From: Kroppenstedtia eburnea
GTDB taxonomy: Bacteria; Bacillota; Bacilli; Thermoactinomycetales; DSM-45169
NCBI RefSeq assembly: GCF_013282215.1
Contig: NZ_CP048103.1
Span: 3,286,001 to 3,350,000, forward strand
DNA: 64,000 nt
Direction of reading: 5' to 3'
Every line of letters starts with the position of its first letter. Position 1 is the first letter of the stretch. Below the pieces are notes generated by a model. That model saw only the letters and a list, made by a program, of their open reading frames with translations. It was not told where the DNA came from and ran no database searches. The translations under genes were made by a program, and so were the position numbers. Shown piece by piece: positions 1 to 64,000 of this stretch.

Positions 1-285
1 CTCTTCCTGAGTCGACGGAATTCGGGATGAATCGAATTGGAAAAAACACTGATGAAAGCGACGGAATTTTCCTTGGTCGTCGATTCGCAGTTTATAACCG
101 TTTCCACGGCGGGATTCAACCACCGCCCCATAGGGTTTCATGAGGCCATTTAATTCTCGTATATCCTTTTGGATCGTTTTTGTCGAGACACCCAGTGCCT
201 TGGAAAGAATAGAGCGGTTTAGTACAGATTCATTTTTTAGAAATTGGTTTAACAGATCCAATAAACGTCGATGTACCTTAAGCAT
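1..285 (-). CDS. BglG/MtlR-type transcription regulator, N-terminus only (cut by window edge)
   Basis: The reading frame is open from an ATG at 285 to the window edge, giving 95 codons and no stop. The first ~65 residues form a DeoR-like winged helix: MLKVHRRLLDLLNQF, then SILSKALGVSTKTIQKDI as the helix-turn-helix, then a wing ending in RRGNGYKLR. This arrangement opens PRD-containing activators and antiterminators (MtlR, LicR, BglG types), which respond to phosphotransferase-system phosphorylation. The PRD domains would lie outside the window, so the subclass cannot be decided. A GGTGGGG-type ribosome site precedes the start. Family assignment rests on the N-terminus alone. Confidence 0.6.
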   Translation of the reverse strand, partial: MLKVHRRLLDLLNQFLKNESVLNRSILSKALGVSTKTIQKDIRELNGLMKPYGAVVESRRGNGYKLRIDDQGKFRRFHQCFFQFDSSRIPSTQEE

Positions 286-429
286 GTCCACCCCACCTTG
301 TGCCTGCAGGAGATAACGTTATGAAAAAGTCAAGGGGAAGCTTTATACGAAGCCGCAGCAAAACTGTCCCACAGGGATTGTCCGCCTCAACCCCTCCTGC
401 CGCGGGCAGAGTCAAAGGCTCTAAGTCTC

Positions 430-545
430 CAGCACAGGGGGGCTTTTGCCCCTGAATACCCTTGCATGATGATTCTCCGCTAAGCAGGACAGCATCCTCT
501 ATTCCAGGGCTTCAGCCCACCTGAACCCAAGTGCCTGTGGGTACA
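430..545. other. Possible structured RNA / IS-end remnant
   Basis: No gene is visible between the regulator start (285) and the transposase fragment (678). The stretch contains a stem around 435-454 (caggggggcttttgcccctg) and the motif GATTCTCCGCT at 471-481. The same two-part layout, ttgcccct about 25 bases before GATTCTCCGCT, recurs at 43463-43497. Two non-coding copies next to transposon debris suggest a structured RNA or transposon-end module, for example an omega-RNA-like remnant. The strand and identity are not established. Confidence 0.3.
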
Positions 546-677
546 AAATCACTGTTTGGGAAACACACCCTCCTCTCGAACCTAAAGGATTTTCAGGCTT
601 CCAAGAGTTCATCTTCAACTTTCATACCTTAAGATCCTGCAAAGTCCGTCCCCCGTAAGGGAGACCGCGTCTGCTGT

Positions 678-1013
678 TTAAAGCCCTGCTTTTATCACCG
701 AATCTGTATGATCTGACGGGGAAGAGATTCCGGCACGTCCAAAATACTTCCGTTTCCTTCGAATTCGAGGTTGAAGGCTATCATACTTTTTGCGAGGCCA
801 GATCTTCACCCTCGGATACCCGTAAATCCCGTTCACTTCCCAATGGCATTCCAAAATTTTCGCCTTGATCTGTTCATTCTCTTTCTCTCTTTCGGACGGA
901 TATTGTTCTCGTTTCAGGCACCGGTAATAGCCGCTGTGGGAAACACCCGCAATCTTGCACAACAGGGAGATGGAAAAGCGGGTGGACATCTCCCGGACAT
1001 AAAGGCTTTGCAT
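678..1013 (-). pseudogene. IS3-family (IS150-like) transposase OrfB fragment, internally deleted
   Basis: The frame begins with the HTH_21-type start of an IS3 OrfB: SISLLCKIAGVSHSGYY, then a charged stretch, then VNGIYGYPRV. After about residue 70 it jumps to RIRRKRKYFGR, which in intact transposases lies some 25-40 residues further on, and then stops. The DDE catalytic core is missing. There is no intact OrfA upstream, only frame-broken sequence to about 1100. This is a decayed element with an internal deletion; it marks the neighbourhood as an insertion-prone patch. Confidence 0.7.
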
Positions 1014-1160
1014 TCACTTCCACTCTCACGGCCTTTCGAGACCCAGCTTATCTTGATTGATCTCAAAGATCTGAGATTGTTCCTCAAGGTTTCGCTTGAC
1101 TAGGATTCTGAATTCTATATAATATTAGAAGTACAAATTTCCAAAAAAGGGGATGATTGT

Positions 1161-1757
1161 GTGATCAAGAGAATGGCGATTATTTTGTTTGCTTTGGTGT
1201 TGATTCCTTTGTCAGTCCCTGTTTCTGCTGCAGATCAGACTCTTTCAAAGATGGCCATACACGAAGGGCTGGAACAAATCTCTAAACCGATGAAGGAAAA
1301 GTTCATTACGACTTATGCTGCTTTCCCCGCATCTGCCGAAAAAAACGTGGAAACTGGTGTCCAGGCATCTACCGACATCAGGGTACAGATGACAGCAAAA
1401 GCGGATTCTATAGGAACGCAGGCTTTTTTCTGTTTTACTGATAGTAACGGATGGCTAAACAATCCAGATTGTACCACAAATCGTTCAACTATTTATAGAA
1501 CTAAAAACGTAGAATTGCGTGTTGGATACTGGAACGGAAAACAGTATGGTTGGGGGAGATTGATTGCAGGAGACACGGTTTATTTTCAAGTAGATTTAAA
1601 TGGTGATCGACGCGTTGATATCGGGTCTATGTGTATGTTGTGTGATCCAGGAACTTACACTAATGCTTATCCTACTTCAAGCAGTTCGAAAGTGGCCTTT
1701 AGAGTTTGTGGCGCAAATAGATATTCAGACCCTTTAACTTGCACTCCTTGGTGGTAA
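1161..1757 (+). CDS. Secreted cysteine-containing protein of unknown function
   Basis: The 198-residue product starts at GTG behind an AAAGGGGAT ribosome site. Residues 1-23 are a signal peptide (positive start, hydrophobic core, cleavage near SAA-DQ), so it is exported. The mature part has an alpha-helical, charged first third and a Gly/Tyr/Asn-rich remainder. Six cysteines cluster in its second half (CFTDSNGWLNNPDC, CMLC, CGANRYSDPLTC), suggesting disulfides or a small extracellular fold. I do not recognise the family. Base composition is clearly AT-richer than the genes from 2.7 kb onward, and it sits between an IS3 remnant and tRNA/tmRNA genes, so recent acquisition is likely. The palindrome at 1862-1911 probably ends its transcript. 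Confidence 0.65.
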   Translation: MIKRMAIILFALVLIPLSVPVSAADQTLSKMAIHEGLEQISKPMKEKFITTYAAFPASAEKNVETGVQASTDIRVQMTAKADSIGTQAFFCFTDSNGWLNNPDCTTNRSTIYRTKNVELRVGYWNGKQYGWGRLIAGDTVYFQVDLNGDRRVDIGSMCMLCDPGTYTNAYPTSSSSKVAFRVCGANRYSDPLTCTPWW

Positions 1758-1861
1758 AATATTCATTGCAACCAAAGCATCCATCAGTAGATGTACTGGG
1801 ATGTCCCGTGCCGTCTCCTACTTATAGCGGTCCCGCCAGCGTCGGAAGCGTGCAGGATTGC

Positions 1862-1911
1862 TGGTCCTAAACAAAGAGGGCAGCCAAGGCTGCCCTCTTT
1901 GTTTAGGACCA
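1862..1911. terminator. 50-bp perfect palindrome, likely strong bidirectional terminator
   Basis: Two 24-base arms are exact reverse complements around a 2-base centre (aa at 1886-1887). The inner part, GAGGGCAGCC...GGCTGCCCTC followed by TTTGTTT, is a standard intrinsic terminator core downstream of the gene ending at 1757. The perfect pairing extends well beyond what termination needs. Confidence 0.65.
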
Positions 1912-2110
1912 CTCGAATTCACACTATCGGGCTTCGCTACATCCACCTTCCCCGGGAAGCAGCGACAGCAGGGGTCGCTGGGAATAGGATCAGTCGGTCA
2001 GATGAAAACGTCTCATTAGGGTTTCACCAAACAAAACGTTTCAAGACACCCGATTTATCAAGCGTTATAATATCTTATAAGTGTCTTGAAAATAAAGATC
2101 GAATATAAAT

Positions 2111-2138
2111 AAAAAAAGAACAGGTGTCTCCCTGTTCT
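2111..2138 (-). terminator. Terminator of the tmRNA / tRNA-Thr transcript
   Basis: On the minus strand a 7-bp GAACAGG/CCTGTTC hairpin is followed at once by seven T residues. It lies 9 bases beyond the CCA end of tRNA-Thr and closes the convergent region with the gene at 1161. Confidence 0.75.
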
Positions 2139-2146
2139 TCGGTGAT

Positions 2147-2222
2147 TGGTGCTGATGGAGGGATTTGAACCCCCGACCCCTTCATTACGAGTGAAGTGCT
2201 CTGCCAGCTGAGCTACATCAGC
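2147..2222 (-). tRNA. tRNA-Thr (anticodon CGT)
   Basis: The 76-nt cloverleaf has acceptor stem GCTGATG/CATCAGC, D arm GCTCAGCTGGCAGAGC, anticodon stem CTTCA/TGAAG with loop CTCGTAA (anticodon CGT, reading ACG), and T arm GGGGGTTCAAATCCC. The 3' ACCA is encoded. It lies 16 bases downstream of tmRNA in the same direction with a shared terminator, so the two are probably co-transcribed. Confidence 0.95.
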
Positions 2223-2238
2223 AAAAAGCGTATGATAT

Positions 2239-2606
2239 TGGTGGAGGCGAGCGGATTCGAACCGCTGTCCGAAGACATCGCCACATCGGATTCTCCGAGC
2301 GCAGTCGCTGTATTCAGGATTCGCAACCCGGACTGCCCAGCGACAGGCGTTCCGAGACACTAGCTGCTTCAGGTTCGCTTTCCGGTCAGCAGCGGATCCG
2401 GTCAGCTAGCCCGCTTAAGTTATGAGACCCGAATACTCCACACGGGCGATGGAGCAACGGATCCTGGCGGCTTAGATTAAGCAGCCAGAGCGTAGTTTTC
2501 TTGTTTGCCAGTTAAATTTAGGCAATCTGCGTTTTTGACGAAGGACGCAGCCCCACGGCTCGCTACCGACGCTCGAACTGTCCCCGTCGAGTCCCAAAAC
2601 GCCCCC
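2239..2606 (-). ncRNA. ssrA: Transfer-messenger RNA (tmRNA, SsrA)
   Basis: The 5' end GGGGGCG pairs with 3' CGCCTCC followed by A and an encoded CCA, making the alanine-tRNA-like acceptor. The T arm GGTTCGAATCC lies just before it, and the conserved 5' segment GGGACTCGACGGGGACAG follows the start. The internal reading frame GGC AAA CAA GAA AAC TAC GCT CTG GCT GCT TAA encodes the tag GKQENYALAA (with the tRNA-borne Ala, AGKQENYALAA). tmRNA rescues stalled ribosomes with SmpB, whose gene lies directly upstream, and marks the peptide for ClpXP; clpP is also in this window. Confidence 0.95.
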
Positions 2607-2639
2607 GAATGGACTGGTTTACAAGCGTCAACACAGACT

Positions 2640-2668
2640 ATTATAACCCTTGATACGCTTCCTTGTAA
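2640..2668 (-). promoter_or_regulatory. Sigma-A promoter of ssrA
   Basis: Minus-strand TTACAA (2663-2668), 17-bp spacer and a perfect TATAAT (2640-2645). Transcription would start about 27 bases before the mature 5' end, consistent with a precursor trimmed by RNase P. Confidence 0.75.
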
Positions 2669-2712
2669 AGGGTTTTCCCGAGGAATCCCGCCGGAAGTTT
2701 CAACCGGCAGGG

Positions 2713-3180
2713 TCACCCCAGCACCCTCTGTTTCAGCTGACGGCGGATTTCCCGGTCCGCATCCCGCTTGGCGGCGGTTTCCCGCTTATCGTGCAGTTTC
2801 TTCCCTTTGGCCAAGGCCAGTTGAATCTTGGCGTAGCCGTTGCGGAGATGAAGATCCAGGGGGACCAAGGTAAATCCTTTCTGCTTGGTCAGTCCGATCA
2901 GCTTGTTGATCTCCTCTTTATGCAACAGGAGTTTCCGGGTTCGGGTGGGATCATGGTTGAACCGGTTTCCCTGTTCAAAGGGGCTGATATGCATGTTGAC
3001 CAAGTGGACCTCTCCGTCGTTGATCAAAGCATAACTGTCCTTCAGGTTGACCCGTCCCTGACGAATCGATTTGATCTCCGTCCCCGTGAGCACGATGCCC
3101 GCTTCGTAGGTGTCTTCCACATGGTACTCATGATGGGCTTTTCGGTTCCGGGCCACCACTTTCACTCCGCCCTTCGGCAT
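2713..3180 (-). CDS. smpB: SsrA-binding protein SmpB
   Basis: The 155-residue protein is the usual SmpB length. It opens with a basic strand ([12 protein letters not shown]), continues with the OB-fold signature [23 protein letters not shown], and ends in a Lys/Arg-rich tail ([20 protein letters not shown]) that enters the ribosomal decoding centre. SmpB binds tmRNA and delivers it to stalled ribosomes. The gene lies just upstream of ssrA and downstream of rnr in the same direction; RNase R, SmpB and tmRNA cooperate in degrading non-stop mRNAs. The start is preceded by GGAGGTGGGACACG. Confidence 0.96.
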
Positions 3181-3262
3181 CGTGTCCCACCTCCGTTGCT
3201 AAAATATTGCAACCTACAGTATACCAACAACAGAAGGTGGGTGTCAATGGAAGAATCCTTTC

Positions 3263-5560
3263 TCATCCTTTTCGCCTGTTTCTTTTGCCTCCGGGCCCCT
3301 TCTCCTTGCTTTTCCTGCGGCGACCGGTTGACGGTTTCCCCGACGTGGACGGGATGGTATGGGTCGCCACAGGTTTCCGCAGCTTTTTCACCTCGGGCTC
3401 CGTCGAGGGCACAGTTGTGGCACGGGGTGTGTCGGAATCCTCCCTCTCCGTGAATTCAAAGTCGACCTTGCGCTCATCCAGGTTGACCCCGGTCACCCGC
3501 ACCTCCACCTGGTCCCCGATATTGTATGCTTTTCCGGTCCGTTCCCCGATCAGAGACATGGTGTACTCGTTGAAATGGTAGTAATCATCGGTCATGTAAC
3601 TGACGTGGACCAGCCCTTCCACGGTGTTTTCCAGTTCGACAAAGACACCGAAGGAGGTGACACTGCTGATCGTTCCCTTGAATGTCTGTCCCACCTTGTC
3701 CATCATAAACTCGGCTTTCTTCAGATCATCGGTTTCCCGCTCAGCGTCAATGGCGATCCGCTCCCGGTCCGAGGTGTGGTCCGCCGCCGTTGGCAACCAT
3801 TCCTTGAAATGACCCCGCCGCTTGTCCGGCAATTTCCCCTTGTTTTCCCATACTTCCCGGATGATCCGGTGGATCGCCAGATCGGGATAGCGGCGGATGG
3901 GCGAAGTGAAATGGGAGTAATACTGGGCTGCCAGACCGAAGTGACCGAGACATTCCGGTGAGTATTTGGCCTGTTGCATTGAGCGCAACATCACCCTGCT
4001 GATCACCGGCTCTTCCGGTTCTCCTTTTATTTCTTCCAGTAACTGCTGAAGGGCGCGGGGCTTGATCCGATCCGCCTTTCCCCGGACGGAGTGGCCAAAA
4101 CGGGTGATAAACTCAAAGAAGGATTGCAGCTTTTCCGGGTTGGGACGCTCATGGATCCGGTACATAAAGGGAATCTTCAGCTTGAAAAAGTGCTCCGAAA
4201 CCGTTTCATTGGCTGCCAACATAAACTCTTCGATCATCTGTTCCGCCACGGTCCGGGGCCTTTTTACGATCTCCATCGGCTTTCCCTGTGGATCCACCAG
4301 GATCTTGGCCTCGGGAAAGTCAAAATCGATCGCTCCCCGGGCCACCCGTCGCTGCCGCAGGGTCTCCGCCAGTCGCCCCATCAGTCGAAAATTTTCCACC
4401 AAGGGCTGATACCGCTTAATCAGCTCCGGGTCTTCATCCACCAGAATCCGCTTCACATCATGATAGGTCATCCGTTCGTCGGTTTGGATCACACTGGGAT
4501 AGATCTCGTGGTGGATCAGATTCCCCTGGCCGTCCAGCTCCATATCACAGGTCATGGTGAGGCGGTCCACCTGGGGATTCAGACTGCAGATCCCATTGGA
4601 CAGGCGTTTGGGAAGCATCGGAATCACCCGGTCCACCAGATAGACACTGTTTCCCCGAAGATACGCCTCCCGGTCCAGCGCGCTGCCTTCTTTTACGTAA
4701 TAGCTGACATCGGCAATATGGACACCCAGCCGGATGTTGCCGTTGTCCAACTGTTCCACGGAAACGGCGTCATCCAAATCCTTGGCGTCTTCCCCGTCGA
4801 TGGTCACCATCCGCCGCCCGCGAAGATCCCGGCGCCCCTGGATCTCATCGGCAGTGATGGAGTCCGGGACTGCATCGGCCTCCTCCATCACCTCTTCGGG
4901 AAATTCCTCCGGCAGATGATATTTGCGGATAATCGACAGAATATCCACCCCGGGGTCGTCTTTATGACCGAGAACTTCCTTCACTCTGCCTTCGGCGCTG
5001 CGCCGCCCTTTGGGATAGCCGGTCAGTTCGACCACCACTTTATCCCCTTCTTTGGCGTCGCCTTTGGCTTCCTTGGGGATAAAGATATCCGATGACAGAC
5101 GTTTGTCATCGGGAATGACAAAGCCGAAGTGTTTGGAGGCGGTATAGGTGCCCACCGCTTCCGTCCGCCCCCGCTTTAAAATGCGCACGATTTCCCCTTC
5201 CGGTCTCATCCCTTCCTTTTTGTAACTCTCCACCCGGGCCAACACAAAATCCCCATCCATGGCTCCGTTCATATCCGTCCCGTGGATAAAGACATCCTGT
5301 TCAAAGGGAAACTCCGCATCGGGAAGAACAAAACCGAATCCCTTGGCATTTCCCTGCAACCGCCCGCGAACCAGATTGAGGCGCTCCGGCACTCCGTAGC
5401 GGTGGGTTCGGGTGCGGACGATCTTCCCCTCCGCTTCCATCTGATTCAGGATGCCGATGAAAGTGTCCCACTCCAGATCGGCAAAGGATTGGTGCAATTC
5501 TTCCGCAGTCAGGGGTTTGTATGCATTTTTTCTCATGAATTTCAGAATTTCCGGTTCCAC
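3263..5560 (-). CDS. rnr: Ribonuclease R
   Basis: This 765-residue 3'-5' exoribonuclease degrades structured RNA and works with SmpB/tmRNA on defective messages. Visible domains: winged helix (1-65), two cold-shock folds (about 68-130 with GFGFVLPD and 140-200 with FGFVIPDD), the RNB catalytic domain (about 245-575) whose metal-binding aspartates sit in DGEDAKDLDDAV (256-267), an S1 domain (about 640-720), and a basic Lys/Arg/Gly-rich tail. The start is GTG, with AAAGGAG upstream. It follows the esterase gene by 36 bases and precedes smpB by 82, matching the yvaK-rnr-smpB order of B. subtilis. Confidence 0.96.
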   Translation of the reverse strand: MEPEILKFMRKNAYKPLTAEELHQSFADLEWDTFIGILNQMEAEGKIVRTRTHRYGVPERLNLVRGRLQGNAKGFGFVLPDAEFPFEQDVFIHGTDMNGAMDGDFVLARVESYKKEGMRPEGEIVRILKRGRTEAVGTYTASKHFGFVIPDDKRLSSDIFIPKEAKGDAKEGDKVVVELTGYPKGRRSAEGRVKEVLGHKDDPGVDILSIIRKYHLPEEFPEEVMEEADAVPDSITADEIQGRRDLRGRRMVTIDGEDAKDLDDAVSVEQLDNGNIRLGVHIADVSYYVKEGSALDREAYLRGNSVYLVDRVIPMLPKRLSNGICSLNPQVDRLTMTCDMELDGQGNLIHHEIYPSVIQTDERMTYHDVKRILVDEDPELIKRYQPLVENFRLMGRLAETLRQRRVARGAIDFDFPEAKILVDPQGKPMEIVKRPRTVAEQMIEEFMLAANETVSEHFFKLKIPFMYRIHERPNPEKLQSFFEFITRFGHSVRGKADRIKPRALQQLLEEIKGEPEEPVISRVMLRSMQQAKYSPECLGHFGLAAQYYSHFTSPIRRYPDLAIHRIIREVWENKGKLPDKRRGHFKEWLPTAADHTSDRERIAIDAERETDDLKKAEFMMDKVGQTFKGTISSVTSFGVFVELENTVEGLVHVSYMTDDYYHFNEYTMSLIGERTGKAYNIGDQVEVRVTGVNLDERKVDFEFTEREDSDTPRATTVPSTEPEVKKLRKPVATHTIPSTSGKPSTGRRRKSKEKGPGGKRNRRKG

Positions 5561-5596
5561 CTTGTTTAAATCTCCTTTCCCTCCATGAGGACCGGT

Positions 5597-6355
5597 TCAG
5601 CGGTCATCTCCGGTCACCCGGCCGGCGAAGGCGTCAATCTCATTGAACAACCGTTCCCGTTCTTTGTCCAAGGTGATGATGTGGCTCGACTTATCATACC
5701 ACTGAAGCTGTTTTTCTCTGGAGGAAATATGCTTGTATATGTATTCAGCGCTGTTGGGATCCACTGTTTCATCCAATTTGGACTGTATGATCAACGCCGG
5801 TGCTTCCACTTCGGAAAGATTCCGCCGCACATGCCGGATCAATCCGTTCAGACTGGAAATGCATTTGAGCGGGGTACGGTCATAGGGAACCAGGTGTTCC
5901 TCAATATGGGGGAGTTTGCCTCCGCCCCGTTTATGGTACCGTTGCACCCACCGGAAGGTACCCGCCAGGTGGTGACGTTTGTCCCGGAGCCAAACCGGGG
6001 CACAGAGAGGGACCACTCCCGCCAGGGGACGGGTACGGGCCAGGTTGAGCACCAATGCACCACCCATGGATAACCCCACGGCCAAAATCTGCCGCACATT
6101 CCCTTCCTCCTGCAAACGGTCATAAGCCTCCAGCACACTCTGCCACCAATCCGGCCAGGCGGTCTTTTCCATCTCTTCGGGAGTCGTTCCGTGTCCGACC
6201 AGAAGCGGCGCATGGACGGTGTATCCTTTCTCCTTCAGAAATTGTCCCAAGGGGCGCATCTCCGAAGGTGTCCCCGTAAAACCATGCACCAACAAGATCC
6301 CCGTCTCTCCTCCTTGATAAAAAAAAGGATCTGGAGAACGGCGTTTCATCTTCAT
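5597..6355 (-). CDS. est: Carboxylesterase (Est30 / YvaK type)
   Basis: The 252-residue alpha/beta hydrolase belongs to the thermostable monoacylglycerol lipase/carboxylesterase family. The oxyanion-hole HGFTG lies at 24-28, the nucleophile elbow GLSMGG at 94-99 (Ser96), Asp195 in KLDETVDP, and His225 in SSHII. Those spacings equal the Est30 triad (94/193/223 as I recall it) shifted by two. It should hydrolyse short-chain esters in the cytoplasm; there is no signal peptide. It is the first gene of the est-rnr-smpB run. Confidence 0.92.
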   Translation of the reverse strand: MKMKRRSPDPFFYQGGETGILLVHGFTGTPSEMRPLGQFLKEKGYTVHAPLLVGHGTTPEEMEKTAWPDWWQSVLEAYDRLQEEGNVRQILAVGLSMGGALVLNLARTRPLAGVVPLCAPVWLRDKRHHLAGTFRWVQRYHKRGGGKLPHIEEHLVPYDRTPLKCISSLNGLIRHVRRNLSEVEAPALIIQSKLDETVDPNSAEYIYKHISSREKQLQWYDKSSHIITLDKERERLFNEIDAFAGRVTGDDR

Positions 6356-6723
6356 GCTCTCGTGTCTCCTCCCCCTGCTTCAACCCCGGCGGATCCAGTC
6401 ATAATCTCAGTTTTTCCAACCCGGTCGATTTCGAACCGGGCCGGATGAAAAAGAACACTGGAAACCGGTCTGTTTTCAGAGTATCACAGATCAAAATCAT
6501 TGTCTTGACCACTCTCATGCGTAAATGCGGAGGGTTCACTCACAGGCACCACCCGTTAAACCTCAGGCCCATATGAGTTCCCACAGCAGATACCGAATTT
6601 GGGGATCTATGCTAATTTTAAAACGAACGTTCGATAGGCTCAAGGGGTCAGGATCGTCAAACTTGAGGGAGGGTTGGCACCCTGGCGCTCGTTTTGCTTT
6701 GCTCCCCAGATCTGAAAAAGATA
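6356..6723. other. Intergenic region, no gene seen
   Basis: The 368 bases between the esterase start and the 5S terminator carry no convincing frame on either strand. A short palindrome CGAACGTTCG lies at 6624-6633 without an identifiable role. The est promoter should be in the proximal part, but I could not place it confidently. Confidence 0.5.
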
Positions 6724-6763
6724 TAAAAAAAGAAAAGAGACAGCTCTTCGGAGCTGTCTCTTT
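6724..6763 (-). terminator. Terminator of the 5S rRNA gene
   Basis: A perfect 13-bp stem (6734-6746 with 6751-6763) closes on a 4-base loop. On the minus strand it is followed by a T-rich run. It begins directly after the 5S 3' end. Confidence 0.85.
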
Positions 6764-6880
<117 letters not shown>

Positions 6881-6888
6881 CATTTATT

Positions 6889-6917
6889 ATAATAGCATGG
6901 CCCCATCTCTTTGACAA
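6889..6917 (-). promoter_or_regulatory. Promoter of the solitary 5S rRNA gene
   Basis: Minus-strand TTGTCA (6912-6917), 17-bp spacer and TATTAT (6889-6894), ending 8 bases before the 5S 5' end. An overlapping TATAAT (6886-6891) gives a 20-bp spacer and is less likely. Confidence 0.6.
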
Positions 6918-6992
6918 GGGCTTTATCAATTTTTCTTCAGGAAATATTTTACCGGGGGTCCGGCAGCCCCCGGGTTAACACCGCACCCATGC

Positions 6993-7018
6993 AAAACTCC
7001 GCCGTCGGCGGAGTTTTT
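6993..7018. terminator. Terminator downstream of the 42-aa peptide gene
   Basis: AAAACTCCGCC and GGCGGAGTTTT form an 11-bp stem with a 3-base loop. Both strands end in T runs. It separates the secG unit from the 5S gene. Confidence 0.75.
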
Positions 7019-7053
7019 GCAATAATCTACGACCCGTCGGGCCTGGGGGTCCG

Positions 7054-7182
7054 TTATTTCTTCTTCTTCCCTGGATCCAACCCCACCCCGAACACCACTC
7101 CAATGGCGATTCCCAGGGCAATATTGCCAAAGGCCAAGCCCAGAGCCACACCCAAGACGATCCCTATGGTGATCCCGGTCAT
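7054..7182 (-). CDS. 42-residue glycine-zipper-like membrane peptide
   Basis: ATG at 7182 is preceded by GAGGAG at 7-base spacing. The peptide is almost wholly hydrophobic, with Gly at regular intervals (MTGITIGIVLGVALGLAFGN, then IALGIAIGVVFGVGLDPG) and a KKKK tail. Glycine every third or fourth residue suits helix packing in a membrane, with the lysine tail inside by the positive-inside rule. It sits 14 bases after secG and is probably co-transcribed. I do not recognise a named family. Confidence 0.6.
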   Translation of the reverse strand: MTGITIGIVLGVALGLAFGNIALGIAIGVVFGVGLDPGKKKK

Positions 7183-7196
7183 AGGGCCACTCCTCT

Positions 7197-7427
7197 TCAG
7201 GCGAAGAAGGCGGCCAATATGGTAAGAATCATGAACAGAACGGCCAAAACCACGGTGATTTTCCCCAACAGAGCATCCAAACCGCGGGCCTTGGTTTTCC
7301 CGATCAGATGTTCGGACGCTCCACCGATTGCACCGGAAAGGCCGGCACTTTTACCCGATTGCAACAAAACCACGAGAATCAGTGCGACACAAACAATGCC
7401 CAATAAGATGTCGACGGCGAGTTTCAC
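7197..7427 (-). CDS. secG: Protein translocase subunit SecG
   Basis: The 76-residue protein has two membrane helices (about 5-25 and 53-75) joined by a conserved loop with LLQSGKSAGLSGAIGG. SecG is the accessory subunit of the SecYEG export channel. In B. subtilis secG likewise lies between eno and the esterase-rnr-smpB genes. It has its own promoter at 7481-7509, so it need not depend on the glycolytic operon. Confidence 0.93.
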   Translation of the reverse strand: MKLAVDILLGIVCVALILVVLLQSGKSAGLSGAIGGASEHLIGKTKARGLDALLGKITVVLAVLFMILTILAAFFA

Positions 7428-7480
7428 AGTTATGGTACACCTCCGGTCGGGTGTTGCCCGTTCGATTTTTAACTGGTGTT

Positions 7481-7509
7481 AATGTATCACAACCCACCAC
7501 AGTTTTCAA
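7481..7509 (-). promoter_or_regulatory. Promoter of secG
   Basis: Minus-strand TTGAAA (7504-7509), exactly 17 bp, then TACATT (7481-7486), 54 bases before the secG start. Confidence 0.6.
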
Positions 7510-7537
7510 CAACAGCCCGGCATGTGGGCATAAGAAT

Positions 7538-7559
7538 GCCGGACCCGGTCGGTCCGGCT
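7538..7559 (-). terminator. Hairpin ending the glycolytic operon
   Basis: GCCGGACC and GGTCCGGC pair 8 bases beyond the eno stop codon. The following minus-strand sequence (ATTCTTATG) is only weakly T-rich, so termination may be partial. Confidence 0.5.
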
Positions 7560-7567
7560 GAAAACCA

Positions 7568-10415
<2,848 letters not shown>

Positions 10416-10419
<4 letters not shown>

Positions 10420-11186
10420 CCCACATCCCCCCGTCGGGCGGTAACTTCCACCAGCCGGGCAAAGGAGCCGGGATCCAGACTGGCCCCTCCGACCAGAGCA
10501 CCGTCAATCTCTCCAGTTTGGAGAAAAGATTCTATATTGTCCGGTTTGACGCTGCCTCCGTAGAGGATGCGAACTTCATTGGCCACTTGTTGATCAAACT
10601 GATCCGCCACACTTTTTCTAATGAACCGGATCACATCCGTTGCGTCTTCTGCAGTGGCCGAGCGGCCGGTACCGATGGCCCAGACCGGCTCATAGGCCAA
10701 AATGAGCCGGCTGACCTCCTCGGAACTTAAACCCCGGATGGCGGCCACCACCTGCTCCCGAACCAACTCCCGGGTGCGCCCCGCCTCCCGTTCTTCCAGG
10801 GTTTCCCCCACACAGACGATGGGAGTGAGCTGATGATCCAGGGCTGACCGGGTTTTGAGCCGGACCGATTCATCTGTCTCAGCAAAGGCTGCCCGCCGTT
10901 CGGAATGACCGATGATGACGTGGGTCACCCCCTGCTCCGTCAACATCGACGGGCTGATCTCACCGGTGTAAGCCCCTTCCTCCTCCCAGTGCATGTTTTG
11001 TGCCCCGATCCGGATCCCGCTCTCTTTCGCCTCTTTCACCAGAGCGGGCAAGGTGATAAAAGGAGCGCACACCACTGTCTCCACACTGTCCGTTTTACCG
11101 GCGAGCTGCACAGTTGAGAAGAATTCCAGAGCTTCCGCCACCGTTTTGTACATTTTCCAATTTCCCGCGATGACCGATCTTCGCAA
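10416..11186 (-). CDS. tpiA: Triosephosphate isomerase
   Basis: The 256-residue TIM barrel interconverts dihydroxyacetone phosphate and glyceraldehyde 3-phosphate. Catalytic residues: Asn9/Lys11 in AGNWKMYKT, His94 in IIGHSERR, Glu166 in [11 protein letters not shown]. The C-terminal phosphate loop GGSVKPDN is present. The start is a TTG behind AGGTGGTGATTCACA; no ATG fits the family N-terminus. It lies 17 bases after pgk. Confidence 0.96.
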
Positions 11187-11203
11187 TGTGAATCACCACC
11201 TGA

Positions 11204-12385
11204 TCACTTGTTTTGCAGAACCGCCACTCCGGGGAGCGTTTTCCCTTCCATCAATTCCAGGGATGCACCGCCGCCGGTGGAGATATGACCCACCTGTTCC
11301 GCCAGACCTGATTTTTTGACGGCCGCCACCGAATCCCCGCCGCCGATGATGGTCATCCCCGTGCAGGTGGCGACTGCCCGGGCGACGGCAAAGGTGCCTT
11401 CGGCAAAGCGGTCGAATTCAAAGACACCCATGGGGCCGTTCCAGATCACCAATTTGGAGGCCCGGATCACATCGGCGAAGGCTTCCCGGGTTTTCGGACC
11501 GATATCCAATCCCATCGAGTCCCGGGGGATCGCCTCCACGTCGACCAGCTCTGCCGGGGCATCGGGAGCAAAGGATTTGGCCACTGCCGCATCCACAGGC
11601 AAAAGAAGGCGGACCCCTTTTTGTTCAGCCTTTTCCATAAAGGATTCAGCCAAATCGATCTTGTCCGGTTCAAGCAGGGACTGGCCGATCTCCAACCCTT
11701 TGGCTTTCAGGAAAGTGAAGGAGAGTCCGCCCCCGATGAGGAGATTGTCCACCTTATCCAACAGGTTGTCGATGACACCGATCTTGTCCTTCACTTTGGC
11801 CCCGCCGATGACCGCCGTAAAGGGACGGTCCGGATTTTGCAGAGCCCGCCCCAGGGTTTCCAGTTCCTGTTGCATCAGGAAACCGGCCACCGCCGGCAGA
11901 TGTTCGGCGATACCGGCCGTGGAGGCATGGGCCCGGTGGGCGGTGCCGAAGGCATCGTTCACATAGAGGTCGGCCAGCTTGGCAAAGGCCCGGGACAACT
12001 CCGGGTCATTTTTTTCTTCCCCGGGGCAGAAGCGGACGTTCTCCAGCAGAAGTACATCCCCCTCTTTCAATCCGGCGACCTCCTTCTCCACCTCTTCTCC
12101 CACTGTCTCATCGGTTTTGACCACCGATTGGCCCAGGAGTTGGGAGAGGCGCTCGGCGACGGGAGTGAGGCGTAACTCCTCCACCACCCTCCCGTTGGGC
12201 CTTCCCAAATGGCTGGCCAGAATCACCTTGGCCCCATGTTCCGTCAGATGGCGGATCGTCGGCAGAGCTGCCCGGATCCGGTTGTCATCGGTGATCCTCC
12301 CTTGATCCAGCGGCACATTGAAATCGACTCGGCAAAAGACGCGCTTTCCTCTGACATCCACATCCAGGATCGACAGCTTGTTCAT
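11204..12385 (-). CDS. pgk: Phosphoglycerate kinase
   Basis: The 393-residue two-domain kinase makes ATP from 1,3-bisphosphoglycerate. [10 protein letters not shown] and HLGRPNG bind substrate in the N-terminal half; the C-terminal half carries the nucleotide site with [12 protein letters not shown] and [10 protein letters not shown] strong GAGGAGGAAGACG site precedes the ATG. It is separated from gapA by 69 bases containing a hairpin (12412-12440). Confidence 0.97.
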
Positions 12386-12411
12386 CGTCTTCCTCCTCGA
12401 AAAGCATAGAG

Positions 12412-12440
12412 AAAGAGGAGAGTCTTTCTCTCTCCTCTCT
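12412..12440 (-). promoter_or_regulatory. Intercistronic hairpin between gapA and pgk
   Basis: On the minus strand AGAGGAGAG and CTCTCCTCT form a 9-bp stem followed by T/C-rich sequence. It is weak for a full terminator but could act as a partial terminator or mRNA 3'-stabiliser, raising gapA message over the downstream genes. Confidence 0.45.
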
Positions 12441-12454
12441 TTTTCTCCTTTATT

Positions 12455-14532
<2,078 letters not shown>

Positions 14533-14549
14533 GGTATCCTCCCGATAGG

Positions 14550-14583
14550 GACATAAAACGTCCCTCATGACAAAATCCGTCCC
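14550..14583 (-). promoter_or_regulatory. CggR operator (tandem repeat)
   Basis: The minus strand reads GGGAC-N6-TGTC, 4 bases, then GGGAC-N6-TGTC again. This is the direct-repeat operator known for CggR. The repeat period here is 19 bases, one fewer than in the B. subtilis operator as I remember it. It lies between promoter and cggR start, so CggR would act as a roadblock rather than by occluding polymerase. Confidence 0.85.
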
Positions 14584-14622
14584 AATTAGGTTAAAAAAAA
14601 GGAGACAGCATCATCCATCTCG

Positions 14623-14651
14623 ATTGTAGTCCATTTCGCTCCTCCTGACAA
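14623..14651 (-). promoter_or_regulatory. Promoter of the cggR-gapA operon
   Basis: Minus-strand TTGTCA (14646-14651), 17-bp spacer, TACAAT (14623-14628). Transcription would begin about 30 bases before the operator. Confidence 0.7.
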
Positions 14652-14699
14652 GGGGAACCGATGGAATCGGGCGGGTGCTCTCTCTGCACAGATGGTTTT

Positions 14700-16097
14700 T
14701 TATGAGTCGAACCTACGCCTCGCCTGGGAAGAAGTGATCCCCATCTCCTCCCGATATTTGGCGACGGTTCTGCGGGAGATGCGGATGCCCGCTTCCCGGA
14801 GCCGATCTGCAATCTTCTGGTCGGACAATGGTTTTCCCTTGTTCTCCCCTTTGATCAACTGCTCGATCCGCTCCTTAACACTGCGGGCGGATGTATTCCC
14901 CCCGCTCTGATTGGAGACACCGGAAGGAAAGAAAAACCGGAAGGGGAACAACCCCCGGGGCGTCTGGATGTATTTATGCCGGGTGGCCCGGCTCACCGTC
15001 GATTCGTGCAACTCCAGCTCTTCCGCCACTTCCCGCAGGGTCAGGGGTTTCAGGTGAGAGATCCCGTGTTCGAAAAAGTCCCGCTGCACTTGAATAATGG
15101 CCCTGCTGACCCGATACAGGGTGTTTCGCCGTTGCTCAATACTTTTTAACAACCACATGGCCGATTGAATCCGTTCCTTGATATAGGCGGCCGCTTGGTG
15201 GGCCCCTTCATTATTTTCACGAAGAATCCGTTCATACTGGGTACTGATCCCCAGACGGGGAATATAACCTTCATTCACCCATACTTCCCACTCTCCCTGC
15301 ACCTTTCCCACAGTCACATCGGGAAAGATGTAGCGGGGACTCTCTCCGTGGCAGGCGAGGCCGGGTTTGGGATTCAGTTTCCGGATCCGGTCGGCGGCTT
15401 CCTGAACTTCCACAGTGGTGCAATCCAAAGCCTTGGCCACTCTTTTCAATTTCCCCTCCGCCAAATCGTGCAGGTGAAAGCTCACGATGTTGAGGAGCAA
15501 AGGGGCGGGTTCTCCCTCCCGTTCCAGTTGGAGTGTCAGACATTCCGACAAGTTCCGGGCCCCCACACCTGCCGGATCCAAACCCTGGACCAACTTCAGA
15601 GAGTCGGCAAAGTCCTGCTCGGAGATATTGAAGCGCTTACATAATTGTTCAGCATTCAACCTCAAGTAACCGTCCTCATCCAGATTACCGATGATGTACC
15701 GGCAGATCTGATAAGTGCGGGTATCTATGGAGAGGTAGCGAAGTTGTTCTTCCAGAACTCCGGACAGACTGAGAGCCGAATCGGCGATTCGGTCCACCGG
15801 ATGTCCTTCTTCCTCGTCATGGGTGGAGGAGCTTCGTCCAAAAGTTCCGCCTCCTCTCATAAAAGCCCCCCAATCGGCCAACCGTTCCACACTTGCGGTC
15901 CCCACCGGCTCCGACTCCGCCATCCGGGGGGAGTCTTCCATTTCCAGCACCGGGTTTTCAATCGCCTGATCTTGTATATACTGTATAAGGTCCACTGCTG
16001 AAAGTTGAAGCACCTGGATCGCCTGGCGCAGTTCGGGGGTCATCACCAACTTCATCCGCTGATCCTGAACCAGTCCGTAACCCATGGATAAAGCCAT
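14700..16097 (-). CDS. rpoN: RNA polymerase sigma-54 factor (SigL/RpoN)
   Basis: The 465-residue factor directs transcription that needs AAA+ enhancer-binding activators. The start at 16097 (MALSMGYGLVQDQR) has GGAGGTGACGGAA before it. Region I (about 10-50) is Gln/Leu-rich (ELRQAIQVLQLSAVDLIQYI); the core-binding domain spans about 85-260; the DNA-binding part contains LREVAEELELHESTVSRATR and the RpoN box RRTVAKYREE near the C-terminus. B. subtilis sigL has the same position upstream of cggR. No sigma-54 activator gene or -24/-12 promoter was recognised in the window. Confidence 0.95.
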   Translation of the reverse strand: MALSMGYGLVQDQRMKLVMTPELRQAIQVLQLSAVDLIQYIQDQAIENPVLEMEDSPRMAESEPVGTASVERLADWGAFMRGGGTFGRSSSTHDEEEGHPVDRIADSALSLSGVLEEQLRYLSIDTRTYQICRYIIGNLDEDGYLRLNAEQLCKRFNISEQDFADSLKLVQGLDPAGVGARNLSECLTLQLEREGEPAPLLLNIVSFHLHDLAEGKLKRVAKALDCTTVEVQEAADRIRKLNPKPGLACHGESPRYIFPDVTVGKVQGEWEVWVNEGYIPRLGISTQYERILRENNEGAHQAAAYIKERIQSAMWLLKSIEQRRNTLYRVSRAIIQVQRDFFEHGISHLKPLTLREVAEELELHESTVSRATRHKYIQTPRGLFPFRFFFPSGVSNQSGGNTSARSVKERIEQLIKGENKGKPLSDQKIADRLREAGIRISRRTVAKYREEMGITSSQARRRFDS

Positions 16098-16387
16098 TTC
16101 CGTCACCTCCACGTGTTCCAGTATATGTGCATCTCTCCGCCTTGGATGCAACTTCTTGGCGGATTTCCTGATATCCAAAAGGAGGTTATTCGGTAATCTT
16201 AAGGTTTATTTTATCATAAGGGACCCTGTTTCCTCATCTCTTCAGACAACAGATTTCGAGGTTTTTCTTTACAGGCTGCCTCAGAGGCCGGCGCACAATT
16301 GCGACTATAACCAATTTCAATCAACCTCTTGCTTTTTCTGCGAGGCTTCGTTATAATGGTTTTTGTCGCTGGTTAATTAGTTTTTAT

Positions 16388-16462
16388 GCGCCTATAGCTC
16401 AGGGGATAGAGCACTGGTCTCCGGAACCAGGTGCCCAGGTTCGAATCCTGGTAGGCGCACCA
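16388..16462 (+). tRNA. tRNA-Arg (anticodon CCG)
   Basis: The 75-nt cloverleaf has acceptor GCGCCTA/TAGGCGC, anticodon stem CTGGT/ACCAG with loop CTCCGGA (anticodon CCG, reading CGG), T arm with GGTTCGAATCC, and encoded ACCA. It is followed within 6 bases by its own terminator. Confidence 0.95.
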
Positions 16463-16467
16463 AAAGA

Positions 16468-16500
16468 GACGGCAGCCATCGTGGGTTGCCGTTTTTCTTT
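16468..16500 (+). terminator. Terminator of tRNA-Arg
   Basis: A hairpin of ACGGCAGCC with GGTTGCCGT is followed by TTTTCTTTT. It insulates the tRNA from the clpP promoter. Confidence 0.8.
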
Positions 16501-16510
16501 TACACCTTGT

Positions 16511-16551
16511 CCTGACCTATCTTGACCTTAGGTTTTTGGCTGGGTTATGAT
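16511..16551 (+). promoter_or_regulatory. clpP promoter overlapped by a CtsR-like box
   Basis: TTGACC (16522-16527), 18-bp spacer and TATGAT (16546-16551) form the promoter. The minus strand at 16511-16527 reads GGTCAAG-ATA-GGTCAGG, close to the CtsR heptad repeat RGTCAAA-NAN-RGTCAAA (6/7 and 5/7 matches). The box overlaps the -35 element, where CtsR would block polymerase until heat stress. Confidence 0.65.
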
Positions 16552-16582
16552 GGGTATATGCTATCCCAGAGGAGGGACCGTG

Positions 16583-17167
16583 ATGAACCTGATTCCCTAT
16601 GTGGTTGAACAGACCAGTCGTGGCGAACGATCCTACGATATCTATTCCCGCCTGTTGAAAGACCGGATCATCTTCCTCGGCAGCGAGATCAATGACGCTG
16701 TGGCCAACACCATCGTGGCCCAGATGCTCTTCCTGCAGACCGAAGATCCCAACAAAGATATCCAGCTGTATATCAATTCACCGGGAGGATCCATCTCCGC
16801 CGGGTTTGCCATCTATGATACGATGCAGCACGTCAAGTGCGATATTCAGACCATCTGCATCGGAATGGCTGCCTCCATGGGCGCCTTCCTGCTTTCTTCC
16901 GGGACCAAGGGCAAACGGCTGGCCCTCCCCAACAGCGAAGTGATGATCCATCAACCCCTCGGCGGCGCCCAGGGACAGGCTTCCGACATCGAGATCAGCG
17001 CCAAGCGCATCCTGCGCATGCGGGACCGTCTCAATCAACTCCTCTCCGATCAGACCGGCCAACCCTTGAAGAAAATCCAACAGGATACCGACCGGGACCA
17101 CTTCATGTCGGCGGAGGACGCCAAGAAGTACGGGTTGATCGACAAGATCATCGAGCATCAAAAGTAA
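16583..17167 (+). CDS. clpP: ATP-dependent Clp protease proteolytic subunit
   Basis: The 194-residue serine peptidase forms the double-heptamer chamber fed by ClpX or ClpC. The start is the ATG of [19 protein letters not shown] behind GGAGGGACCGTG. Triad: Ser98 in GMAASMGA, His123 in MIHQPLGG, and Asp in DTDRDHFM. The substrate groove [11 protein letters not shown] is intact. It degrades tmRNA-tagged proteins among others. Single-gene unit between a CtsR-like promoter and a strong terminator. Confidence 0.97.
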
Positions 17168-17177
17168 CCTTTCCCGT

Positions 17178-17213
17178 AAGAGCCGCAGACCTGTGCAGGT
17201 CTGCGGCTCTTTC
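17178..17213 (+). terminator. Terminator of clpP
   Basis: A 14-bp perfect stem AGAGCCGCAGACCT / AGGTCTGCGGCTCT with a GTGC loop is followed by a short T run, 11 bases beyond the clpP stop. Confidence 0.85.
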
Positions 17214-17270
17214 ATGGAGAAAATTCCCTGATCTCAGATTATAATTCAAAATAGCCACGGAGGTGAGACT

Positions 17271-17396
17271 ATGAACAAGCCCCTTAAAATCACATTGCTG
17301 ATCATCGGAATCTCCCTGCTGATCCTCGTATTGTTTATCGTCGGCTCGATGTTTTTTTTCGATTGGGTGATGAATCAGATGGGAACGGAGCAGTGA
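17271..17396 (+). CDS. 41-residue membrane micro-protein
   Basis: ATG at 17271 has GGAGGTGAGACT directly before it, an excellent ribosome site. The peptide has a basic start (MNKPLKI), one hydrophobic helix (about 7-30, rich in Leu/Ile/Phe) and a short polar end (DWVMNQMGTEQ). It should be a single-pass membrane peptide. I do not recognise a family; the support is the ribosome site, its setting between two terminators, and the membrane-type composition. Confidence 0.5.
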   Translation: MNKPLKITLLIIGISLLILVLFIVGSMFFFDWVMNQMGTEQ

Positions 17397-17399
17397 CAG

Positions 17400-17422
17400 G
17401 GGTCCCCCGAGGGGTTTTTTTC
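17400..17422 (+). terminator. Terminator after the 41-residue gene
   Basis: CCCC-CGA-GGGG within a GC-rich stem is followed by seven T residues, 4 bases after the stop codon. Confidence 0.6.
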
Positions 17423-17535
17423 TTCCTGAAATTCATAAAAAGTTAACCTCTCCTCCCCCCACATCCAGCCGAACCAGGTTAAGATAAAGATGAAGGCTGC
17501 GGGAATTTCAGTTGCTCCAGGGAGGTGCCTTCACG

Positions 17536-17634
17536 ATGAACTCTTTTGACAGACAGGATCGAATTTTGTTTTGGGTCTCTGTTTCGGTCGGTTTGGTGAT
17601 GCTCCTCTCCCTTGTGGGCCGGTTTTTCCGCTGA
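17536..17634 (+). CDS. 32-residue membrane micro-protein
   Basis: ATG at 17536 lies 9 bases after GGAGGTG. The sequence MNSFDRQDRILFWVSVSVGL continues as a hydrophobic helix and ends RFFR: a charged amphipathic start, a single membrane helix and a basic end. No family is recognised. Small size keeps confidence modest. Confidence 0.4.
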   Translation: MNSFDRQDRILFWVSVSVGLVMLLSLVGRFFR

Positions 17635-17802
17635 TGCTCAACTGTGGCCCCACAGGTTTGCGTATCTTCCGTCAATCTGTGGATCCCCCATGGTGATCGG
17701 CTTTTTCGCTGTTTTTTTACCGAATTTTTAATTGCCTTTATACAGCTTTATATGATACGCTAACCTCGGGTAAGCGATGGGCATGCTGAGGAGGGACATG
17801 CT

Positions 17803-18513
17803 TTGAGGACTGCCGCGCTCACGTTGATGCTACTCTTGTTGACCTTCACGGCAGCACCCTTCGCTTTCGCTGAAACTCCCCAGGAGACTGCTGCCCTCCA
17901 AGCCGTCTATACTGTCAAGGACGGCAAACACCAGGTGGAAGTCGCCCTTCCCGAGGCGACTCAACCCCGTGGGAGCTGGTTCACCACGCTGAACGGAAGT
18001 GATGAACAAAGCTCACCTGAAGACGCCGGATTGAAAAAATTCACCGCCGAATACGACGACCTGGTACCGGGAAGAAACTATCAGGTCATCGCCGTGTTCT
18101 ACGGAAAAGATGGCGAACGACCCGTCGATCTGAACGGCTGTTTCCAACTCCAGGCCCGGGATGCCACCTCTGCAACAGATCCGATCCAATTGAAAGATTG
18201 CGGATTTGACAAAATTGCGGAACAGGCCAAAAAATCAGACGCCGCGAAAGCCGCCGGGACGACTCCGGTGGATGATCAGGCTACACCCTCGGGTGACGGA
18301 AACACCGACAACTCCGGGAATTCGGAACAGGGTACCTCTTCCGACGAAGAAGAGACCGGAACCCTGCACCACATGAACAGCGGCCAAAAGGAGTCAGGGG
18401 GACCAATGCCGGAAACCGCCGTTGACGCTTCCCCTGCCCTGCTCGGATTACAACTGTTCCTGTTGGGATGTGCCCTTTTGGGCTTCCGTTCTCTGCGTCA
18501 ACCGGGCAATTAA
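17803..18513 (+). CDS. Secreted protein with sortase-like C-terminal anchor
   Basis: The 236-residue product starts at TTG behind GAGGAGGG; the nearby ATG runs into a stop after two codons. Residues 1-24 are a signal peptide (cleavage near AFA-ET). About 30-125 form a beta-rich domain (AVYTVKDGKHQVEVALPEA, NYQVIAVFYGKDGERPVDL) with two cysteines. A Ser/Asp/Thr/Gly-rich linker (150-195) leads to MPETA, a hydrophobic helix (about 208-228) and a basic end (RSLRQPGN). That order resembles a sortase signal, LPxTA-like but with Met in place of Leu. The beta domain could be a NEAT-like or Ig-like fold; I cannot assign it. Confidence 0.6.
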   Translation: MRTAALTLMLLLLTFTAAPFAFAETPQETAALQAVYTVKDGKHQVEVALPEATQPRGSWFTTLNGSDEQSSPEDAGLKKFTAEYDDLVPGRNYQVIAVFYGKDGERPVDLNGCFQLQARDATSATDPIQLKDCGFDKIAEQAKKSDAAKAAGTTPVDDQATPSGDGNTDNSGNSEQGTSSDEEETGTLHHMNSGQKESGGPMPETAVDASPALLGLQLFLLGCALLGFRSLRQPGN

Positions 18514-18699
18514 GACGACGGATGATCCGGCAGTCTCCACAGCAGATGACCGTGCCTTTCCGGGTTGAGAAGGGTTTCGGCGGAAGCGGTAGCGGTGTCA
18601 CCGTACACCATTCACACATTCATTGACGGAATCTGGTTGAAAGAACCCAGTGACATCATCTCTACCGAAATTTGAATACTTAAACGCCCATCCACCCGC

Positions 18700-18728
18700 A
18701 GACAGACCGATCCTGGTCTGTCTTTTTT
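18700..18728 (+). terminator. Intrinsic terminator
   Basis: AGACAGACC and TGGTCTGTCT form a stem followed by TTTTTT. It is the first strong terminator after the secreted-protein gene ending at 18513; the 187 bases between carry no convincing gene. Confidence 0.75.
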
Positions 18729-18755
18729 CATTGAATGTATCTAATCCAAAAGATC

Positions 18756-18943
18756 TTGAAGCATTGTGAAAAAGCCATTCATACCCATAGGGCACAAGTC
18801 TCGCCAAGGTTACTCCGTTCCCGGTCTCGCTAGGTAGGGAGGGTTGGGTTTCACATGGAGTGATTTTGGATCGTAAGAACAACGAAAACGGAATGTGAAA
18901 CCCAACCCCGACCGCCTTCAAACGCACTAAATCACAGCTTCTA
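18756..18943 (-). repeat. Type-A dispersed MITE-like element, copy 1
   Basis: The element lies in minus orientation. Its ends are imperfect inverted repeats (GAAGCATTGTGAAAAAG on one side, ATCACAGCTTCTA on the other). Inside is an inverted repeat, gggttgggtttcacat and atgtgaaacccaaccc, and one partial copy of the tag-like segment with gcgagaccggg. It encodes no protein. 188 bp. Confidence 0.75.
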
Positions 18944-19087
18944 GAGGGTTTTCTTCCTTATCAGTTGATTTTTTTTAATTGAAATATTCTGCCCAAGTTG
19001 ACTCCCCCGCCTCGGCGGGGTCTTATCCAACTCGATCCCGATCGATTCAGAAAGCGCTGAGGTGGCAGTAGACCAAAGGGTGAGTGA

Positions 19088-19177
19088 ATGATGTCACATA
19101 AAAACAACTTTTCGTCTATTGAAACAGCTCGGAACCCGTCGTATCATAAGATCAAGAAGGCCAAGACCTTTAGATAG
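19088..19177 (+). CDS. Possible 29-residue basic peptide
   Basis: ATG-ATG at 19088 follows AAAGGGTGAGTGA. The peptide (MMSHKNNFSSIETARNPSYH, then a Lys-rich end) is polar and basic, with no signal or membrane segment. A GC-rich hairpin lies 23 bases downstream. Only the ribosome site and terminator support it; it may be chance. Confidence 0.25.
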   Translation: MMSHKNNFSSIETARNPSYHKIKKAKTFR

Positions 19178-19199
19178 AGACAGAGATCAGACCAAGACA

Positions 19200-19230
19200 G
19201 AGCGCCGGTCCTCCTGAAGGGCCGGCGCTC
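19200..19230. terminator. Hairpin between the small frame and crh
   Basis: GAGCGCCGGTCC and GGGCCGGCGCTC form a 12-bp stem with one wobble pair. Neither strand has a clear T run, but its place 22 bases past the crh stop suggests it ends the rapZ-yvcK-whiA-crh transcript. Confidence 0.5.
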
Positions 19231-19252
19231 CTGTTGTGATCGGAATCGATTG

Positions 19253-19513
19253 TTACAGATCCTCCTTGCTGACAATGGCGGCCAGGGCTTCAATCGCTTG
19301 CTCCGCATCGGAACCCTCGGCGGAAATGGTGATCTCCGAACCGTGGGCAACCGCCAGGCTCATAATCCCCATGATACTTTTGGCATTCACTTTTTTATTG
19401 TTTTTGCTGACAAAGACCTCGGAGCTGTACTTATTGGCCTCCTGGACGAACAGAGCTGCGGGGCGGGCATGGAGCCCGGTTTTCAGGTTGACGGTGACAT
19501 TTTTTTCTGTCAT
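19253..19513 (-). CDS. crh: HPr-like phosphocarrier at the crh locus (keeps His15)
   Basis: The 86-residue protein has the HPr fold. GLHARPAALFVQEANKYSS places a histidine at position 15, and KKVNAKSIMGIMSLAV places the regulatory serine at 46. It follows whiA exactly where B. subtilis has crh. Bacillus Crh carries Gln at 15 and so cannot take phosphate from enzyme I; this protein has both the EI-phosphorylatable His and the HPr-kinase Ser. It may act as PTS carrier, as CcpA cofactor, or both. The name crh reflects position only. HPr kinase is encoded at 53769-54704. Confidence 0.88.
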   Translation of the reverse strand: MTEKNVTVNLKTGLHARPAALFVQEANKYSSEVFVSKNNKKVNAKSIMGIMSLAVAHGSEITISAEGSDAEQAIEALAAIVSKEDL

Positions 19514-19552
19514 GGATCATCCCTCCATGGAATGTATGATATTTGGGCTGGG

Positions 19553-20503
19553 TCACAATGTATGATCCGTGGATCCAACTCTCAACTTTTGCGCGATTTC
19601 CTCCAGCTTACGGAGCCGGTGGTTGATCGCCGATTTGCTCACCTTTCGTCCCGGAAGCATCTGGCCCAGTTCCGTCAGCGAGATTTCCGGATGGCTCAGC
19701 CGGGTCTCGGCCACTTCCCTGAGACGGTCCGGCAATTGATCCAGGCCAATTTCCCTGTCGATCAGCCGGATATTTTCCACCTGTCGCATCGCGGCCTGAA
19801 TCGTTTTGTTCAGGTTGGCCGTTTCGCAATTGACGAGCCGGTTGACGGAGTTTCGCATATCCTTCAGGATCCGGACATCCTCAAACCGGAACAAGGTGTG
19901 ATGGGCACCGATAATATTCAGGAATTCGCCGATTTTATCCCCCTCTTTGAGATAAACGACAAAGCCTTTTTTTCGTTCGATCCATTTTGCATGAAGATGA
20001 TACCGGTTCATCAGGGAACATAATTCTTCACTGTGATCCTGATATGTGGAGACAATCTCCAGGTGATAAGAGCCGCTGTCCGGATTGTTGACTGAACCAC
20101 CGGCCAGAAAGGCCCCCCGTAAATAAGATCTCACACAGCATTCCTCTGCCGTCAACCCGGGATCAATCCCACTGATCCGTTTCATCCCCTCCCCCAGGAT
20201 TCGCAAATCCCGGAGAATCTCTTCCGCTTCCTTGGACAGACGTACCGCATAGGTATTGTTCTTCTTTAACCTGACCTTCTTGCGCACGAACACTTCCGGC
20301 TGCACTTGGTACAGTTCCTTGATCAGAGAGTAGGTGCGACGGGCGATGGCATTGTTCTCAGTGGTGAATTCAAGACCGATCCGACCGTTTCCGATCTGAA
20401 CCGTTCCATTCATCCTCACCAATGCCGACAACTCGGCCCGCCGGCAACAACATGGGGAATCGATGCGGGTCAGTTCCTGTTTGGTGGCGGATGCAAAGGA
20501 CAT
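19553..20503 (-). CDS. whiA: DNA-binding protein WhiA
   Basis: The 316-residue protein has an N-terminal homing-endonuclease-like fold (about 1-200, including [20 protein letters not shown], a LAGLIDADG-type segment without nuclease residues) and a C-terminal helix-turn-helix ([25 protein letters not shown]). In Firmicutes WhiA (YvcL) affects cell division and chromosome segregation. It follows yvcK by 42 bases in the conserved rapZ-yvcK-whiA-crh cluster. Confidence 0.95.
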
Positions 20504-20545
20504 CCTCCATCACTTCCTTCATCCTCTGTCACGACCCTTCGCCCC

Positions 20546-21523
20546 TTATTCCTGAACCAGACGACGAACCCAGCGATTCAATTTGGCGGCATCGTGTCGG
20601 ACCACCTGTTGAAATTGCATCAGATCATCCGCAATCACCTGACAACCAAATTCCTGCAAACGTTCCACATCGGCCCGGACCATATAGGATCCTTCCAGGG
20701 CGTAACGTTCTTGAATGGAAGCCGGGGGGATTTCCTTGTTTACAATCACCACATCAAAAAAATCCTCCCCCACATGATCCTGAATGGCGGTCACATGATC
20801 TGCCGCGGTGTAGTGATCCGTCTCCCCCGCCTGGGTCATGACATTGCAGATGTATATTTTTTTTGCTTTGGACTGGCGGATGGCGTCTGCCATCCCTTTC
20901 ACCAACAGATTGGGCAGGATGCTGGTGTATAAGCTGCCGGGGCCGATGATGATCCCATCGGCCGCCTCAATCGCCTGCAAGGCCTCCGGCAACGGATGGG
21001 CCACCTCCGGCTTCAGAAAGACACGCCGGATCTTTCCACCCGCTTGGGGAATGCGTGACTCTCCCTCCACCACGCTCCCGTCTTCCATAACCGCACACAG
21101 GTTCACTTCCTCCCCTGTGGAGGGAAGAACCTGACCACGGACAGCCAACACCCCGCTCATATACTGAATGGCATGATTGAAATCTCCGGTGATATCTTTT
21201 AAAGCTGCAATCATCAGGTTTCCGAGGTTGTGACCGGCCAAGCCATTTCCATTTTGAAAGCGGTATTGCAACACCTGTTCCAGCAAAGGTTCCGTATCCG
21301 CCAGAGCCACCATCACATTGCGTATATCCCCGGGTGGGGGCATCTGCAGATCATTCCGGATCCGGCCGGAGCTGCCGCCGTCATCGGCGACGGTGACAAT
21401 GGCTGTGATCTCCATGGGAAGTTCCTTCAACCCACGCAACATCACGGACAGGCCGGTTCCTCCTCCCACCACCACGATACGCCGTTTTTGATGACAGGCT
21501 TCCTTTGTTTTCATGGTGGACAC
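20546..21523 (-). CDS. yvcK: Gluconeogenesis / cell-envelope factor YvcK (GlmR)
   Basis: The 325-residue CofD-like protein opens with a nucleotide-sugar-binding Rossmann motif VVVGGGTGLSVMLRGLK, then VTVADDGGSSGRIR and PPPGDIRNVMVALA. GlmR/YvcK binds UDP-GlcNAc and steers carbon into amino sugars, and is needed on gluconeogenic substrates in B. subtilis. It lies 13 bases after rapZ. Confidence 0.95.
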   Translation of the reverse strand: MSTMKTKEACHQKRRIVVVGGGTGLSVMLRGLKELPMEITAIVTVADDGGSSGRIRNDLQMPPPGDIRNVMVALADTEPLLEQVLQYRFQNGNGLAGHNLGNLMIAALKDITGDFNHAIQYMSGVLAVRGQVLPSTGEEVNLCAVMEDGSVVEGESRIPQAGGKIRRVFLKPEVAHPLPEALQAIEAADGIIIGPGSLYTSILPNLLVKGMADAIRQSKAKKIYICNVMTQAGETDHYTAADHVTAIQDHVGEDFFDVVIVNKEIPPASIQERYALEGSYMVRADVERLQEFGCQVIADDLMQFQQVVRHDAAKLNRWVRRLVQE

Positions 21524-21536
21524 CTCTTATTCTCTG

Positions 21537-22418
21537 TCAACCGCTCTTCTCGATGTCCCGGTGTGTCGCTCGGGTCTGTTCATGATCCTGAAAACGACGG
21601 TTCAGGTATTCAGCGATGGAGACCGACCGGTGCTTGCCGCCGGTACAACCGATCCCCACCACCAAACTGGTCTTTCCCTCCCGTTGGTAATGCGGGAGAA
21701 GAAAGGAGAGCATATCCGTCATCTTCTCGAGGAACTTCCGCGTCTCCTCCCACTTCATCACATAGTCGTACACATCCGCATCCAGCCCGGTCCCGGGTTT
21801 GAGGGATTCCACATAATGGGGGTTGGGAAGGAAGCGGACATCAAACACCAAATCGGCATCGATGGGAATGCCGTATTTAAACCCAAAACTTTGAAAGGTG
21901 ATGGCCAAACGGTTTTGATCCGTCCGGGCAAAGCGGGAGACGATCTTCTCTTTCAGTTGCGCCGGTTTCAACTGGCTGGTGTCGATGATCTGATGGGCTC
22001 GTCCTTTAATCTCCTCCAGCAGATTGCGCTCCAGACGAATCCCGTCCATGGGACTTCCCTCCGGAGACAGGGGATGGCGGCGACGGGTCTCTTTGTACCG
22101 ACGGACCAGCACCTGATCCGCCGCATCCAAAAAGAGAATCTGGTAATGGATATTATGGTGTTTTTCCAAGGTGTCAAGGGATTCGAACAGCGTGGAGAAG
22201 AACTCTCTCCCCCGCAGGTCAGTCACCAACGCCGCTTTCCTCAGTTTTCCGCCGGACTGCTCCAGCAGCTCGGCCAGTTTGGACAGGAAAACAGGCGGCA
22301 GGTTATCGATGCAAAAATAGCCGAGATCCTCCAGGCTTTGCATGGCGACGGATTTGCCCGCCCCCGACATCCCGGTGATCACCACCAGCTGAATCTCTTG
22401 GTCCGTTTCGGCAGCCAT
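21537..22418 (-). CDS. rapZ: RNase adapter / nucleotide-binding protein RapZ (YvcJ)
   Basis: The 293-residue P-loop protein has Walker A GMSGAGKS (16-23) and a C-terminal domain with [13 protein letters not shown]. coli RapZ controls GlmS through small RNAs; in Bacillus YvcJ binds and hydrolyses GTP and affects competence. Which role applies here is unknown. It precedes yvcK, giving the conserved order. Confidence 0.94.
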
Positions 22419-22456
22419 ACCCCGTCACCCGCTTTCATTCCTTATTATATGATATT

Positions 22457-23419
22457 TTAACCCATCATTGTTCCTTTTGCAGTTAAACCTGCCGCACCGA
22501 TCATCCCCGCGTCATTGCCGAGTTGCGCCGGGATGATCTGAACGCCCCGGGCCACATCGGGTAGGGCATGGCGGCCAAATGCCCGGCGCAGGGGGGTGAA
22601 CAGGGTCTCTCCCGCCCCTGATACACCCCCGCCGATCACAAAGGCGGCGGGATTGTTGACCAGGGTCAAAATGGCCATCACCCGGGCCAGGGCATCGACA
22701 GCGGTATCGATCACTTCCAAGGCGACAGGATCCCCCTCCCGGGCCGCATTCACGATATCCCGGGTGGTGATCGTCCCCGCCTCCACATCGGATTTCAAAG
22801 GAGTGGCGCGCCCGGCTCCCACCGCCGCCGTCGCCAGTCGGACCAAGCCTGTGGCTGAGGAAATGGTCTCCAGACATCCCTGTTGCCCGCAACCGCAGGG
22901 GACACCCCCCGGCTCCACGGGGATGTGACCGACCTCCCCGGCCATTCCCCCGGCCCCGTGGATCAAGCGGCCTCCGGCGATCACACCCCCGCCGACGCCC
23001 GTCCCCAGAGTGATCAGAACCATATCTGTCAGTCCGGCACCCGCCCCGCTCCATGCCTCTCCCAGGGCCGCCACATTGGCATCATTGTCGATGACGACAG
23101 GAATCCCCAGCAGATCTTGCAACCCATCCCGGATCGGCACATTCTCCCAGGGAATGTTGGTGAGACGGAGAATCTTCCCCTCCGCCAGATCCAAAAAACC
23201 CGGCGCTCCCAGTCCGAGTCCTTTCACATCCCCCCAGGCAATCCCCGCCGACTCTGCCAATTGACGGGCTCCCGCCGCCATTCGCTCCATCCCGGCCTTG
23301 GCTCCTTCCGCCGGCCGCGTGGGCATCTCATCCTTGTGCAGGAGGTGACCCGTCGCATCTGTGATCCCCAATTTGATCGAGGTTCCCCCCAGATCGATCC
23401 CGATGAAATATTCCCCCAT
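22457..23419 (-). CDS. glk: ROK-family glucokinase
   Basis: The 320-residue kinase phosphorylates glucose with ATP. I chose the ATG at 23419 (MGEYFIGIDLGGTSIKLG), preceded by GGGGAGGGAACGG. Phosphate motif GIDLGGTSIK, catalytic region IDNDANVAALGEAW, and the ROK zinc motif GHIPVEPGGVPCGCGQQGCLE are all present. B. subtilis has no glk between yvcI and yvcJ, so its place inside this cluster is a local rearrangement. Confidence 0.93.
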   Translation of the reverse strand: MGEYFIGIDLGGTSIKLGITDATGHLLHKDEMPTRPAEGAKAGMERMAAGARQLAESAGIAWGDVKGLGLGAPGFLDLAEGKILRLTNIPWENVPIRDGLQDLLGIPVVIDNDANVAALGEAWSGAGAGLTDMVLITLGTGVGGGVIAGGRLIHGAGGMAGEVGHIPVEPGGVPCGCGQQGCLETISSATGLVRLATAAVGAGRATPLKSDVEAGTITTRDIVNAAREGDPVALEVIDTAVDALARVMAILTLVNNPAAFVIGGGVSGAGETLFTPLRRAFGRHALPDVARGVQIIPAQLGNDAGMIGAAGLTAKGTMMG

Positions 23420-23486
23420 GGTTTCCGTTCCCTCCCCAAACTTGCTATGAATATACTTGATTGCAACCATCGGGTCAAGCCGGGCT

Positions 23487-23939
23487 TCAATGCAGATGAT
23501 GACGGAGCAATTCTTCCTCTCTGCTGTACACCAATCGGCCAATGGACAGCTTTTTTCCTTCCAGCAAGCGGGTCAGAATCTTCCGATCCATTTGCGATGT
23601 CGGAAGAGCGTCCACCTGATCCAGGGGATGCCAGCAAAGCTCCCCCTCCGGGGAGTGAGGGAGAAGCTCCCCGTGATATCCTTCCGCCCGAAAGGTGAAC
23701 ATCATCCACTCTTTCTCCAACTTTCCCCTCTCTTCCAGACACATGGTAAAAACACCGCAGAGTGAAGGATCTCTTGGTATCAAACCTGTTTCTTCCTCGT
23801 ACTCCCGGCAGACGGCTTCCAGCACGGTTTCCTTGGGCTCCACCTTTCCACCCGGGGCCACCCACCAGCCTCGGCGGGGTTTTTTCAAGAGCAACACCCG
23901 ACCTTCTGAGACCAGAATGCAATTAGCAATCCGCTGCAT
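23487..23939 (-). CDS. Nudix hydrolase (YvcI / MutT-like)
   Basis: The 150-residue protein contains a perfect Nudix box (G-x5-E-x7-REYEEETGL, starting GKVEPKE) in residues about 31-53. It would hydrolyse a nucleoside diphosphate linked to another group; the substrate cannot be read from the sequence. The start at 23939 (MQRIANCILV) has AGAGGTGAAGCC. It corresponds by position to yvcI next to yvcJ. Confidence 0.9.
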   Translation of the reverse strand: MQRIANCILVSEGRVLLLKKPRRGWWVAPGGKVEPKETVLEAVCREYEEETGLIPRDPSLCGVFTMCLEERGKLEKEWMMFTFRAEGYHGELLPHSPEGELCWHPLDQVDALPTSQMDRKILTRLLEGKKLSIGRLVYSREEELLRHHLH

Positions 23940-23981
23940 TGGCTTCACCTCTGAAATGTGAATCTGGGCGCGGTTCAGACA

Positions 23982-24010
23982 CAAAAAAAGCGGGTTTTTT
24001 CAACCCGCGT
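23982..24010 (-). terminator. Terminator after the CBS-domain gene
   Basis: Minus-strand GCGGGTT and AACCCGC pair and are followed by seven T residues. It lies between the CBS-domain gene and the nudix gene. Confidence 0.8.
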
Positions 24011-24096
24011 GGTCTGTTTTGTGGGGATGTTGATCGGGGCCACTTCCTTATTATACAGGAGGTCTCCCCTGAGAACCAACACATCCCGGAGACCGA

Positions 24097-24576
24097 TCAT
24101 ACTTTTTGGGCTCCCTCTTGCCCTTCCCACACACTTTTGAAGAACTCCTGCTGAAAAAACTCCGTCACTTTCTCCATCAGCACTCTGCGCGTCAAGATTC
24201 CGATGAAACGATTGTCCAGATCAATCACGGGAATATAGGGGCGGTCCAACAGTACATCGAAGGCAAATGAAAAAATGGAGTTGGGCAAGATCCCCGAATG
24301 ATTCTGGTTCATCGCATCACGAACATAGAGATTGGCCAGTCGATCCAAGCGAAAATGGCTTCGATTCAACATCAAGTCGAGAATATCGGTTTTGCTGATG
24401 ACCCCTTCCACCTTCCCGTCATCATCGATCACAGGAACGGAGGCATATCCTCTCCGGGTCAACACCAACAGGGCCCTCTCCAGCGTCCAATCCGGATGAA
24501 CCGTCACCACTTTTTCCCGGGGGACAATCAAAGGAGAGATCTCACGATCAAAGAGACTGAGTTGCTCTTTTTCCAT
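24097..24576 (-). CDS. CBS-pair protein (CbpB/YkuL-like)
   Basis: The 159-residue protein is two tandem CBS motifs. The first covers about 15-75 (WTLERALLVLTRRGYASVPV, GKVEGVISKTDILDLM); the second covers about 85-145 (YIPVIDLDNRFIGILTRRVLM). It lacks any attached enzyme or transporter. B. subtilis YkuL (CbpB) has this size and binds cyclic di-AMP; that identity is by similarity. The start at 24576 has GGGAGG. Confidence 0.82.
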   Translation of the reverse strand: MEKEQLSLFDREISPLIVPREKVVTVHPDWTLERALLVLTRRGYASVPVIDDDGKVEGVISKTDILDLMLNRSHFRLDRLANLYVRDAMNQNHSGILPNSIFSFAFDVLLDRPYIPVIDLDNRFIGILTRRVLMEKVTEFFQQEFFKSVWEGQEGAQKV

Positions 24577-24737
24577 CGCAAATTCCTCCCGATCAGAGGT
24601 GAGAGATAGGAGGTGGGATGTGAGAACCGGGATCCCCGCCAACCAGTCGATAACCGCTTCCGCCCTTTTCAGACAGAAAAGGATCCCCGGAAAGCGGGTT
24701 GCCAAAAGCCCCGGTCCGGGAAAAGCGGTAGTGAAAT

Positions 24738-26462
24738 TCAGGTATGGGGTTCAAAACCTTTGTTTACACGACATACTTTCTCCAGGCAACGAACATTCCG
24801 CCCCACAGTGGAAGCAGAAACCGCATGCCGTTTGGCGACGGATTCCTGGGTGAGTGAGCTTCCATGCAGCCGGGCCACGATATACTCCAATGCCGCGGCC
24901 CAACCTTCCACCTTGCGGATCTCAGGGAAATCAGCCCGATGTTCGCGCAGAAATTCAGACCAGATCAGCTGCGCATCATTTAAATGGGCCGTATCATACC
25001 GCCCTTTCATCGCTTCCAGACAACATTGAAGCACCTGCTCCCATGTCTTCAACCACCCCGGGAGCTCCTGAGCCAGTTCGTAGGGGTGGATGGTCATTTC
25101 CCGGCTTCCCAGAACCACCCGGTAGGGTTCGGCGGCACCGATTTTTTTCAATATATAGAGAGCCAGCCGTTTCAGATCATCCTCTTCATCCCGCTTCAGC
25201 AAAAAACTTCGGAGAACCTGCTCCACCTCTTTGTCACCCAGCCACTCAAAAACTTGGAGCACTTGCAATTTGGTCTCTTTGTCCCCGTGATTCAACGCCC
25301 AGAAAAAGGAGGAGCGTATCAACGGGTTTTGCCGGATCTGTTCCGGGATGGTGCTCCGTTCCCGGTCCAGTTGCATCAGCTGCTCCTCAAAGGGGAGTTG
25401 GTAGTGATAACTGACCGGGGGCACCTGTTCCGGCGGCAGGCTTTCCCATTGCTCCAACTGATTGAGATAGAAAACGGGTATTTTCGAGTCCGGATCCAGT
25501 TCCCGGGCCAGTTGCCAATACTTGCGGGCCCGTGCAAAGGACTTGGTGTTGAAAGCGGCGACCGCCGCATAGTGGTACAAACTGGCCTCGGGACGCTCTT
25601 CCCGCTTGATGAGCCGGCGAAACATGGCGAAAGCGTCTTCATGCTCCCCCAGAATCCCCAAGGTGGTGGCCAACTTATACATATGCTCCGGATGAAAGGG
25701 AATCCACTTTTTCAGAATCCCGACCAACCGGTCCCGACTCTTCCGCTCCTTCAAATGTTGGAAAAACACTGCCAGATTGCAGAGAGCATGCAGGTTTCCG
25801 GGATCTGACACCAGCACGCGCTCAATGGTCTCCACCGCCTGATCGACGTCACCGGTGTAATAATAAGCCAAGGAGAGATTGTTCATCACCGCGTGGAAAT
25901 CGGGGTGTTCCTCCAGGAGTTCCTCCAGGATCTCCATCGCTTGCAGAAACCGGCCCGACTCCAGACACTCCCTCGCCTCATCATGCTTTTTCATCCAATC
26001 TTGCTTGGGTCTCGCCTTGGGTTGGCGGGGTTGGCGTCCCAATTCATAGGCCAACATCTCCAACATATCCTCCGCCTCCGCCGCGAACTCACCCTCCCGC
26101 TCTTCCTCCAGATAGCGGATCAAGTATTCTTCGGCCAATTCAAATTCATCCATGTTGGCCGCATTGTTGGCCATATAAAACCAACACTCCGACAAATCCG
26201 GATCCACTTCGGTCAATACCTTTTCCAGCACCTCGTTGGACTCGTCAAAACAGCCCATCTCAGACAGAATCCCCGCCAGATTGCACTGATTGACCGGATT
26301 ATCCGGCTCTTTTTCAACTGCCAACCGAAAGTATTTCAATGCCTTATCATAACGGTGGCGATCCAGGGAACGGACGGCCCGTTCAAAGAAAAATCCCGCA
26401 TCCAACCGTAACCGGACCACCTTGTGTCCTTTGGAGCATGCATCGGCATGTTGTTTTTTCAT
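24738..26462 (-). CDS. TPR-repeat protein with C-terminal helix-turn-helix (YvcD-like)
   Basis: The 574-residue cytoplasmic protein starts at ATG 26462 behind GGGGAGTAG. Residues about 20-330 are tetratricopeptide repeats (for example HRYDKALKYFRLAVEKEPDN and GDVDQAVETIERVLVSDPGN). The last ~80 residues hold a helix-turn-helix, SLTQESVAKRHAVSASTVGR, suggesting nucleic-acid binding. A TPR protein (yvcD) also separates hisI from the yvcI cluster in B. subtilis. Function unknown. Confidence 0.85.
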   Translation of the reverse strand: MKKQHADACSKGHKVVRLRLDAGFFFERAVRSLDRHRYDKALKYFRLAVEKEPDNPVNQCNLAGILSEMGCFDESNEVLEKVLTEVDPDLSECWFYMANNAANMDEFELAEEYLIRYLEEEREGEFAAEAEDMLEMLAYELGRQPRQPKARPKQDWMKKHDEARECLESGRFLQAMEILEELLEEHPDFHAVMNNLSLAYYYTGDVDQAVETIERVLVSDPGNLHALCNLAVFFQHLKERKSRDRLVGILKKWIPFHPEHMYKLATTLGILGEHEDAFAMFRRLIKREERPEASLYHYAAVAAFNTKSFARARKYWQLARELDPDSKIPVFYLNQLEQWESLPPEQVPPVSYHYQLPFEEQLMQLDRERSTIPEQIRQNPLIRSSFFWALNHGDKETKLQVLQVFEWLGDKEVEQVLRSFLLKRDEEDDLKRLALYILKKIGAAEPYRVVLGSREMTIHPYELAQELPGWLKTWEQVLQCCLEAMKGRYDTAHLNDAQLIWSEFLREHRADFPEIRKVEGWAAALEYIVARLHGSSLTQESVAKRHAVSASTVGRNVRCLEKVCRVNKGFEPHT

Positions 26463-26857
26463 CGCTACTCCCCACCCATCAAACAGGGTCATGAGGTTCT
26501 GTTGAGTACATGTCGGAAAAAGTATATCACATTCGGAGTGGTTTTACATACCCGCCCGCGCCGGTGCCGATGGACACCTGTTTCCCTCCACCTGCAACCG
26601 CCACACGGGACCACACCGCCACCTGATCCAGCTGCACCGGGTATGCGAATATTCTGCCATCCGAAAGGAACATCGATGCCGCCGGGGGTCAGATCCACCT
26701 TTCCGGGAAGATCTTCTCCATCTTATTGTAGGGACAATTTCGCCGGTCCGTCAACCGGCATCCCCCTTCCCCGAAGGGCATCATGAAACCCCTCTTCCAC
26801 CGCTGGAAGAGGGGGCCCTGTCCCATTCTTCGCCTGTCTCTCCTGACAGCACAACTG
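26463..26857 (-). terminator. Intergenic region with the probable his-operon terminator
   Basis: No convincing gene lies in these 395 bases. At 26789-26814 CCCCTCTTCC and GGAAGAGGGG pair; on the minus strand TTTCATGATG follows. It is the first terminator downstream of hisIE, from which it is separated by element copy 2. A TATACT hexamer at the proximal end could belong to the TPR-gene promoter. Confidence 0.5.
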
Positions 26858-27098
26858 TAAGTATTGTGATTACTGCCTTTGAAGACGGTCGGGATTGGGT
26901 TTCACATGTCGTTTTCGTTGTACTTACGATCAAAATCACTCCATGTAAAAACCCAACCCTCCCTGCATAGCGAGACCGGGGAGCGAAGCGACCCTGGCGA
27001 GACTTGTACTGGTGAGTGCATAGCGAGACCGGGGAGCGAAGCGACCCCAGGCACGACTTGTGCCCTGTGGGTATGACGGCTTTTTCACAATGCTTTTA
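26858..27098 (+). repeat. Type-A MITE-like element, copy 2 (overlaps hisIE stop)
   Basis: The 241-bp element has ends TAAGTATTGTGAT and TCACAATGCTTTTA. It contains the core inverted repeat (gattgggtttcacatg, catgtaaaaacccaacc) and two units of the ~52-base tandem segment beginning gcatagcgagaccgggg. Its right-hand TTA is the complement of the TAA stop codon of hisIE. Confidence 0.8.
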
Positions 27099-27722
27099 TC
27101 GGGAACCGTGCCGGCTTTGCAATTCCGAGAGGACCCGGTCCAGGGGAAGTTGCTGCTGTCTGAACAGTACCATCAGATGAAAGAGGAGATCGGAGGCTTC
27201 CCAGGCCAGTTCCTGATGGGATTCATTTTTGGCCGCAATGATCACTTCCGCCGCCTCTTCCCCCACTTTCTTCAAAATCTTGTCCGCCCCTTCTTCCAGC
27301 AGATACGTCGTGTAAGAGTTAGCGGGCCGGCGGGTGTCCCTTTCCGCAATCACCTGTTCCAGGGTGTTCAAGATCGCGTAGCGGTCTCCGGAATCCTCCC
27401 TCTCCCCTCTGAAACAGGAATAGTCCCCGTTGTGACAGGCCGGTCCCCGGGGTAGGACGCGAATGAGGAGAGCATCCCGGTCACAGTCGGGGCGGATCTC
27501 CACCACCTGCTGGGTATGGCCGGAAGTGGCCCCCTTATGCCACAACTCCTGTCTGGAGCGGCTCCAAAACCAGGTCTCCCCGGTTTCCAGTGTCTTGGCG
27601 AGAGAGGTTTCATTCATATAGGCCAGGGTGAGCACTTCTTTGCTGACGGCATCCTGGACGATGGCCGGAACCAGCCCGTCGTCACCAAAGCGGAGCCGGG
27701 TCAGATCCGGACTCTGTTTCAC
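27096..27722 (-). CDS. hisIE: Bifunctional phosphoribosyl-AMP cyclohydrolase / phosphoribosyl-ATP pyrophosphatase
   Basis: The 208-residue protein performs steps 2 and 3 of histidine synthesis. Cyclohydrolase domain (about 1-115): [19 protein letters not shown], metal-binding Cys in RPDCDRD and CHNGDYSC. Pyrophosphatase domain (about 120-205): [25 protein letters not shown], a MazG-like helical fold. Last gene of the his operon, overlapping hisF by 4 bases. Its TAA stop lies in the terminal repeat of a mobile element. Confidence 0.96.
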
Positions 27723-28477
27723 CTGACATGCACTCCCTTCTCCTTGAGATACACCTTCAGCTCCTGTAAGGGAACTTCTCCGTAATGGAAAATGGAAGCC
27801 GCCAGAGCGGCCGCCGCCCGGGTACAGGTGAAGACATCGTAAAAATGTTGTCGGTTCCCGGCCCCTCCCGAAGCGATCACCGGTACCCGGACCGCTTCCG
27901 ACACGGATCCGGTCAGCTCCAGATCAAACCCGCTCTTCCGCCCGTCCCGGTCCATGCTGGTCAGCAGAATCTCCCCCGCTCCCCGTTCCACCGCCTCCCG
28001 GGCCCAGTCCACCACCCGTCTCCCCGTGGGTTTACGGCCACCGTGGGTATGGACAAACCAGTCTTTCTTCTTTGCATCATAGCGGGCGTCGATGGCGACG
28101 ACGATGCACTGATTCCCAAACCGGCGGGCTCCCTCTTCGATCAGATCCGGCTTTTTGACCGCGGCGGTATTGATGGAAATTTTGTCCGCCCCGGCCCGCA
28201 ACAGGGTGAACATATCCCCGGTGGAATGGATCCCACCTCCGACGGTAAAGGGAATACTCAACGTCCCGGCGGCTTCCCGGACCACCTCCACCATCGTTTT
28301 TCGCCCTTCGACAGTGGCGGAAATATCGAGGAAGACCAGTTCATCGGCACCTGTCTGATCGTAAAGGGCGGCCAAGGCCACCGGATCCCCGGCGTCCCGC
28401 AGATTGGCGAAGGAGACTCCCTTCACCACCCGTCCATCCCGGACATCCAGACAGGGGATCACCCGCTTGGTAATCAT
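27719..28477 (-). CDS. hisF: Imidazole glycerol phosphate synthase, cyclase subunit
   Basis: The 252-residue TIM barrel uses ammonia from HisH to make imidazole glycerol phosphate and AICAR. Catalytic Asp11 lies in [15 protein letters not shown]; phosphate-binding loops FTVGGGIHS and VIASGGAGN are present. It overlaps hisA and hisIE by 4 bases each. Confidence 0.97.
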
Positions 28478-29214
28478 CGGCTCCCCTCCTTTACCGCCAA
28501 CAACCCGGCCTTTAGATCGATATCACCTGTATAGAGGGCTTTCCCCACGATGGCACCGATCACACCCATCGGTGCCAACCGGGCCAACGCGGTCAGATGA
28601 GCGGGATGGCCCACCCCGCCGGAGGCGATCACCCCTTTTCCCGTCGCCTCGGCCAGGGAGCGGACAGCGGCGATGTTGGGACCGGTCAGGGTTCCGTCCC
28701 GGGAAATGTCGGTGAAGATAAAGGTTTCCGCACCGTGGGCCGCCATCTCCCGGCCCAGGTCCTCCACCCGGACTTCAGAGGTTTCCAGCCAGCCGTGGGT
28801 GGCCACCCGGCCGTTCCTGGCGTCCAAGCCGAGAGCGATCCGGTCTCCATAACGGCGGAGGGCTTCCTTTACAAAACGGGGATCATCGATGGCTGCAGAA
28901 CCGATCACCACCCGGGAAACCCCCAGGGAGAGAAGATCCTCCAACCGCTTCAGATCTCTGACGCCGCCCCCGACCTGCACCGGGATACCCGCCGAGCGGA
29001 TGATCTCCCCTACCGCCGACAGATTGACATGATCTCCGGTTTTGGCCGCATCCAGGTCCACCACATGCAACCAGCGGGCCCCCTCCTCTTCCCAACGGCG
29101 GGCCATCTGAACCGGATCCTCCCCGTAGACAGTCTCCCGCGCAAAATCCCCCTGAACCAGGCGGACGCAACGTCCGCCCCTGAGATCGATGGCCGGATAC
29201 AGAGTGAAACTCAC
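28474..29214 (-). CDS. hisA: ProFAR isomerase
   Basis: The 246-residue TIM barrel opens ProFAR to [23 protein letters not shown] carries the catalytic Asp8; QVGGGVRDL and VIASGGVGH are the two phosphate-binding half-barrel motifs, and [14 protein letters not shown] holds the second catalytic Asp. It overlaps hisF and hisH by 4 bases each, indicating coupled translation. Confidence 0.97.
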
Positions 29215-29837
29215 CCCACTTTCACCCTTTCCTCACAGAGAGCGGCGAAGCGCTCCAGCAGCAGGCGGCCCGTCTCTCCGCTTTTTTCCGGATGAAACTG
29301 CATCCCGAAGAGGTTGTTTCGGCCCACGATGGCCGCGACGGGACCGCCATAATCGGTCACAGCCAGAACATCCTCCGGGTTGTCGGCGAGAACGTGGTAG
29401 GAGTGGGCAAAGTAGCCACTTCCTTCCCCCACTCCCTTTAACAGCGGATGGGGACCGTTGAAACGGAGTCCGTTCCAGCCCATGTGGGGGACATTGCGGT
29501 TCCCCTCAAAGCGAACCGCATGTCCCGCGAGGAGATTGAGTCCCTGATGGTAACCGTGCTCCTCGCTCCCGGTGAAGAGTAACTGCATCCCCAGGCAGAT
29601 CCCGAGGAGCGGGGTTCCCTTTTCCAGGGCCACTTCCCTGATCGCATCCACCCATCCGCGCTCTTTCAACTCCTTCATCCCATTCCCGAAGGCTCCCACC
29701 CCCGGCAGGATCACCCCGTCCGCCCCCTGAATCTCCTGTGGATCCGAGGTGACCCGGACCTGGCGCCCCATCCGGTCCAGGGCCCGGCTGACACTGTACA
29801 GATTGCCCATTCCGTAATCGATGACGGCGGCGATCAC
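29211..29837 (-). CDS. hisH: Imidazole glycerol phosphate synthase, glutaminase subunit
   Basis: The 208-residue class-I glutamine amidotransferase supplies ammonia to HisF. Nucleophile Cys lies in LLGICLGMQLLF; the His/Glu pair lies in GMQFHPEKSG. I chose the GTG at 29837 (VIAAVIDYGMGNLYSV), one base past the hisB stop, with AAAGGGG before it; the longer frame upstream lies in the hisB coding region. Confidence 0.95.
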   Translation of the reverse strand: MIAAVIDYGMGNLYSVSRALDRMGRQVRVTSDPQEIQGADGVILPGVGAFGNGMKELKERGWVDAIREVALEKGTPLLGICLGMQLLFTGSEEHGYHQGLNLLAGHAVRFEGNRNVPHMGWNGLRFNGPHPLLKGVGEGSGYFAHSYHVLADNPEDVLAVTDYGGPVAAIVGRNNLFGMQFHPEKSGETGRLLLERFAALCEERVKVG

Positions 29838-29838
29838 T

Positions 29839-30429
29839 TTACAACACCCCTTTGGAGGAAGGAACGGTGGTGACGCGGGGGTCGATGGCCACCGCTTCAT
29901 CCAGTGCCCTTCCCAATGCTTTGAACAGAGCCTCGATCCGATGGTGGGTGTTCCCCCCGTAATGAAGAATCACATGGAGATTCATGCGGGCCTCCAATGC
30001 CAGTTTCCAAAAAAATTCATGAACCAGTTCCGTATCAAAACGGCCCACTTGTTGCGCGGGGAAATCGGCACGAAACTCCAAGTGGGGGCGGTTGGACAGA
30101 TCCAGCACCACCTGACCCAGGGATTCATCCATGGGAATCCAGGCCTGACCATAACGGCGGATCCCGGTCTTATCCCCCAACGCCTCGCGGATGGCTTGAC
30201 CGAGACAGATCGCGACATCTTCCACCGTGTGATGGTCATCCACTTCAATATCCCCGTCGGCTTCCACTTGCAGGTCGAACAAGCCGTGTTTGCAAAACAG
30301 ATCCAGCATATGTTCCAGGAAAGGGACGCCGGTTTTCAATTGCGCTTTTCCGGTTCCATCCAGATCGAGCCAAACCCGGATCCGTGTCTCCTTCGTCTCC
30401 CTGTGGATCTTTGCGGATCGGTTACCCAT
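29839..30429 (-). CDS. hisB: Imidazoleglycerol-phosphate dehydratase
   Basis: The 196-residue enzyme is the monofunctional form, without the histidinol-phosphatase domain fused in E. coli. Metal-binding motifs FLEHMLDLFCKHG, DDHHTVEDVAI and a C-terminal HHRIEALFKALGRAL are present. The histidinol-phosphate phosphatase and aminotransferase must be encoded elsewhere, as neither is in this operon. Confidence 0.97.
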   Translation of the reverse strand: MGNRSAKIHRETKETRIRVWLDLDGTGKAQLKTGVPFLEHMLDLFCKHGLFDLQVEADGDIEVDDHHTVEDVAICLGQAIREALGDKTGIRRYGQAWIPMDESLGQVVLDLSNRPHLEFRADFPAQQVGRFDTELVHEFFWKLALEARMNLHVILHYGGNTHHRIEALFKALGRALDEAVAIDPRVTTVPSSKGVL

Positions 30430-31705
30430 TCTCCCCCTCCTTCACCACCCGGGCGCGAATCGATGCGGCGTGGGCGGTCAACCCTTCGGCTTCCGCCAGG
30501 GTGATCACATCTTCCGCGTCCCTTGTCAAAGCTTCCCGGCTGTAGGATATCAGACTGGTCTTTTTGAGAAAATCGTCCACCCCCAGCGGTGAAAAAAACC
30601 GGGCCGTGCCGTTGGTGGGAAGAACATGGTTGGGCCCGGCAAAGTAATCCCCCACCGGTTCCGGACTCCAGGGTCCCAAAAACAGGGCCCCGGCGTTTTT
30701 CACCCGGCCCACCCAACTCCAGGGATCTTCCACCATCAATTCCAGATGCTCCGGAGCCAACCGGTTGGCCACTTCCACCGCCTGGGCGAGGTCGTCGGTC
30801 AGACAGATCGCTCCCTGCTCCCGGACCGATCGGGCAGCGATCTCCTTCCGTTCCAGTCGGTCGCACTGTTGTTCCAATTCCAGTGCCACCGCTTCCGCCA
30901 GAGGCTGAGAAGGGGTGATCAGGACGGCGGAAGCCATCGGGTCGTGTTCCGCCTGGGACAGGAGATCCCCCGCCACATATGAGGGATCGGCACTCCCGTC
31001 GGCCACCACCACAATCTCGCTGGGCCCCGCCACCATGTCGATATCCACCTGTCCATAAACCCACCGTTTGGCGAGAGCGACATAGATGTTTCCGGGCCCG
31101 ACGATTTTATCCACTGCCGGGACAGACTCCGTGCCCCAGGCGAGAGCCGCCACCGCCTGGGCACCGCCCACCTTCAACACCCGATCCACTCCCGCCTCCC
31201 GGGCCGCCACCAAAGTGGAAGCGTGGACGCTTCCGTCAGGCCGGGGCGGGGTGACCATCACCACTTCCTCCACACCGGCCACCCGAGCGGGAATCACGTT
31301 CATCAGCACACTGGAGGGGTAAGCGGCCCGTCCCCCCGGCACATAGACTCCCACCCGGGCCAAGGGGCGGATCAGCTGACCCAAAACCGTCCCGTCCGCC
31401 TCCGTTTCCATCCAGGAGCGGCGTTTCTGCCCCTCATGATAACGCCGGATCCTTTTTGCCGCCTTCCGCAAGGAGTGAACAAAGGTTTGTTCCACTTGTC
31501 GGTAAGCCTCTTCAAATTCGGCCTCCTCCACCTCCAAAGGTTCCGGGTCCGCTCCGTCCAATTCCTTGGTGTACCGACGGAGGGCGGCATCCCCTTCTGT
31601 TCGGACCGCGGACAAAATTTCCCGGACGATTTTTTCCCGTCGTTCATCTCCCTCATCCACTCTCCGACGTGTGGACAACTGCTCCGGACGGACCACCGCG
31701 ATCAT
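30422..31705 (-). CDS. hisD: Histidinol dehydrogenase
   Basis: The zinc enzyme (427 residues from ATG 31705, [14 protein letters not shown], behind GAAGGGGGAT) catalyses the last two oxidations to histidine. [45 protein letters not shown] and the C-terminal [18 protein letters not shown] are family marks. Its start overlaps the end of hisG by about 53 bases. Confidence 0.96.
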
Positions 31706-32351
31706 CGCAATCCCCCTTCCCCATGACCACCCGGGCCAATCGCTCATATAACCTGTCGATCCGTCGGCTTTTCAGACGGTAGCTGGCCCGGTTGGCAATC
31801 AGGCGGGAGGTGACCCGGGTGATCTCCTCCAATTCCACCAGCCCGTTCTCCCGCAAGGTTTGCCCCGTGGAGACGATATCCACAATCCGGTCGGCCAAGC
31901 CGGTCAAAGGCGCCAGCTCCACGGAGCCGTTCAGGCAGATCACTTCCACCTGCTGTCCCTGTTCCCGGAACCAGCGGTTGGCGATCCGGGGATATTTGGT
32001 GGCCACCTTGGGATTTAAAACCGGTTGCCAATCCGGAGTTCCCGCCAGGGAGAGCCGGCAGGGACTGATCTGAAGGTCCAGCAGCTCGTAGACATCCCGG
32101 TCTTCCTCCATCAATACATCCTTTCCCGCCACGCCCAGGTCGGCCGCTCCATGTTCCACACAGGTGGGCACATCCACCGGCTTCACCAACAGAAAGGAAA
32201 GGTCTTCCGCCGGCACCTCCACCATCAACTTCCGGGAATCCTCCGCCAGTTCCCGGGGCAGATTCAGCCCGGCCTCCTCCAGTAAGGTCAGCGCATCGCT
32301 GAATATCCTTCCCTTGGGCATGGCCACAGTCAGTCTCCCCTCAATCCCCAT
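31653..32351 (-). CDS. hisG: ATP phosphoribosyltransferase, short catalytic form
   Basis: The 232-residue enzyme starts histidine synthesis from ATP and [23 protein letters not shown] and [13 protein letters not shown] are present, and the PRPP loop is in [14 protein letters not shown]. It lacks the C-terminal regulatory domain of long HisG and so should need HisZ, encoded directly upstream with an 11-base overlap. The C-terminus ([14 protein letters not shown]) runs into hisD and is longer than usual for the short form. Confidence 0.95.
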
Positions 32352-33507
32352 CCCCTTCTCTCACCTCCACCACCTGATCAAACCCGGCCGACCGTGCCGG
32401 AGAAAAGCCCGATTCGGCAATGAACAGGGTGACCCGATTTCCCCGCCTGCGCAATTCCTGTGCCTGCCGGCAAGCTTCCCGATGCAACCGGCGGGGATAG
32501 ACCAGGGCCACCGCCTCCCGTGACTCGGGCCTTGGGGGGCAGGCCATCACCAACCGATCCGTTTTCAATGCGAATCCCCGTGCCGGAGCCGGCCGGCCGA
32601 ACAGAGCCATCAAGCGGTCATAACGCCCCCCGGACAACAGATAATACCTGTCAGCCCCATATCCTTCAAAGTACATCCCGGTATAATAATCGAGACTTCC
32701 CGTCAGACTCAGGTCGAGCATCACATGGGAGGTGACACCCCAATCCTCCAGGGCCTCCCATATCCCTTCCAGATGAGCGGCCGCAGCGGCCGACTCCTCC
32801 CCCCGACTCTCACTTCGCAACCGTTGCAACACTTCCCGCTCTCCCCGGAGAGACAGAAGCGAGAGGAGTCGTTCTTGTCTTTGCTCCGGCAACCCCGATG
32901 CCCGGACTTTCTCCCGAAATTGGACCAGATTGCGGCGGCCCAGACTTTTTTTCAATTCCGCCACCGCCTCCCGATCCGCCCATTCTTCCTGCAACAGGGC
33001 CTCCAACAGACCGATATGGCCCAGGGCCACCCGGATGTTCCTGACACCGCATGCTTGCAGACACTCCACCGCCAGAGCCACCACTTCCGCATCGGCCTCC
33101 GGGGAGCCGTCCCCCACCAACTCCACCCCGGACTGGAAAAACTCCGCGTTCCGCCCCGCTTCCCGTTCCTGGGACCGAAAGACACCGGCATGATAGGAGA
33201 GTCGGATCGGCAACGGCTCCCCTCCCAGCACAGACGAGACGACACGGGCGATGGGCGCTGTCTGGTCCGGCCGCAGGATCAGAGTTTGGCCCTGACCGTC
33301 CAGGAGCTTGAACAGTTTCCGCTCCTCGATGGCACTGGCAGTCCCGACGGTGTCAAAATACTCCAGGGTGGGTGTCATCACTTCCCGGTACCCCCAGGCA
33401 GAGAAACGGGCCTCCACCTGCTTTTCCACCCACCTCTTTCCGGAGACGAATGCGGGCGGAAAATCACGTACCCCCATGGGCTTCTCAAACTGGCGCGGCT
33501 TGGGCAT
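32341..33507 (-). CDS. hisZ: ATP phosphoribosyltransferase regulatory subunit
   Basis: The 388-residue paralogue of histidyl-tRNA synthetase joins HisG and gives histidine feedback. Class-II synthetase motifs are seen ([35 protein letters not shown], a C-terminal [15 protein letters not shown]), while the anticodon-binding domain is reduced. First gene of the operon. Confidence 0.95.
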
Positions 33508-33525
33508 CCACTTTCCACTCCCACC

Positions 33526-33580
33526 GATACTTTAGTTTGCTAATGAACTAAAGTATCGCGATAATTTCTTGTTAGTTTAA
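33526..33580 (-). promoter_or_regulatory. his operon promoter with overlapping palindromic operator
   Basis: Minus-strand TTAAAC (33575-33580), 17-bp spacer, GATACT (33552-33557). The palindrome GATACTTTAGTT / AACTAAAGTATC (33526-33537 and 33546-33557, 8-base centre) covers the -10 and start region. A repressor here would block initiation. HisR (YerC-type, TrpR-like) is the expected his regulator in Bacillales; that assignment is inference. The -35 overlaps the stop codon of the upstream gene. Confidence 0.75.
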
Positions 33581-34167
33581 CACCGGGAGAGGTGCCCGTC
33601 AATGTCAAATCGTCGCTTCAGCCAACTCGCCAATTCCTCCAGCGCTTTTCCTCTGTATGAGTACCTCTTCCGTTCCCGGGGGCTCATTTGCGACAAGGTT
33701 CGGTCATCCCCCCGGGGAACAAAAATCGGATTGAAAGGAAAATCCGGTTCCGGGGTGATGTTTGCGGGATCCACTCTCAATAAGTGTCCCGGGGTTTTTC
33801 CGGAGAAGAAAGCCGTTTCCCCGTCCCACAGCACCGCAACCGCCCCTTCAAACCAGGCTTCCCGGCTTTCCCCCTCCAAAAGCTTCATCACTCCCTTGTA
33901 TCCGATCCGCTGAAACACCCGCTTGCTGAGGATTCCGGGAAACCCGTCATAAGCACTGAAAAAAATACCCGCGTCATCCACCATCACCCGATCATATCCC
34001 AAGGCCCGGACTTGTCGGAGCTTCTCTCCCGTCACTTCCTCCACCGAACCGAAATCCGGCTCCGCCAAATCCAGCGGCAAAGGATCCACCCGGATCCCCA
34101 AGGGCTCAAGCACCTGTCTCGCTCCCGTCAGTTTTCCTTTATTTTGAGTGGCAAAGGGCAAGATCAC
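33577..34167 (-). CDS. HAM1/RdgB-type non-canonical NTP pyrophosphatase
   Basis: The 196-residue protein starts FATQNKGKLTGARQVL, matching the substrate-binding (S/T)xNxxK motif of the HAM1 family, and has VDDAGIFFSAYDGFPG and FPFNPIFVPRGDDRTLSQM in the right order. Such enzymes remove inosine or xanthosine triphosphate. It is rather divergent from RdgB proper (for example VDDAGIFF rather than the usual EDSGL) so specificity may differ. It ends inside the his promoter. Confidence 0.82.
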   Translation of the reverse strand: MILPFATQNKGKLTGARQVLEPLGIRVDPLPLDLAEPDFGSVEEVTGEKLRQVRALGYDRVMVDDAGIFFSAYDGFPGILSKRVFQRIGYKGVMKLLEGESREAWFEGAVAVLWDGETAFFSGKTPGHLLRVDPANITPEPDFPFNPIFVPRGDDRTLSQMSPRERKRYSYRGKALEELASWLKRRFDIDGHLSRC

Positions 34168-34504
34168 CCTGGTTTCCTCCTTTCTCTCTGCCGTTCATTA
34201 TACTTCCCGCAACGGTGGCGATTGAAGAAGATTCCATAGCCAATCTTTTTTATTCAGGTACAATGAATAGCGAATATAGCATCATCACCGGGCCAAACTG
34301 CTGATGTTTCCGGATCCGCTTCACTTCTTGCGATGATTTAATGGAGGTCTGCACGCCTTCCGCGGCAACAGCTCCGGTTTGGAGTGGATCATCCTGGACT
34401 CCTCATATAACCGGCGGGGTTTCCTCCACCGGCAGGGAAGGTGACAAAACTTCCTGAAGTTGTGATATGCTACGTGAAGAAGCTGACGAAAGGACTTCAA
34501 CAAC
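34168..34504. other. Intergenic region between divergent genes
   Basis: No gene seen in 337 bases. It should hold both promoters. A 14-base palindrome AACTTCCTGAAGTT (34448-34461) lies shortly before a TATGCT hexamer upstream of pyrD and could be an operator; support is weak. Confidence 0.35.
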
Positions 34505-35587
34505 GTGTACTCTTTCATACGCAATCTATTATTCCGAATGGACCCGGAACAAGCCCACGAATGGGCCATTCGCGGTCTCCGGACTGCACAGCACCTTCCC
34601 GGCCTGTTATGGGTCTTGGAACGGAAAATGGCCGTCCGGGATCCACGATTGACGGTTCAGTGCAACCAACTCCAGTTTCCCAATCCGGTGGGACTGGCGG
34701 CGGGGTTCGATAAAAATGCCGATGTCTACCCGGCGCTGGCGGCTTTGGGCTTCGGGTCCGTGGAAGTGGGGACCCTGACTCCCAAGCCTCAGCCGGGCAA
34801 TCCCCGCCCCCGGTTGTACCGGCTTCCCGAAGATGAGGCGGTGATCAACCGGATGGGATTCAATAACAGGGGCATCATCCGGGCATCCACATCTTTGGCC
34901 ACCCTCCCCCGCCCCGTCATCCCCATCGGGATCAATCTGGGGAAGAACCGGAAGACTCCGGGAGAGGAGGCGGCGGGGGATTACCGCACCGGCTTGCGGG
35001 CTTTGTACCGGCATGGGGATTACTTTGTCATCAATATCAGTTCCCCCAACACCCAGGGACTCCGGGATTTGCAACAGGCGGACTCCCTTGCGAAACTGTT
35101 GTCCATTCTGATCGAGGAACGGGAGGAGTTGCGGGACGAGACGGGGGAGATCCGTCCTCTGTTCGTCAAGCTGGCACCCGACTTGAGCCGGGATGCGTTG
35201 TCAGAGGCGGTCCGGATCGGATTGGAACAGGGCATCGACGGCTTAATCGCGGTCAACACCACCTTGGCCCGGGAAGAGCTGAAAAGCCCCCACCGCACGG
35301 AGGCTGGCGGCTTGAGCGGACGCCCCCTCCATCACCGGTCCATCCAATGGATCCGACAGATCCATCGAGTGAGTGAAGGGAAGGTCCCCATCATCGGTGT
35401 GGGAGGCATCTTTGACGGAAAAGACGCATACCGGACGATCCGGGCGGGAGCCTCACTGGTTCAGGTATATACCGGCATGATTTACCGGGGCCCTTCCATT
35501 GCCCGTGCCATCAACCTGGAGTTACTTCAACTTCTGGAACAAGACGGCCTCTCTTCCATCACTGACGCCGTCGGTCTGGATGCCTGA
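34505..35587 (+). CDS. pyrD: Dihydroorotate dehydrogenase, quinone-dependent (class 2)
   Basis: The 360-residue flavoenzyme oxidises dihydroorotate in pyrimidine synthesis and passes electrons to quinone. The N-terminal ~45 residues (MYSFIRNLLFRMDPEQAHEW) are the membrane-associating helices typical of class 2. PVGLAAGFDKNADVYPALAA, NRMGFNNRG, GINLGKNRKT, NISSPNT (catalytic Ser) and GVGGIFDG bind FMN and substrate. The start is GTG behind AAAGGA. It stands alone, outside a pyr operon; B. subtilis instead has a class 1B enzyme in its pyr operon. Confidence 0.95.
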   Translation: MYSFIRNLLFRMDPEQAHEWAIRGLRTAQHLPGLLWVLERKMAVRDPRLTVQCNQLQFPNPVGLAAGFDKNADVYPALAALGFGSVEVGTLTPKPQPGNPRPRLYRLPEDEAVINRMGFNNRGIIRASTSLATLPRPVIPIGINLGKNRKTPGEEAAGDYRTGLRALYRHGDYFVINISSPNTQGLRDLQQADSLAKLLSILIEEREELRDETGEIRPLFVKLAPDLSRDALSEAVRIGLEQGIDGLIAVNTTLAREELKSPHRTEAGGLSGRPLHHRSIQWIRQIHRVSEGKVPIIGVGGIFDGKDAYRTIRAGASLVQVYTGMIYRGPSIARAINLELLQLLEQDGLSSITDAVGLDA

Positions 35588-35592
35588 ACAAC

Positions 35593-35632
35593 AAAGAGAC
35601 CGGTCAGCCAAAACTGACCGGTCTCTTTTTCT
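35593..35632 (+). terminator. Terminator of pyrD
   Basis: A perfect 15-bp stem AAAGAGACCGGTCAG / CTGACCGGTCTCTTT with a 6-base loop ends in five T residues, 5 bases after the stop. Confidence 0.9.
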
Positions 35633-35711
35633 GTTGCCTCGGTTGCGTCCAAACCAATTCCCTCATGAAAAAATACGTTGATAGAAACAACTTTGCGAAA
35701 GGGGAATCAGA

Positions 35712-36230
35712 GTGAAAAAAGGTGTGGTCATCTGGTTCACCGGTTATCCCAATTCCGGAAAGTCCACCATCAGCAGAAAAGTGAACCAAAGGCTGAAAGC
35801 TGCGGGGTATCCCGTGGAGCGGATCGACAGCGACGAGGCCCCCCGATCCCTCACCAAAGACCTGAGCCCGGATTGGCGGACACGCCAATTCCAGAAATGC
35901 GCGAATTTGACGTTCATTTCACATATACTCTATAAACACGGAATTATTGTATTGCTCTCTTCCATCGGCCGCTTTCGGGAGTTGCGGGAAAGTGCCCGCC
36001 AACAGGTCGGGGATTTTCTGGAGGTTTATCTGAAATGCCCCCTGGAAATCCGGTTGGAACGGGATCACGACCATGGGAAATATGAACGACATGCTGCCAC
36101 CATCCATTACTATGAAGAGCCTGAAGCACCTGAGTTGATCATCGAGACAGACCGTTGTTCCGCCGATGAAGCCGCCGATGCGGTGATCCGTCTCCTCCAC
36201 GAGGGAGGGTATATCCAATCCGAAGTATGA
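35712..36230 (+). CDS. APS-kinase-like P-loop protein
   Basis: The 172-residue protein starts at GTG behind AAAGGGGAATC. Walker A GYPNSGKST (11-19) and the following RIDSDEAPRSLTKDLS match adenylylsulfate kinase (CysC), which phosphorylates APS. Downstream it diverges: the family motif around ENIRR is replaced by WRTRQFQKCANLTFISHIL, and the segment before the C-terminus (LKCPLEIRLERDHDHGKYER) keeps the general kinase shape. No sulfate-assimilation gene is nearby, so the substrate is uncertain. It pairs with the next gene, 24 bases away. Confidence 0.75.
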   Translation: MKKGVVIWFTGYPNSGKSTISRKVNQRLKAAGYPVERIDSDEAPRSLTKDLSPDWRTRQFQKCANLTFISHILYKHGIIVLLSSIGRFRELRESARQQVGDFLEVYLKCPLEIRLERDHDHGKYERHAATIHYYEEPEAPELIIETDRCSADEAADAVIRLLHEGGYIQSEV

Positions 36231-36254
36231 CTTGTTGCGGAGAGGAGGCTGTTC

Positions 36255-37739
36255 ATGGAGATCCACGAATTTCTGCCCGGACTGTACGGCGGCGGGCGTC
36301 TGGACCTGGATCCCCGGTGCTGGTCCTTTATCCGTTCCCACATCGATGTCGTGGTCAACCTGAGAACGGTGCCCGATTCTCCCCCCTTCGATTTTACCGG
36401 ACGCCGCTTGCTTTGGGTGCCCATCCGGGACAAACAGGCACCCGATCTCTCCTGGATCCGGGACATGGTCCTTCTGCTGGACCGTTGGCTGGATGACGGA
36501 CATTCCATCTACGTCCATGATACCGGCGGCATCAACCGGCTCGGATTTATGGTGACCGCGATCATGATGAAACGGTGCGGCCTCCCCTTGAACCGGGCAC
36601 TGGACCAGGCACGCCGGATCAAACCGGACCTTCACCCCAAGCCTTGGTATATGGATCTGCTTCGCCGATTGGATGCCAGTCTGAAAAAGGAGCCGCCACG
36701 GGTCGACGGCGTGTTCCGGGTCAAAGCGGATGTGTATCTCAACCCCGAGACCATCCGTTGGTTGGTCAGGGAACATTACGGCCTGACCGTCCGCTCTCTG
36801 GAGAAGGTTCGGGGAGTGTACCGGGTGGAGACGGATCGAGGGGATTATGGATTCAAAAAAGCGGATGAACTGCCCGATCTCCCCTTGATCGCCAACTGTC
36901 TCCGTCATATCAGGGAAAATGGATTCGAGCGGATCCCGGAACCGGTGGCTGCCATCGACGGGAAGCTGATGGTCGACCACAAGGGGGAACCCTACTTTAT
37001 GGAAGAATGGCTCGATCTGAAGGAGATCCCCCCATACAGCCTCCCCTACTTCGAAAAAATGGGTGTCGCGCTGGCAGAGTTTCATCGTGCATCCGCCGGA
37101 CTGGCTCCGCCGGAAACCGCCCCGGGCCGCAATCGGTGGGGCAAACATCCGGCCCTGCTCGCCAAGGCTTCGCAGCGACTGGAAACATGGCGCCGTCGAT
37201 TCCGAAACTCACCTGCTGATGCCCCCGCCCAACTGGCCTTTCTCTTTACCCGCTGTCAACTGGCACGGCAAACCATCCAGGAGGTTTCCCAGAACACTCT
37301 CTTACAAGTTCACCCCGAATCAGCTGTCTGGTGTCACAATGCTCTCCAACACCGCAATATCATGTTGGACCGGCAGGAGCAAATCTGGTTTATCGACTTT
37401 GAAACCCTTGCCTACGCAGAGAGGGTCCGGGATCTGGCCCATCTGCTGGAGCATCACGCCGCACCCTACGGTTGGCCCCCATCCGCTGTACGGCAGTTTC
37501 TCTCCGCCTATGAATCGGGTGCCGCCGCCCCGCTGAGCCGGGAGGAGTGGCTCCTCCTTCGCGCTCATCTCACCTTTCCCGAACGCCTCTATAAACGAGT
37601 GCGGCGCTGTTACGGCCGTCCCCACGCCCGCTCCAAGGACTGGCGCGAATTGCGCAAGTTGTTGCAGCGGGAACAGATGAAGGAGAGTCTGCTGTACCAG
37701 CTCGCTCTCCTTACCCCCGGGGGATCACCGGAAGGATGA
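36255..37739 (+). CDS. Fusion of phosphatase-like and CotS/APH-like kinase domains, both lacking catalytic residues
   Basis: The 494-residue protein has an N-terminal dual-specificity-phosphatase-like part (1-140: VVVNLRT, LLWVPIRDK, then YVHDTGGINRLG at 86-97) in which the nucleophilic Cys of H-C-x5-R is Asp89. Residues about 170-470 resemble spore-coat CotS / aminoglycoside-phosphotransferase kinases: YGFKK as ATP lysine region, MEEWLDL hinge, and CHNALQHRNIML at 360-371, where the catalytic Asp of HxDxxxxN is Ala363. The metal-binding Asp (FIDFE, 381) remains. It is co-directional with the APS-kinase-like gene. Its C-terminus overlaps the convergent CocE-type gene by 29 bases. Function unknown; a scaffold or regulator is possible. 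Confidence 0.75.
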   Translation: MEIHEFLPGLYGGGRLDLDPRCWSFIRSHIDVVVNLRTVPDSPPFDFTGRRLLWVPIRDKQAPDLSWIRDMVLLLDRWLDDGHSIYVHDTGGINRLGFMVTAIMMKRCGLPLNRALDQARRIKPDLHPKPWYMDLLRRLDASLKKEPPRVDGVFRVKADVYLNPETIRWLVREHYGLTVRSLEKVRGVYRVETDRGDYGFKKADELPDLPLIANCLRHIRENGFERIPEPVAAIDGKLMVDHKGEPYFMEEWLDLKEIPPYSLPYFEKMGVALAEFHRASAGLAPPETAPGRNRWGKHPALLAKASQRLETWRRRFRNSPADAPAQLAFLFTRCQLARQTIQEVSQNTLLQVHPESAVWCHNALQHRNIMLDRQEQIWFIDFETLAYAERVRDLAHLLEHHAAPYGWPPSAVRQFLSAYESGAAAPLSREEWLLLRAHLTFPERLYKRVRRCYGRPHARSKDWRELRKLLQREQMKESLLYQLALLTPGGSPEG

Positions 37740-39405
37740 TGGCAGAGGGATGTTCCCGATCGTGGAAGACGGTCTGCTCCGCCACCACCATCTCTGTGCC
37801 CTGTCCCAACTCCGCCCCGGTGTTCAGATTGCGGTCATATTTGGGAAAGGCACTGGAGGCCACCTCCACCCGGATCCGGTGCCCCTTTTGAAACAGATGG
37901 GAGATATTCCAGCAGTCGATCTCATACTCATACACTTGTCCGGGTTCCAGCAATTCCGGCCGATCCATCCCGTTGCGAAACCGTCCCCGGACCATCCCGT
38001 CGGTCAGCCGCTGGGCAAATCTGTTGGGCCACACGTCGAGAAACTTCACCATAAAATCGGTATCCCGGGCGGAACTGGAAGCGAACAGACGCATCCGGAT
38101 CGGACCTGTCACTTCGAGAGCCTCTTCCAGAGGCGGGGTGGTGTAGACCAGCACATCATCCCGCCGTTCCACGGCGGAATAATCATCGGGACCCCCGATC
38201 TGGTTGGAAGTGGGATCGGTGATGAAGGGAACCGGATGAGCCGGGTCGTAGGAGTAACGATCCGACGGTTCCTCCCCGGGCACCTCTGTGGACAGCCGCC
38301 CGTCCCCGAACCGGCTGTTGGCCCGCCCGCCGCTGTGAAGATAATAGGGGATCCAGCGGGTCCGCCGCAACGGCCACTCCCGCTCCTGGCGCCATCGGTT
38401 TTCCCCCATGACGAAGATGCTGACAGGAGGCTCCTCCGCCACCCCGTTGGCCTCACCCTTCAACCAGCGGTCAAACCAGCGCAATTGGAGACCGTTCAGG
38501 TCGATCAGGGATTGAGGTCCGAAATCCAGCTCTCCCAGGCGGGTGGACCGGTTTACCTGATGGGGCCAAGGTCCCATCACCAGCTTTTGGTGCTTGCGGC
38601 CGAACTCTGTCTTGGCCCGGGTGGTCATTCCCACATAGTTGAGAGGGGTGCCCACCTGTTCATCATCGTACCAGCCGGAGATGTGCAGCACGGGCAGGTC
38701 CAGCTCGTGGAACCGTTCCTGATAAGCGATCCGGCGCCACCAATCGTCCAATCGGGAGTGTTCCACTTCCTCCCGCCACCGGGGCAGGGATTTGCCCGTC
38801 TTCTCATCCATCGTCATCAGGGGAAGATGCCAGTACACCGCCTCCCAATCGATCACGTCCACATCCTGCATCACCCGGCCGCTGGTCATATACAACCAAC
38901 AGAGGTGTTGCGGTCCGGGCACCCCTGTCGGGGTCTCCACAAAGGGATCCGACGGGGTGACAGTGGAGATCATCGCCTTCAGATGGGGAGGCTGTGTCAA
39001 GGCGGTCAACCACTGGATCCGGGCGAGGTAGGATCCTCCCATGGTACCCACCGCCCCGTCACACCAGGGCTGGGCCGCAGCCCACTCGATGGAGTCATGG
39101 CCGTCTGCCCCCTCGTTGATATAGGGGATGAACTTCCCGTCGGAATCCCCCCGCCCCCGGACATCCATGGAGACGAATCCATATCCCCGGGCGGCAAAAT
39201 ACGGAGCCGTATGGTGGACGAACTCCCCCGCCTTCCCATAGGGAGAGCGGACCACGATCGCCGGAACCGGTTGCTCTGTCTCCGGCAGATACAAGTCGGC
39301 GGACAAGGTGACCCCGTCCCGCATCGGCACCCGGACATCCCTTTGCACCCGCACATCCAGCAACGCCTGTTTCTGTTGCAGCATGATTTTCTCCTCCATT
39401 TCCAT
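37711..39405 (-). CDS. CocE/NonD-family X-Pro dipeptidyl-peptidase-like hydrolase
   Basis: The 564-residue alpha/beta hydrolase starts at ATG 39405 (MEMEEKIM) behind AAAGGGAG; the longer frame upstream is spurious. RDGVTLSADLYLP and the nucleophile loop GTMGGSYLAR (Ser125) lie in the hydrolase half; HISGWYDD and MGPWPHQ carry Asp and His. The last ~220 residues form the jelly-roll domain typical of cocaine esterase and X-Pro dipeptidyl peptidases (DTDFMVKFLDVWP, KGHRIRVEVASSAFPKYDRN). No signal peptide, so cytoplasmic. Substrate (acyl ester or Xaa-Pro peptide) unknown. Confidence 0.88.
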   Translation of the reverse strand: MEMEEKIMLQQKQALLDVRVQRDVRVPMRDGVTLSADLYLPETEQPVPAIVVRSPYGKAGEFVHHTAPYFAARGYGFVSMDVRGRGDSDGKFIPYINEGADGHDSIEWAAAQPWCDGAVGTMGGSYLARIQWLTALTQPPHLKAMISTVTPSDPFVETPTGVPGPQHLCWLYMTSGRVMQDVDVIDWEAVYWHLPLMTMDEKTGKSLPRWREEVEHSRLDDWWRRIAYQERFHELDLPVLHISGWYDDEQVGTPLNYVGMTTRAKTEFGRKHQKLVMGPWPHQVNRSTRLGELDFGPQSLIDLNGLQLRWFDRWLKGEANGVAEEPPVSIFVMGENRWRQEREWPLRRTRWIPYYLHSGGRANSRFGDGRLSTEVPGEEPSDRYSYDPAHPVPFITDPTSNQIGGPDDYSAVERRDDVLVYTTPPLEEALEVTGPIRMRLFASSSARDTDFMVKFLDVWPNRFAQRLTDGMVRGRFRNGMDRPELLEPGQVYEYEIDCWNISHLFQKGHRIRVEVASSAFPKYDRNLNTGAELGQGTEMVVAEQTVFHDREHPSAIILPVIPRG

Positions 39406-39518
39406 GGCACTCCCTTTTCTTCTTCTGTCCGGAAGCTGATTTCCCTGCCCTCCGAAGCGATGGAACAGCAAAAAAACCGGCACCCGGCCGGGTTGCTGCC
39501 TTTTTTTAAGAGATGCAG

Positions 39519-41321
39519 TTAAATCAGTGTGCCGGAAAACAGATGCCAACTGTTCAGCCAAAACCCGCAGCCGACCTGAACGATCACCACCAGTACACAG
39601 TAGAGTGCGCCCCATGAGGACGGTTTGGACTTCATAATCCCGTACAGCAAACAGATACTTAACAACATGCCAAGGATGATCAAGTAAACCCACACCCGGA
39701 AATATCCCGGGACCCCGTATACAAACTCCAAGGGATCTATAAACACAAGGGTTGCCAACAGGCCGACCAGGGCGGAGACTCCCATAAGTTGCGCTCCCGC
39801 ACACAGCCAGATCAGGGATTTGTGTTTCACTTGGCGACGGATGGCGGGAAAAGCCAGACCCAGCAGCTGCATCAGTGTAATCAGGAGGTAGCCAATCAGA
39901 ATGATCCCTTGCACCGTGATGGTTTCATAGGGAGAGAGTTTGCGAAAACTGTTGGTTCCCAGATACATCTCGTTATTTTTGAAATAGACCAGATTCTCCT
40001 TCAGTTCGTCGGCATTGTAAAACAACCCCTCCCCGACAGCTGTGTATGTTCCTTTAGGAAGCACGATATTCCCTTTTCCATCCGTCTTCACATCCAGTTG
40101 ACTCATCAGTCCGTAAATTTTTTGGAAGGAATCCGTGGAGAACATATAAGGTCGATAAGCTCCTGCATATTTCCCCGCCTGTTGAGGGGAAACATCACCG
40201 GCAGACGATGCCCCACCCTCCCCCCCGATTGAATAATGCTCCAGTATAAGCTCTGTCAACTTTTCCATGAGATGGGGTGAATTACTGTTATACGCAATGA
40301 AAAATGCCAACTTTCGCTCAGGTGCCAACACGAGTCTGACGATGGTTCCGGGACTTGCACCGTCATGGTACAGCATACGCTGTCCACCGATCACCATCTC
40401 GTTAAAACCGTAGGCTCTTCCCCGCATGAGCGGATGATGGGAGACGTGCCGCTCATGCATCAGGGCGAGAGTTTCCGGCTGCAAGACGGGGTTTTCCCGG
40501 TTCAAATGGGTTGCGGCAAATTTGATGGCATCGGCTGCAGTGATCAGAATGTCACCGGCTGGCGGCATATTTGTCAAGTAATCATCGGTGTAGGGTTTCG
40601 ATCCATGGTAACGGGTGGTGATTCGGCTCCGGATCGGTTTCGGTGGCGGTTGGAGAAAGGAGGTTTGCTTCATCTCCAACACATCCAGAATGTTTGACTG
40701 CACATATTCGGCGAAGGATTTTCCCGTCACCGTTTCCACCATTCTCCCAAGCAGCGCCATCCCGTCACTGGAATAAATGATGGTTTCCCCCGGGGGTTTC
40801 AGGGCGTACAGATCGGTCCCTTTTTGCAAGTAATCAGACAAGGTCATCAGGGTCCGCTCGTCCCTCGCAGCAGTGTTCACGTTATTATGCGCCAATCCGC
40901 CCGTATGCGTCAGCAGATGATGAATCGTCACTCCGGGATCAACTTTTCCCTTCACTTCCTTTACATATCGAACAATCGGATCCTCCAGCCGGATTTTGTT
41001 TTGCTCCAGCAACTGCATCACCGCTGTCGCCGTAAATACCTTGGAGAGTGAGCCTCCATGAAACAACGTCGATTCTGTTGAGACGGGACGTCCGGTCTGT
41101 CTGTCCGCAACTCCCCAACCCTTTGCAAATACCGTCTGTTGATCCTTCATGACTTGAACGGCCAGACCGGCGATTTCAGCGCTCCGCATCTGTTTTTCTA
41201 TGACCGGTTCAAGAACAGCCTCCAACCCTTGATCCGATTGGGCAGTCACCTTACCCGGAACTGCCGTGAACAGAGTGATCCCCATCGAGAAAACCAAAAT
41301 GACCGCCGCCATTCGCATCAT
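39519..41321 (-). CDS. Beta-lactamase-fold serine hydrolase with C-terminal membrane domain
   Basis: The 600-residue protein has a signal peptide (1-27), then a class C beta-lactamase / PBP4*-type domain. SxxK is SLSK (91-94). The second motif reads YSS (182-184) where YxN is usual, and HDG in LYHDGASPG fills the third position. About 385-445 is a linker domain; four hydrophobic helices follow (about 465-590), anchoring it in the membrane. Likely a peptidase or esterase acting outside the membrane on D-amino-acid peptides or antibiotics; the missing Asn may alter activity. Start behind AAAGGAG. Confidence 0.85.
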   Translation of the reverse strand: MMRMAAVILVFSMGITLFTAVPGKVTAQSDQGLEAVLEPVIEKQMRSAEIAGLAVQVMKDQQTVFAKGWGVADRQTGRPVSTESTLFHGGSLSKVFTATAVMQLLEQNKIRLEDPIVRYVKEVKGKVDPGVTIHHLLTHTGGLAHNNVNTAARDERTLMTLSDYLQKGTDLYALKPPGETIIYSSDGMALLGRMVETVTGKSFAEYVQSNILDVLEMKQTSFLQPPPKPIRSRITTRYHGSKPYTDDYLTNMPPAGDILITAADAIKFAATHLNRENPVLQPETLALMHERHVSHHPLMRGRAYGFNEMVIGGQRMLYHDGASPGTIVRLVLAPERKLAFFIAYNSNSPHLMEKLTELILEHYSIGGEGGASSAGDVSPQQAGKYAGAYRPYMFSTDSFQKIYGLMSQLDVKTDGKGNIVLPKGTYTAVGEGLFYNADELKENLVYFKNNEMYLGTNSFRKLSPYETITVQGIILIGYLLITLMQLLGLAFPAIRRQVKHKSLIWLCAGAQLMGVSALVGLLATLVFIDPLEFVYGVPGYFRVWVYLIILGMLLSICLLYGIMKSKPSSWGALYCVLVVIVQVGCGFWLNSWHLFSGTLI

Positions 41322-41638
41322 TCGCTTACCACTCCTTTGAGGTCAACCCTCCGGATTGGAAAAAGACCTCTTCCTGCAAATGAACTCCGATCATTTTTAG
41401 GTTATCACATTTTCGAAGAGTCAGAACATTTTTAGGGAGAGCAAACATTGAAATCTGTTCTGGAGACGGAAGATCAACTTCCCCGTTTTCTCTGTTCCGG
41501 ACAGTGTTTCGGTTGATGAGTTCTTCAGCTTCCGCTTGTCCGGATTGCCGCCTGGACAGCCCATCCAGGCTCATACCCACGGATCAAGAGCAAAAAGAAT
41601 TTGAATCCTGTGCCGTATTCGTTTCGGATCCAATGGAT

Positions 41639-41932
41639 TAGAAGAATTGTGATTTACTGCGTTAGAAGACGGTCGGGATTGGGTTTCACATTCCATTCCG
41701 TTGTTCTTCCGAGCCAAAGTCATTCCATGTGAAACCCAACCCTCCCTGCATAGCGAGACCGGGAACGAAGTGACCTTGGCGAGACTTGTACTGGTGAGTG
41801 CATAGCGAGACCGGGAACGGAGTGACCCTGGCGAGACTTGTGCTGGTGAGTGCATAGCGAGACCGGGGAGCGAAGCGACCCTGGGCACGACTTGTGTCCT
41901 ATGGGTATGACGGATTTTTCACAACACTTTTA
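41639..41932 (+). repeat. Type-A MITE-like element, copy 3 (three internal tandem units)
   Basis: The 294-bp element is flanked by TA on both sides (gattaGAAG... and ...CTTTTAgg). It contains the core inverted repeat, then three ~52-base units beginning gcatagcgagaccggg and ending acttgtRctggtga, the last diverging into gggcacgacttgtgtcc. No coding potential. Confidence 0.8.
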
Positions 41933-41975
41933 GGTCGACACAAATACTCAAAAACCGTTATTTGATCGTATCCGG

Positions 41976-42050
41976 TCACGTTTCCTCGCCGGCGCGAATC
42001 AGGAACCAGAGGACGCCGATGATCCAGAGAAGACCTGCAAATGCCGCCAT
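41976..42050 (-). CDS. 24-residue membrane peptide coupled to the nuclease gene
   Basis: ATG at 42050 follows the nuclease stop by 13 bases, with AAGGAG overlapping that stop codon. The peptide MAAFAGLLWIIGVLWFLIRA ends GEET and is a single hydrophobic helix. The spacing suggests translational coupling. Very short, so only moderately supported. Confidence 0.4.
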   Translation of the reverse strand: MAAFAGLLWIIGVLWFLIRAGEET

Positions 42051-42063
42051 GCGTTTCAGCTCC

Positions 42064-42780
42064 TTATCTTTTGGTGTAGCCCGCTCTTTTGGCATCTTCC
42101 TCCCGCCAGAAGAAGACGCGATTCTCCAACGGAACTTCCCGGTATTTTTCAGGTGTCACATACTCCTTCGTTGCAAAGTCTCCGACGAACTTGTCAGGTT
42201 TGCGGTTTCCCACTCTCAATCGGAACTCAAAGGGGAGCTCTTTCAGGGGATCCTCCGGATTCCAAATTCCCCGCTTCTCTGCAACCGCTTCTTTCAGCGC
42301 CTTCCGATACTCTTCAAATCGGTCGAAGTTGGGATAGATAAAGTAAGGAACCGCCTTTCCTTGCCGGATCATCTCTTCGTTGATGTCTGTTTTGCCTTTC
42401 TCGATATGGACCAGCAGTCGTCCGTAGTCATCCTTTTCCTCTTCACCGAGCACAATCTTGACTTCTGTCCCTTCCGGCAGCAGTTGTTTCAGATATGCCG
42501 TCGCTTCCTCTCCATGTTTCCCTTGGCTCTGTCCTTGATAATCGGTCTCCGGCGCATCGATCGATAACATGCGAACCTTGGTGGACCCCGACACCGGCTC
42601 CTTCAAATGAACGGTGTCCCCATCCACCACCCGGTCCATCCGGGAATCATATGTCTTCCCCGGCCCATCCGGCTGTTCCTCAGGAGGTTTCGGCTCCGGT
42701 GCGGGAGGATTCTCAGGTGGTTCTTCACTGCAACTGACCAACAGGGCGAGTGCACACAGGGAAAGCCACCATCTTTTCAC
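42064..42780 (-). CDS. Thermonuclease-family lipoprotein (YncB-like)
   Basis: The 238-residue protein has a lipobox LLVSC (acylated Cys17), a Pro/Glu-rich linker (19-42), and a staphylococcal-nuclease OB fold. Catalytic residues are visible: Arg70 and the acidic DAPET (75-79) in KVRMLSIDAPET, and Arg121 in DDYGRLLVHI. It should cleave DNA or RNA at the outer membrane face in a calcium-dependent way. Preceded by GGAGGGG. Followed by a coupled 24-residue peptide. Confidence 0.92.
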   Translation of the reverse strand: MKRWWLSLCALALLVSCSEEPPENPPAPEPKPPEEQPDGPGKTYDSRMDRVVDGDTVHLKEPVSGSTKVRMLSIDAPETDYQGQSQGKHGEEATAYLKQLLPEGTEVKIVLGEEEKDDYGRLLVHIEKGKTDINEEMIRQGKAVPYFIYPNFDRFEEYRKALKEAVAEKRGIWNPEDPLKELPFEFRLRVGNRKPDKFVGDFATKEYVTPEKYREVPLENRVFFWREEDAKRAGYTKR

Positions 42781-42930
42781 TCCAACCCCTCCTTATCAGG
42801 CCACAGATAGAAATAGTTGGTAATCCAACTTTAACTGTTCTTTTTCTCTGATGCAATAATTTTTTTGTAAAACATTGATGAAGTCCAGGTTATCTCGGGA
42901 AAATGCGATGTGATCTAGGTCTTATTCAAG

Positions 42931-42974
42931 AAAAAAAGAAAAGTCTCCCCTGAACCAAGGGGGGACTTTTCTTT
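42931..42974. terminator. Bidirectional terminator-like hairpin
   Basis: GAAAAGTC(T)CCCC and GGGG(GG)ACTTTTC pair around a short loop, with A and T runs on the two sides. Confidence 0.6.
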
Positions 42975-43050
42975 CAGCTCACGTTTCGGCAAACGTAGGA
43001 GCCCGTTAACGACCACGGGTCCACGGTAGGGCATCCCAACAATATTCTCT

Positions 43051-43085
43051 CTTAGGCGTGTCTGGTAATTCAATTAAGATGTGAA
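43051..43085. repeat. Isolated terminal repeat resembling type-B elements
   Basis: TTAGGCGTGTCTGGTAATTC closely resembles the ends of type-B elements (for example TAGGGTGTGTCTGGTGATTC, reverse complement at 50309-50328). No matching partner end or transposase frame was seen nearby, so this is probably one end of a decayed element of the IS5/IS427 kind. The rest of 43086-43321 shows no gene. Confidence 0.45.
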
Positions 43086-43321
43086 GAGCCCCGCTTGCCC
43101 CACTCAAAAAGTACTATGAATCCCTCGTACTCCGATTAAAAAAGTCAACCAACAGCTGGGATGCTGTGCAAAAATTGTTCATTTTAAGGGGATTTTTAAC
43201 TGCTCGTGTCGAAGTATGGTATTTATGGTTGGAAGGATCAGCGTGATCCCGGTTTCGGCTGACCAACCTGTACATAGGTATCCAACACGAAATGACGGCC
43301 TGTTCGGGTCACCCCAGGCGT

Positions 43322-43567
43322 GTTGATTAACCATATTTTAGGTGAGGGGATCGTGTGCTGCCACGCTCCGGTTGCCATCCAGCAAGGAAGTAATGACTGG
43401 CCGCTCCGAATCTTCCGTTCGGGCAGGGGCAAAGCCTTACGGAAGCAACACAGGGAAGAATGTTGCCCCTAAACGCCCTCTCTCCAGATTCTCCGCTGGG
43501 TAGGATGGCAAAGGTCGCTTTGGCAGCACACGACTCCCTTCCACCGCCCATTTTCTGGTTAATCAAC
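43322..43567. repeat. 246-bp inverted-repeat-bounded non-coding element
   Basis: The left arm (43322-43363, GTTGATTAACCA ... TCGTGTGCTGCCA) and right arm (43521-43567, TGGCAGCACACGA ... TGGTTAATCAAC) are long imperfect reverse complements. Inside, gttgccatcc and ggatggcaaa also pair, and GGGGCAA / TTGCCCC form another stem. The motif GATTCTCCGCT at 43487-43497 recurs at 471-481. No reading frame of note. It could be a structured RNA (HEARO or omega-RNA type) or a MITE. Confidence 0.55.
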
Positions 43568-43682
43568 AGCCCTGAAGTCACCCATTTCAAACGGGTCCGT
43601 CGAACTCTGTTTCTGTCTGTGCTACGAATTTGTTCCATCCGTTTCAGTAGGACCCCACCCAACCGGAAAGGAAGATCAGTTG

Positions 43683-44633
43683 ATGACCGTTTTATCCGTG
43701 GAAGGCGTCAGCAAACGGATCTGTTCCCGTACGCTGGTGCAAGAGATCTCGATGACCGTGAAAGCCGGTGAAGTTTACGGCTTCCTCGGCCCCAACGGCG
43801 CCGGGAAAACCACCACCATCCGCATGATTGTGGGATTGATCAAACCGACTGCGGGACGGATCCGCATCTGTGGCCACGATATCCAGACCGGGCGGCGGGA
43901 TGCGCTTCGTTCCGTCGGTACCATTGTGGAGAATCCGGAGACCTATTCATACATGAGCGGATACCGGAATCTTCTTCATTACGCCCGTCTGGCCGGTATT
44001 CCCCGTCGAAAAATCAAATCCAGAATCGAGGAAGTCGCCGAAATCGCCGGACTGTCCGACCGCCTGGATGATTTGGTCAAGCGTTACTCCCTCGGCATGC
44101 GCCAACGATTGGGTGTCGCCCAGGCAATACTGGCCCATCCCCGTCTGTTGGTACTGGATGAACCCACCAATGGCCTGGACCCCGCCGGCATCCGCGAATT
44201 CCGCCAGCTGATCCGAAAGCTGGCTGCCAACGGGATGTCCATCTTCATCTCCAGCCATATGTTGAGTGAAATCCAACAAATGTGCGATCGTGTCGCCGTT
44301 TTACACAAGGGACAAATGATCGCCGAAAAACAGGTGGCCGAACTGTTGGACTCCGAACCCCGTTACCGGATCAGAGTCTCCCCCCCTTCCCTGGCCCAAT
44401 CCATCCTGCAAACCTGGGGCAAGGAAGTGAAAGAAGTGGGTCGAGAGGAACTGCTGGTCACCATCGATCAGAAGGAAGTGCCCGCCATGGTACGTCTTCT
44501 GGTGAAGGACGATGTGGAGATCCATGGGGTGGAAGAGGATAAAAACTCCCTTGAAGAAACATTCCTCGCCTTGACCGGTGAGCAGAGGGAGCTTTCTTCG
44601 TCCGGTGGGAAAGGAGAACAGGAACATGCTTAA
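43683..44633 (+). CDS. ABC transporter ATP-binding protein (BcrA/CcmA type)
   Basis: The 316-residue ATPase has Walker A GPNGAGKTTT (about 35-44), signature YSLGMRQR, Walker B LLVLDEPTNGLDP and a His switch SSHMLSE. A ~90-residue C-terminal extension (from about 220) is typical of bacitracin-export and lantibiotic-immunity-type ATPases. It powers the permease encoded next, whose start overlaps its stop codon by 8 bases. Start at ATG 43683 behind AAAGGAAG. Substrate unknown. Confidence 0.92.
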   Translation: MTVLSVEGVSKRICSRTLVQEISMTVKAGEVYGFLGPNGAGKTTTIRMIVGLIKPTAGRIRICGHDIQTGRRDALRSVGTIVENPETYSYMSGYRNLLHYARLAGIPRRKIKSRIEEVAEIAGLSDRLDDLVKRYSLGMRQRLGVAQAILAHPRLLVLDEPTNGLDPAGIREFRQLIRKLAANGMSIFISSHMLSEIQQMCDRVAVLHKGQMIAEKQVAELLDSEPRYRIRVSPPSLAQSILQTWGKEVKEVGREELLVTIDQKEVPAMVRLLVKDDVEIHGVEEDKNSLEETFLALTGEQRELSSSGGKGEQEHA

Positions 44634-45870
44634 CGGGATGCGGGAATGGGGACGGGTGTACGCCAACGAGTGGATGAAGCTGCTGCGGCGCCGCCGACTG
44701 TGGGTGACCTTGCTGTTGGGAGCGATCGTTCTCGCCGGACTGTCGTACATTTCCTGGTCTCAGCACAAAAGTCAGGTCGAACACAACAGTTTGGCCGCTC
44801 AGGAGAAGTATTTGCAACAGGAAAAGAGTCGATTGAGCGATTTACAGAAGCAACTGAAGCAAGGTGCCTCTGAAGAAGAAAAAACAAACATGGTCGATGA
44901 AATGGAAGATCTGAAAGAATCGATTGCCTCCATGGAAGACGAACTGGCCAACCAGCGGGAGCTGGTGAGTGGAGACTGGAAAAAGATTCTGACGGAAGAA
45001 AACAAAGAGATCAAGCATGACATGAACGAGACAGGTGAGTCGGATCAGCTTGAGGATAACTATGGGCAAGAGACTCTGATGCTCAATCAGTATCACTTGG
45101 ACAACGACATTCGCCCGCTTCCGGGGTGGGAAGGGTCCGCTTTTTCATCCACCTCCGATCTGCTCACGCTCACTTCGGTCATCTTTCTGCCGATGCTGGT
45201 CGTGATCTTGGTGGCAGATATGGTTTCCGGCGAAACCACCAGCGGTACGATCAAGTTGTTGCTGGTCCGCCCCGTCTCCCGCTTCACCATCCTGATGGGG
45301 AAATGGTTGGTAACCCTCTCGGCAACCATCGTTCTGACGCTGGCCTTTTGTGCCATTCTCCTGGGACTCCAACTTCTTTTGTTTGGAAGCGAAGGGGCGG
45401 ATCAGCCTCAGATGGTGGGGGTGACTTACACCTTTGAACAGATGATTCTCGAAGGCGAGAATACGCCCCAAACCGTGGCGACCGGACACTATGATGACGC
45501 ACAAATCATCCCCCAATACCAGTTCATCCTCGGCAGTATCGGATTGGTCACATTGGCCATGATGGCTGTGGCTACGATTACCTTTTTCGCCTCCACCTGG
45601 TTTCAATCAGCTATGGTCAGCACCGGTATCGCCTTCGGAATGGTGATCGTCGGCAGTATTCTGACCCAGGTGATCGGCAGCGGGAAGTGGCTCCTCTGGC
45701 TCTTCTCCCTCTATCTGAACCCGGCCCATCTCTGGACCGGAGAGATGAGCATGGGTTTGGAGTTTCCCATCACCCTGGAAACGGGATTGATCGTTCTCGC
45801 CATCTGGACCGTCATCAGCCTGTTGCTGTCCATCATCCGTTTTCAACGAAAAGATATCTTACAAGCTTAG
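44626..45870 (+). CDS. ABC-2-type permease with large extracytoplasmic coiled-coil loop
   Basis: The 414-residue membrane protein starts at ATG 44626 (MLNGMREWGRVYANEWMKLL) behind AAAGGAG. Helix 1 is at about 24-41. Then about 45-125 is a charged coiled-coil-like loop (EKYLQQEKSRLSDLQKQLKQ, EEEKTNMVDEMEDLKESIAS), followed by five helices (LPMLVVILVADMVSGETTSG marks the second). The last helices lie near 325-405. It forms the channel for the preceding ATPase. No two-component system is adjacent to hint at antibiotic sensing. Confidence 0.88.
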   Translation: MLNGMREWGRVYANEWMKLLRRRRLWVTLLLGAIVLAGLSYISWSQHKSQVEHNSLAAQEKYLQQEKSRLSDLQKQLKQGASEEEKTNMVDEMEDLKESIASMEDELANQRELVSGDWKKILTEENKEIKHDMNETGESDQLEDNYGQETLMLNQYHLDNDIRPLPGWEGSAFSSTSDLLTLTSVIFLPMLVVILVADMVSGETTSGTIKLLLVRPVSRFTILMGKWLVTLSATIVLTLAFCAILLGLQLLLFGSEGADQPQMVGVTYTFEQMILEGENTPQTVATGHYDDAQIIPQYQFILGSIGLVTLAMMAVATITFFASTWFQSAMVSTGIAFGMVIVGSILTQVIGSGKWLLWLFSLYLNPAHLWTGEMSMGLEFPITLETGLIVLAIWTVISLLLSIIRFQRKDILQA

Positions 45871-45965
45871 ATCGCATAGGAGGCAACCTGCCGCAACAGA
45901 AATTCCCTGTGGCACAACTTAGATAGATGTATCCAGGAACAGGTTTTGTCTATGGTCGTATCCAA

Positions 45966-46012
45966 AATAAAACAACCCGGCAACCCATCTTGGGTTGCCG
46001 GGTGTGCTTTTT
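45966..46012. terminator. Bidirectional terminator between the convergent ABC and RND units
   Basis: ACCCGGCAACCCA and TGGGTTGCCGGGT make a perfect 13-bp stem with a TCT loop (45975-46003). T-rich tails follow on both strands. Confidence 0.85.
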
Positions 46013-46041
46013 CACCGGCATTCAGCCGGGACTTCATTAGA

Positions 46042-49000
46042 TCATTTTGCTTCTTGGGGCGCTTTCTTCATGCGGCGGGTCTCCGGGTCGAACCAGCTGT
46101 AGACGACGGGGATGACCAGCAGGGTCAGGAGGGTGCTGGAGAAGAGACCCCCGATGACGACGATCGCCATGGGTTGTTGGATTTCTGTCCCTTCACCCCA
46201 GCCGAGGGCGAGGGGAACCAGCCCCAGGACGGTGGTGGTGGCCGTCATCAAAATCGGGCGCAGGCGGGTGATTCCCGCATCGACGATGGCCTCATAGGAG
46301 GGGACCCCTCTCGCTTTGAGCTGATTGATGTAATCCACCAGCACAATCGCATTGTTGACTACAATCCCCGTCAGGACGATCAGTCCGATCATGGCTGTCA
46401 CCCCCACCGGAGTCTGGGTCAGCCAGAGGGCGGCGGCGACACCGATCACCATCAGCGGCAAGGTCAGCATAATGACAAAGGGATACTTGAAGGATTCGAA
46501 CTGGGCCGCCAGGACGAGGAAGACGAACAGGACGGCCAGACCTGCTGCCAACAGCAAATCATCCATGGCGTCGTTGAGCAGTTCGGCTCCCCCGGTGAAT
46601 TTCACTGTCAAGTCGGAGGGCAAGATGCGGTCCAGCTCCTTCTGCACAGCTTGTTCCACCGTCCCCAGATCGGTTCCGTCATATTGCACCTTGTACTCGA
46701 TGCTGTCCAAGAGATCGCTCCGGTTGATCGTGATCGGACCTTGTTTCACTTCCAGGTCCGCCACTTTGGACAGCGGAACGGTACCGCCCTCGGGTGTTTG
46801 GATCGGGAGCTTTTTCAGCCGGTCCGGAGAGTCACGCAACTCTTCGTCATAATGAAGGAACACATCATAAGAGCCTTCCTTCACATCGACCTGGGTCACC
46901 ACTTGCCCCCGGGTGGCATTGGAGACGGCAGTCACGATTTGCGCCGGGACCAGCCCCTCCTTCAGTGCCTGCTTCCGATCGACACTCACCACCAATTCCG
47001 GTTGCGTCTCTTTTTGGGAATCGGTCACCTGCCGCACCATATCCAGCTCTCGGAGGGCGGAGTGGATCTTGCCCGACCATTTTTGCAAATCCTCTTTGTC
47101 CCCGCTCACCCTGAATTCCAGTGTATTGGGAGCTCCGGCGGCTTCAAAGGAGGATTGCTCCCGCAACTCCACTTCCACATCGGGATCCACCTCAGCCAAT
47201 TTCGGCCGCAGGTCGTTTATAATCGTCCGGGTGGAACGGCTCCGCTCACTCTTGTCCACGGCGTTGACATAGATCTGGGAGATGTTTCGTCCACTCTCCC
47301 CAGCAATTGCATTCCGATTGGATCCCATGGATGCCTGGTATGTTTTAATATCCTGATCCTCGGCCAGGATCGATTCCACCTGGGCGGAAACTTTTTGTGT
47401 CTTGTCCAATCCGGTCCCCTGGGGCATCTTCACGTCCACGATGAAAATTCCTTCATCCGAGGCGGGAAGATATTCCGTCCCAACACTGCGCACCCCCACC
47501 GCACCGGCTCCCAAGAGGGCGAGGGAGATCAGGATCACGGCAAATCGATGGGCGAGAGACCATTGCAACAACCTGCGGAAGCCACGGTAGAAACGGCTCT
47601 GCTCCCGTTGTTCTCCCCAGCCGGTTTTGGGTCTTTTCATAATACGGGCGGCCATCATCGGCACGAGAGTGAGCGCAACGAGGAGAGAGGCCAACAGGCT
47701 GAAGGTGACGGTGAATGCAAACTCTCTGAACAGCTGACCGACGATGCCGCTGACAAAGACCACCGGCACAAAGACGAAGACCGTTGTCAGCGTGGAAGCG
47801 GTCACCGCCCCCGCCACTTCCCCGGCTCCTTTGATGGCGGCTTGTTTGTGGTCTTCGCCCTGCTGCAAATGGCGGTGGATATTTTCGATCACCACGATGG
47901 AATTGTCCACCAGCATCCCGATTCCCAGGGCCAAGCCACCCAGGGTCATAATGTTCAGGGTGAAGTCAGACAAGTACATCAGGACAAAAGTGGTGATCAC
48001 CGAGAACGGAATCGCCACGCCGATGATCAGGGGACTGCGGAAAGAACGGAGGAACAGGAAGAGTATCAGCATCGCCAGGATTCCGCCCATCACCATGGTG
48101 TCGCTCACATTTTGGATGGCCATATCCACATATTTCCCCTGGTCGAAGATGATGTGGGTGTCCACATCCAGTTTTTTGCTCAGCCTGTCCAGTTCCGCCC
48201 GCACATCCCGGGAGACCTCGGCTGTGTTGGCTCCCGACTGTTTAAAGACATTGATCCCGATACTGGGCTTGTTATTGGTCCGGGTGATGACATTCTGCTC
48301 TGCTTTGCCGATGCGGACGTCAGCCACATCATCCAGGGTGATCTTCTTTCCGGTGCGGGGATCCACGGCCAGCTCCAGTTCCCGAAACTGCTTGAGACTG
48401 GTCAGTTCGGAAGAAACCCTGGCCGTCAGATCCTGATCCCCTTTGTGGATGATCCCCCCGGGTTGACTGATCTGGGTCGCTTGAATCCGCTCCCGGATAT
48501 CCGACTGGGACAGATGGTGTTTTTTCATCTGCTCGGCATCCAGGGAGATCCGGATCTGTTGCTCCCTCAAACCGGAAGCATCGGCGCTGGCCACTCCCGG
48601 CAACTGGGAGAGATTCTGGCTGATCCGGTGGATATCCTCCCGCAACTCTTTGTCGGAAGTACCCTTGGTCATCACCGAGAGTTGGATAATGGGAAAGGTG
48701 GACGGATCAAATTTCAGGAAGCTGGGTGTGTCCACATCATCAGGCAAGGAAGTTTGATTGATCCGGGAGATCACATCGTTCTGAAGCTGATTGATGTCCT
48801 GGGACCATTCAAACTCCAGCAGAACCAGAGTCGACCCTTCCCGTGTCTGACTCTGGATATTTTTCAGTCCGGGCAGAGTGCCCAGCTGCCGCTCCAAAGG
48901 TTGGGTCACTTTATCCAATACTTCCTCCGGCCCCGCCCCTGGATAGGAGGCGACCACGGCTCCCACCGGAGGTTGAATATCCGGCAACAGGTCCATCTGC

Positions 49001-49095
49001 AGGTCATTGAGGGCCACAAAGCCCATCACCAGAACAATGATTACGGCCACGGTGGTGAACACCGGCCGCCGGATGGCTGATCGGGCTAACCACAT
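46042..49095 (-). CDS. RND-superfamily efflux pump (SwrC/AcrB-like)
   Basis: The 1017-residue transporter starts at ATG 49095 (MWLARSAIRRPVFTTVAVII) behind GGAGGAAACG. It shows the AcrB layout: helix 1, a large periplasm-type loop (about 30-330), helices 2-6 (with GGLALGIGMLVDNSIVVIENI, motif D of the proton relay), helix 7, a second large loop, and helices 8-12 (MIGLIVLTGIVVNNAIVLVD). Gram-positive members such as SwrC (YerP) export surfactin-like lipopeptides and fatty acids without an outer-membrane partner; no membrane-fusion protein is encoded nearby. A TetR regulator precedes it. Confidence 0.93.
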   Translation of the reverse strand: MWLARSAIRRPVFTTVAVIIVLVMGFVALNDLQMDLLPDIQPPVGAVVASYPGAGPEEVLDKVTQPLERQLGTLPGLKNIQSQTREGSTLVLLEFEWSQDINQLQNDVISRINQTSLPDDVDTPSFLKFDPSTFPIIQLSVMTKGTSDKELREDIHRISQNLSQLPGVASADASGLREQQIRISLDAEQMKKHHLSQSDIRERIQATQISQPGGIIHKGDQDLTARVSSELTSLKQFRELELAVDPRTGKKITLDDVADVRIGKAEQNVITRTNNKPSIGINVFKQSGANTAEVSRDVRAELDRLSKKLDVDTHIIFDQGKYVDMAIQNVSDTMVMGGILAMLILFLFLRSFRSPLIIGVAIPFSVITTFVLMYLSDFTLNIMTLGGLALGIGMLVDNSIVVIENIHRHLQQGEDHKQAAIKGAGEVAGAVTASTLTTVFVFVPVVFVSGIVGQLFREFAFTVTFSLLASLLVALTLVPMMAARIMKRPKTGWGEQREQSRFYRGFRRLLQWSLAHRFAVILISLALLGAGAVGVRSVGTEYLPASDEGIFIVDVKMPQGTGLDKTQKVSAQVESILAEDQDIKTYQASMGSNRNAIAGESGRNISQIYVNAVDKSERSRSTRTIINDLRPKLAEVDPDVEVELREQSSFEAAGAPNTLEFRVSGDKEDLQKWSGKIHSALRELDMVRQVTDSQKETQPELVVSVDRKQALKEGLVPAQIVTAVSNATRGQVVTQVDVKEGSYDVFLHYDEELRDSPDRLKKLPIQTPEGGTVPLSKVADLEVKQGPITINRSDLLDSIEYKVQYDGTDLGTVEQAVQKELDRILPSDLTVKFTGGAELLNDAMDDLLLAAGLAVLFVFLVLAAQFESFKYPFVIMLTLPLMVIGVAAALWLTQTPVGVTAMIGLIVLTGIVVNNAIVLVDYINQLKARGVPSYEAIVDAGITRLRPILMTATTTVLGLVPLALGWGEGTEIQQPMAIVVIGGLFSSTLLTLLVIPVVYSWFDPETRRMKKAPQEAK

Positions 49096-49136
49096 CGACG
49101 TTTCCTCCGTTTCCATGTCTGTATCTGGAACTGTGA

Positions 49137-49787
49137 TTATTCATCATGACTTATCCGCCGACCGTCAGCCCAGGAAACGGAGACGGACTTTTCACCGGTC
49201 AGACCGTACAGGGACAGCTTGACCCAATCATTCAACTGGGACTTCTCCAACATGCATTCATGGTGGATTGCGCCGAACAGGATACTGAAGAAAAACCGTT
49301 CAGCCAATTCCGGGGCGACCCGAATCTCCCCGGTCTGAACCCCTTCCTCCATCAATGCCCGCACGGGCTGCCGTATATTCTCCTCAAAATACCTTCGGAC
49401 TTCCTCTTCCCGACCGGAAAAGAGCAATTGCAAATCCCGGGCGATCATCTGATGAAAGCGGCTGAGATCCGGATTATCCTGACAAAAGGCACAGGATTTC
49501 TTCAGGATGCGGCCCATCCTGTCCGTCACCGAGGACCCGGACTCCAGGATGGCCTTCATCTCCTCTCTCCACAAGCGCAATGTCCGGTGGATCAGCTCGA
49601 TAAATACATCCTGCTTATCTTTGAAATAGTAATAGATCAAGCTCCGCCCCATACCTGCCCGTTTCGCGATCACTCCGATCTCGGTCCCGTAATACCCTTT
49701 TTCACTGAAGACGGTGAGAGCTGCCTCCAGGATCTGCTGTATCCGTTTTTCCCTGATCACTTGATTCTGTTCAGGTGAACGAGGCAT
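49137..49787 (-). CDS. TetR-family regulator of the RND pump
   Basis: The 216-residue protein begins at ATG 49787 (MPRSPEQNQ) behind GGGGGAG. N-terminal TetR helix-turn-helix: RIQQILEAALTVFSEKGYYG, VIAKRAGMGRSLIYYYFKDK. The C-terminal ligand domain contains EEGVQTGEIRVAPELAERFF, typical of QacR/AcrR-like members. It lies 41 bases upstream of the pump in the same direction and probably represses both. Confidence 0.92.
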   Translation of the reverse strand: MPRSPEQNQVIREKRIQQILEAALTVFSEKGYYGTEIGVIAKRAGMGRSLIYYYFKDKQDVFIELIHRTLRLWREEMKAILESGSSVTDRMGRILKKSCAFCQDNPDLSRFHQMIARDLQLLFSGREEEVRRYFEENIRQPVRALMEEGVQTGEIRVAPELAERFFFSILFGAIHHECMLEKSQLNDWVKLSLYGLTGEKSVSVSWADGRRISHDE

Positions 49788-49814
49788 CCGATTCACTCCC
49801 CCGTTTTCTTTTCG

Positions 49815-49842
49815 TTGACATCGTGTCAAACCAAATTGTATA
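49815..49842 (-). promoter_or_regulatory. tetR promoter -10 with palindromic operator
   Basis: Minus-strand TATACA (49837-49842) is followed 7 bases on by TTGACA-CGA-TGTCAA (49815-49829), a perfect 6+3+6 palindrome at the expected transcription start. A TetR dimer bound here would block its own operon. The -35 is unclear (TTGAAC at 15-bp spacing). Confidence 0.6.
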
Positions 49843-49968
49843 CCGGGAAAACCGGGGGTTCAACGCAATTATTTAACGGGATTGTGAATGCTCCTCCAAT
49901 GGGTTGGACCGGACCGATGCTCCCTTTGTAGATACAGGAAGCCTTGATTCCTTCCCAAAGGAACACAG

Positions 49969-50003
49969 AACCCCCCGCCGGTTTGCTGAACCGACGGGGG
50001 GTT
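49969..50003 (-). terminator. GC-rich hairpin, probable yvoF terminator
   Basis: AACCCCCCGCCGGTT and AACCGACGGGGGGTT pair over 15 bp with one mismatch. It lies downstream of yvoF beyond element copy 4. Confidence 0.55.
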
Positions 50004-50009
50004 GGTGGT

Positions 50010-50328
50010 TAGGGCGTGTCCGGCAAATCCATAACTGGGGTCGGGACGGTCGGGATTGGGTTTCACATTCCATTCCGTTGTTCTTCCGAGCCCAAGTCAT
50101 TCCATGTGAAACCCAACCCTCCCATAGCGAGACCGGGGAGCGAAGCGACCCTGGCGAGACTTGTACCGGTGAGTGCATATCGAGACCGGGGAGCGAAGCG
50201 ACCCTGGCGAGACTTGTGCCCTGTGGGTATGACGATGTTTTTTCCACGCTTCCAAAAACGTATCTGCATTGATTCAACCCGGTTGGTACCCGTCTTCCTT
50301 TAACACTTGAATCACCAGACACACCCTA
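50010..50328 (+). repeat. Type-B MITE-like element, copy 4 (supplies the yvoF stop)
   Basis: The 319-bp element has ends TAGGGCGTGTCCGGCAAATC and the reverse complement of TAGGGTGTGTCTGGTGATTC. The interior carries the same core inverted repeat and two tandem units as type A, so A and B share a centre but differ in ends. The last three bases (cta) are the TAG stop of yvoF. Confidence 0.8.
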
Positions 50329-50811
50329 GTTTCCTTCCCGGATCACGCGGACGGGATTGCCGGCGGCGAAGGCGCCGGGGGGGATATCCCGGTTGACCAG
50401 GGAAGCGGCTCCCACCACTGCCCCATCCCCGATCCGAACACCGGGCAGGATGGTGGTATTGGCCCCGATCATGACCGAATCCCCAATGTCGACATCACCC
50501 ACCCGGTATTCCCCGATCAGATATTCATGGGTGAGAATCGTCGTGTTATAACCGATAATCGTATCGTTTCCGATGCGGATCCGTTCCGGATAGAGCAGAT
50601 CCACCGTCACCTTGAATGCAAAAGCCGTCTTCTCCCCCACCTCCATGCCGAGCAGGCGGCGGTATAAAAAATTTTTCCAGGAGAATACAGGGAGAAATCG
50701 GCATATCTCAGCCACGAGGACATTGCGAAACACCTTGGCAAAGGGGAGGATCCGGTAGAGTTGCCAAAGTGAGTTGCTCTCTTTCACCGGATGTCGCTCA
50801 GTTCTTCTCAT
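50326..50811 (-). CDS. yvoF: Hexapeptide-repeat acyltransferase (YvoF-like)
   Basis: The 161-residue protein is a left-handed beta-helix acetyltransferase: repeats such as RIGNDTIIGYNTTIL, VDIGDSVMIGANTTI and RIGDGAVVGAASLV, ending in AAGNPVRVI. It transfers an acyl group to an unknown acceptor. It follows ppaX with a 4-base overlap, as in the B. subtilis hprK-lgt-yvoD-ppaX-yvoF operon. Its TAG stop is formed by the end of a mobile element. Confidence 0.9.
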   Translation of the reverse strand: MRRTERHPVKESNSLWQLYRILPFAKVFRNVLVAEICRFLPVFSWKNFLYRRLLGMEVGEKTAFAFKVTVDLLYPERIRIGNDTIIGYNTTILTHEYLIGEYRVGDVDIGDSVMIGANTTILPGVRIGDGAVVGAASLVNRDIPPGAFAAGNPVRVIREGN

Positions 50812-51479
50812 CTTTCCCGGTCGCCTTCCACCGGTTGCAACCCGATGATCTCATAGAGATCTTCCATGGACTCCAGCATGTATTCCGGCTGATAAGCCAA
50901 CAGAGACTCCCGGCCATGGGCTGTCCAGGCGACACCTGCCCCAGGGACATCCGCATCCCGGGCCGCCAGCAGATCATACTTGGAGTCTCCCACCATCAGG
51001 GTGGTTGCCGGCTTTCCATCCAGCCGGTCCATCGCCAGCCGGATCGGTGCTCCGTCGGGCTTCGGTTTTTCCGCATCCCCAAAACAGATCACTTCGGAAA
51101 AGAACTCTTCCAGCCGGCAAAGTTTCAATCCCATCTCCACCGTCTGCCGCTGTTTATTGGAAACCACGGCCATCCTCAATCCCCGCCGCCACAAATCTGC
51201 CAGCACTTCGGGGACACCGGGGAACGCCTCCACCAATTCATCATGATGGGCCACATTGTGCTCCCGATAGGTTTGGACCATCGCTTCCGCCCGTTCCTCT
51301 CCCCCAAAGCGGACCATCTGGTCCCGCAGGGGTTCCCCCAGACAGGCGATCACCTCTTGTTCACCGATTTTCTTCTCCGGACAATGGCGATTCACGGTGT
51401 GGAGAAAGGAAGAGAGGATGAGTGGTGTCGTGTTGAGGAGGGTGCCGTCCAGATCAAACAGAATCGTGTGGAACCTCAT
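50808..51479 (-). CDS. ppaX: Pyrophosphatase PpaX
   Basis: The 223-residue HAD hydrolase has nucleophile motif FDLDGTLLNT, motif II VVSNKQRQ, motif III Lys in KPKPDGAP and motif IV VGDSKYDLLAA. PpaX removes the pyrophosphate that HprK/P produces when it dephosphorylates Ser46-P HPr. Start at ATG 51479 behind GGGAGGTGATTG, overlapping the yvoD stop. Operon partner of hprK. Confidence 0.92.
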   Translation of the reverse strand: MRFHTILFDLDGTLLNTTPLILSSFLHTVNRHCPEKKIGEQEVIACLGEPLRDQMVRFGGEERAEAMVQTYREHNVAHHDELVEAFPGVPEVLADLWRRGLRMAVVSNKQRQTVEMGLKLCRLEEFFSEVICFGDAEKPKPDGAPIRLAMDRLDGKPATTLMVGDSKYDLLAARDADVPGAGVAWTAHGRESLLAYQPEYMLESMEDLYEIIGLQPVEGDRER

Positions 51480-52429
51480 GCACAATCACCTCCCGCAGCC
51501 ACCCGCCGATCCACCGGTTTGGAACCCGGCCAGAACCAGGCCAGCAACAGAGTAAGCAACACCGCCACGCCGAATCGGATCAGGAGCAACGGCAATACGT
51601 TGATCCCCAGGGGAATAAAAATAACGGTGTCCTCAACAACTGCGTGACAGGCGGCGAGAAAGAGAACCATCACCGTCATCTCCCGCCGGGTGAATCGCTT
51701 TTCCCTGGCTTGTTCGATGATCACCCCCGCTCCCATCGCCAAACCGAAAAGGAGCCCCCCGGCCATGATCACCGATCCCCGGGGGTCGACCCTCAGGGGG
51801 AGCAGCACCGGTTTCATCCAGTCGGCAAACCGGTCCAACCAGCGGAGATCTTTCAGGATCTGGATGCCGATCATCAACGGAAACACCACGATCGCCATCT
51901 GCAACACGCCCATCACGGCGGTTTCTGATGCAGCCCAAACCGTTTCCCACCCACCCTGGGGGGCCGACGGAGAATTCGGGATCAGCCCGTACGCCGCTGC
52001 CTCGCCCCCACCGTTCCAAGACCACTGGACCAGGACGGCGGCCAGGAGAGCCAGAGAGATCCGCACTCCCATCACCAGGAAGACGGAGATTCCCACCCGA
52101 CGGCAGACCGCCGATTCCACCAGCAGATTGTGGGAAAAACTGAGCATCAGGGCCAGGATGAAGACCTGCTTCACCGTTAGATCCAGACTGAGGATGGCCC
52201 CGATCCCGGCGTAGAGATTTAACAGATTTCCCAGAACCAGCGGGATGGCCGCCTCCCCCGGCAACCCGATCCAAGACATGATGGGGGTCAACCCCCGCAC
52301 AAACCAATCGATCACCGGTGTATGTTGCAAGATGCTGACCAGTAGGGTGACGGGAAAGATCACCTTCCCAAGTTCCCAGGAAGTGATCAGACCCGAACGA
52401 ACCCCCCGGCCCCACTGAATCCGTTTCAA
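51476..52429 (-). CDS. yvoD: Nucleoside-recognition-domain membrane protein YvoD
   Basis: The 317-residue integral membrane protein has about eight hydrophobic segments and two Gate-type nucleoside-recognition repeats ([22 protein letters not shown] and [20 protein letters not shown]). Related to SpmA/SpmB-like proteins; function unknown. It sits between lgt and ppaX, overlapping both by 4 bases. Confidence 0.85.
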
Positions 52430-53334
52430 CCTGACACGCTCTCCTTCGATTTCAGATAGGGGTCCTTGGCCAATCCTTTCATCCGACGAAGCAGGATCAG
52501 GATGATTCCCAGCAATACCAGAGACAGGCTGACCAACTGGGCGACCCGGATATTGCCGTCGGCCATCATCCCCGGCTCAAACAACACTCTCATCGGGGAC
52601 CAGAGCCCGTTCAACAAGGATGCGAGCCAGGCCGGACCATCAAAAGTCAAACTGTCTGTCCGCAACCCTTCGATAAAGAAGCGGCCCAGAGAGTACCAGA
52701 TGAGATAGGTGAAGAAGATTTCCCCCCGCCGGGGATTCCATCGACGCAACAGGAGTAAGATCACCAAACCGGCCACATTCCAGATCGATTCGTACAGAAA
52801 AGTCGGATGGTAATAAACGCCCTGGATATTCATCTGGTTGATCAGCCAGTCAGGCAAATACAATCCCTCCAGGAATTGTCGGCTGACTTCACCACCGTGG
52901 GCTTCCTGGTTCATAAAATTGCCCCAGCGACCGATGGCTTGCCCCAATATGATGCTGGGAGCAACAATATCCGCGATCTGCAGAAAGGGTACTCCCCTTT
53001 TCTTCACAAAGAAGGCTCCGGCGAGAAGGGCACCGATCAAGCCCCCGTGAATCGCCAGTCCACCTTTCCAGACGGCGATGATATCGCCGGGATTCTGCCA
53101 ATAATACTCCCACTCAAAGGCTACATAATATAGGCGGGCGCCCACGATCGCCGCCGGGATCACCCAGATCATCATATCGAGAAACAGTTCACTGTCGAGC
53201 CCGTGGCGCTGTCCTTCCCGGATGGCGATCCACAGCCCGAGCAGAACTGCTGTACCCATGATGATGCCGTACCAGTGGACCTGGATCGGGCCCAACGAGA
53301 CGGCGACCGGATCGATTGCCTGTGCAAACTGCAT
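52426..53334 (-). CDS. lgt: Prolipoprotein diacylglyceryl transferase
   Basis: The 302-residue membrane enzyme attaches diacylglycerol from phosphatidylglycerol to the lipobox Cys of lipoproteins. [15 protein letters not shown] carries the conserved HGG, and [18 protein letters not shown] is the Lgt signature with catalytic Arg and Asn. About seven membrane helices. The nuclease lipoprotein at 42064-42780 is a local substrate. The start at 53334 is the second of two overlapping ATGs after GGAGGAGCC. Confidence 0.95.
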
Positions 53335-53464
53335 GCATGGCTCCTCCTTTGTGTCGCGTTCATTGAAAAGTCAATACTCATTTTAACCTAACTGCTTCGG
53401 AAATGAAACGCGCTACATCCGATCCGGCTAAAACCGGGGCCCCGCTCTCACAGGGCCCCGGTTT

Positions 53465-53637
53465 TAGGGCGTGTCTGATAAATCTCTGGGGCCAGGCCGG
53501 TCGGGATGGGGTTTCACATGTCCTTCCGTTGTTCTGACGAGCCAAAGTCACTCCATGTGAAACCCCATCCTCCCTCTGTTGTTCTCACAACGCGTCTCAC
53601 ATTCCTTCGGAAACTTGAATTGATCCGCCACGCCCTA
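53465..53637 (+). repeat. Type-B MITE-like element, copy 5
   Basis: The 173-bp element runs from TAGGGCGTGTCTGATAAATC to the reverse complement of TAGGGCGTGGCGGATCAATT. It has the core inverted repeat (ggatggggtttcacatg / catgtgaaaccccatcc) but no tandem units. Its right TA is also the left TA of copy 6. Confidence 0.8.
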
Positions 53638-53771
53638 GAAGCATTGTGATTTACTGCGTTTGAAGGCGGTCGGGATTGGGTTTCACATTCCATTCCGTTG
53701 TTCTTCCGAGCCAAAGTCATTCCATGTGAAACCCAACCCTCCCTGTGAATGGCTTTTTCACAACGCTTCTA
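53636..53771 (+). repeat. Type-A MITE-like element, copy 6 (supplies the hprK stop)
   Basis: This minimal 136-bp copy has TA-GAAGCATTGTG at the left and CACAACGCTTC-TA at the right, with the core inverted repeat and no tandem units. The final cta is the TAG stop codon of hprK. Confidence 0.82.
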
Positions 53772-54704
53772 GTCAAAATCCTCGGGATCATCCAGACTTT
53801 GGTTCAATGTTTCGGCGAAGTGCCGGGCGGCGTGGTATCCCATCCGTTTCAGGCGGAAGTTCATGGCAGCCACTTCGACGATCACCGCCAAGTTGCGACC
53901 CGGACGCACCGGAACTGTCAGGAGAGGGATCTCCGTATCCATGATCCGCATCCGATCTTCATCCAAACCGAGCCGATCGTATTGCCTGTTTTCCTGCCAG
54001 GCTTCCAGCCGGATCACCATGGAGATTTTCTTGTAATCCCGTACCGCCCCCGCTCCGAAGAGAGTCATCACATTGATAATCCCCAAACCCCGAATCTCCA
54101 GGAGATACCGGATCAACTCCGGCGCATGCCCCACGAGGTCGTTCTCCTCCGCCTGCCGGATCTCCACGGCATCATCCGCCACCAGGCGATGTCCCCGTTT
54201 CACCAGCTCCAACGCTGTTTCGCTTTTCCCGATTCCACTGCTTCCCGTGATCAGGACCCCCACCCCGTATATATCCACCAGAACCCCATGCATGGTGGTC
54301 GTGGGTGCCAACCGCTTCTCCAGATAGCTGGTCACTTTGCTCCCAAACCGGGTGGTTGAAATGGAGGTGCGCAAAACCGGAATTTTCTTCGCTTCCGCCG
54401 CCGCCACCAGTTCCGGAGGAATCTCCTCTCCCCGGGTGATGCAGAAGCAGGGAGTCCGGTCGGTACAGAGAAACTGCAGCCGCTGTCGCCGCACCGCCTC
54501 AGACAGACCTCTGATGAAGGTAAGCTCTGTCCGTCCCAACATCTGAAGTCGTTCCGCCGGGTAATAGGTGAAAAAACCGGCCAGCTCCAATCCGGGGCGA
54601 TACAGGTCGCTGGTGATCAATTCCCGGTCCAGGCCGGCTTTCCCGCCGGGAATCTCCAGATCAAATTGTGCTGCCAGCTCTTTCACCGTCACTGATTTTC
54701 CCAT
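53769..54704 (-). CDS. hprK: HPr kinase/phosphorylase
   Basis: The 311-residue bifunctional sensor phosphorylates Ser46 of HPr/Crh at high fructose bisphosphate and reverses this when phosphate is high. N-terminal domain 1-130; Walker A GSSGIGKS (154-161) preceded by catalytic-region His139, capping-loop DDAVEIRQ, and the signature [11 protein letters not shown]. The gene heads the hprK-lgt-yvoD-ppaX-yvoF group. Its ~430-base separation from lgt is filled with two mobile elements, which may have partly uncoupled the operon. Confidence 0.96.
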
Positions 54705-54732
54705 TCCCGAGCTCCTTTCCGTCCACGTACAA

Positions 54733-54757
54733 CAAAAAACGGCCGGGAGTCCGGCCG
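54733..54757 (-). terminator. Terminator, probably of msmX
   Basis: Minus-strand CGGCCGG and CCGGCCG pair and TTTTTTGTTG follows. It lies upstream of hprK and beyond element copy 7, so it most likely ends the msmX transcript. Confidence 0.7.
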
Positions 54758-54850
54758 CCCCTTCAGATGTCAGAATACCCCTTTTACGGTCATTCTGTCA
54801 AAGCGATCATGCTTATCGACCTGGGGGAGTTGTGATTATTTAGTATCTCC

Positions 54851-55145
54851 TGAAAGCGTTGTGAATCAGTGCCAGCCGTGTCGGTCGGGATGGGGTTTCA
54901 CATGTCGTTTTCGTTGTTCTTACGATCCAAAATCACTCCATGTGAAACCCAACCCTCCCTGCATAGCGAGACCGGGAACGGAGTGGCCTAGGCGAGACTT
55001 GTGCTGGTGAGTGCATAGCGAGACCGGGGGCGGGAGCCCCCCTGGCGAGACTCGTGCTGGTGAGTGCATAGCGTGACCAGGGAGCGAAGCGACCCCGGCA
55101 CGACTTGTGCCCTATGGGTATGACGGCTTTTTCACAACGCTTCTA
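54851..55145 (+). repeat. Type-A MITE-like element, copy 7
   Basis: The 295-bp copy ends in TGAAAGCGTTGTGAATC and TTTTTCACAACGCTTCTA. It contains the core inverted repeat and three tandem units with variable centres (ggaacggagtggcct, gggggcgggagccccc, ggagcgaagcgacccc). It ends 12 bases before the msmX stop. Confidence 0.8.
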
Positions 55146-55156
55146 ACTAAGAGATG

Positions 55157-56266
55157 TCAGAAAACCGCTGTTTCCGTCTCCTTATCAAAAACGTGCACCT
55201 TGTTCATATCCAGGGCGAGCTTCACTTCGTTGCCGGCGGCAAAGCCGGTCCGGGCGTTCACCCGGGCGGTCACCCATTGATCGGTGATCCCGGACAGGTA
55301 GAGATACATCTCCGAACCCATGTTTTCCGCCACTTCCACCTTGGCTGTAAAACAGCTGTCGGGAGCCGATTCCAGAAAGAGGGGCTCATCGTGAATGTCC
55401 TCGGGACGGATTCCGAAGATCACCTCTTGGCCCACCCTCTCCTGTTGCCGCAGGATCTTCCCTTTCCCCTCGGGGATCTTGACATCCAGACCGCTCCCCC
55501 TGAAGTGCACCGACCCGGCTTCTTCCTCCAGCCGCCCATTGATGAAGTTCATCGAGGGGGACCCGATGAAACCGGCGACAAACACATTGGCGGGGTGGTG
55601 ATAGATCTGGGTGGGCGTATCCGCCTGCTGGATCACCCCGTCTTTCATCACCACGATCCGATCCCCCATCGTCATCGCTTCCGTCTGGTCATGGGTGACG
55701 TAAATGATGGTTGTCTTCAGCCGCTGGTGCAGCTTGCTGATCTCCGTCCGCATCTGAACCCGGAGTTTGGCATCCAGATTGGACAGGGGCTCGTCCATAA
55801 GGAAGACCTGGGGTTCCCGGACAATGGCCCGGCCGAGGGCGACCCGTTGCCGCTGTCCGCCGGAGAGGGCTTTCGGTTTGCGATTCAACAGGTGTTCAAT
55901 ATCCAGGATCTTGGCCGCATCCCGAACCCGTTTGTCGATCTCATCTTTCTTAAATTTGCGAAGTTTGAGGCCAAAAGCCATGTTTTGGTATACATTCATA
56001 TGCGGGTAAAGAGCATAACTCTGGAACACCATGGCAATATCCCGGTCTTTCGGGGGTACATCGTTCACCATGCGATCACCGATATACAACTCTCCTTCAG
56101 AGATTTCTTCCAAACCGGCGATCATACGGAGGGTGGTCGACTTCCCGCAACCTGAAGGCCCGACCAGCACCAGAAATTCCTGATCTTTGATCTCCAGATC
56201 AAAATCATTGACTGCCGTCACCTCTCCGTAGCGCTTATAAATATGATTCAGTTTGAGCTGTGCCAT
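55157..56266 (-). CDS. msmX: Sugar ABC transporter ATP-binding protein (MsmX/UgpC type)
   Basis: The 369-residue ATPase starts at ATG 56266 ([14 protein letters not shown]) behind AAAGGGG. Walker [11 protein letters not shown]-loop [10 protein letters not shown], signature LSGGQRQR, Walker [13 protein letters not shown], His in VTHDQTEAM; the C-terminal ~130 residues are the regulatory TOBE/MalK-like domain. No permeases or binding protein are adjacent, so it probably serves several carbohydrate importers, as MsmX does in B. subtilis. Confidence 0.93.
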
Positions 56267-56375
56267 GATGAAACCCCTTTCATTCTCCGTTTCTCCCATT
56301 GTACCGCAGGAGGTGAAAGAGGCTCCACCGACAAGGCGACCAAAAATGGATGACTTGATTTGAGCAATTTGCCCA

Positions 56376-57365
56376 TCACCGGTACCGGCGGGACAACCGG
56401 AGTGCCAGCCGGATCCGAAAGGCATCCTCAAACCGGCGGGCATCCAGCCCTGACTCCTGCCTGAGCCGCTCCAGTCGATATATCAATGTGTTTCGGTGAA
56501 TAAACAACCTTCGCGCAGTCTCACTCACATTGAGATCCTGTTCCAAAAAAGCTTCCAGCGTTCGACACAGCTCTTCATCCTCCCAGAAAGGGGTGGTGGA
56601 CAGATCAGCCAAATATTGACTCACCACTTCCTCATCCAGCGACCCCAGCAATTTCTCCAGAGAAAACTGCCAGGTGGTGTACGCCAGGTCAGCGGGACGA
56701 TGGGTTCGACCCATCCGCCAGGCTTCCCGCAGCGTCGCCGTCGCTCGGGGCAACAGGTCCGCCTCACCTACAGCGGGATGAACCACGACTCTCACATCCT
56801 CCCCCGCTTCAGTGGTGATCACTTCCGCCAGCCCCCGGGCCGCTTCTTCCAACCCTCTTTCCCGCCCCTTTGCATCTCCTCCATTGATAAAGGAAAGCGG
56901 CAACAGGATGAGCGATTCCCCCCCATGAAGCGGAACCAACCAGGCCCGATCCTCAAAATAACTGTTCACCACCCTTTTCAAACTGCTCATCCTTTCCCCG
57001 GAGAGAACGGGATGAACAGCCAAAAAGAGCACCCGTTCCTCCCGGAACAGCTCCTCCACCGACGGCGGGGGAGGGGAGGATCCCCCACGGAGCTCCGTCA
57101 GCTGCAGCCACCTCTCCAGGATGGACGAAGGTTCCCCGGCGTCCGGCTCCCGAGCCCGGTTCCGGTTCCATTCCTCCAGGAAAAGGTGGATGAGAGCTTT
57201 TTCCTGCTCCGTGAGTCCTCCTTCCACTGATAACCGGTGCTTTCCATCCAGCGGAAAGATTTCAGAATCAGAGGAAAGCAGCGGTTCATCCGGCAAGACC
57301 TTCACTTTTTTTCCCAATGCCGTCTCCAGTCGTCGAACCAGCCCGGAATACTCTCTGTTCTTCAA
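56376..57365 (-). CDS. PucR/CdaR-like regulator with C-terminal helix-turn-helix
   Basis: The 329-residue protein has a central GGDEF-like degenerate region (about 110-230: [28 protein letters not shown]) and a C-terminal HTH_30: [32 protein letters not shown] (split here at about 270-300), the PucR/CdaR signature. It lies upstream of msmX in the same direction with a 109-base gap, and might regulate it; that link is inference. Confidence 0.85.
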
Positions 57366-57395
57366 CGTCCTTCCCTCCGATCTTCATTCCGGATC

Positions 57396-57637
57396 TTGGA
57401 AAAGTTATGATTTAGTGCGTTCATGGACGGTCGGGATTGGGTTTCACATTCCGCTTCGTTGTTCTGACGAGCCAAAGACGCTTCATGTGAAACCCAACCC
57501 TCCCTGCATAGCGAGACCGGGAACGGAGTGACCTTGGCGAGACTTGTACTGGTGAGTGCATAGCGAGACCGGGGGCGAAAGCCACCCTGGCGAGACTTGT
57601 GCCCTATGGGTATGGTGGCTTTTTCACAACACTTTTG
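57396..57637 (+). repeat. Type-A MITE-like element, copy 8
   Basis: About 242 bp with more decayed ends (GGAAAAGTTATGATTTAGTGCG and TTTTTCACAACACTTTT), the core inverted repeat, and two tandem units. It lies just upstream of the regulator gene and downstream of the yvlD terminator, so it may separate the regulator from its original promoter. Confidence 0.75.
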
Positions 57638-57654
57638 GGGCTTGACTTACCCGA

Positions 57655-57684
57655 TAAAAAAGAAGGAGCGATCCCGCGCTCCTC
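57655..57684 (-). terminator. Terminator of yvlD
   Basis: Minus-strand GGAGCG and CGCTCC pair and TTCTTTTTT follows, 56 bases beyond the yvlD stop. Confidence 0.65.
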
Positions 57685-57739
57685 CAAAGGGCGGTGGGTA
57701 AAACCACCCGCTTCCGCTGCATAAATACTGCAAATCGCC

Positions 57740-58087
57740 TCAATCCCGCAGCCCTTTCCAGATTCCGTTCAACAACCAGGAGATGACACTGACCAGGATG
57801 GAGCCCAGCAAGGCACCGATGAACCCGCCCACGGTAAATCCCGGAACCAGCAGACCGGTCACCCAAAACAGAAGAGCATTCAGTACAAATATAAACAGGC
57901 CCAAAGTGACAAAAGAGATCGGCAGTGTCAAGAAAATGAGCACCGGGCGGATAAATGTGTTGATCAATCCCAACACCAACGCCACCAAGAGAGCTGTGCC
58001 AAACCCGTCCACTTCAATCTGCGGGATCAGCTGGGCGGCCAGCAAGACTGCCAAGGCGTTCAATAACAGACGGACAATCATCCCCAT
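57740..58087 (-). CDS. yvlD: Phage-holin-IV-superfamily membrane protein YvlD
   Basis: The 115-residue protein is four membrane helices with short loops; NTFIRPVLIFLTLPISFVTLG is the conserved centre of the family. B. subtilis yvlD lies in the same interval between uvrA and hprK. Despite the family name, no prophage gene is present here; function unknown, possibly in envelope stress. Confidence 0.88.
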   Translation of the reverse strand: MGMIVRLLLNALAVLLAAQLIPQIEVDGFGTALLVALVLGLINTFIRPVLIFLTLPISFVTLGLFIFVLNALLFWVTGLLVPGFTVGGFIGALLGSILVSVISWLLNGIWKGLRD

Positions 58088-58217
58088 CTTAATTCCTCCT
58101 TACGCACATCTATTCCCTATTGTATCCCAACCCAACCACTCCGGTGCAAGCCGTCTTTTTTCCGAACCTGAAACGACCGGGATCTCCTCCCGTGGCGGCG
58201 ATCCCGGACGCGATCCC

Positions 58218-58410
58218 TGGAAGCGTTGTGATTTACTGCGTTTGAAGGCGGTCGGGATTGGGTTTCACATTCCATTCCGTTGTTCTTACGAGCCAAAGTC
58301 ACTCCATGTGAAACCCAACCCTCCCTGTATAGCTTGGCCGGGAAGCGAAGCGACCCTGGGCACGACTTGTTGTGCCCTGTGGGTGTGACGACTATATCAC
58401 AACGCCTCTA
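58218..58410 (+). repeat. Type-A MITE-like element, copy 9
   Basis: The 193-bp copy has GGAAGCGTTGTGATTTACTGCG at the left and TATATCACAACGCCTCTA at the right, the core inverted repeat and one degenerate tandem unit (cttggccgggaagcgaagcgacc). Confidence 0.8.
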
Positions 58411-58583
58411 GTCCGACCCGAGCTGAGGAACCCGGGGAAATCCAAATGATTTTGGGAAACCTCCCCGCTTCATCTTCCCGACCGGCCATTTGCGGATTCT
58501 GCCCCAAAGGGTTTCAAACGCCTTTCCGTCCATCCAAGTGTCGAATAGTTTGGATACAGATACACAAGAAAGGAGGAAAGGGG

Positions 58584-58826
58584 ATGCCGTTATCCGTGGG
58601 TCGTATGGGCTCCCGTTTGCTCCGGCTGGGGTTTCCCCGCCTGTTCGGCGGAATGAAGGGATTATCCAAACTCTTTGGTGGGGGCGGAGTGAAGGGTTGG
58701 TCCGGACTCTTTGGTGGGATTGGAGATTTTTTGCCGAAAATAATGAACATGTGGGGAAAGGTTCGCTCCGTCTGGTCCATGATGAGCCCCCTTCGCACCA
58801 TGATGAAATCCCTGCTCGCCGGGTAA
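58584..58826 (+). CDS. 80-residue Gly/Leu/Phe-rich protein with short internal repeats
   Basis: ATG at 58584 follows AAAGGAGGAAAGGGG, an excellent ribosome site; the longer frame has none. The sequence repeats a G-(L/W)-S-x-LFGG motif (GLSKLFGGGG, GWSGLFGG) after a Leu-rich basic start and ends with IMNMWGKVRSVWSMMSPLRT. It somewhat resembles short Gly-rich sporulation proteins of the YqfQ/VrrA kind, but I cannot assign it. Confidence 0.6.
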   Translation: MPLSVGRMGSRLLRLGFPRLFGGMKGLSKLFGGGGVKGWSGLFGGIGDFLPKIMNMWGKVRSVWSMMSPLRTMMKSLLAG

Positions 58827-58828
58827 CA

Positions 58829-58868
58829 GAAAAGCCGGCCCTGTCCCGTGGGACTGGACCGGCTTTTC
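58829..58868. terminator. Bidirectional terminator between convergent genes
   Basis: AAAAGCCGG and CCGGCTTTT pair around a GC-rich inner stem. T runs lie on both strands between the 80-residue gene and the DUF302-type gene. Confidence 0.75.
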
Positions 58869-58879
58869 CGTGATTCCGG

Positions 58880-59269
58880 TTATTTGGCTTCATCGATCAC
58901 CCGGATCATGGTCTCTTCCACTTCTGCGGCGATTTGCTTCAGATCCTCATCCTCCGTCATCGCCATCAGTGAAGTGGGACGGAGAAGTCCGATATGGGTT
59001 TTCAAGGTTTCCTCACTGCGATAGACCACGATTTTGCAAGGGAGAAAGTAGCCGCCCTTCTGGTTGCGGATCAGCACTTTCTTGGCGATGTCCGGATTGC
59101 AGACCTCCAGTACGCGGAAGTCCTGTTCCAGGGCGATTCCTTTTTCCATCAGCTTGGTGGGAATATCCAGCTTCCACAGAACACCAAACTGATGGTCGGA
59201 AAGTGTCCGCTCCAGAGCTGTGATCGCTTCGTCCACTGTCTTCGGGGTTTCCACCGTATAGTCAAACAT
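58880..59269 (-). CDS. DUF302-family protein
   Basis: The 129-residue protein starts at ATG 59269 (MFDYTVETPKTVDEAITALE) behind AAAGGGGG. It has the DUF302 layout: N-terminal SVDEAI-type helix, FGVLWKLDIPTKL, FRVLEVCNPDIAKKVL and GYFLPCKIVVYR with two cysteines in the typical C...PC arrangement. The family is of unknown function; some members bind metals or heme. Cytoplasmic. Confidence 0.87.
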   Translation of the reverse strand: MFDYTVETPKTVDEAITALERTLSDHQFGVLWKLDIPTKLMEKGIALEQDFRVLEVCNPDIAKKVLIRNQKGGYFLPCKIVVYRSEETLKTHIGLLRPTSLMAMTEDEDLKQIAAEVEETMIRVIDEAK

Positions 59270-59326
59270 CCGATTTCCCCCTTTTTGATTTCCTGCAACA
59301 TTATTGTACACGATCCCGCCCTGCTT

Positions 59327-59492
59327 TAAGGCGTGTCCGATAAATCTATAGCTAAGGCCGAGCCGGTCGGGATTGGGTTTCGCATTCCTTTCCGTTGTTC
59401 TCACGAGCCAAAGTCACTCCATGTGAAACCCAACCCTCCCACCATTGTTCTTGCAGATCGTGTCTTACTTTCGAATTACCGGACATACTCTG
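59327..59492 (+). repeat. Type-B MITE-like element, copy 10
   Basis: About 166 bp from TAAGGCGTGTCCGATAAATC to the reverse complement of CCAGAGTATGTCCGGTAATTC, with the core inverted repeat (gattgggtttcgcatt / catgtgaaacccaacc) and no tandem units. It ends 12 bases before the uvrA stop. Confidence 0.75.
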
Positions 59493-59503
59493 GAAAACCC
59501 CTG

Positions 59504-62395
59504 TCAGCCGGTTCTGTCTTCGGCCTGGCGGGAGATTCCCTCCAGCAGCTCCTGATGAAAGCGCTCCATCCGGCGGCGATCTCTTTCCAGAATCGGCCGC
59601 AGAAACTTTCCGGTGTGGGACGCCTCCACTCCGGCCACCTGTTCCGGAGTTCCTGTGGCGACGATGGTGCCGCCCCCCGTCCCCCCCTCGGGTCCGAGGT
59701 CGATCAGGTGATCCGCCGTCTTGATCACATCCAGATTGTGTTCGATCACCAGGACCGAATCGCCGTTTTCCACCAGACGCTGCAATACCTGCAACAGGCG
59801 GGATATATCATCCACATGGAGACCCGTGGTCGGCTCGTCCAAAATGTACAGCGTGCGCCCGTTGCTCCGCTTGTACAACTCGGAAGCCAATTTCACCCGC
59901 TGGGCTTCCCCGCCGGAGAGAGTGGTGGCAGGCTGACCCAGTTTGAGATAACCCAATCCCACATCAAACAGGGTTTGCAGTTTCCGCCGGATGCGGGGGA
60001 TGTTTTTGAAAAACTCCAGCGCATCCTCCACCCGCAGATCCAACACATCGGAGATGTTTTTCCCCTTGTATTTCACTTCCAGGGTGTCCCGGTTGTACCG
60101 CTTGCCTTTGCACTCTTCACAGGGGACATAGACATCGGGCAGGAAATGCATTTCGATCTTGATGATCCCGTCCCCCCGGCAGGCTTCACAACGTCCCCCT
60201 TTAACATTGAAACTGAACCGGCCCTTTTTGTATCCCCGCACCTTGGCCTCCTGGGTGTTGGCATACACATCCCGGATATCGTCAAAAACACTGGTGTAGG
60301 TGGCCGGGTTGGAGCGGGGGGTGCGGCCGATGGGGGATTGGTCGATGTTGATCACCTTGTCCAGGTGTTCCATCCCTTTGATCTCCCGGTGCTTGCCGGG
60401 AATCCATCTGGACTTGTTCAACTCCCGGGCCAACGCTTTCAACAGGATCTCATTGACCAGGGTGCTTTTTCCGGAACCGGAGACTCCGCTGACACAGGTG
60501 AAGACACCGAGGGGAATCTTGACGTTGACGTTTTTCAGATTGTTTTCCCTGGCTCCTTTGATCTCCACCCAGTTGCCATTGGGCTTGCGCCGCTCATCCG
60601 GCAGGGGGATGAACTTGCGCCCCGACAGATACTGCCCGGTGAGGGAGTGGTCCATCGCCATCACCTCTTCCGGGGTTCCCTGGGCAACGATACGGCCTCC
60701 ATGGGTCCCCGCTCCGGGGCCGACGTCAATGATATGGTCGGCGGCCAGCATCGTGTCTTCATCGTGCTCCACCACGATCAGGGTATTGCCCAGGTTGCGC
60801 ATCTCTTCCAAGGTTCGGATCAGCTTGGCGTTGTCCCGCTGGTGCAGTCCGATGCTGGGTTCATCCAGGATGTAGAGGACCCCCATCAGTTTGGAACCGA
60901 TCTGGGTGGCCAGCCGGATCCGCTGTGCCTCCCCGCCGGATAAGGTCCCGGCGGCCCGGTTCAACGTGAGATAGTTCAGTCCCACATTGACCAGAAAACC
61001 GAGGCGGCTGTCGATTTCCTTCAGAATCTGCCGCCCGATGGTCCTCTCCTTCTCCGTCAGCTCCAGGTGGGAAATAAATTCCCGTGCCTCCTGAATCGAC
61101 AGGGAGGTGACCTTATCGATGCTTCGTCCGCCCACCTGGACACTGAGACTCTCTTTGCGCAGTCTCGCCCCGTGACAGGTGGGGCAGGGTTTGTTGCTCA
61201 TATAGTTTTCAATCTGCTCCCGGATCATGTCGGAGCCCGTTTCCCGGAAGCGGCGTTCCAGGTTATTCAGCACGCCCTCAAATCGAATCTGAAGTTGCCT
61301 CACCTGACCGTCTGTCTCATACCGAAAAGGAATCCGTTCACCGGTTCCGTTGAGGAGCTTTTTCAGATCCCCCTTGGGCAGGTCCTTCACCGGCACATCC
61401 ATGTCGATTCCATAATAATTGCAGAACGACTCCAACAGCGATGGGTAGTAAGTGCTGGTTTTCCCGACCCAGGGCTCAACGGCTCCCTCACGCAGACTTT
61501 TTGTCTTGTCCGGGATCACCAGAGCGGGGTCCACCTCCATCCGGCTCCCCAACCCGTCACAAGCGGGGCACGCCCCGAAGGGACTGTTGAAGGAGAACAT
61601 CCGCGGGGACAACTCGTCCATGCTGAAGCCGCATTCGGGACAGGCCAGATTTTGGCTGAACAGCATCTCCTCCCCATCGATCACATCGACCAACACCTTA
61701 CCGCCGGCAAGGTTGAGGGCGGTTTCCAGGGAGTCGGTGAGCCGGGTTTCAATCCCCGGCTTGATCACGATCCGGTCCACCACCACTTCAATGGTGTGCT
61801 TTTTGTTTTTCTCCGGTTTGATCTCCTCGGACAGATCCCGGATCTCCCCGTCCATGCGGATCCGGACAAACCCCTGCTTCCGGATTTCTTCCAGCAGCTT
61901 GGCATGCTCCCCTTTCCGACCTTCCACCATCGGGGCCAGGATCTGGATCCGGGTCCGTTCCGGCAACTCCATGATCCGGTCAGTCATCTGCTGTACCGTC
62001 TGGGAAGAGATCTCGATCCCGTGCTCCGGACAATAGGCACGACCCACCCGGGCATAGAGAAGACGAAGATAGTCATAGATCTCCGTGACTGTTCCCACTG
62101 TGGAGCGGGGATTGCGGCTGGTCGTCTTCTGGTCGATGGAGATCGCCGGGGAAAGTCCATCGATGGAATCGACATCGGGTTTATCCATCTGCCCCAGAAA
62201 CTGACGGGCATATGCCGACAGGGACTCCACATACCGCCGCTGTCCCTCGGCATAGATGGTGTCAAAGGCGAGTGAAGATTTTCCGGATCCCGACAGACCC
62301 GTCAGTACAACCAATTGATCGCGGGGGATGGTGACATCCACCTCTTTCAGGTTGTGGACGCGGGCCCCGCGTATGACAATGTTTTCCTGGGCCAC
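59504..62395 (-). CDS. uvrA: Excinuclease ABC subunit A
   Basis: The 963-residue damage sensor of nucleotide excision repair holds two ABC modules. Walker [10 protein letters not shown] near residue 33 and VSGSGKST near 645; signatures LSGGEAQR twice; zinc fingers CPEC...CPAC (about 255-283) and CEAC...CEEC (about 738-766). UvrA2 loads UvrB at DNA lesions. It starts 3 bases after the uvrB stop, so the two are co-transcribed. Confidence 0.97.
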
Positions 62396-62398
62396 AGT

Positions 62399-64000
62399 TT
62401 ATGCTCCCTCCGCTTTCAGTTCCAAGATCATATCCCTCAATTCCGCCGCCCGTTCAAACTGGAGATCCCTGGCCGCCTGTTTCATCTCTTTCTCCAGCCC
62501 CTCAATCAGCTGTCTCCGCTCTTTCCCACTCATTTTCTCCATATCGGGGGCCACTTGATACGCTTCGTTCTCCTCTGCCACCTTGGTGGCTTCGATCACT
62601 TCGCGGACCGCTTTTTGGATGGTCTGCGGGGTGATCCCGTGTTTTTCGTTATGAGCGATCTGCACCGACCGACGGCGTTCCGTCTCCTCAATCGCCTTCT
62701 GCATGGACTCCGTCACCCGGTCGGCATACATGATCACTTCCCCGTTGGCATTGCGGGCCGCCCGGCCGATGGTTTGGATGAGGGAGCGCTCCGCCCGCAG
62801 AAAGCCTTCCTTGTCGGCATCCAAGATCGCCACCAGGGAGACCTCCGGCAGGTCCAATCCCTCCCGGAGGAGGTTGATCCCGACAAGAACATCAAACTCA
62901 CCCAGGCGGAGACTCCGCAGGATCTGCATCCTCTCAATCGTCTTGATGTCGGAATGCAGGTACTGCACCTTGATCCCTGCTTCCTTCAGATAGTCGGTCA
63001 GATCCTCGGCCATCTTTTTGGTCAGGGTGGTGACCAGCACCCGTTCATTCCGCTCCACCCGCTTGTTCACCTCGCCGATCAGATCGTCGATCTGACCTTG
63101 GATGGGGCGAACGTGAATTTTGGGATCGAGCAGACCGGTGGGCCGGATGATTTGCTCTGTCAGTTCCGGGGTTTTCCCCAGCTCGTAGGGGCCGGGAGTG
63201 GCAGAGACATAGATCACCTGGTGCAACCGCTTTTCAAACTCTTCAAATTGCAGGGGCCGGTTGTCCATGGCGGAAGGAAGCCGAAAGCCGTGGTCCACCA
63301 GCATCTCCTTCCGGGCGCGGTCCCCTTTGTACATCGCACCGACCTGGGGGACGGTGACATGGGACTCATCGATGATGGTCAGAAAGTCGTCGGGAAAGTA
63401 GTCAAGAAGTGTATAGGGAGGTTCTCCCGCCTTTTTGCCCACCAGATGCCGGGAGTAGTTTTCAATTCCGGAACAGAAGCCGACCTCGCGCATCATCTCC
63501 ATGTCATAGCGGGTCCGTTGTTCCAACCGTTGTGCTTCCAACAGCTTGTCTTGGGATTTCAGAACGGCCAGCCGTTCATCCAACTCCGCCTCGATCTCCT
63601 TCAGAGCGCGGCGCATCACTTCTTGCCGCGTCACATAGTGGGAGGCGGGGAAGATGGCGATATGCTCCCGGTCCCCCAGGATTTCTCCGGTCAGCACATC
63701 GATCTCACGGATGCGATCGATCTCATCCCCGAAGAACTCCACCCGGATCGCCTGTTCACTCCGGGAGGCGGGAAAGATCTCCAACACATCTCCCCGGACA
63801 CGAAAAGTCCCCCGGACAAAATTCATATCGTTCCGCTCATACTGGATATCCACCAGATCCCGCAGCACCGCATTGCGATCCTTCTCCATCCCCACCCGCA
63901 GGGATACCACCTGACTCCGGTATTCCTCGGGAGAACCGAGGCCGTAGATGCAGGAGACACTGGCCACGACAATCACATCCTGCCGCTCAAACAGGGCACT
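62399..64000 (-). CDS. uvrB: Excinuclease ABC subunit B (5' end beyond window)
   Basis: The 533 C-terminal residues are visible, in frame to the window edge; the first ~125 residues, including Walker A, are missing. Present are [17 protein letters not shown], helicase motifs ([62 protein letters not shown]) and the C-terminal UVR motif that binds UvrC ([20 protein letters not shown]). It verifies damage and recruits UvrC. Confidence 0.97.

What the first reader, a model, noticed from the sequence alone, without database searches (positions are those of the whole stretch)
35712..37739. Two-gene unit: APS-kinase-like ATPase plus a pseudo-phosphatase/pseudo-kinase fusion
Seen: the second protein has a phosphatase-type P-loop with Asp89 where the nucleophilic Cys belongs (VHDTGGINR), and a CotS/APH-like kinase domain with Ala363 where the catalytic Asp belongs (CHNALQHRN), while other residues (Arg95, Asn368, Asp381) are kept. 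It is 24 bases from a divergent CysC-like P-loop protein with an intact Walker A. Known: Cys and Asp are essential in the two classical enzyme families. Inference: the fusion may bind phospho-ligands and regulate or scaffold the kinase-like partner, possibly in envelope or spore-coat chemistry. I know of no described system of this form.
Basis: partly seen in the sequence, partly recalled or inferred. Interest (0 to 1): 0.72.

Follow-up and report, generated by a model that had tools for sequence, protein, structure and literature searches.

The report
Two dead-enzyme domains beside kinase-like protein
In a spore-forming bacterium, a protein built from a disabled phosphatase-like part and a disabled kinase-like part is encoded beside a small kinase-like enzyme; relatives keep the disabled residues, so this is probably a maintained spore-related helper and not a decayed gene.

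Summary
P1 (35712-36230) is an APS-kinase-fold protein with intact Walker A. P2 (36255-37739), 24 bases on, fuses a DSP-phosphatase-like domain (D89 for Cys, R95 kept) to a CotS/YtaA-like domain (A363 for the catalytic Asp; K201, N368, D381 kept). Local decay is unlikely: the kinase-like half lies in a supported clade of 7 proteins, each with Ala or Gly there and the seven other checked ATP, metal and structural residues kept. It fits the published class of spore-coat pseudokinases (BSKs). The phosphatase-like half belongs to a small family with Asp/Glu at the nucleophile site in 10 of 13 members, Cys in 3. P1-type and kinase-clade genes co-occur in 4 of 398 Bacilli genomes (3 genera), adjacent in all 4. 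In one relative (G015) the domains are separate genes in a run with two CysC-like kinases, about 6 kb from a CotS-type kinase within a glycosylation/sulfation cluster. P1 has a shortened cap without the FTG motif, so it is probably not an APS kinase. Best reading: a CysC-derived small-molecule kinase with a non-catalytic, nucleotide-binding partner in spore-surface chemistry. Pairing and lost residues are shown; function and complex formation are inferred. New variant of a known kind.

The parts
35593..35628 (+). intrinsic terminator-like hairpin after pyrD, separating it from the two-gene unit
   Evidence: 15-pair stem then T run (3 such sites found against 2.3 expected in shuffles); both arms are the same in K. 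guangzhouensis
35712..36230 (+). CysC-like kinase, type A (P1): APS-kinase fold, Walker A GYPNSGKST, shortened cap without FTG
   Evidence: PF01583 6.8e-26; below the apsK cut-off; alignment with 6 canonical CysC-like rows; model mean pLDDT 81, nearest 7yq0 APS kinase TM 0.83
36255..37739 (+). fusion protein P2: DSP-like pseudophosphatase plus CotS/BSK-like pseudokinase
36255..36689 (+). DSP/PTP-like domain, residues 1-145; D89 in the P-loop, R95, N94, D59, K60
   Evidence: PF00782 above gathering cut-off; family alignment and tree
36705..37736 (+). CotS/BSK-like kinase-fold domain, residues 151-494; A363 for the catalytic Asp; K201, H277, H361, N368, D381, E383, D393 kept

Best explanation
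P1 is an active ATP-dependent small-molecule kinase derived from APS kinase but with a different acceptor. P2 is its non-catalytic partner: the kinase-like half still binds nucleotide and metal but cannot transfer phosphate, and the phosphatase-like half is a repurposed, charge-reversed pocket or docking surface. Together they would work as an active-kinase/pseudo-enzyme pair in making or modifying a spore-surface or envelope carbohydrate. Shown: lost and kept residues, their conservation, gene pairing, and the setting in two relatives. Inferred: activity and acceptor of P1, nucleotide binding by P2, complex formation, and the spore role.
For: Kinase half: 7 of 7 clade rows have A (4) or G (3) at 363, none has an acidic residue between H361 and N368, and K201, H277, H361, N368, D381, E383, D393 are invariant in 7 of 7; the clade is supported 100/98, apart from the 7 Asp-bearing rows (96/91). 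The spacing matches YtaA H237, D239, N244, D257, D269 named in PMC2860764. Phosphatase half: acid at the Cys site in 10 of 13 family rows, R95 in 13 of 13. Pairing: P1 type in 5 of 398 Bacilli genomes; kinase clade in 7 of 398 (12 matches at 1e-60, of which 7 at 1e-165 or better are the clade and 5 at 1e-62 to 1e-78 are the Ser-bearing sister group); both in 4, adjacent in 4 of 4; hypergeometric 1.7e-7 by genome, 1.5e-4 by genus. In G015 the order is B, A, PTP, KIN on one strand with gaps 97, 15, -25 (a later KIN start is possible). P1 keeps Walker A and the RD pair, but 5 of 5 A and 3 of 3 B rows lack eight cap residues and the FTG motif that 6 of 6 canonical rows have. Setting: in G015 a CotS kinase lies about 6 kb and ATP sulfurylase about 1 kb away, with sulfotransferases, a canonical CysC and glycosyltransferases further off; in Tepidibacillus gerPC and gerPE lie about 3 kb away on the other strand.
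Against: No complex, binding or activity was tested. Three of 7 kinase-clade genomes (G002, G033, G048) lack the P1 type, and G023 has types A and B with only a Ser-type sister kinase elsewhere. The PTP relatives in G075, G141, G171, G181, G191, G160, G219 and G020, and on two plasmids, have no CysC- or kinase-like ORF in the flanks held (about 1.5 kb for most, 4 kb for the plasmids, over 5 kb for G020). The second CysC-like gene (B) lies far away in this genome and was not found in K. guangzhouensis at E 1e-25. The window and Tepidibacillus surroundings that I read show no sulfation cluster (by eye). The P2 structure model was too poor to use (mean pLDDT 41).
Confidence: 0.42

Rival explanations
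1. P2 is simply a spore-coat structural pseudokinase of the BSK kind with an extra domain; its position next to a CysC-like gene is a shared operon without physical or biochemical partnership.
For: BSK pseudokinases are known, and yutH or ysxE mutants make normal-looking but more sensitive spores (PMC2860764). The kinase clade occurs without P1 in 3 of 7 genomes, and P1 without it in 1 of 5.
Against: Adjacency in 4 of 4 genomes with both, over 3 genera, with overlapping PTP and KIN genes in G015, is more than a chance neighbourhood.
Confidence: 0.27
2. The domains are not dead but do other chemistry: the kinase-like half a SelO-type nucleotidyl transfer that needs only the metal Asp, and/or the PTP-like half a carboxylate-based reaction using D/E89 with K60.
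For: K201, N368, D381, E383 invariant in 7 of 7. K60 and N94 both kept in 8 of 10 acidic PTP rows, K60 in 0 of 3 Cys family rows.
Against: No precedent for an Asp nucleophile in the PTP fold was found in one search (listing only). Two plasmid acidic rows lack both K60 and N94, and a distant Cys row (G099) has N94. The SelO comparison is recalled, not tested.
Confidence: 0.13
3. P1 still makes PAPS (a diverged APS kinase) and the unit serves spore sulfation.
For: Fold and best hits are APS kinases; in G015 the unit lies near ATP sulfurylase and sulfotransferases.
Against: Eight cap residues and FTG missing, DGD..R and ISPY motifs replaced in 8 of 8 A and B rows; score below the apsK cut-off; G015 has a separate canonical CysC.
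Confidence: 0.12
4. Local decay of a once active fusion gene in this strain.
For: Both catalytic residues are gone; dN/dS of P2 (0.29) is higher than that of P1 and pyrD.
Against: dN/dS well under 1 with the frame open in two species; the same kinds of substitution in separate genera.
Confidence: 0.03

Closest known systems
Bacterial spore kinases (BSK: YtaA/CotI, CotS, YutH, YsxE), with pseudokinase classes
   Same: Sequence similarity over the domain (YtaA 2q83, 2e-22); loss of the D239 equivalent while structural residues stay, as published for five BSK classes (PMC2860764; abstract, passages and section 15 seen)
   Different: Below the CotS and YsxE curated cut-offs; own clade with A/G at the catalytic site; fused to a DSP-like domain in Kroppenstedtia and beside CysC-like kinases
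Dual-specificity phosphatase-like pseudophosphatases (STYX, MK-STYX; their substitutions are recalled)
   Same: Related to DSPs by profile (which also lists STYX 2r0b); conserved Arg; nucleophile Cys lost
   Different: Asp or Glu at the Cys site in 10 of 13 bacterial members, with K60 in 8 of those 10
APS kinase (CysC)
   Same: Fold, Walker A, RD pair
   Different: Shortened cap without FTG, changed acceptor-site motifs, below the apsK cut-off
CDP-phosphoramidate (cytidine diphosphoramidate) kinase of Campylobacter; its CysC kinship is recalled
   Same: An APS-kinase relative with another acceptor, used in surface-sugar modification (recalled)
   Different: Not compared by sequence here; only search listings were seen

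Membership tests
BSK / CotS family | CotS subfamily profile TIGR02906 above curated cut-off (172.7) | tested here: not met
   147.7 bits; G015, G033 and G002 members 133.9, 120.1 and 138.8; the G015 CotS gene nearby scores 275
BSK / CotS family | homology to YtaA with the His and Asp that hold the C-lobe (H148, D269) | tested here: met
   2q83 at 2e-22 with the clade profile; H277 and D393 invariant in 7 of 7
BSK / CotS family | catalytic Asp D239 (active classes only) | tested here: not met
   A or G in 7 of 7; published pseudokinase classes also lack it
BSK / CotS family | packaged in the spore coat | not testable with these tools
   only gene neighbourhoods were seen
YsxE | equivalog TIGR02904 cut-off 263.55 | tested here: not met
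   71.7 bits
Dual-specificity phosphatase | DSPc profile PF00782 above gathering score | tested here: met
   35.4 bits against 33.5
Dual-specificity phosphatase | HCX5R motif | tested here: not met
   H-D-X5-R; H-[DE]-X5-R in 10 of 13 family rows
APS kinase | PF01583 match and fold | tested here: met
   91.6 bits against 21.1; TM 0.83 to 7yq0
APS kinase | apsK equivalog TIGR00455 cut-off 138.7 | tested here: not met
   110.0 bits
APS kinase | substrate-clamping cap with FTG | tested here: not met
   eight cap residues and FTG absent in 8 of 8 A/B rows, present in 6 of 6 canonical rows (the broken Tepidibacillus B gene was left out); cap role from PMC13213808 passages
APS kinase | phosphorylates APS | not testable with these tools
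   needs an assay

The most novel reading that the evidence does not exclude
A small bacterial family uses the PTP fold with a carboxylate (Asp/Glu) plus, in most members, a conserved Lys in place of the Cys nucleophile, and in Kroppenstedtia it is fused to a kinase-fold domain that keeps the ATP and metal residues but not the base. The fusion and the CysC-derived kinase would form a small phospho-transfer or nucleotidyl-transfer machine of a new kind for spore-surface sugars.
Probability: 0.08. Interest if true: 0.85.

Novelty: new variant of a known kind. Interest (0 to 1): 0.5.

Why it matters
Here two different dead-enzyme folds are joined in one bacterial protein beside an active-looking kinase, and relatives have the same parts as separate genes, so scaffold and activator ideas can be tested part by part. 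It would also give a lead to the function of spore pseudokinases, which the 2009 BSK paper left open, and to CysC-like kinases that have lost part of the APS cap.

Tried and rejected
Local decay: opposed by dN/dS and by the same kinds of substitution in other genera. Mobile or viral origin: the acidic PTP profile found no relative in viral contigs, and one acidic relative (G171) found none in phage records; two plasmid records carry a PTP relative, one of them in two identical copies. Anti-phage defence: no PADLOC match for either protein at E 0.01. Structure of P2: model too poor (mean pLDDT 41, three rows), so no fold search was made with it; D89 and A363 were placed by sequence alignment to solved structures. 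Co-folding of the pair was not on offer. A single origin of the acidic site is not shown: the tree needs 3 changes between acid and Cys, at least 2 forced by supported branches, and clustering against shuffles is weak (50 of 500 as low). A K60/N94 signature for all acidic members: only 8 of 10 have it. Sulfation as the job of P1: kept as a rival only.

Weak points in the counts: in the kinase tree rows over 450 aa were cut by 150 residues (meant for the fusions, but also applied to L024 and L032), L027 was dropped for lack of a motif match, matches under 35 bits were left out, and L011 was labelled HEP by the pattern although one search shows CHGSLHHEN. In one search the broken Tepidibacillus CysC-B gene was left out. 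The phylum scan gave 3 of 398 at 1e-12; its two new rows are distant Cys forms, used as outgroup and not counted among the 13. The hypergeometric values do not correct for relatedness beyond genus.

Literature: full-text searches only; PMC2860764 seen as outline with abstract, passages and section 15; PMC13213808 as passages; all others as listings.

Full report
Check. P1 matches APS_kinase (6.8e-26); P2 matches DSPc (1.1e-8) and APH (8.9e-16) and, among curated models, CotS (3.7e-43, 147.7 bits, below the cut-off of 172.7). Alignment to solved structures puts D89 on the cysteine of a DSP-like phosphatase and A363 on the YtaA aspartate. A terminator-like hairpin at 35593-35628 separates the pair from pyrD.

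Not decay. Kroppenstedtia guangzhouensis carries the same pair (P1 92%, P2 88% identical). NG86 dN/dS is 0.135 for P1, 0.338 for the PTP part, 0.275 for the kinase part and 0.126 for pyrD: both halves of P2 are constrained, though less than P1 and pyrD.

Kinase half. Seven proteins form a clade (100/98): the window, K. guangzhouensis, G002, G033, G015, G048 and Tepidibacillus decaturensis (G001 is K. guangzhouensis and G088 Tepidibacillus by identical DNA). The catalytic Asp is A in 4 and G in 3; no acidic residue lies between H361 and N368; K201, H277, H361, N368, D381, E383 and D393 are invariant in 7 of 7. A sister group of 8 has Ser there (CHGSLH), another group of 11 has Asn in 9, and the canonical HQD/HRD group of 7 stands apart (96/91). 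The 2009 BSK paper (PMC2860764; outline with abstract, passages and section 15 seen) reports that five BSK classes lost this Asp and proposes a common non-enzymatic role, so this half is a new clade of a known kind.

Phosphatase half. Of 398 Bacilli genomes 11 have a relative at 1e-12: 8 acidic and 3 Cys. With two plasmid records (the second copy on one plasmid is identical) this makes 10 acidic of 13. R95 is kept in 13 of 13; K60 and N94 together in 8 of 10 acidic rows; K60 in 0 of 3 Cys rows. The tree needs 3 changes between acid and Cys, at least 2 of them forced. The phospho-ligand idea is weakened because a carboxylate sits where the phosphate would bind; this is inference.

P1. Aligned with 6 canonical CysC-like proteins, P1-like (A, 5 rows) and its paralogue (B, 3 rows) keep Walker A and the RD pair but replace DGD..R by DSD..P and ISPY by [SC]-[IV]-G-R, lack eight residues of the cap, and have no FTG at the aligned place. 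In APS kinases the cap clamps the substrate and holds residues thought important for binding and catalysis (PMC13213808, passages). The model (mean pLDDT 81, but under 50 at 115-132, the cap region) is nearest to APS kinase 7yq0 (TM 0.83). P1 is thus probably an active kinase with another acceptor; activity is inferred.

Pairing and setting. P1 type A occurs in 5 of 398 Bacilli genomes and the kinase clade in 7 of 398 (the 5 weaker matches there are the Ser group); 4 have both (G000, G001, G015, G088), adjacent in each. Hypergeometric values are 1.7e-7 by genome and 1.5e-4 by genus. G015 has B, A, PTP, KIN as one run, KIN overlapping PTP by 25 bases if the first start is used; Tepidibacillus has B, A, KIN. 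G023 has A and B only. The other PTP relatives have no such genes in the flanks held. In G015 the run follows, within about 40 kb, sulfotransferase-family proteins (three, one below the Pfam cut-off), a canonical CysC, sulfatase- and phosphodiesterase-like proteins, glycosyltransferases, a CotS kinase above its cut-off and ATP sulfurylase, with sugar-nucleotide and CgeB-like genes named by eye. This resembles the ytaA/cotS cluster of PMC2860764 (section 15). In Tepidibacillus gerPC and gerPE are about 3 kb away on the other strand. The window's nearest neighbours (names read from sequence, not searched) give no spore hint.

Conclusion. A rare, selected unit of likely spore-formers in which a CysC-derived kinase is paired with one or two pseudo-enzyme domains, fused only in Kroppenstedtia among the genomes seen. 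The pseudokinase is of a known kind; the acidic PTP-like domain, the fusion and the CysC pairing were not found described in the searches named in Tried and rejected. The mechanism is inferred; no binding or activity was tested.

Noticed in passing
L119, L120, L056 (G015:C9:1318000-1366000): Large cluster with glycosyltransferases (CgeB-like by eye), sulfotransferases, sulfatase-like proteins, canonical CysC, ATP sulfurylase, a CotS kinase and sugar-nucleotide genes: suggests sulfated spore-surface glycans.
   Followed up: partly
L002:4757-5245: CysC-B gene of Tepidibacillus decaturensis appears frameshifted near its end in this assembly, with family-like sequence going on in another frame.
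   Followed up: partly
L058:6999-7526 (G000:C1 near 985,000): The second CysC-like gene (type B) of this genome stands apart, upstream of what look like ABC sugar-transporter genes, far from the window.
   Followed up: partly
L001 about 5060-5450: K. guangzhouensis has several hundred extra bases between the pyrD terminator and the CysC-like gene compared with the window; nature unknown.
   Followed up: no
L110:4001-4435 and L111:4007-4435: Plasmid-borne DSP-like proteins (an unnamed bacterium, in two identical copies, and Priestia megaterium) also have Asp at the Cys site, with Gln for N94 and Ser for K60.
   Followed up: partly
L108 and L109: In G181 and G191 the acidic PTP gene lies between an aldehyde-dehydrogenase-like and a homocysteine-methyltransferase-like gene (names read from sequence), a shared neighbourhood.
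   Followed up: no
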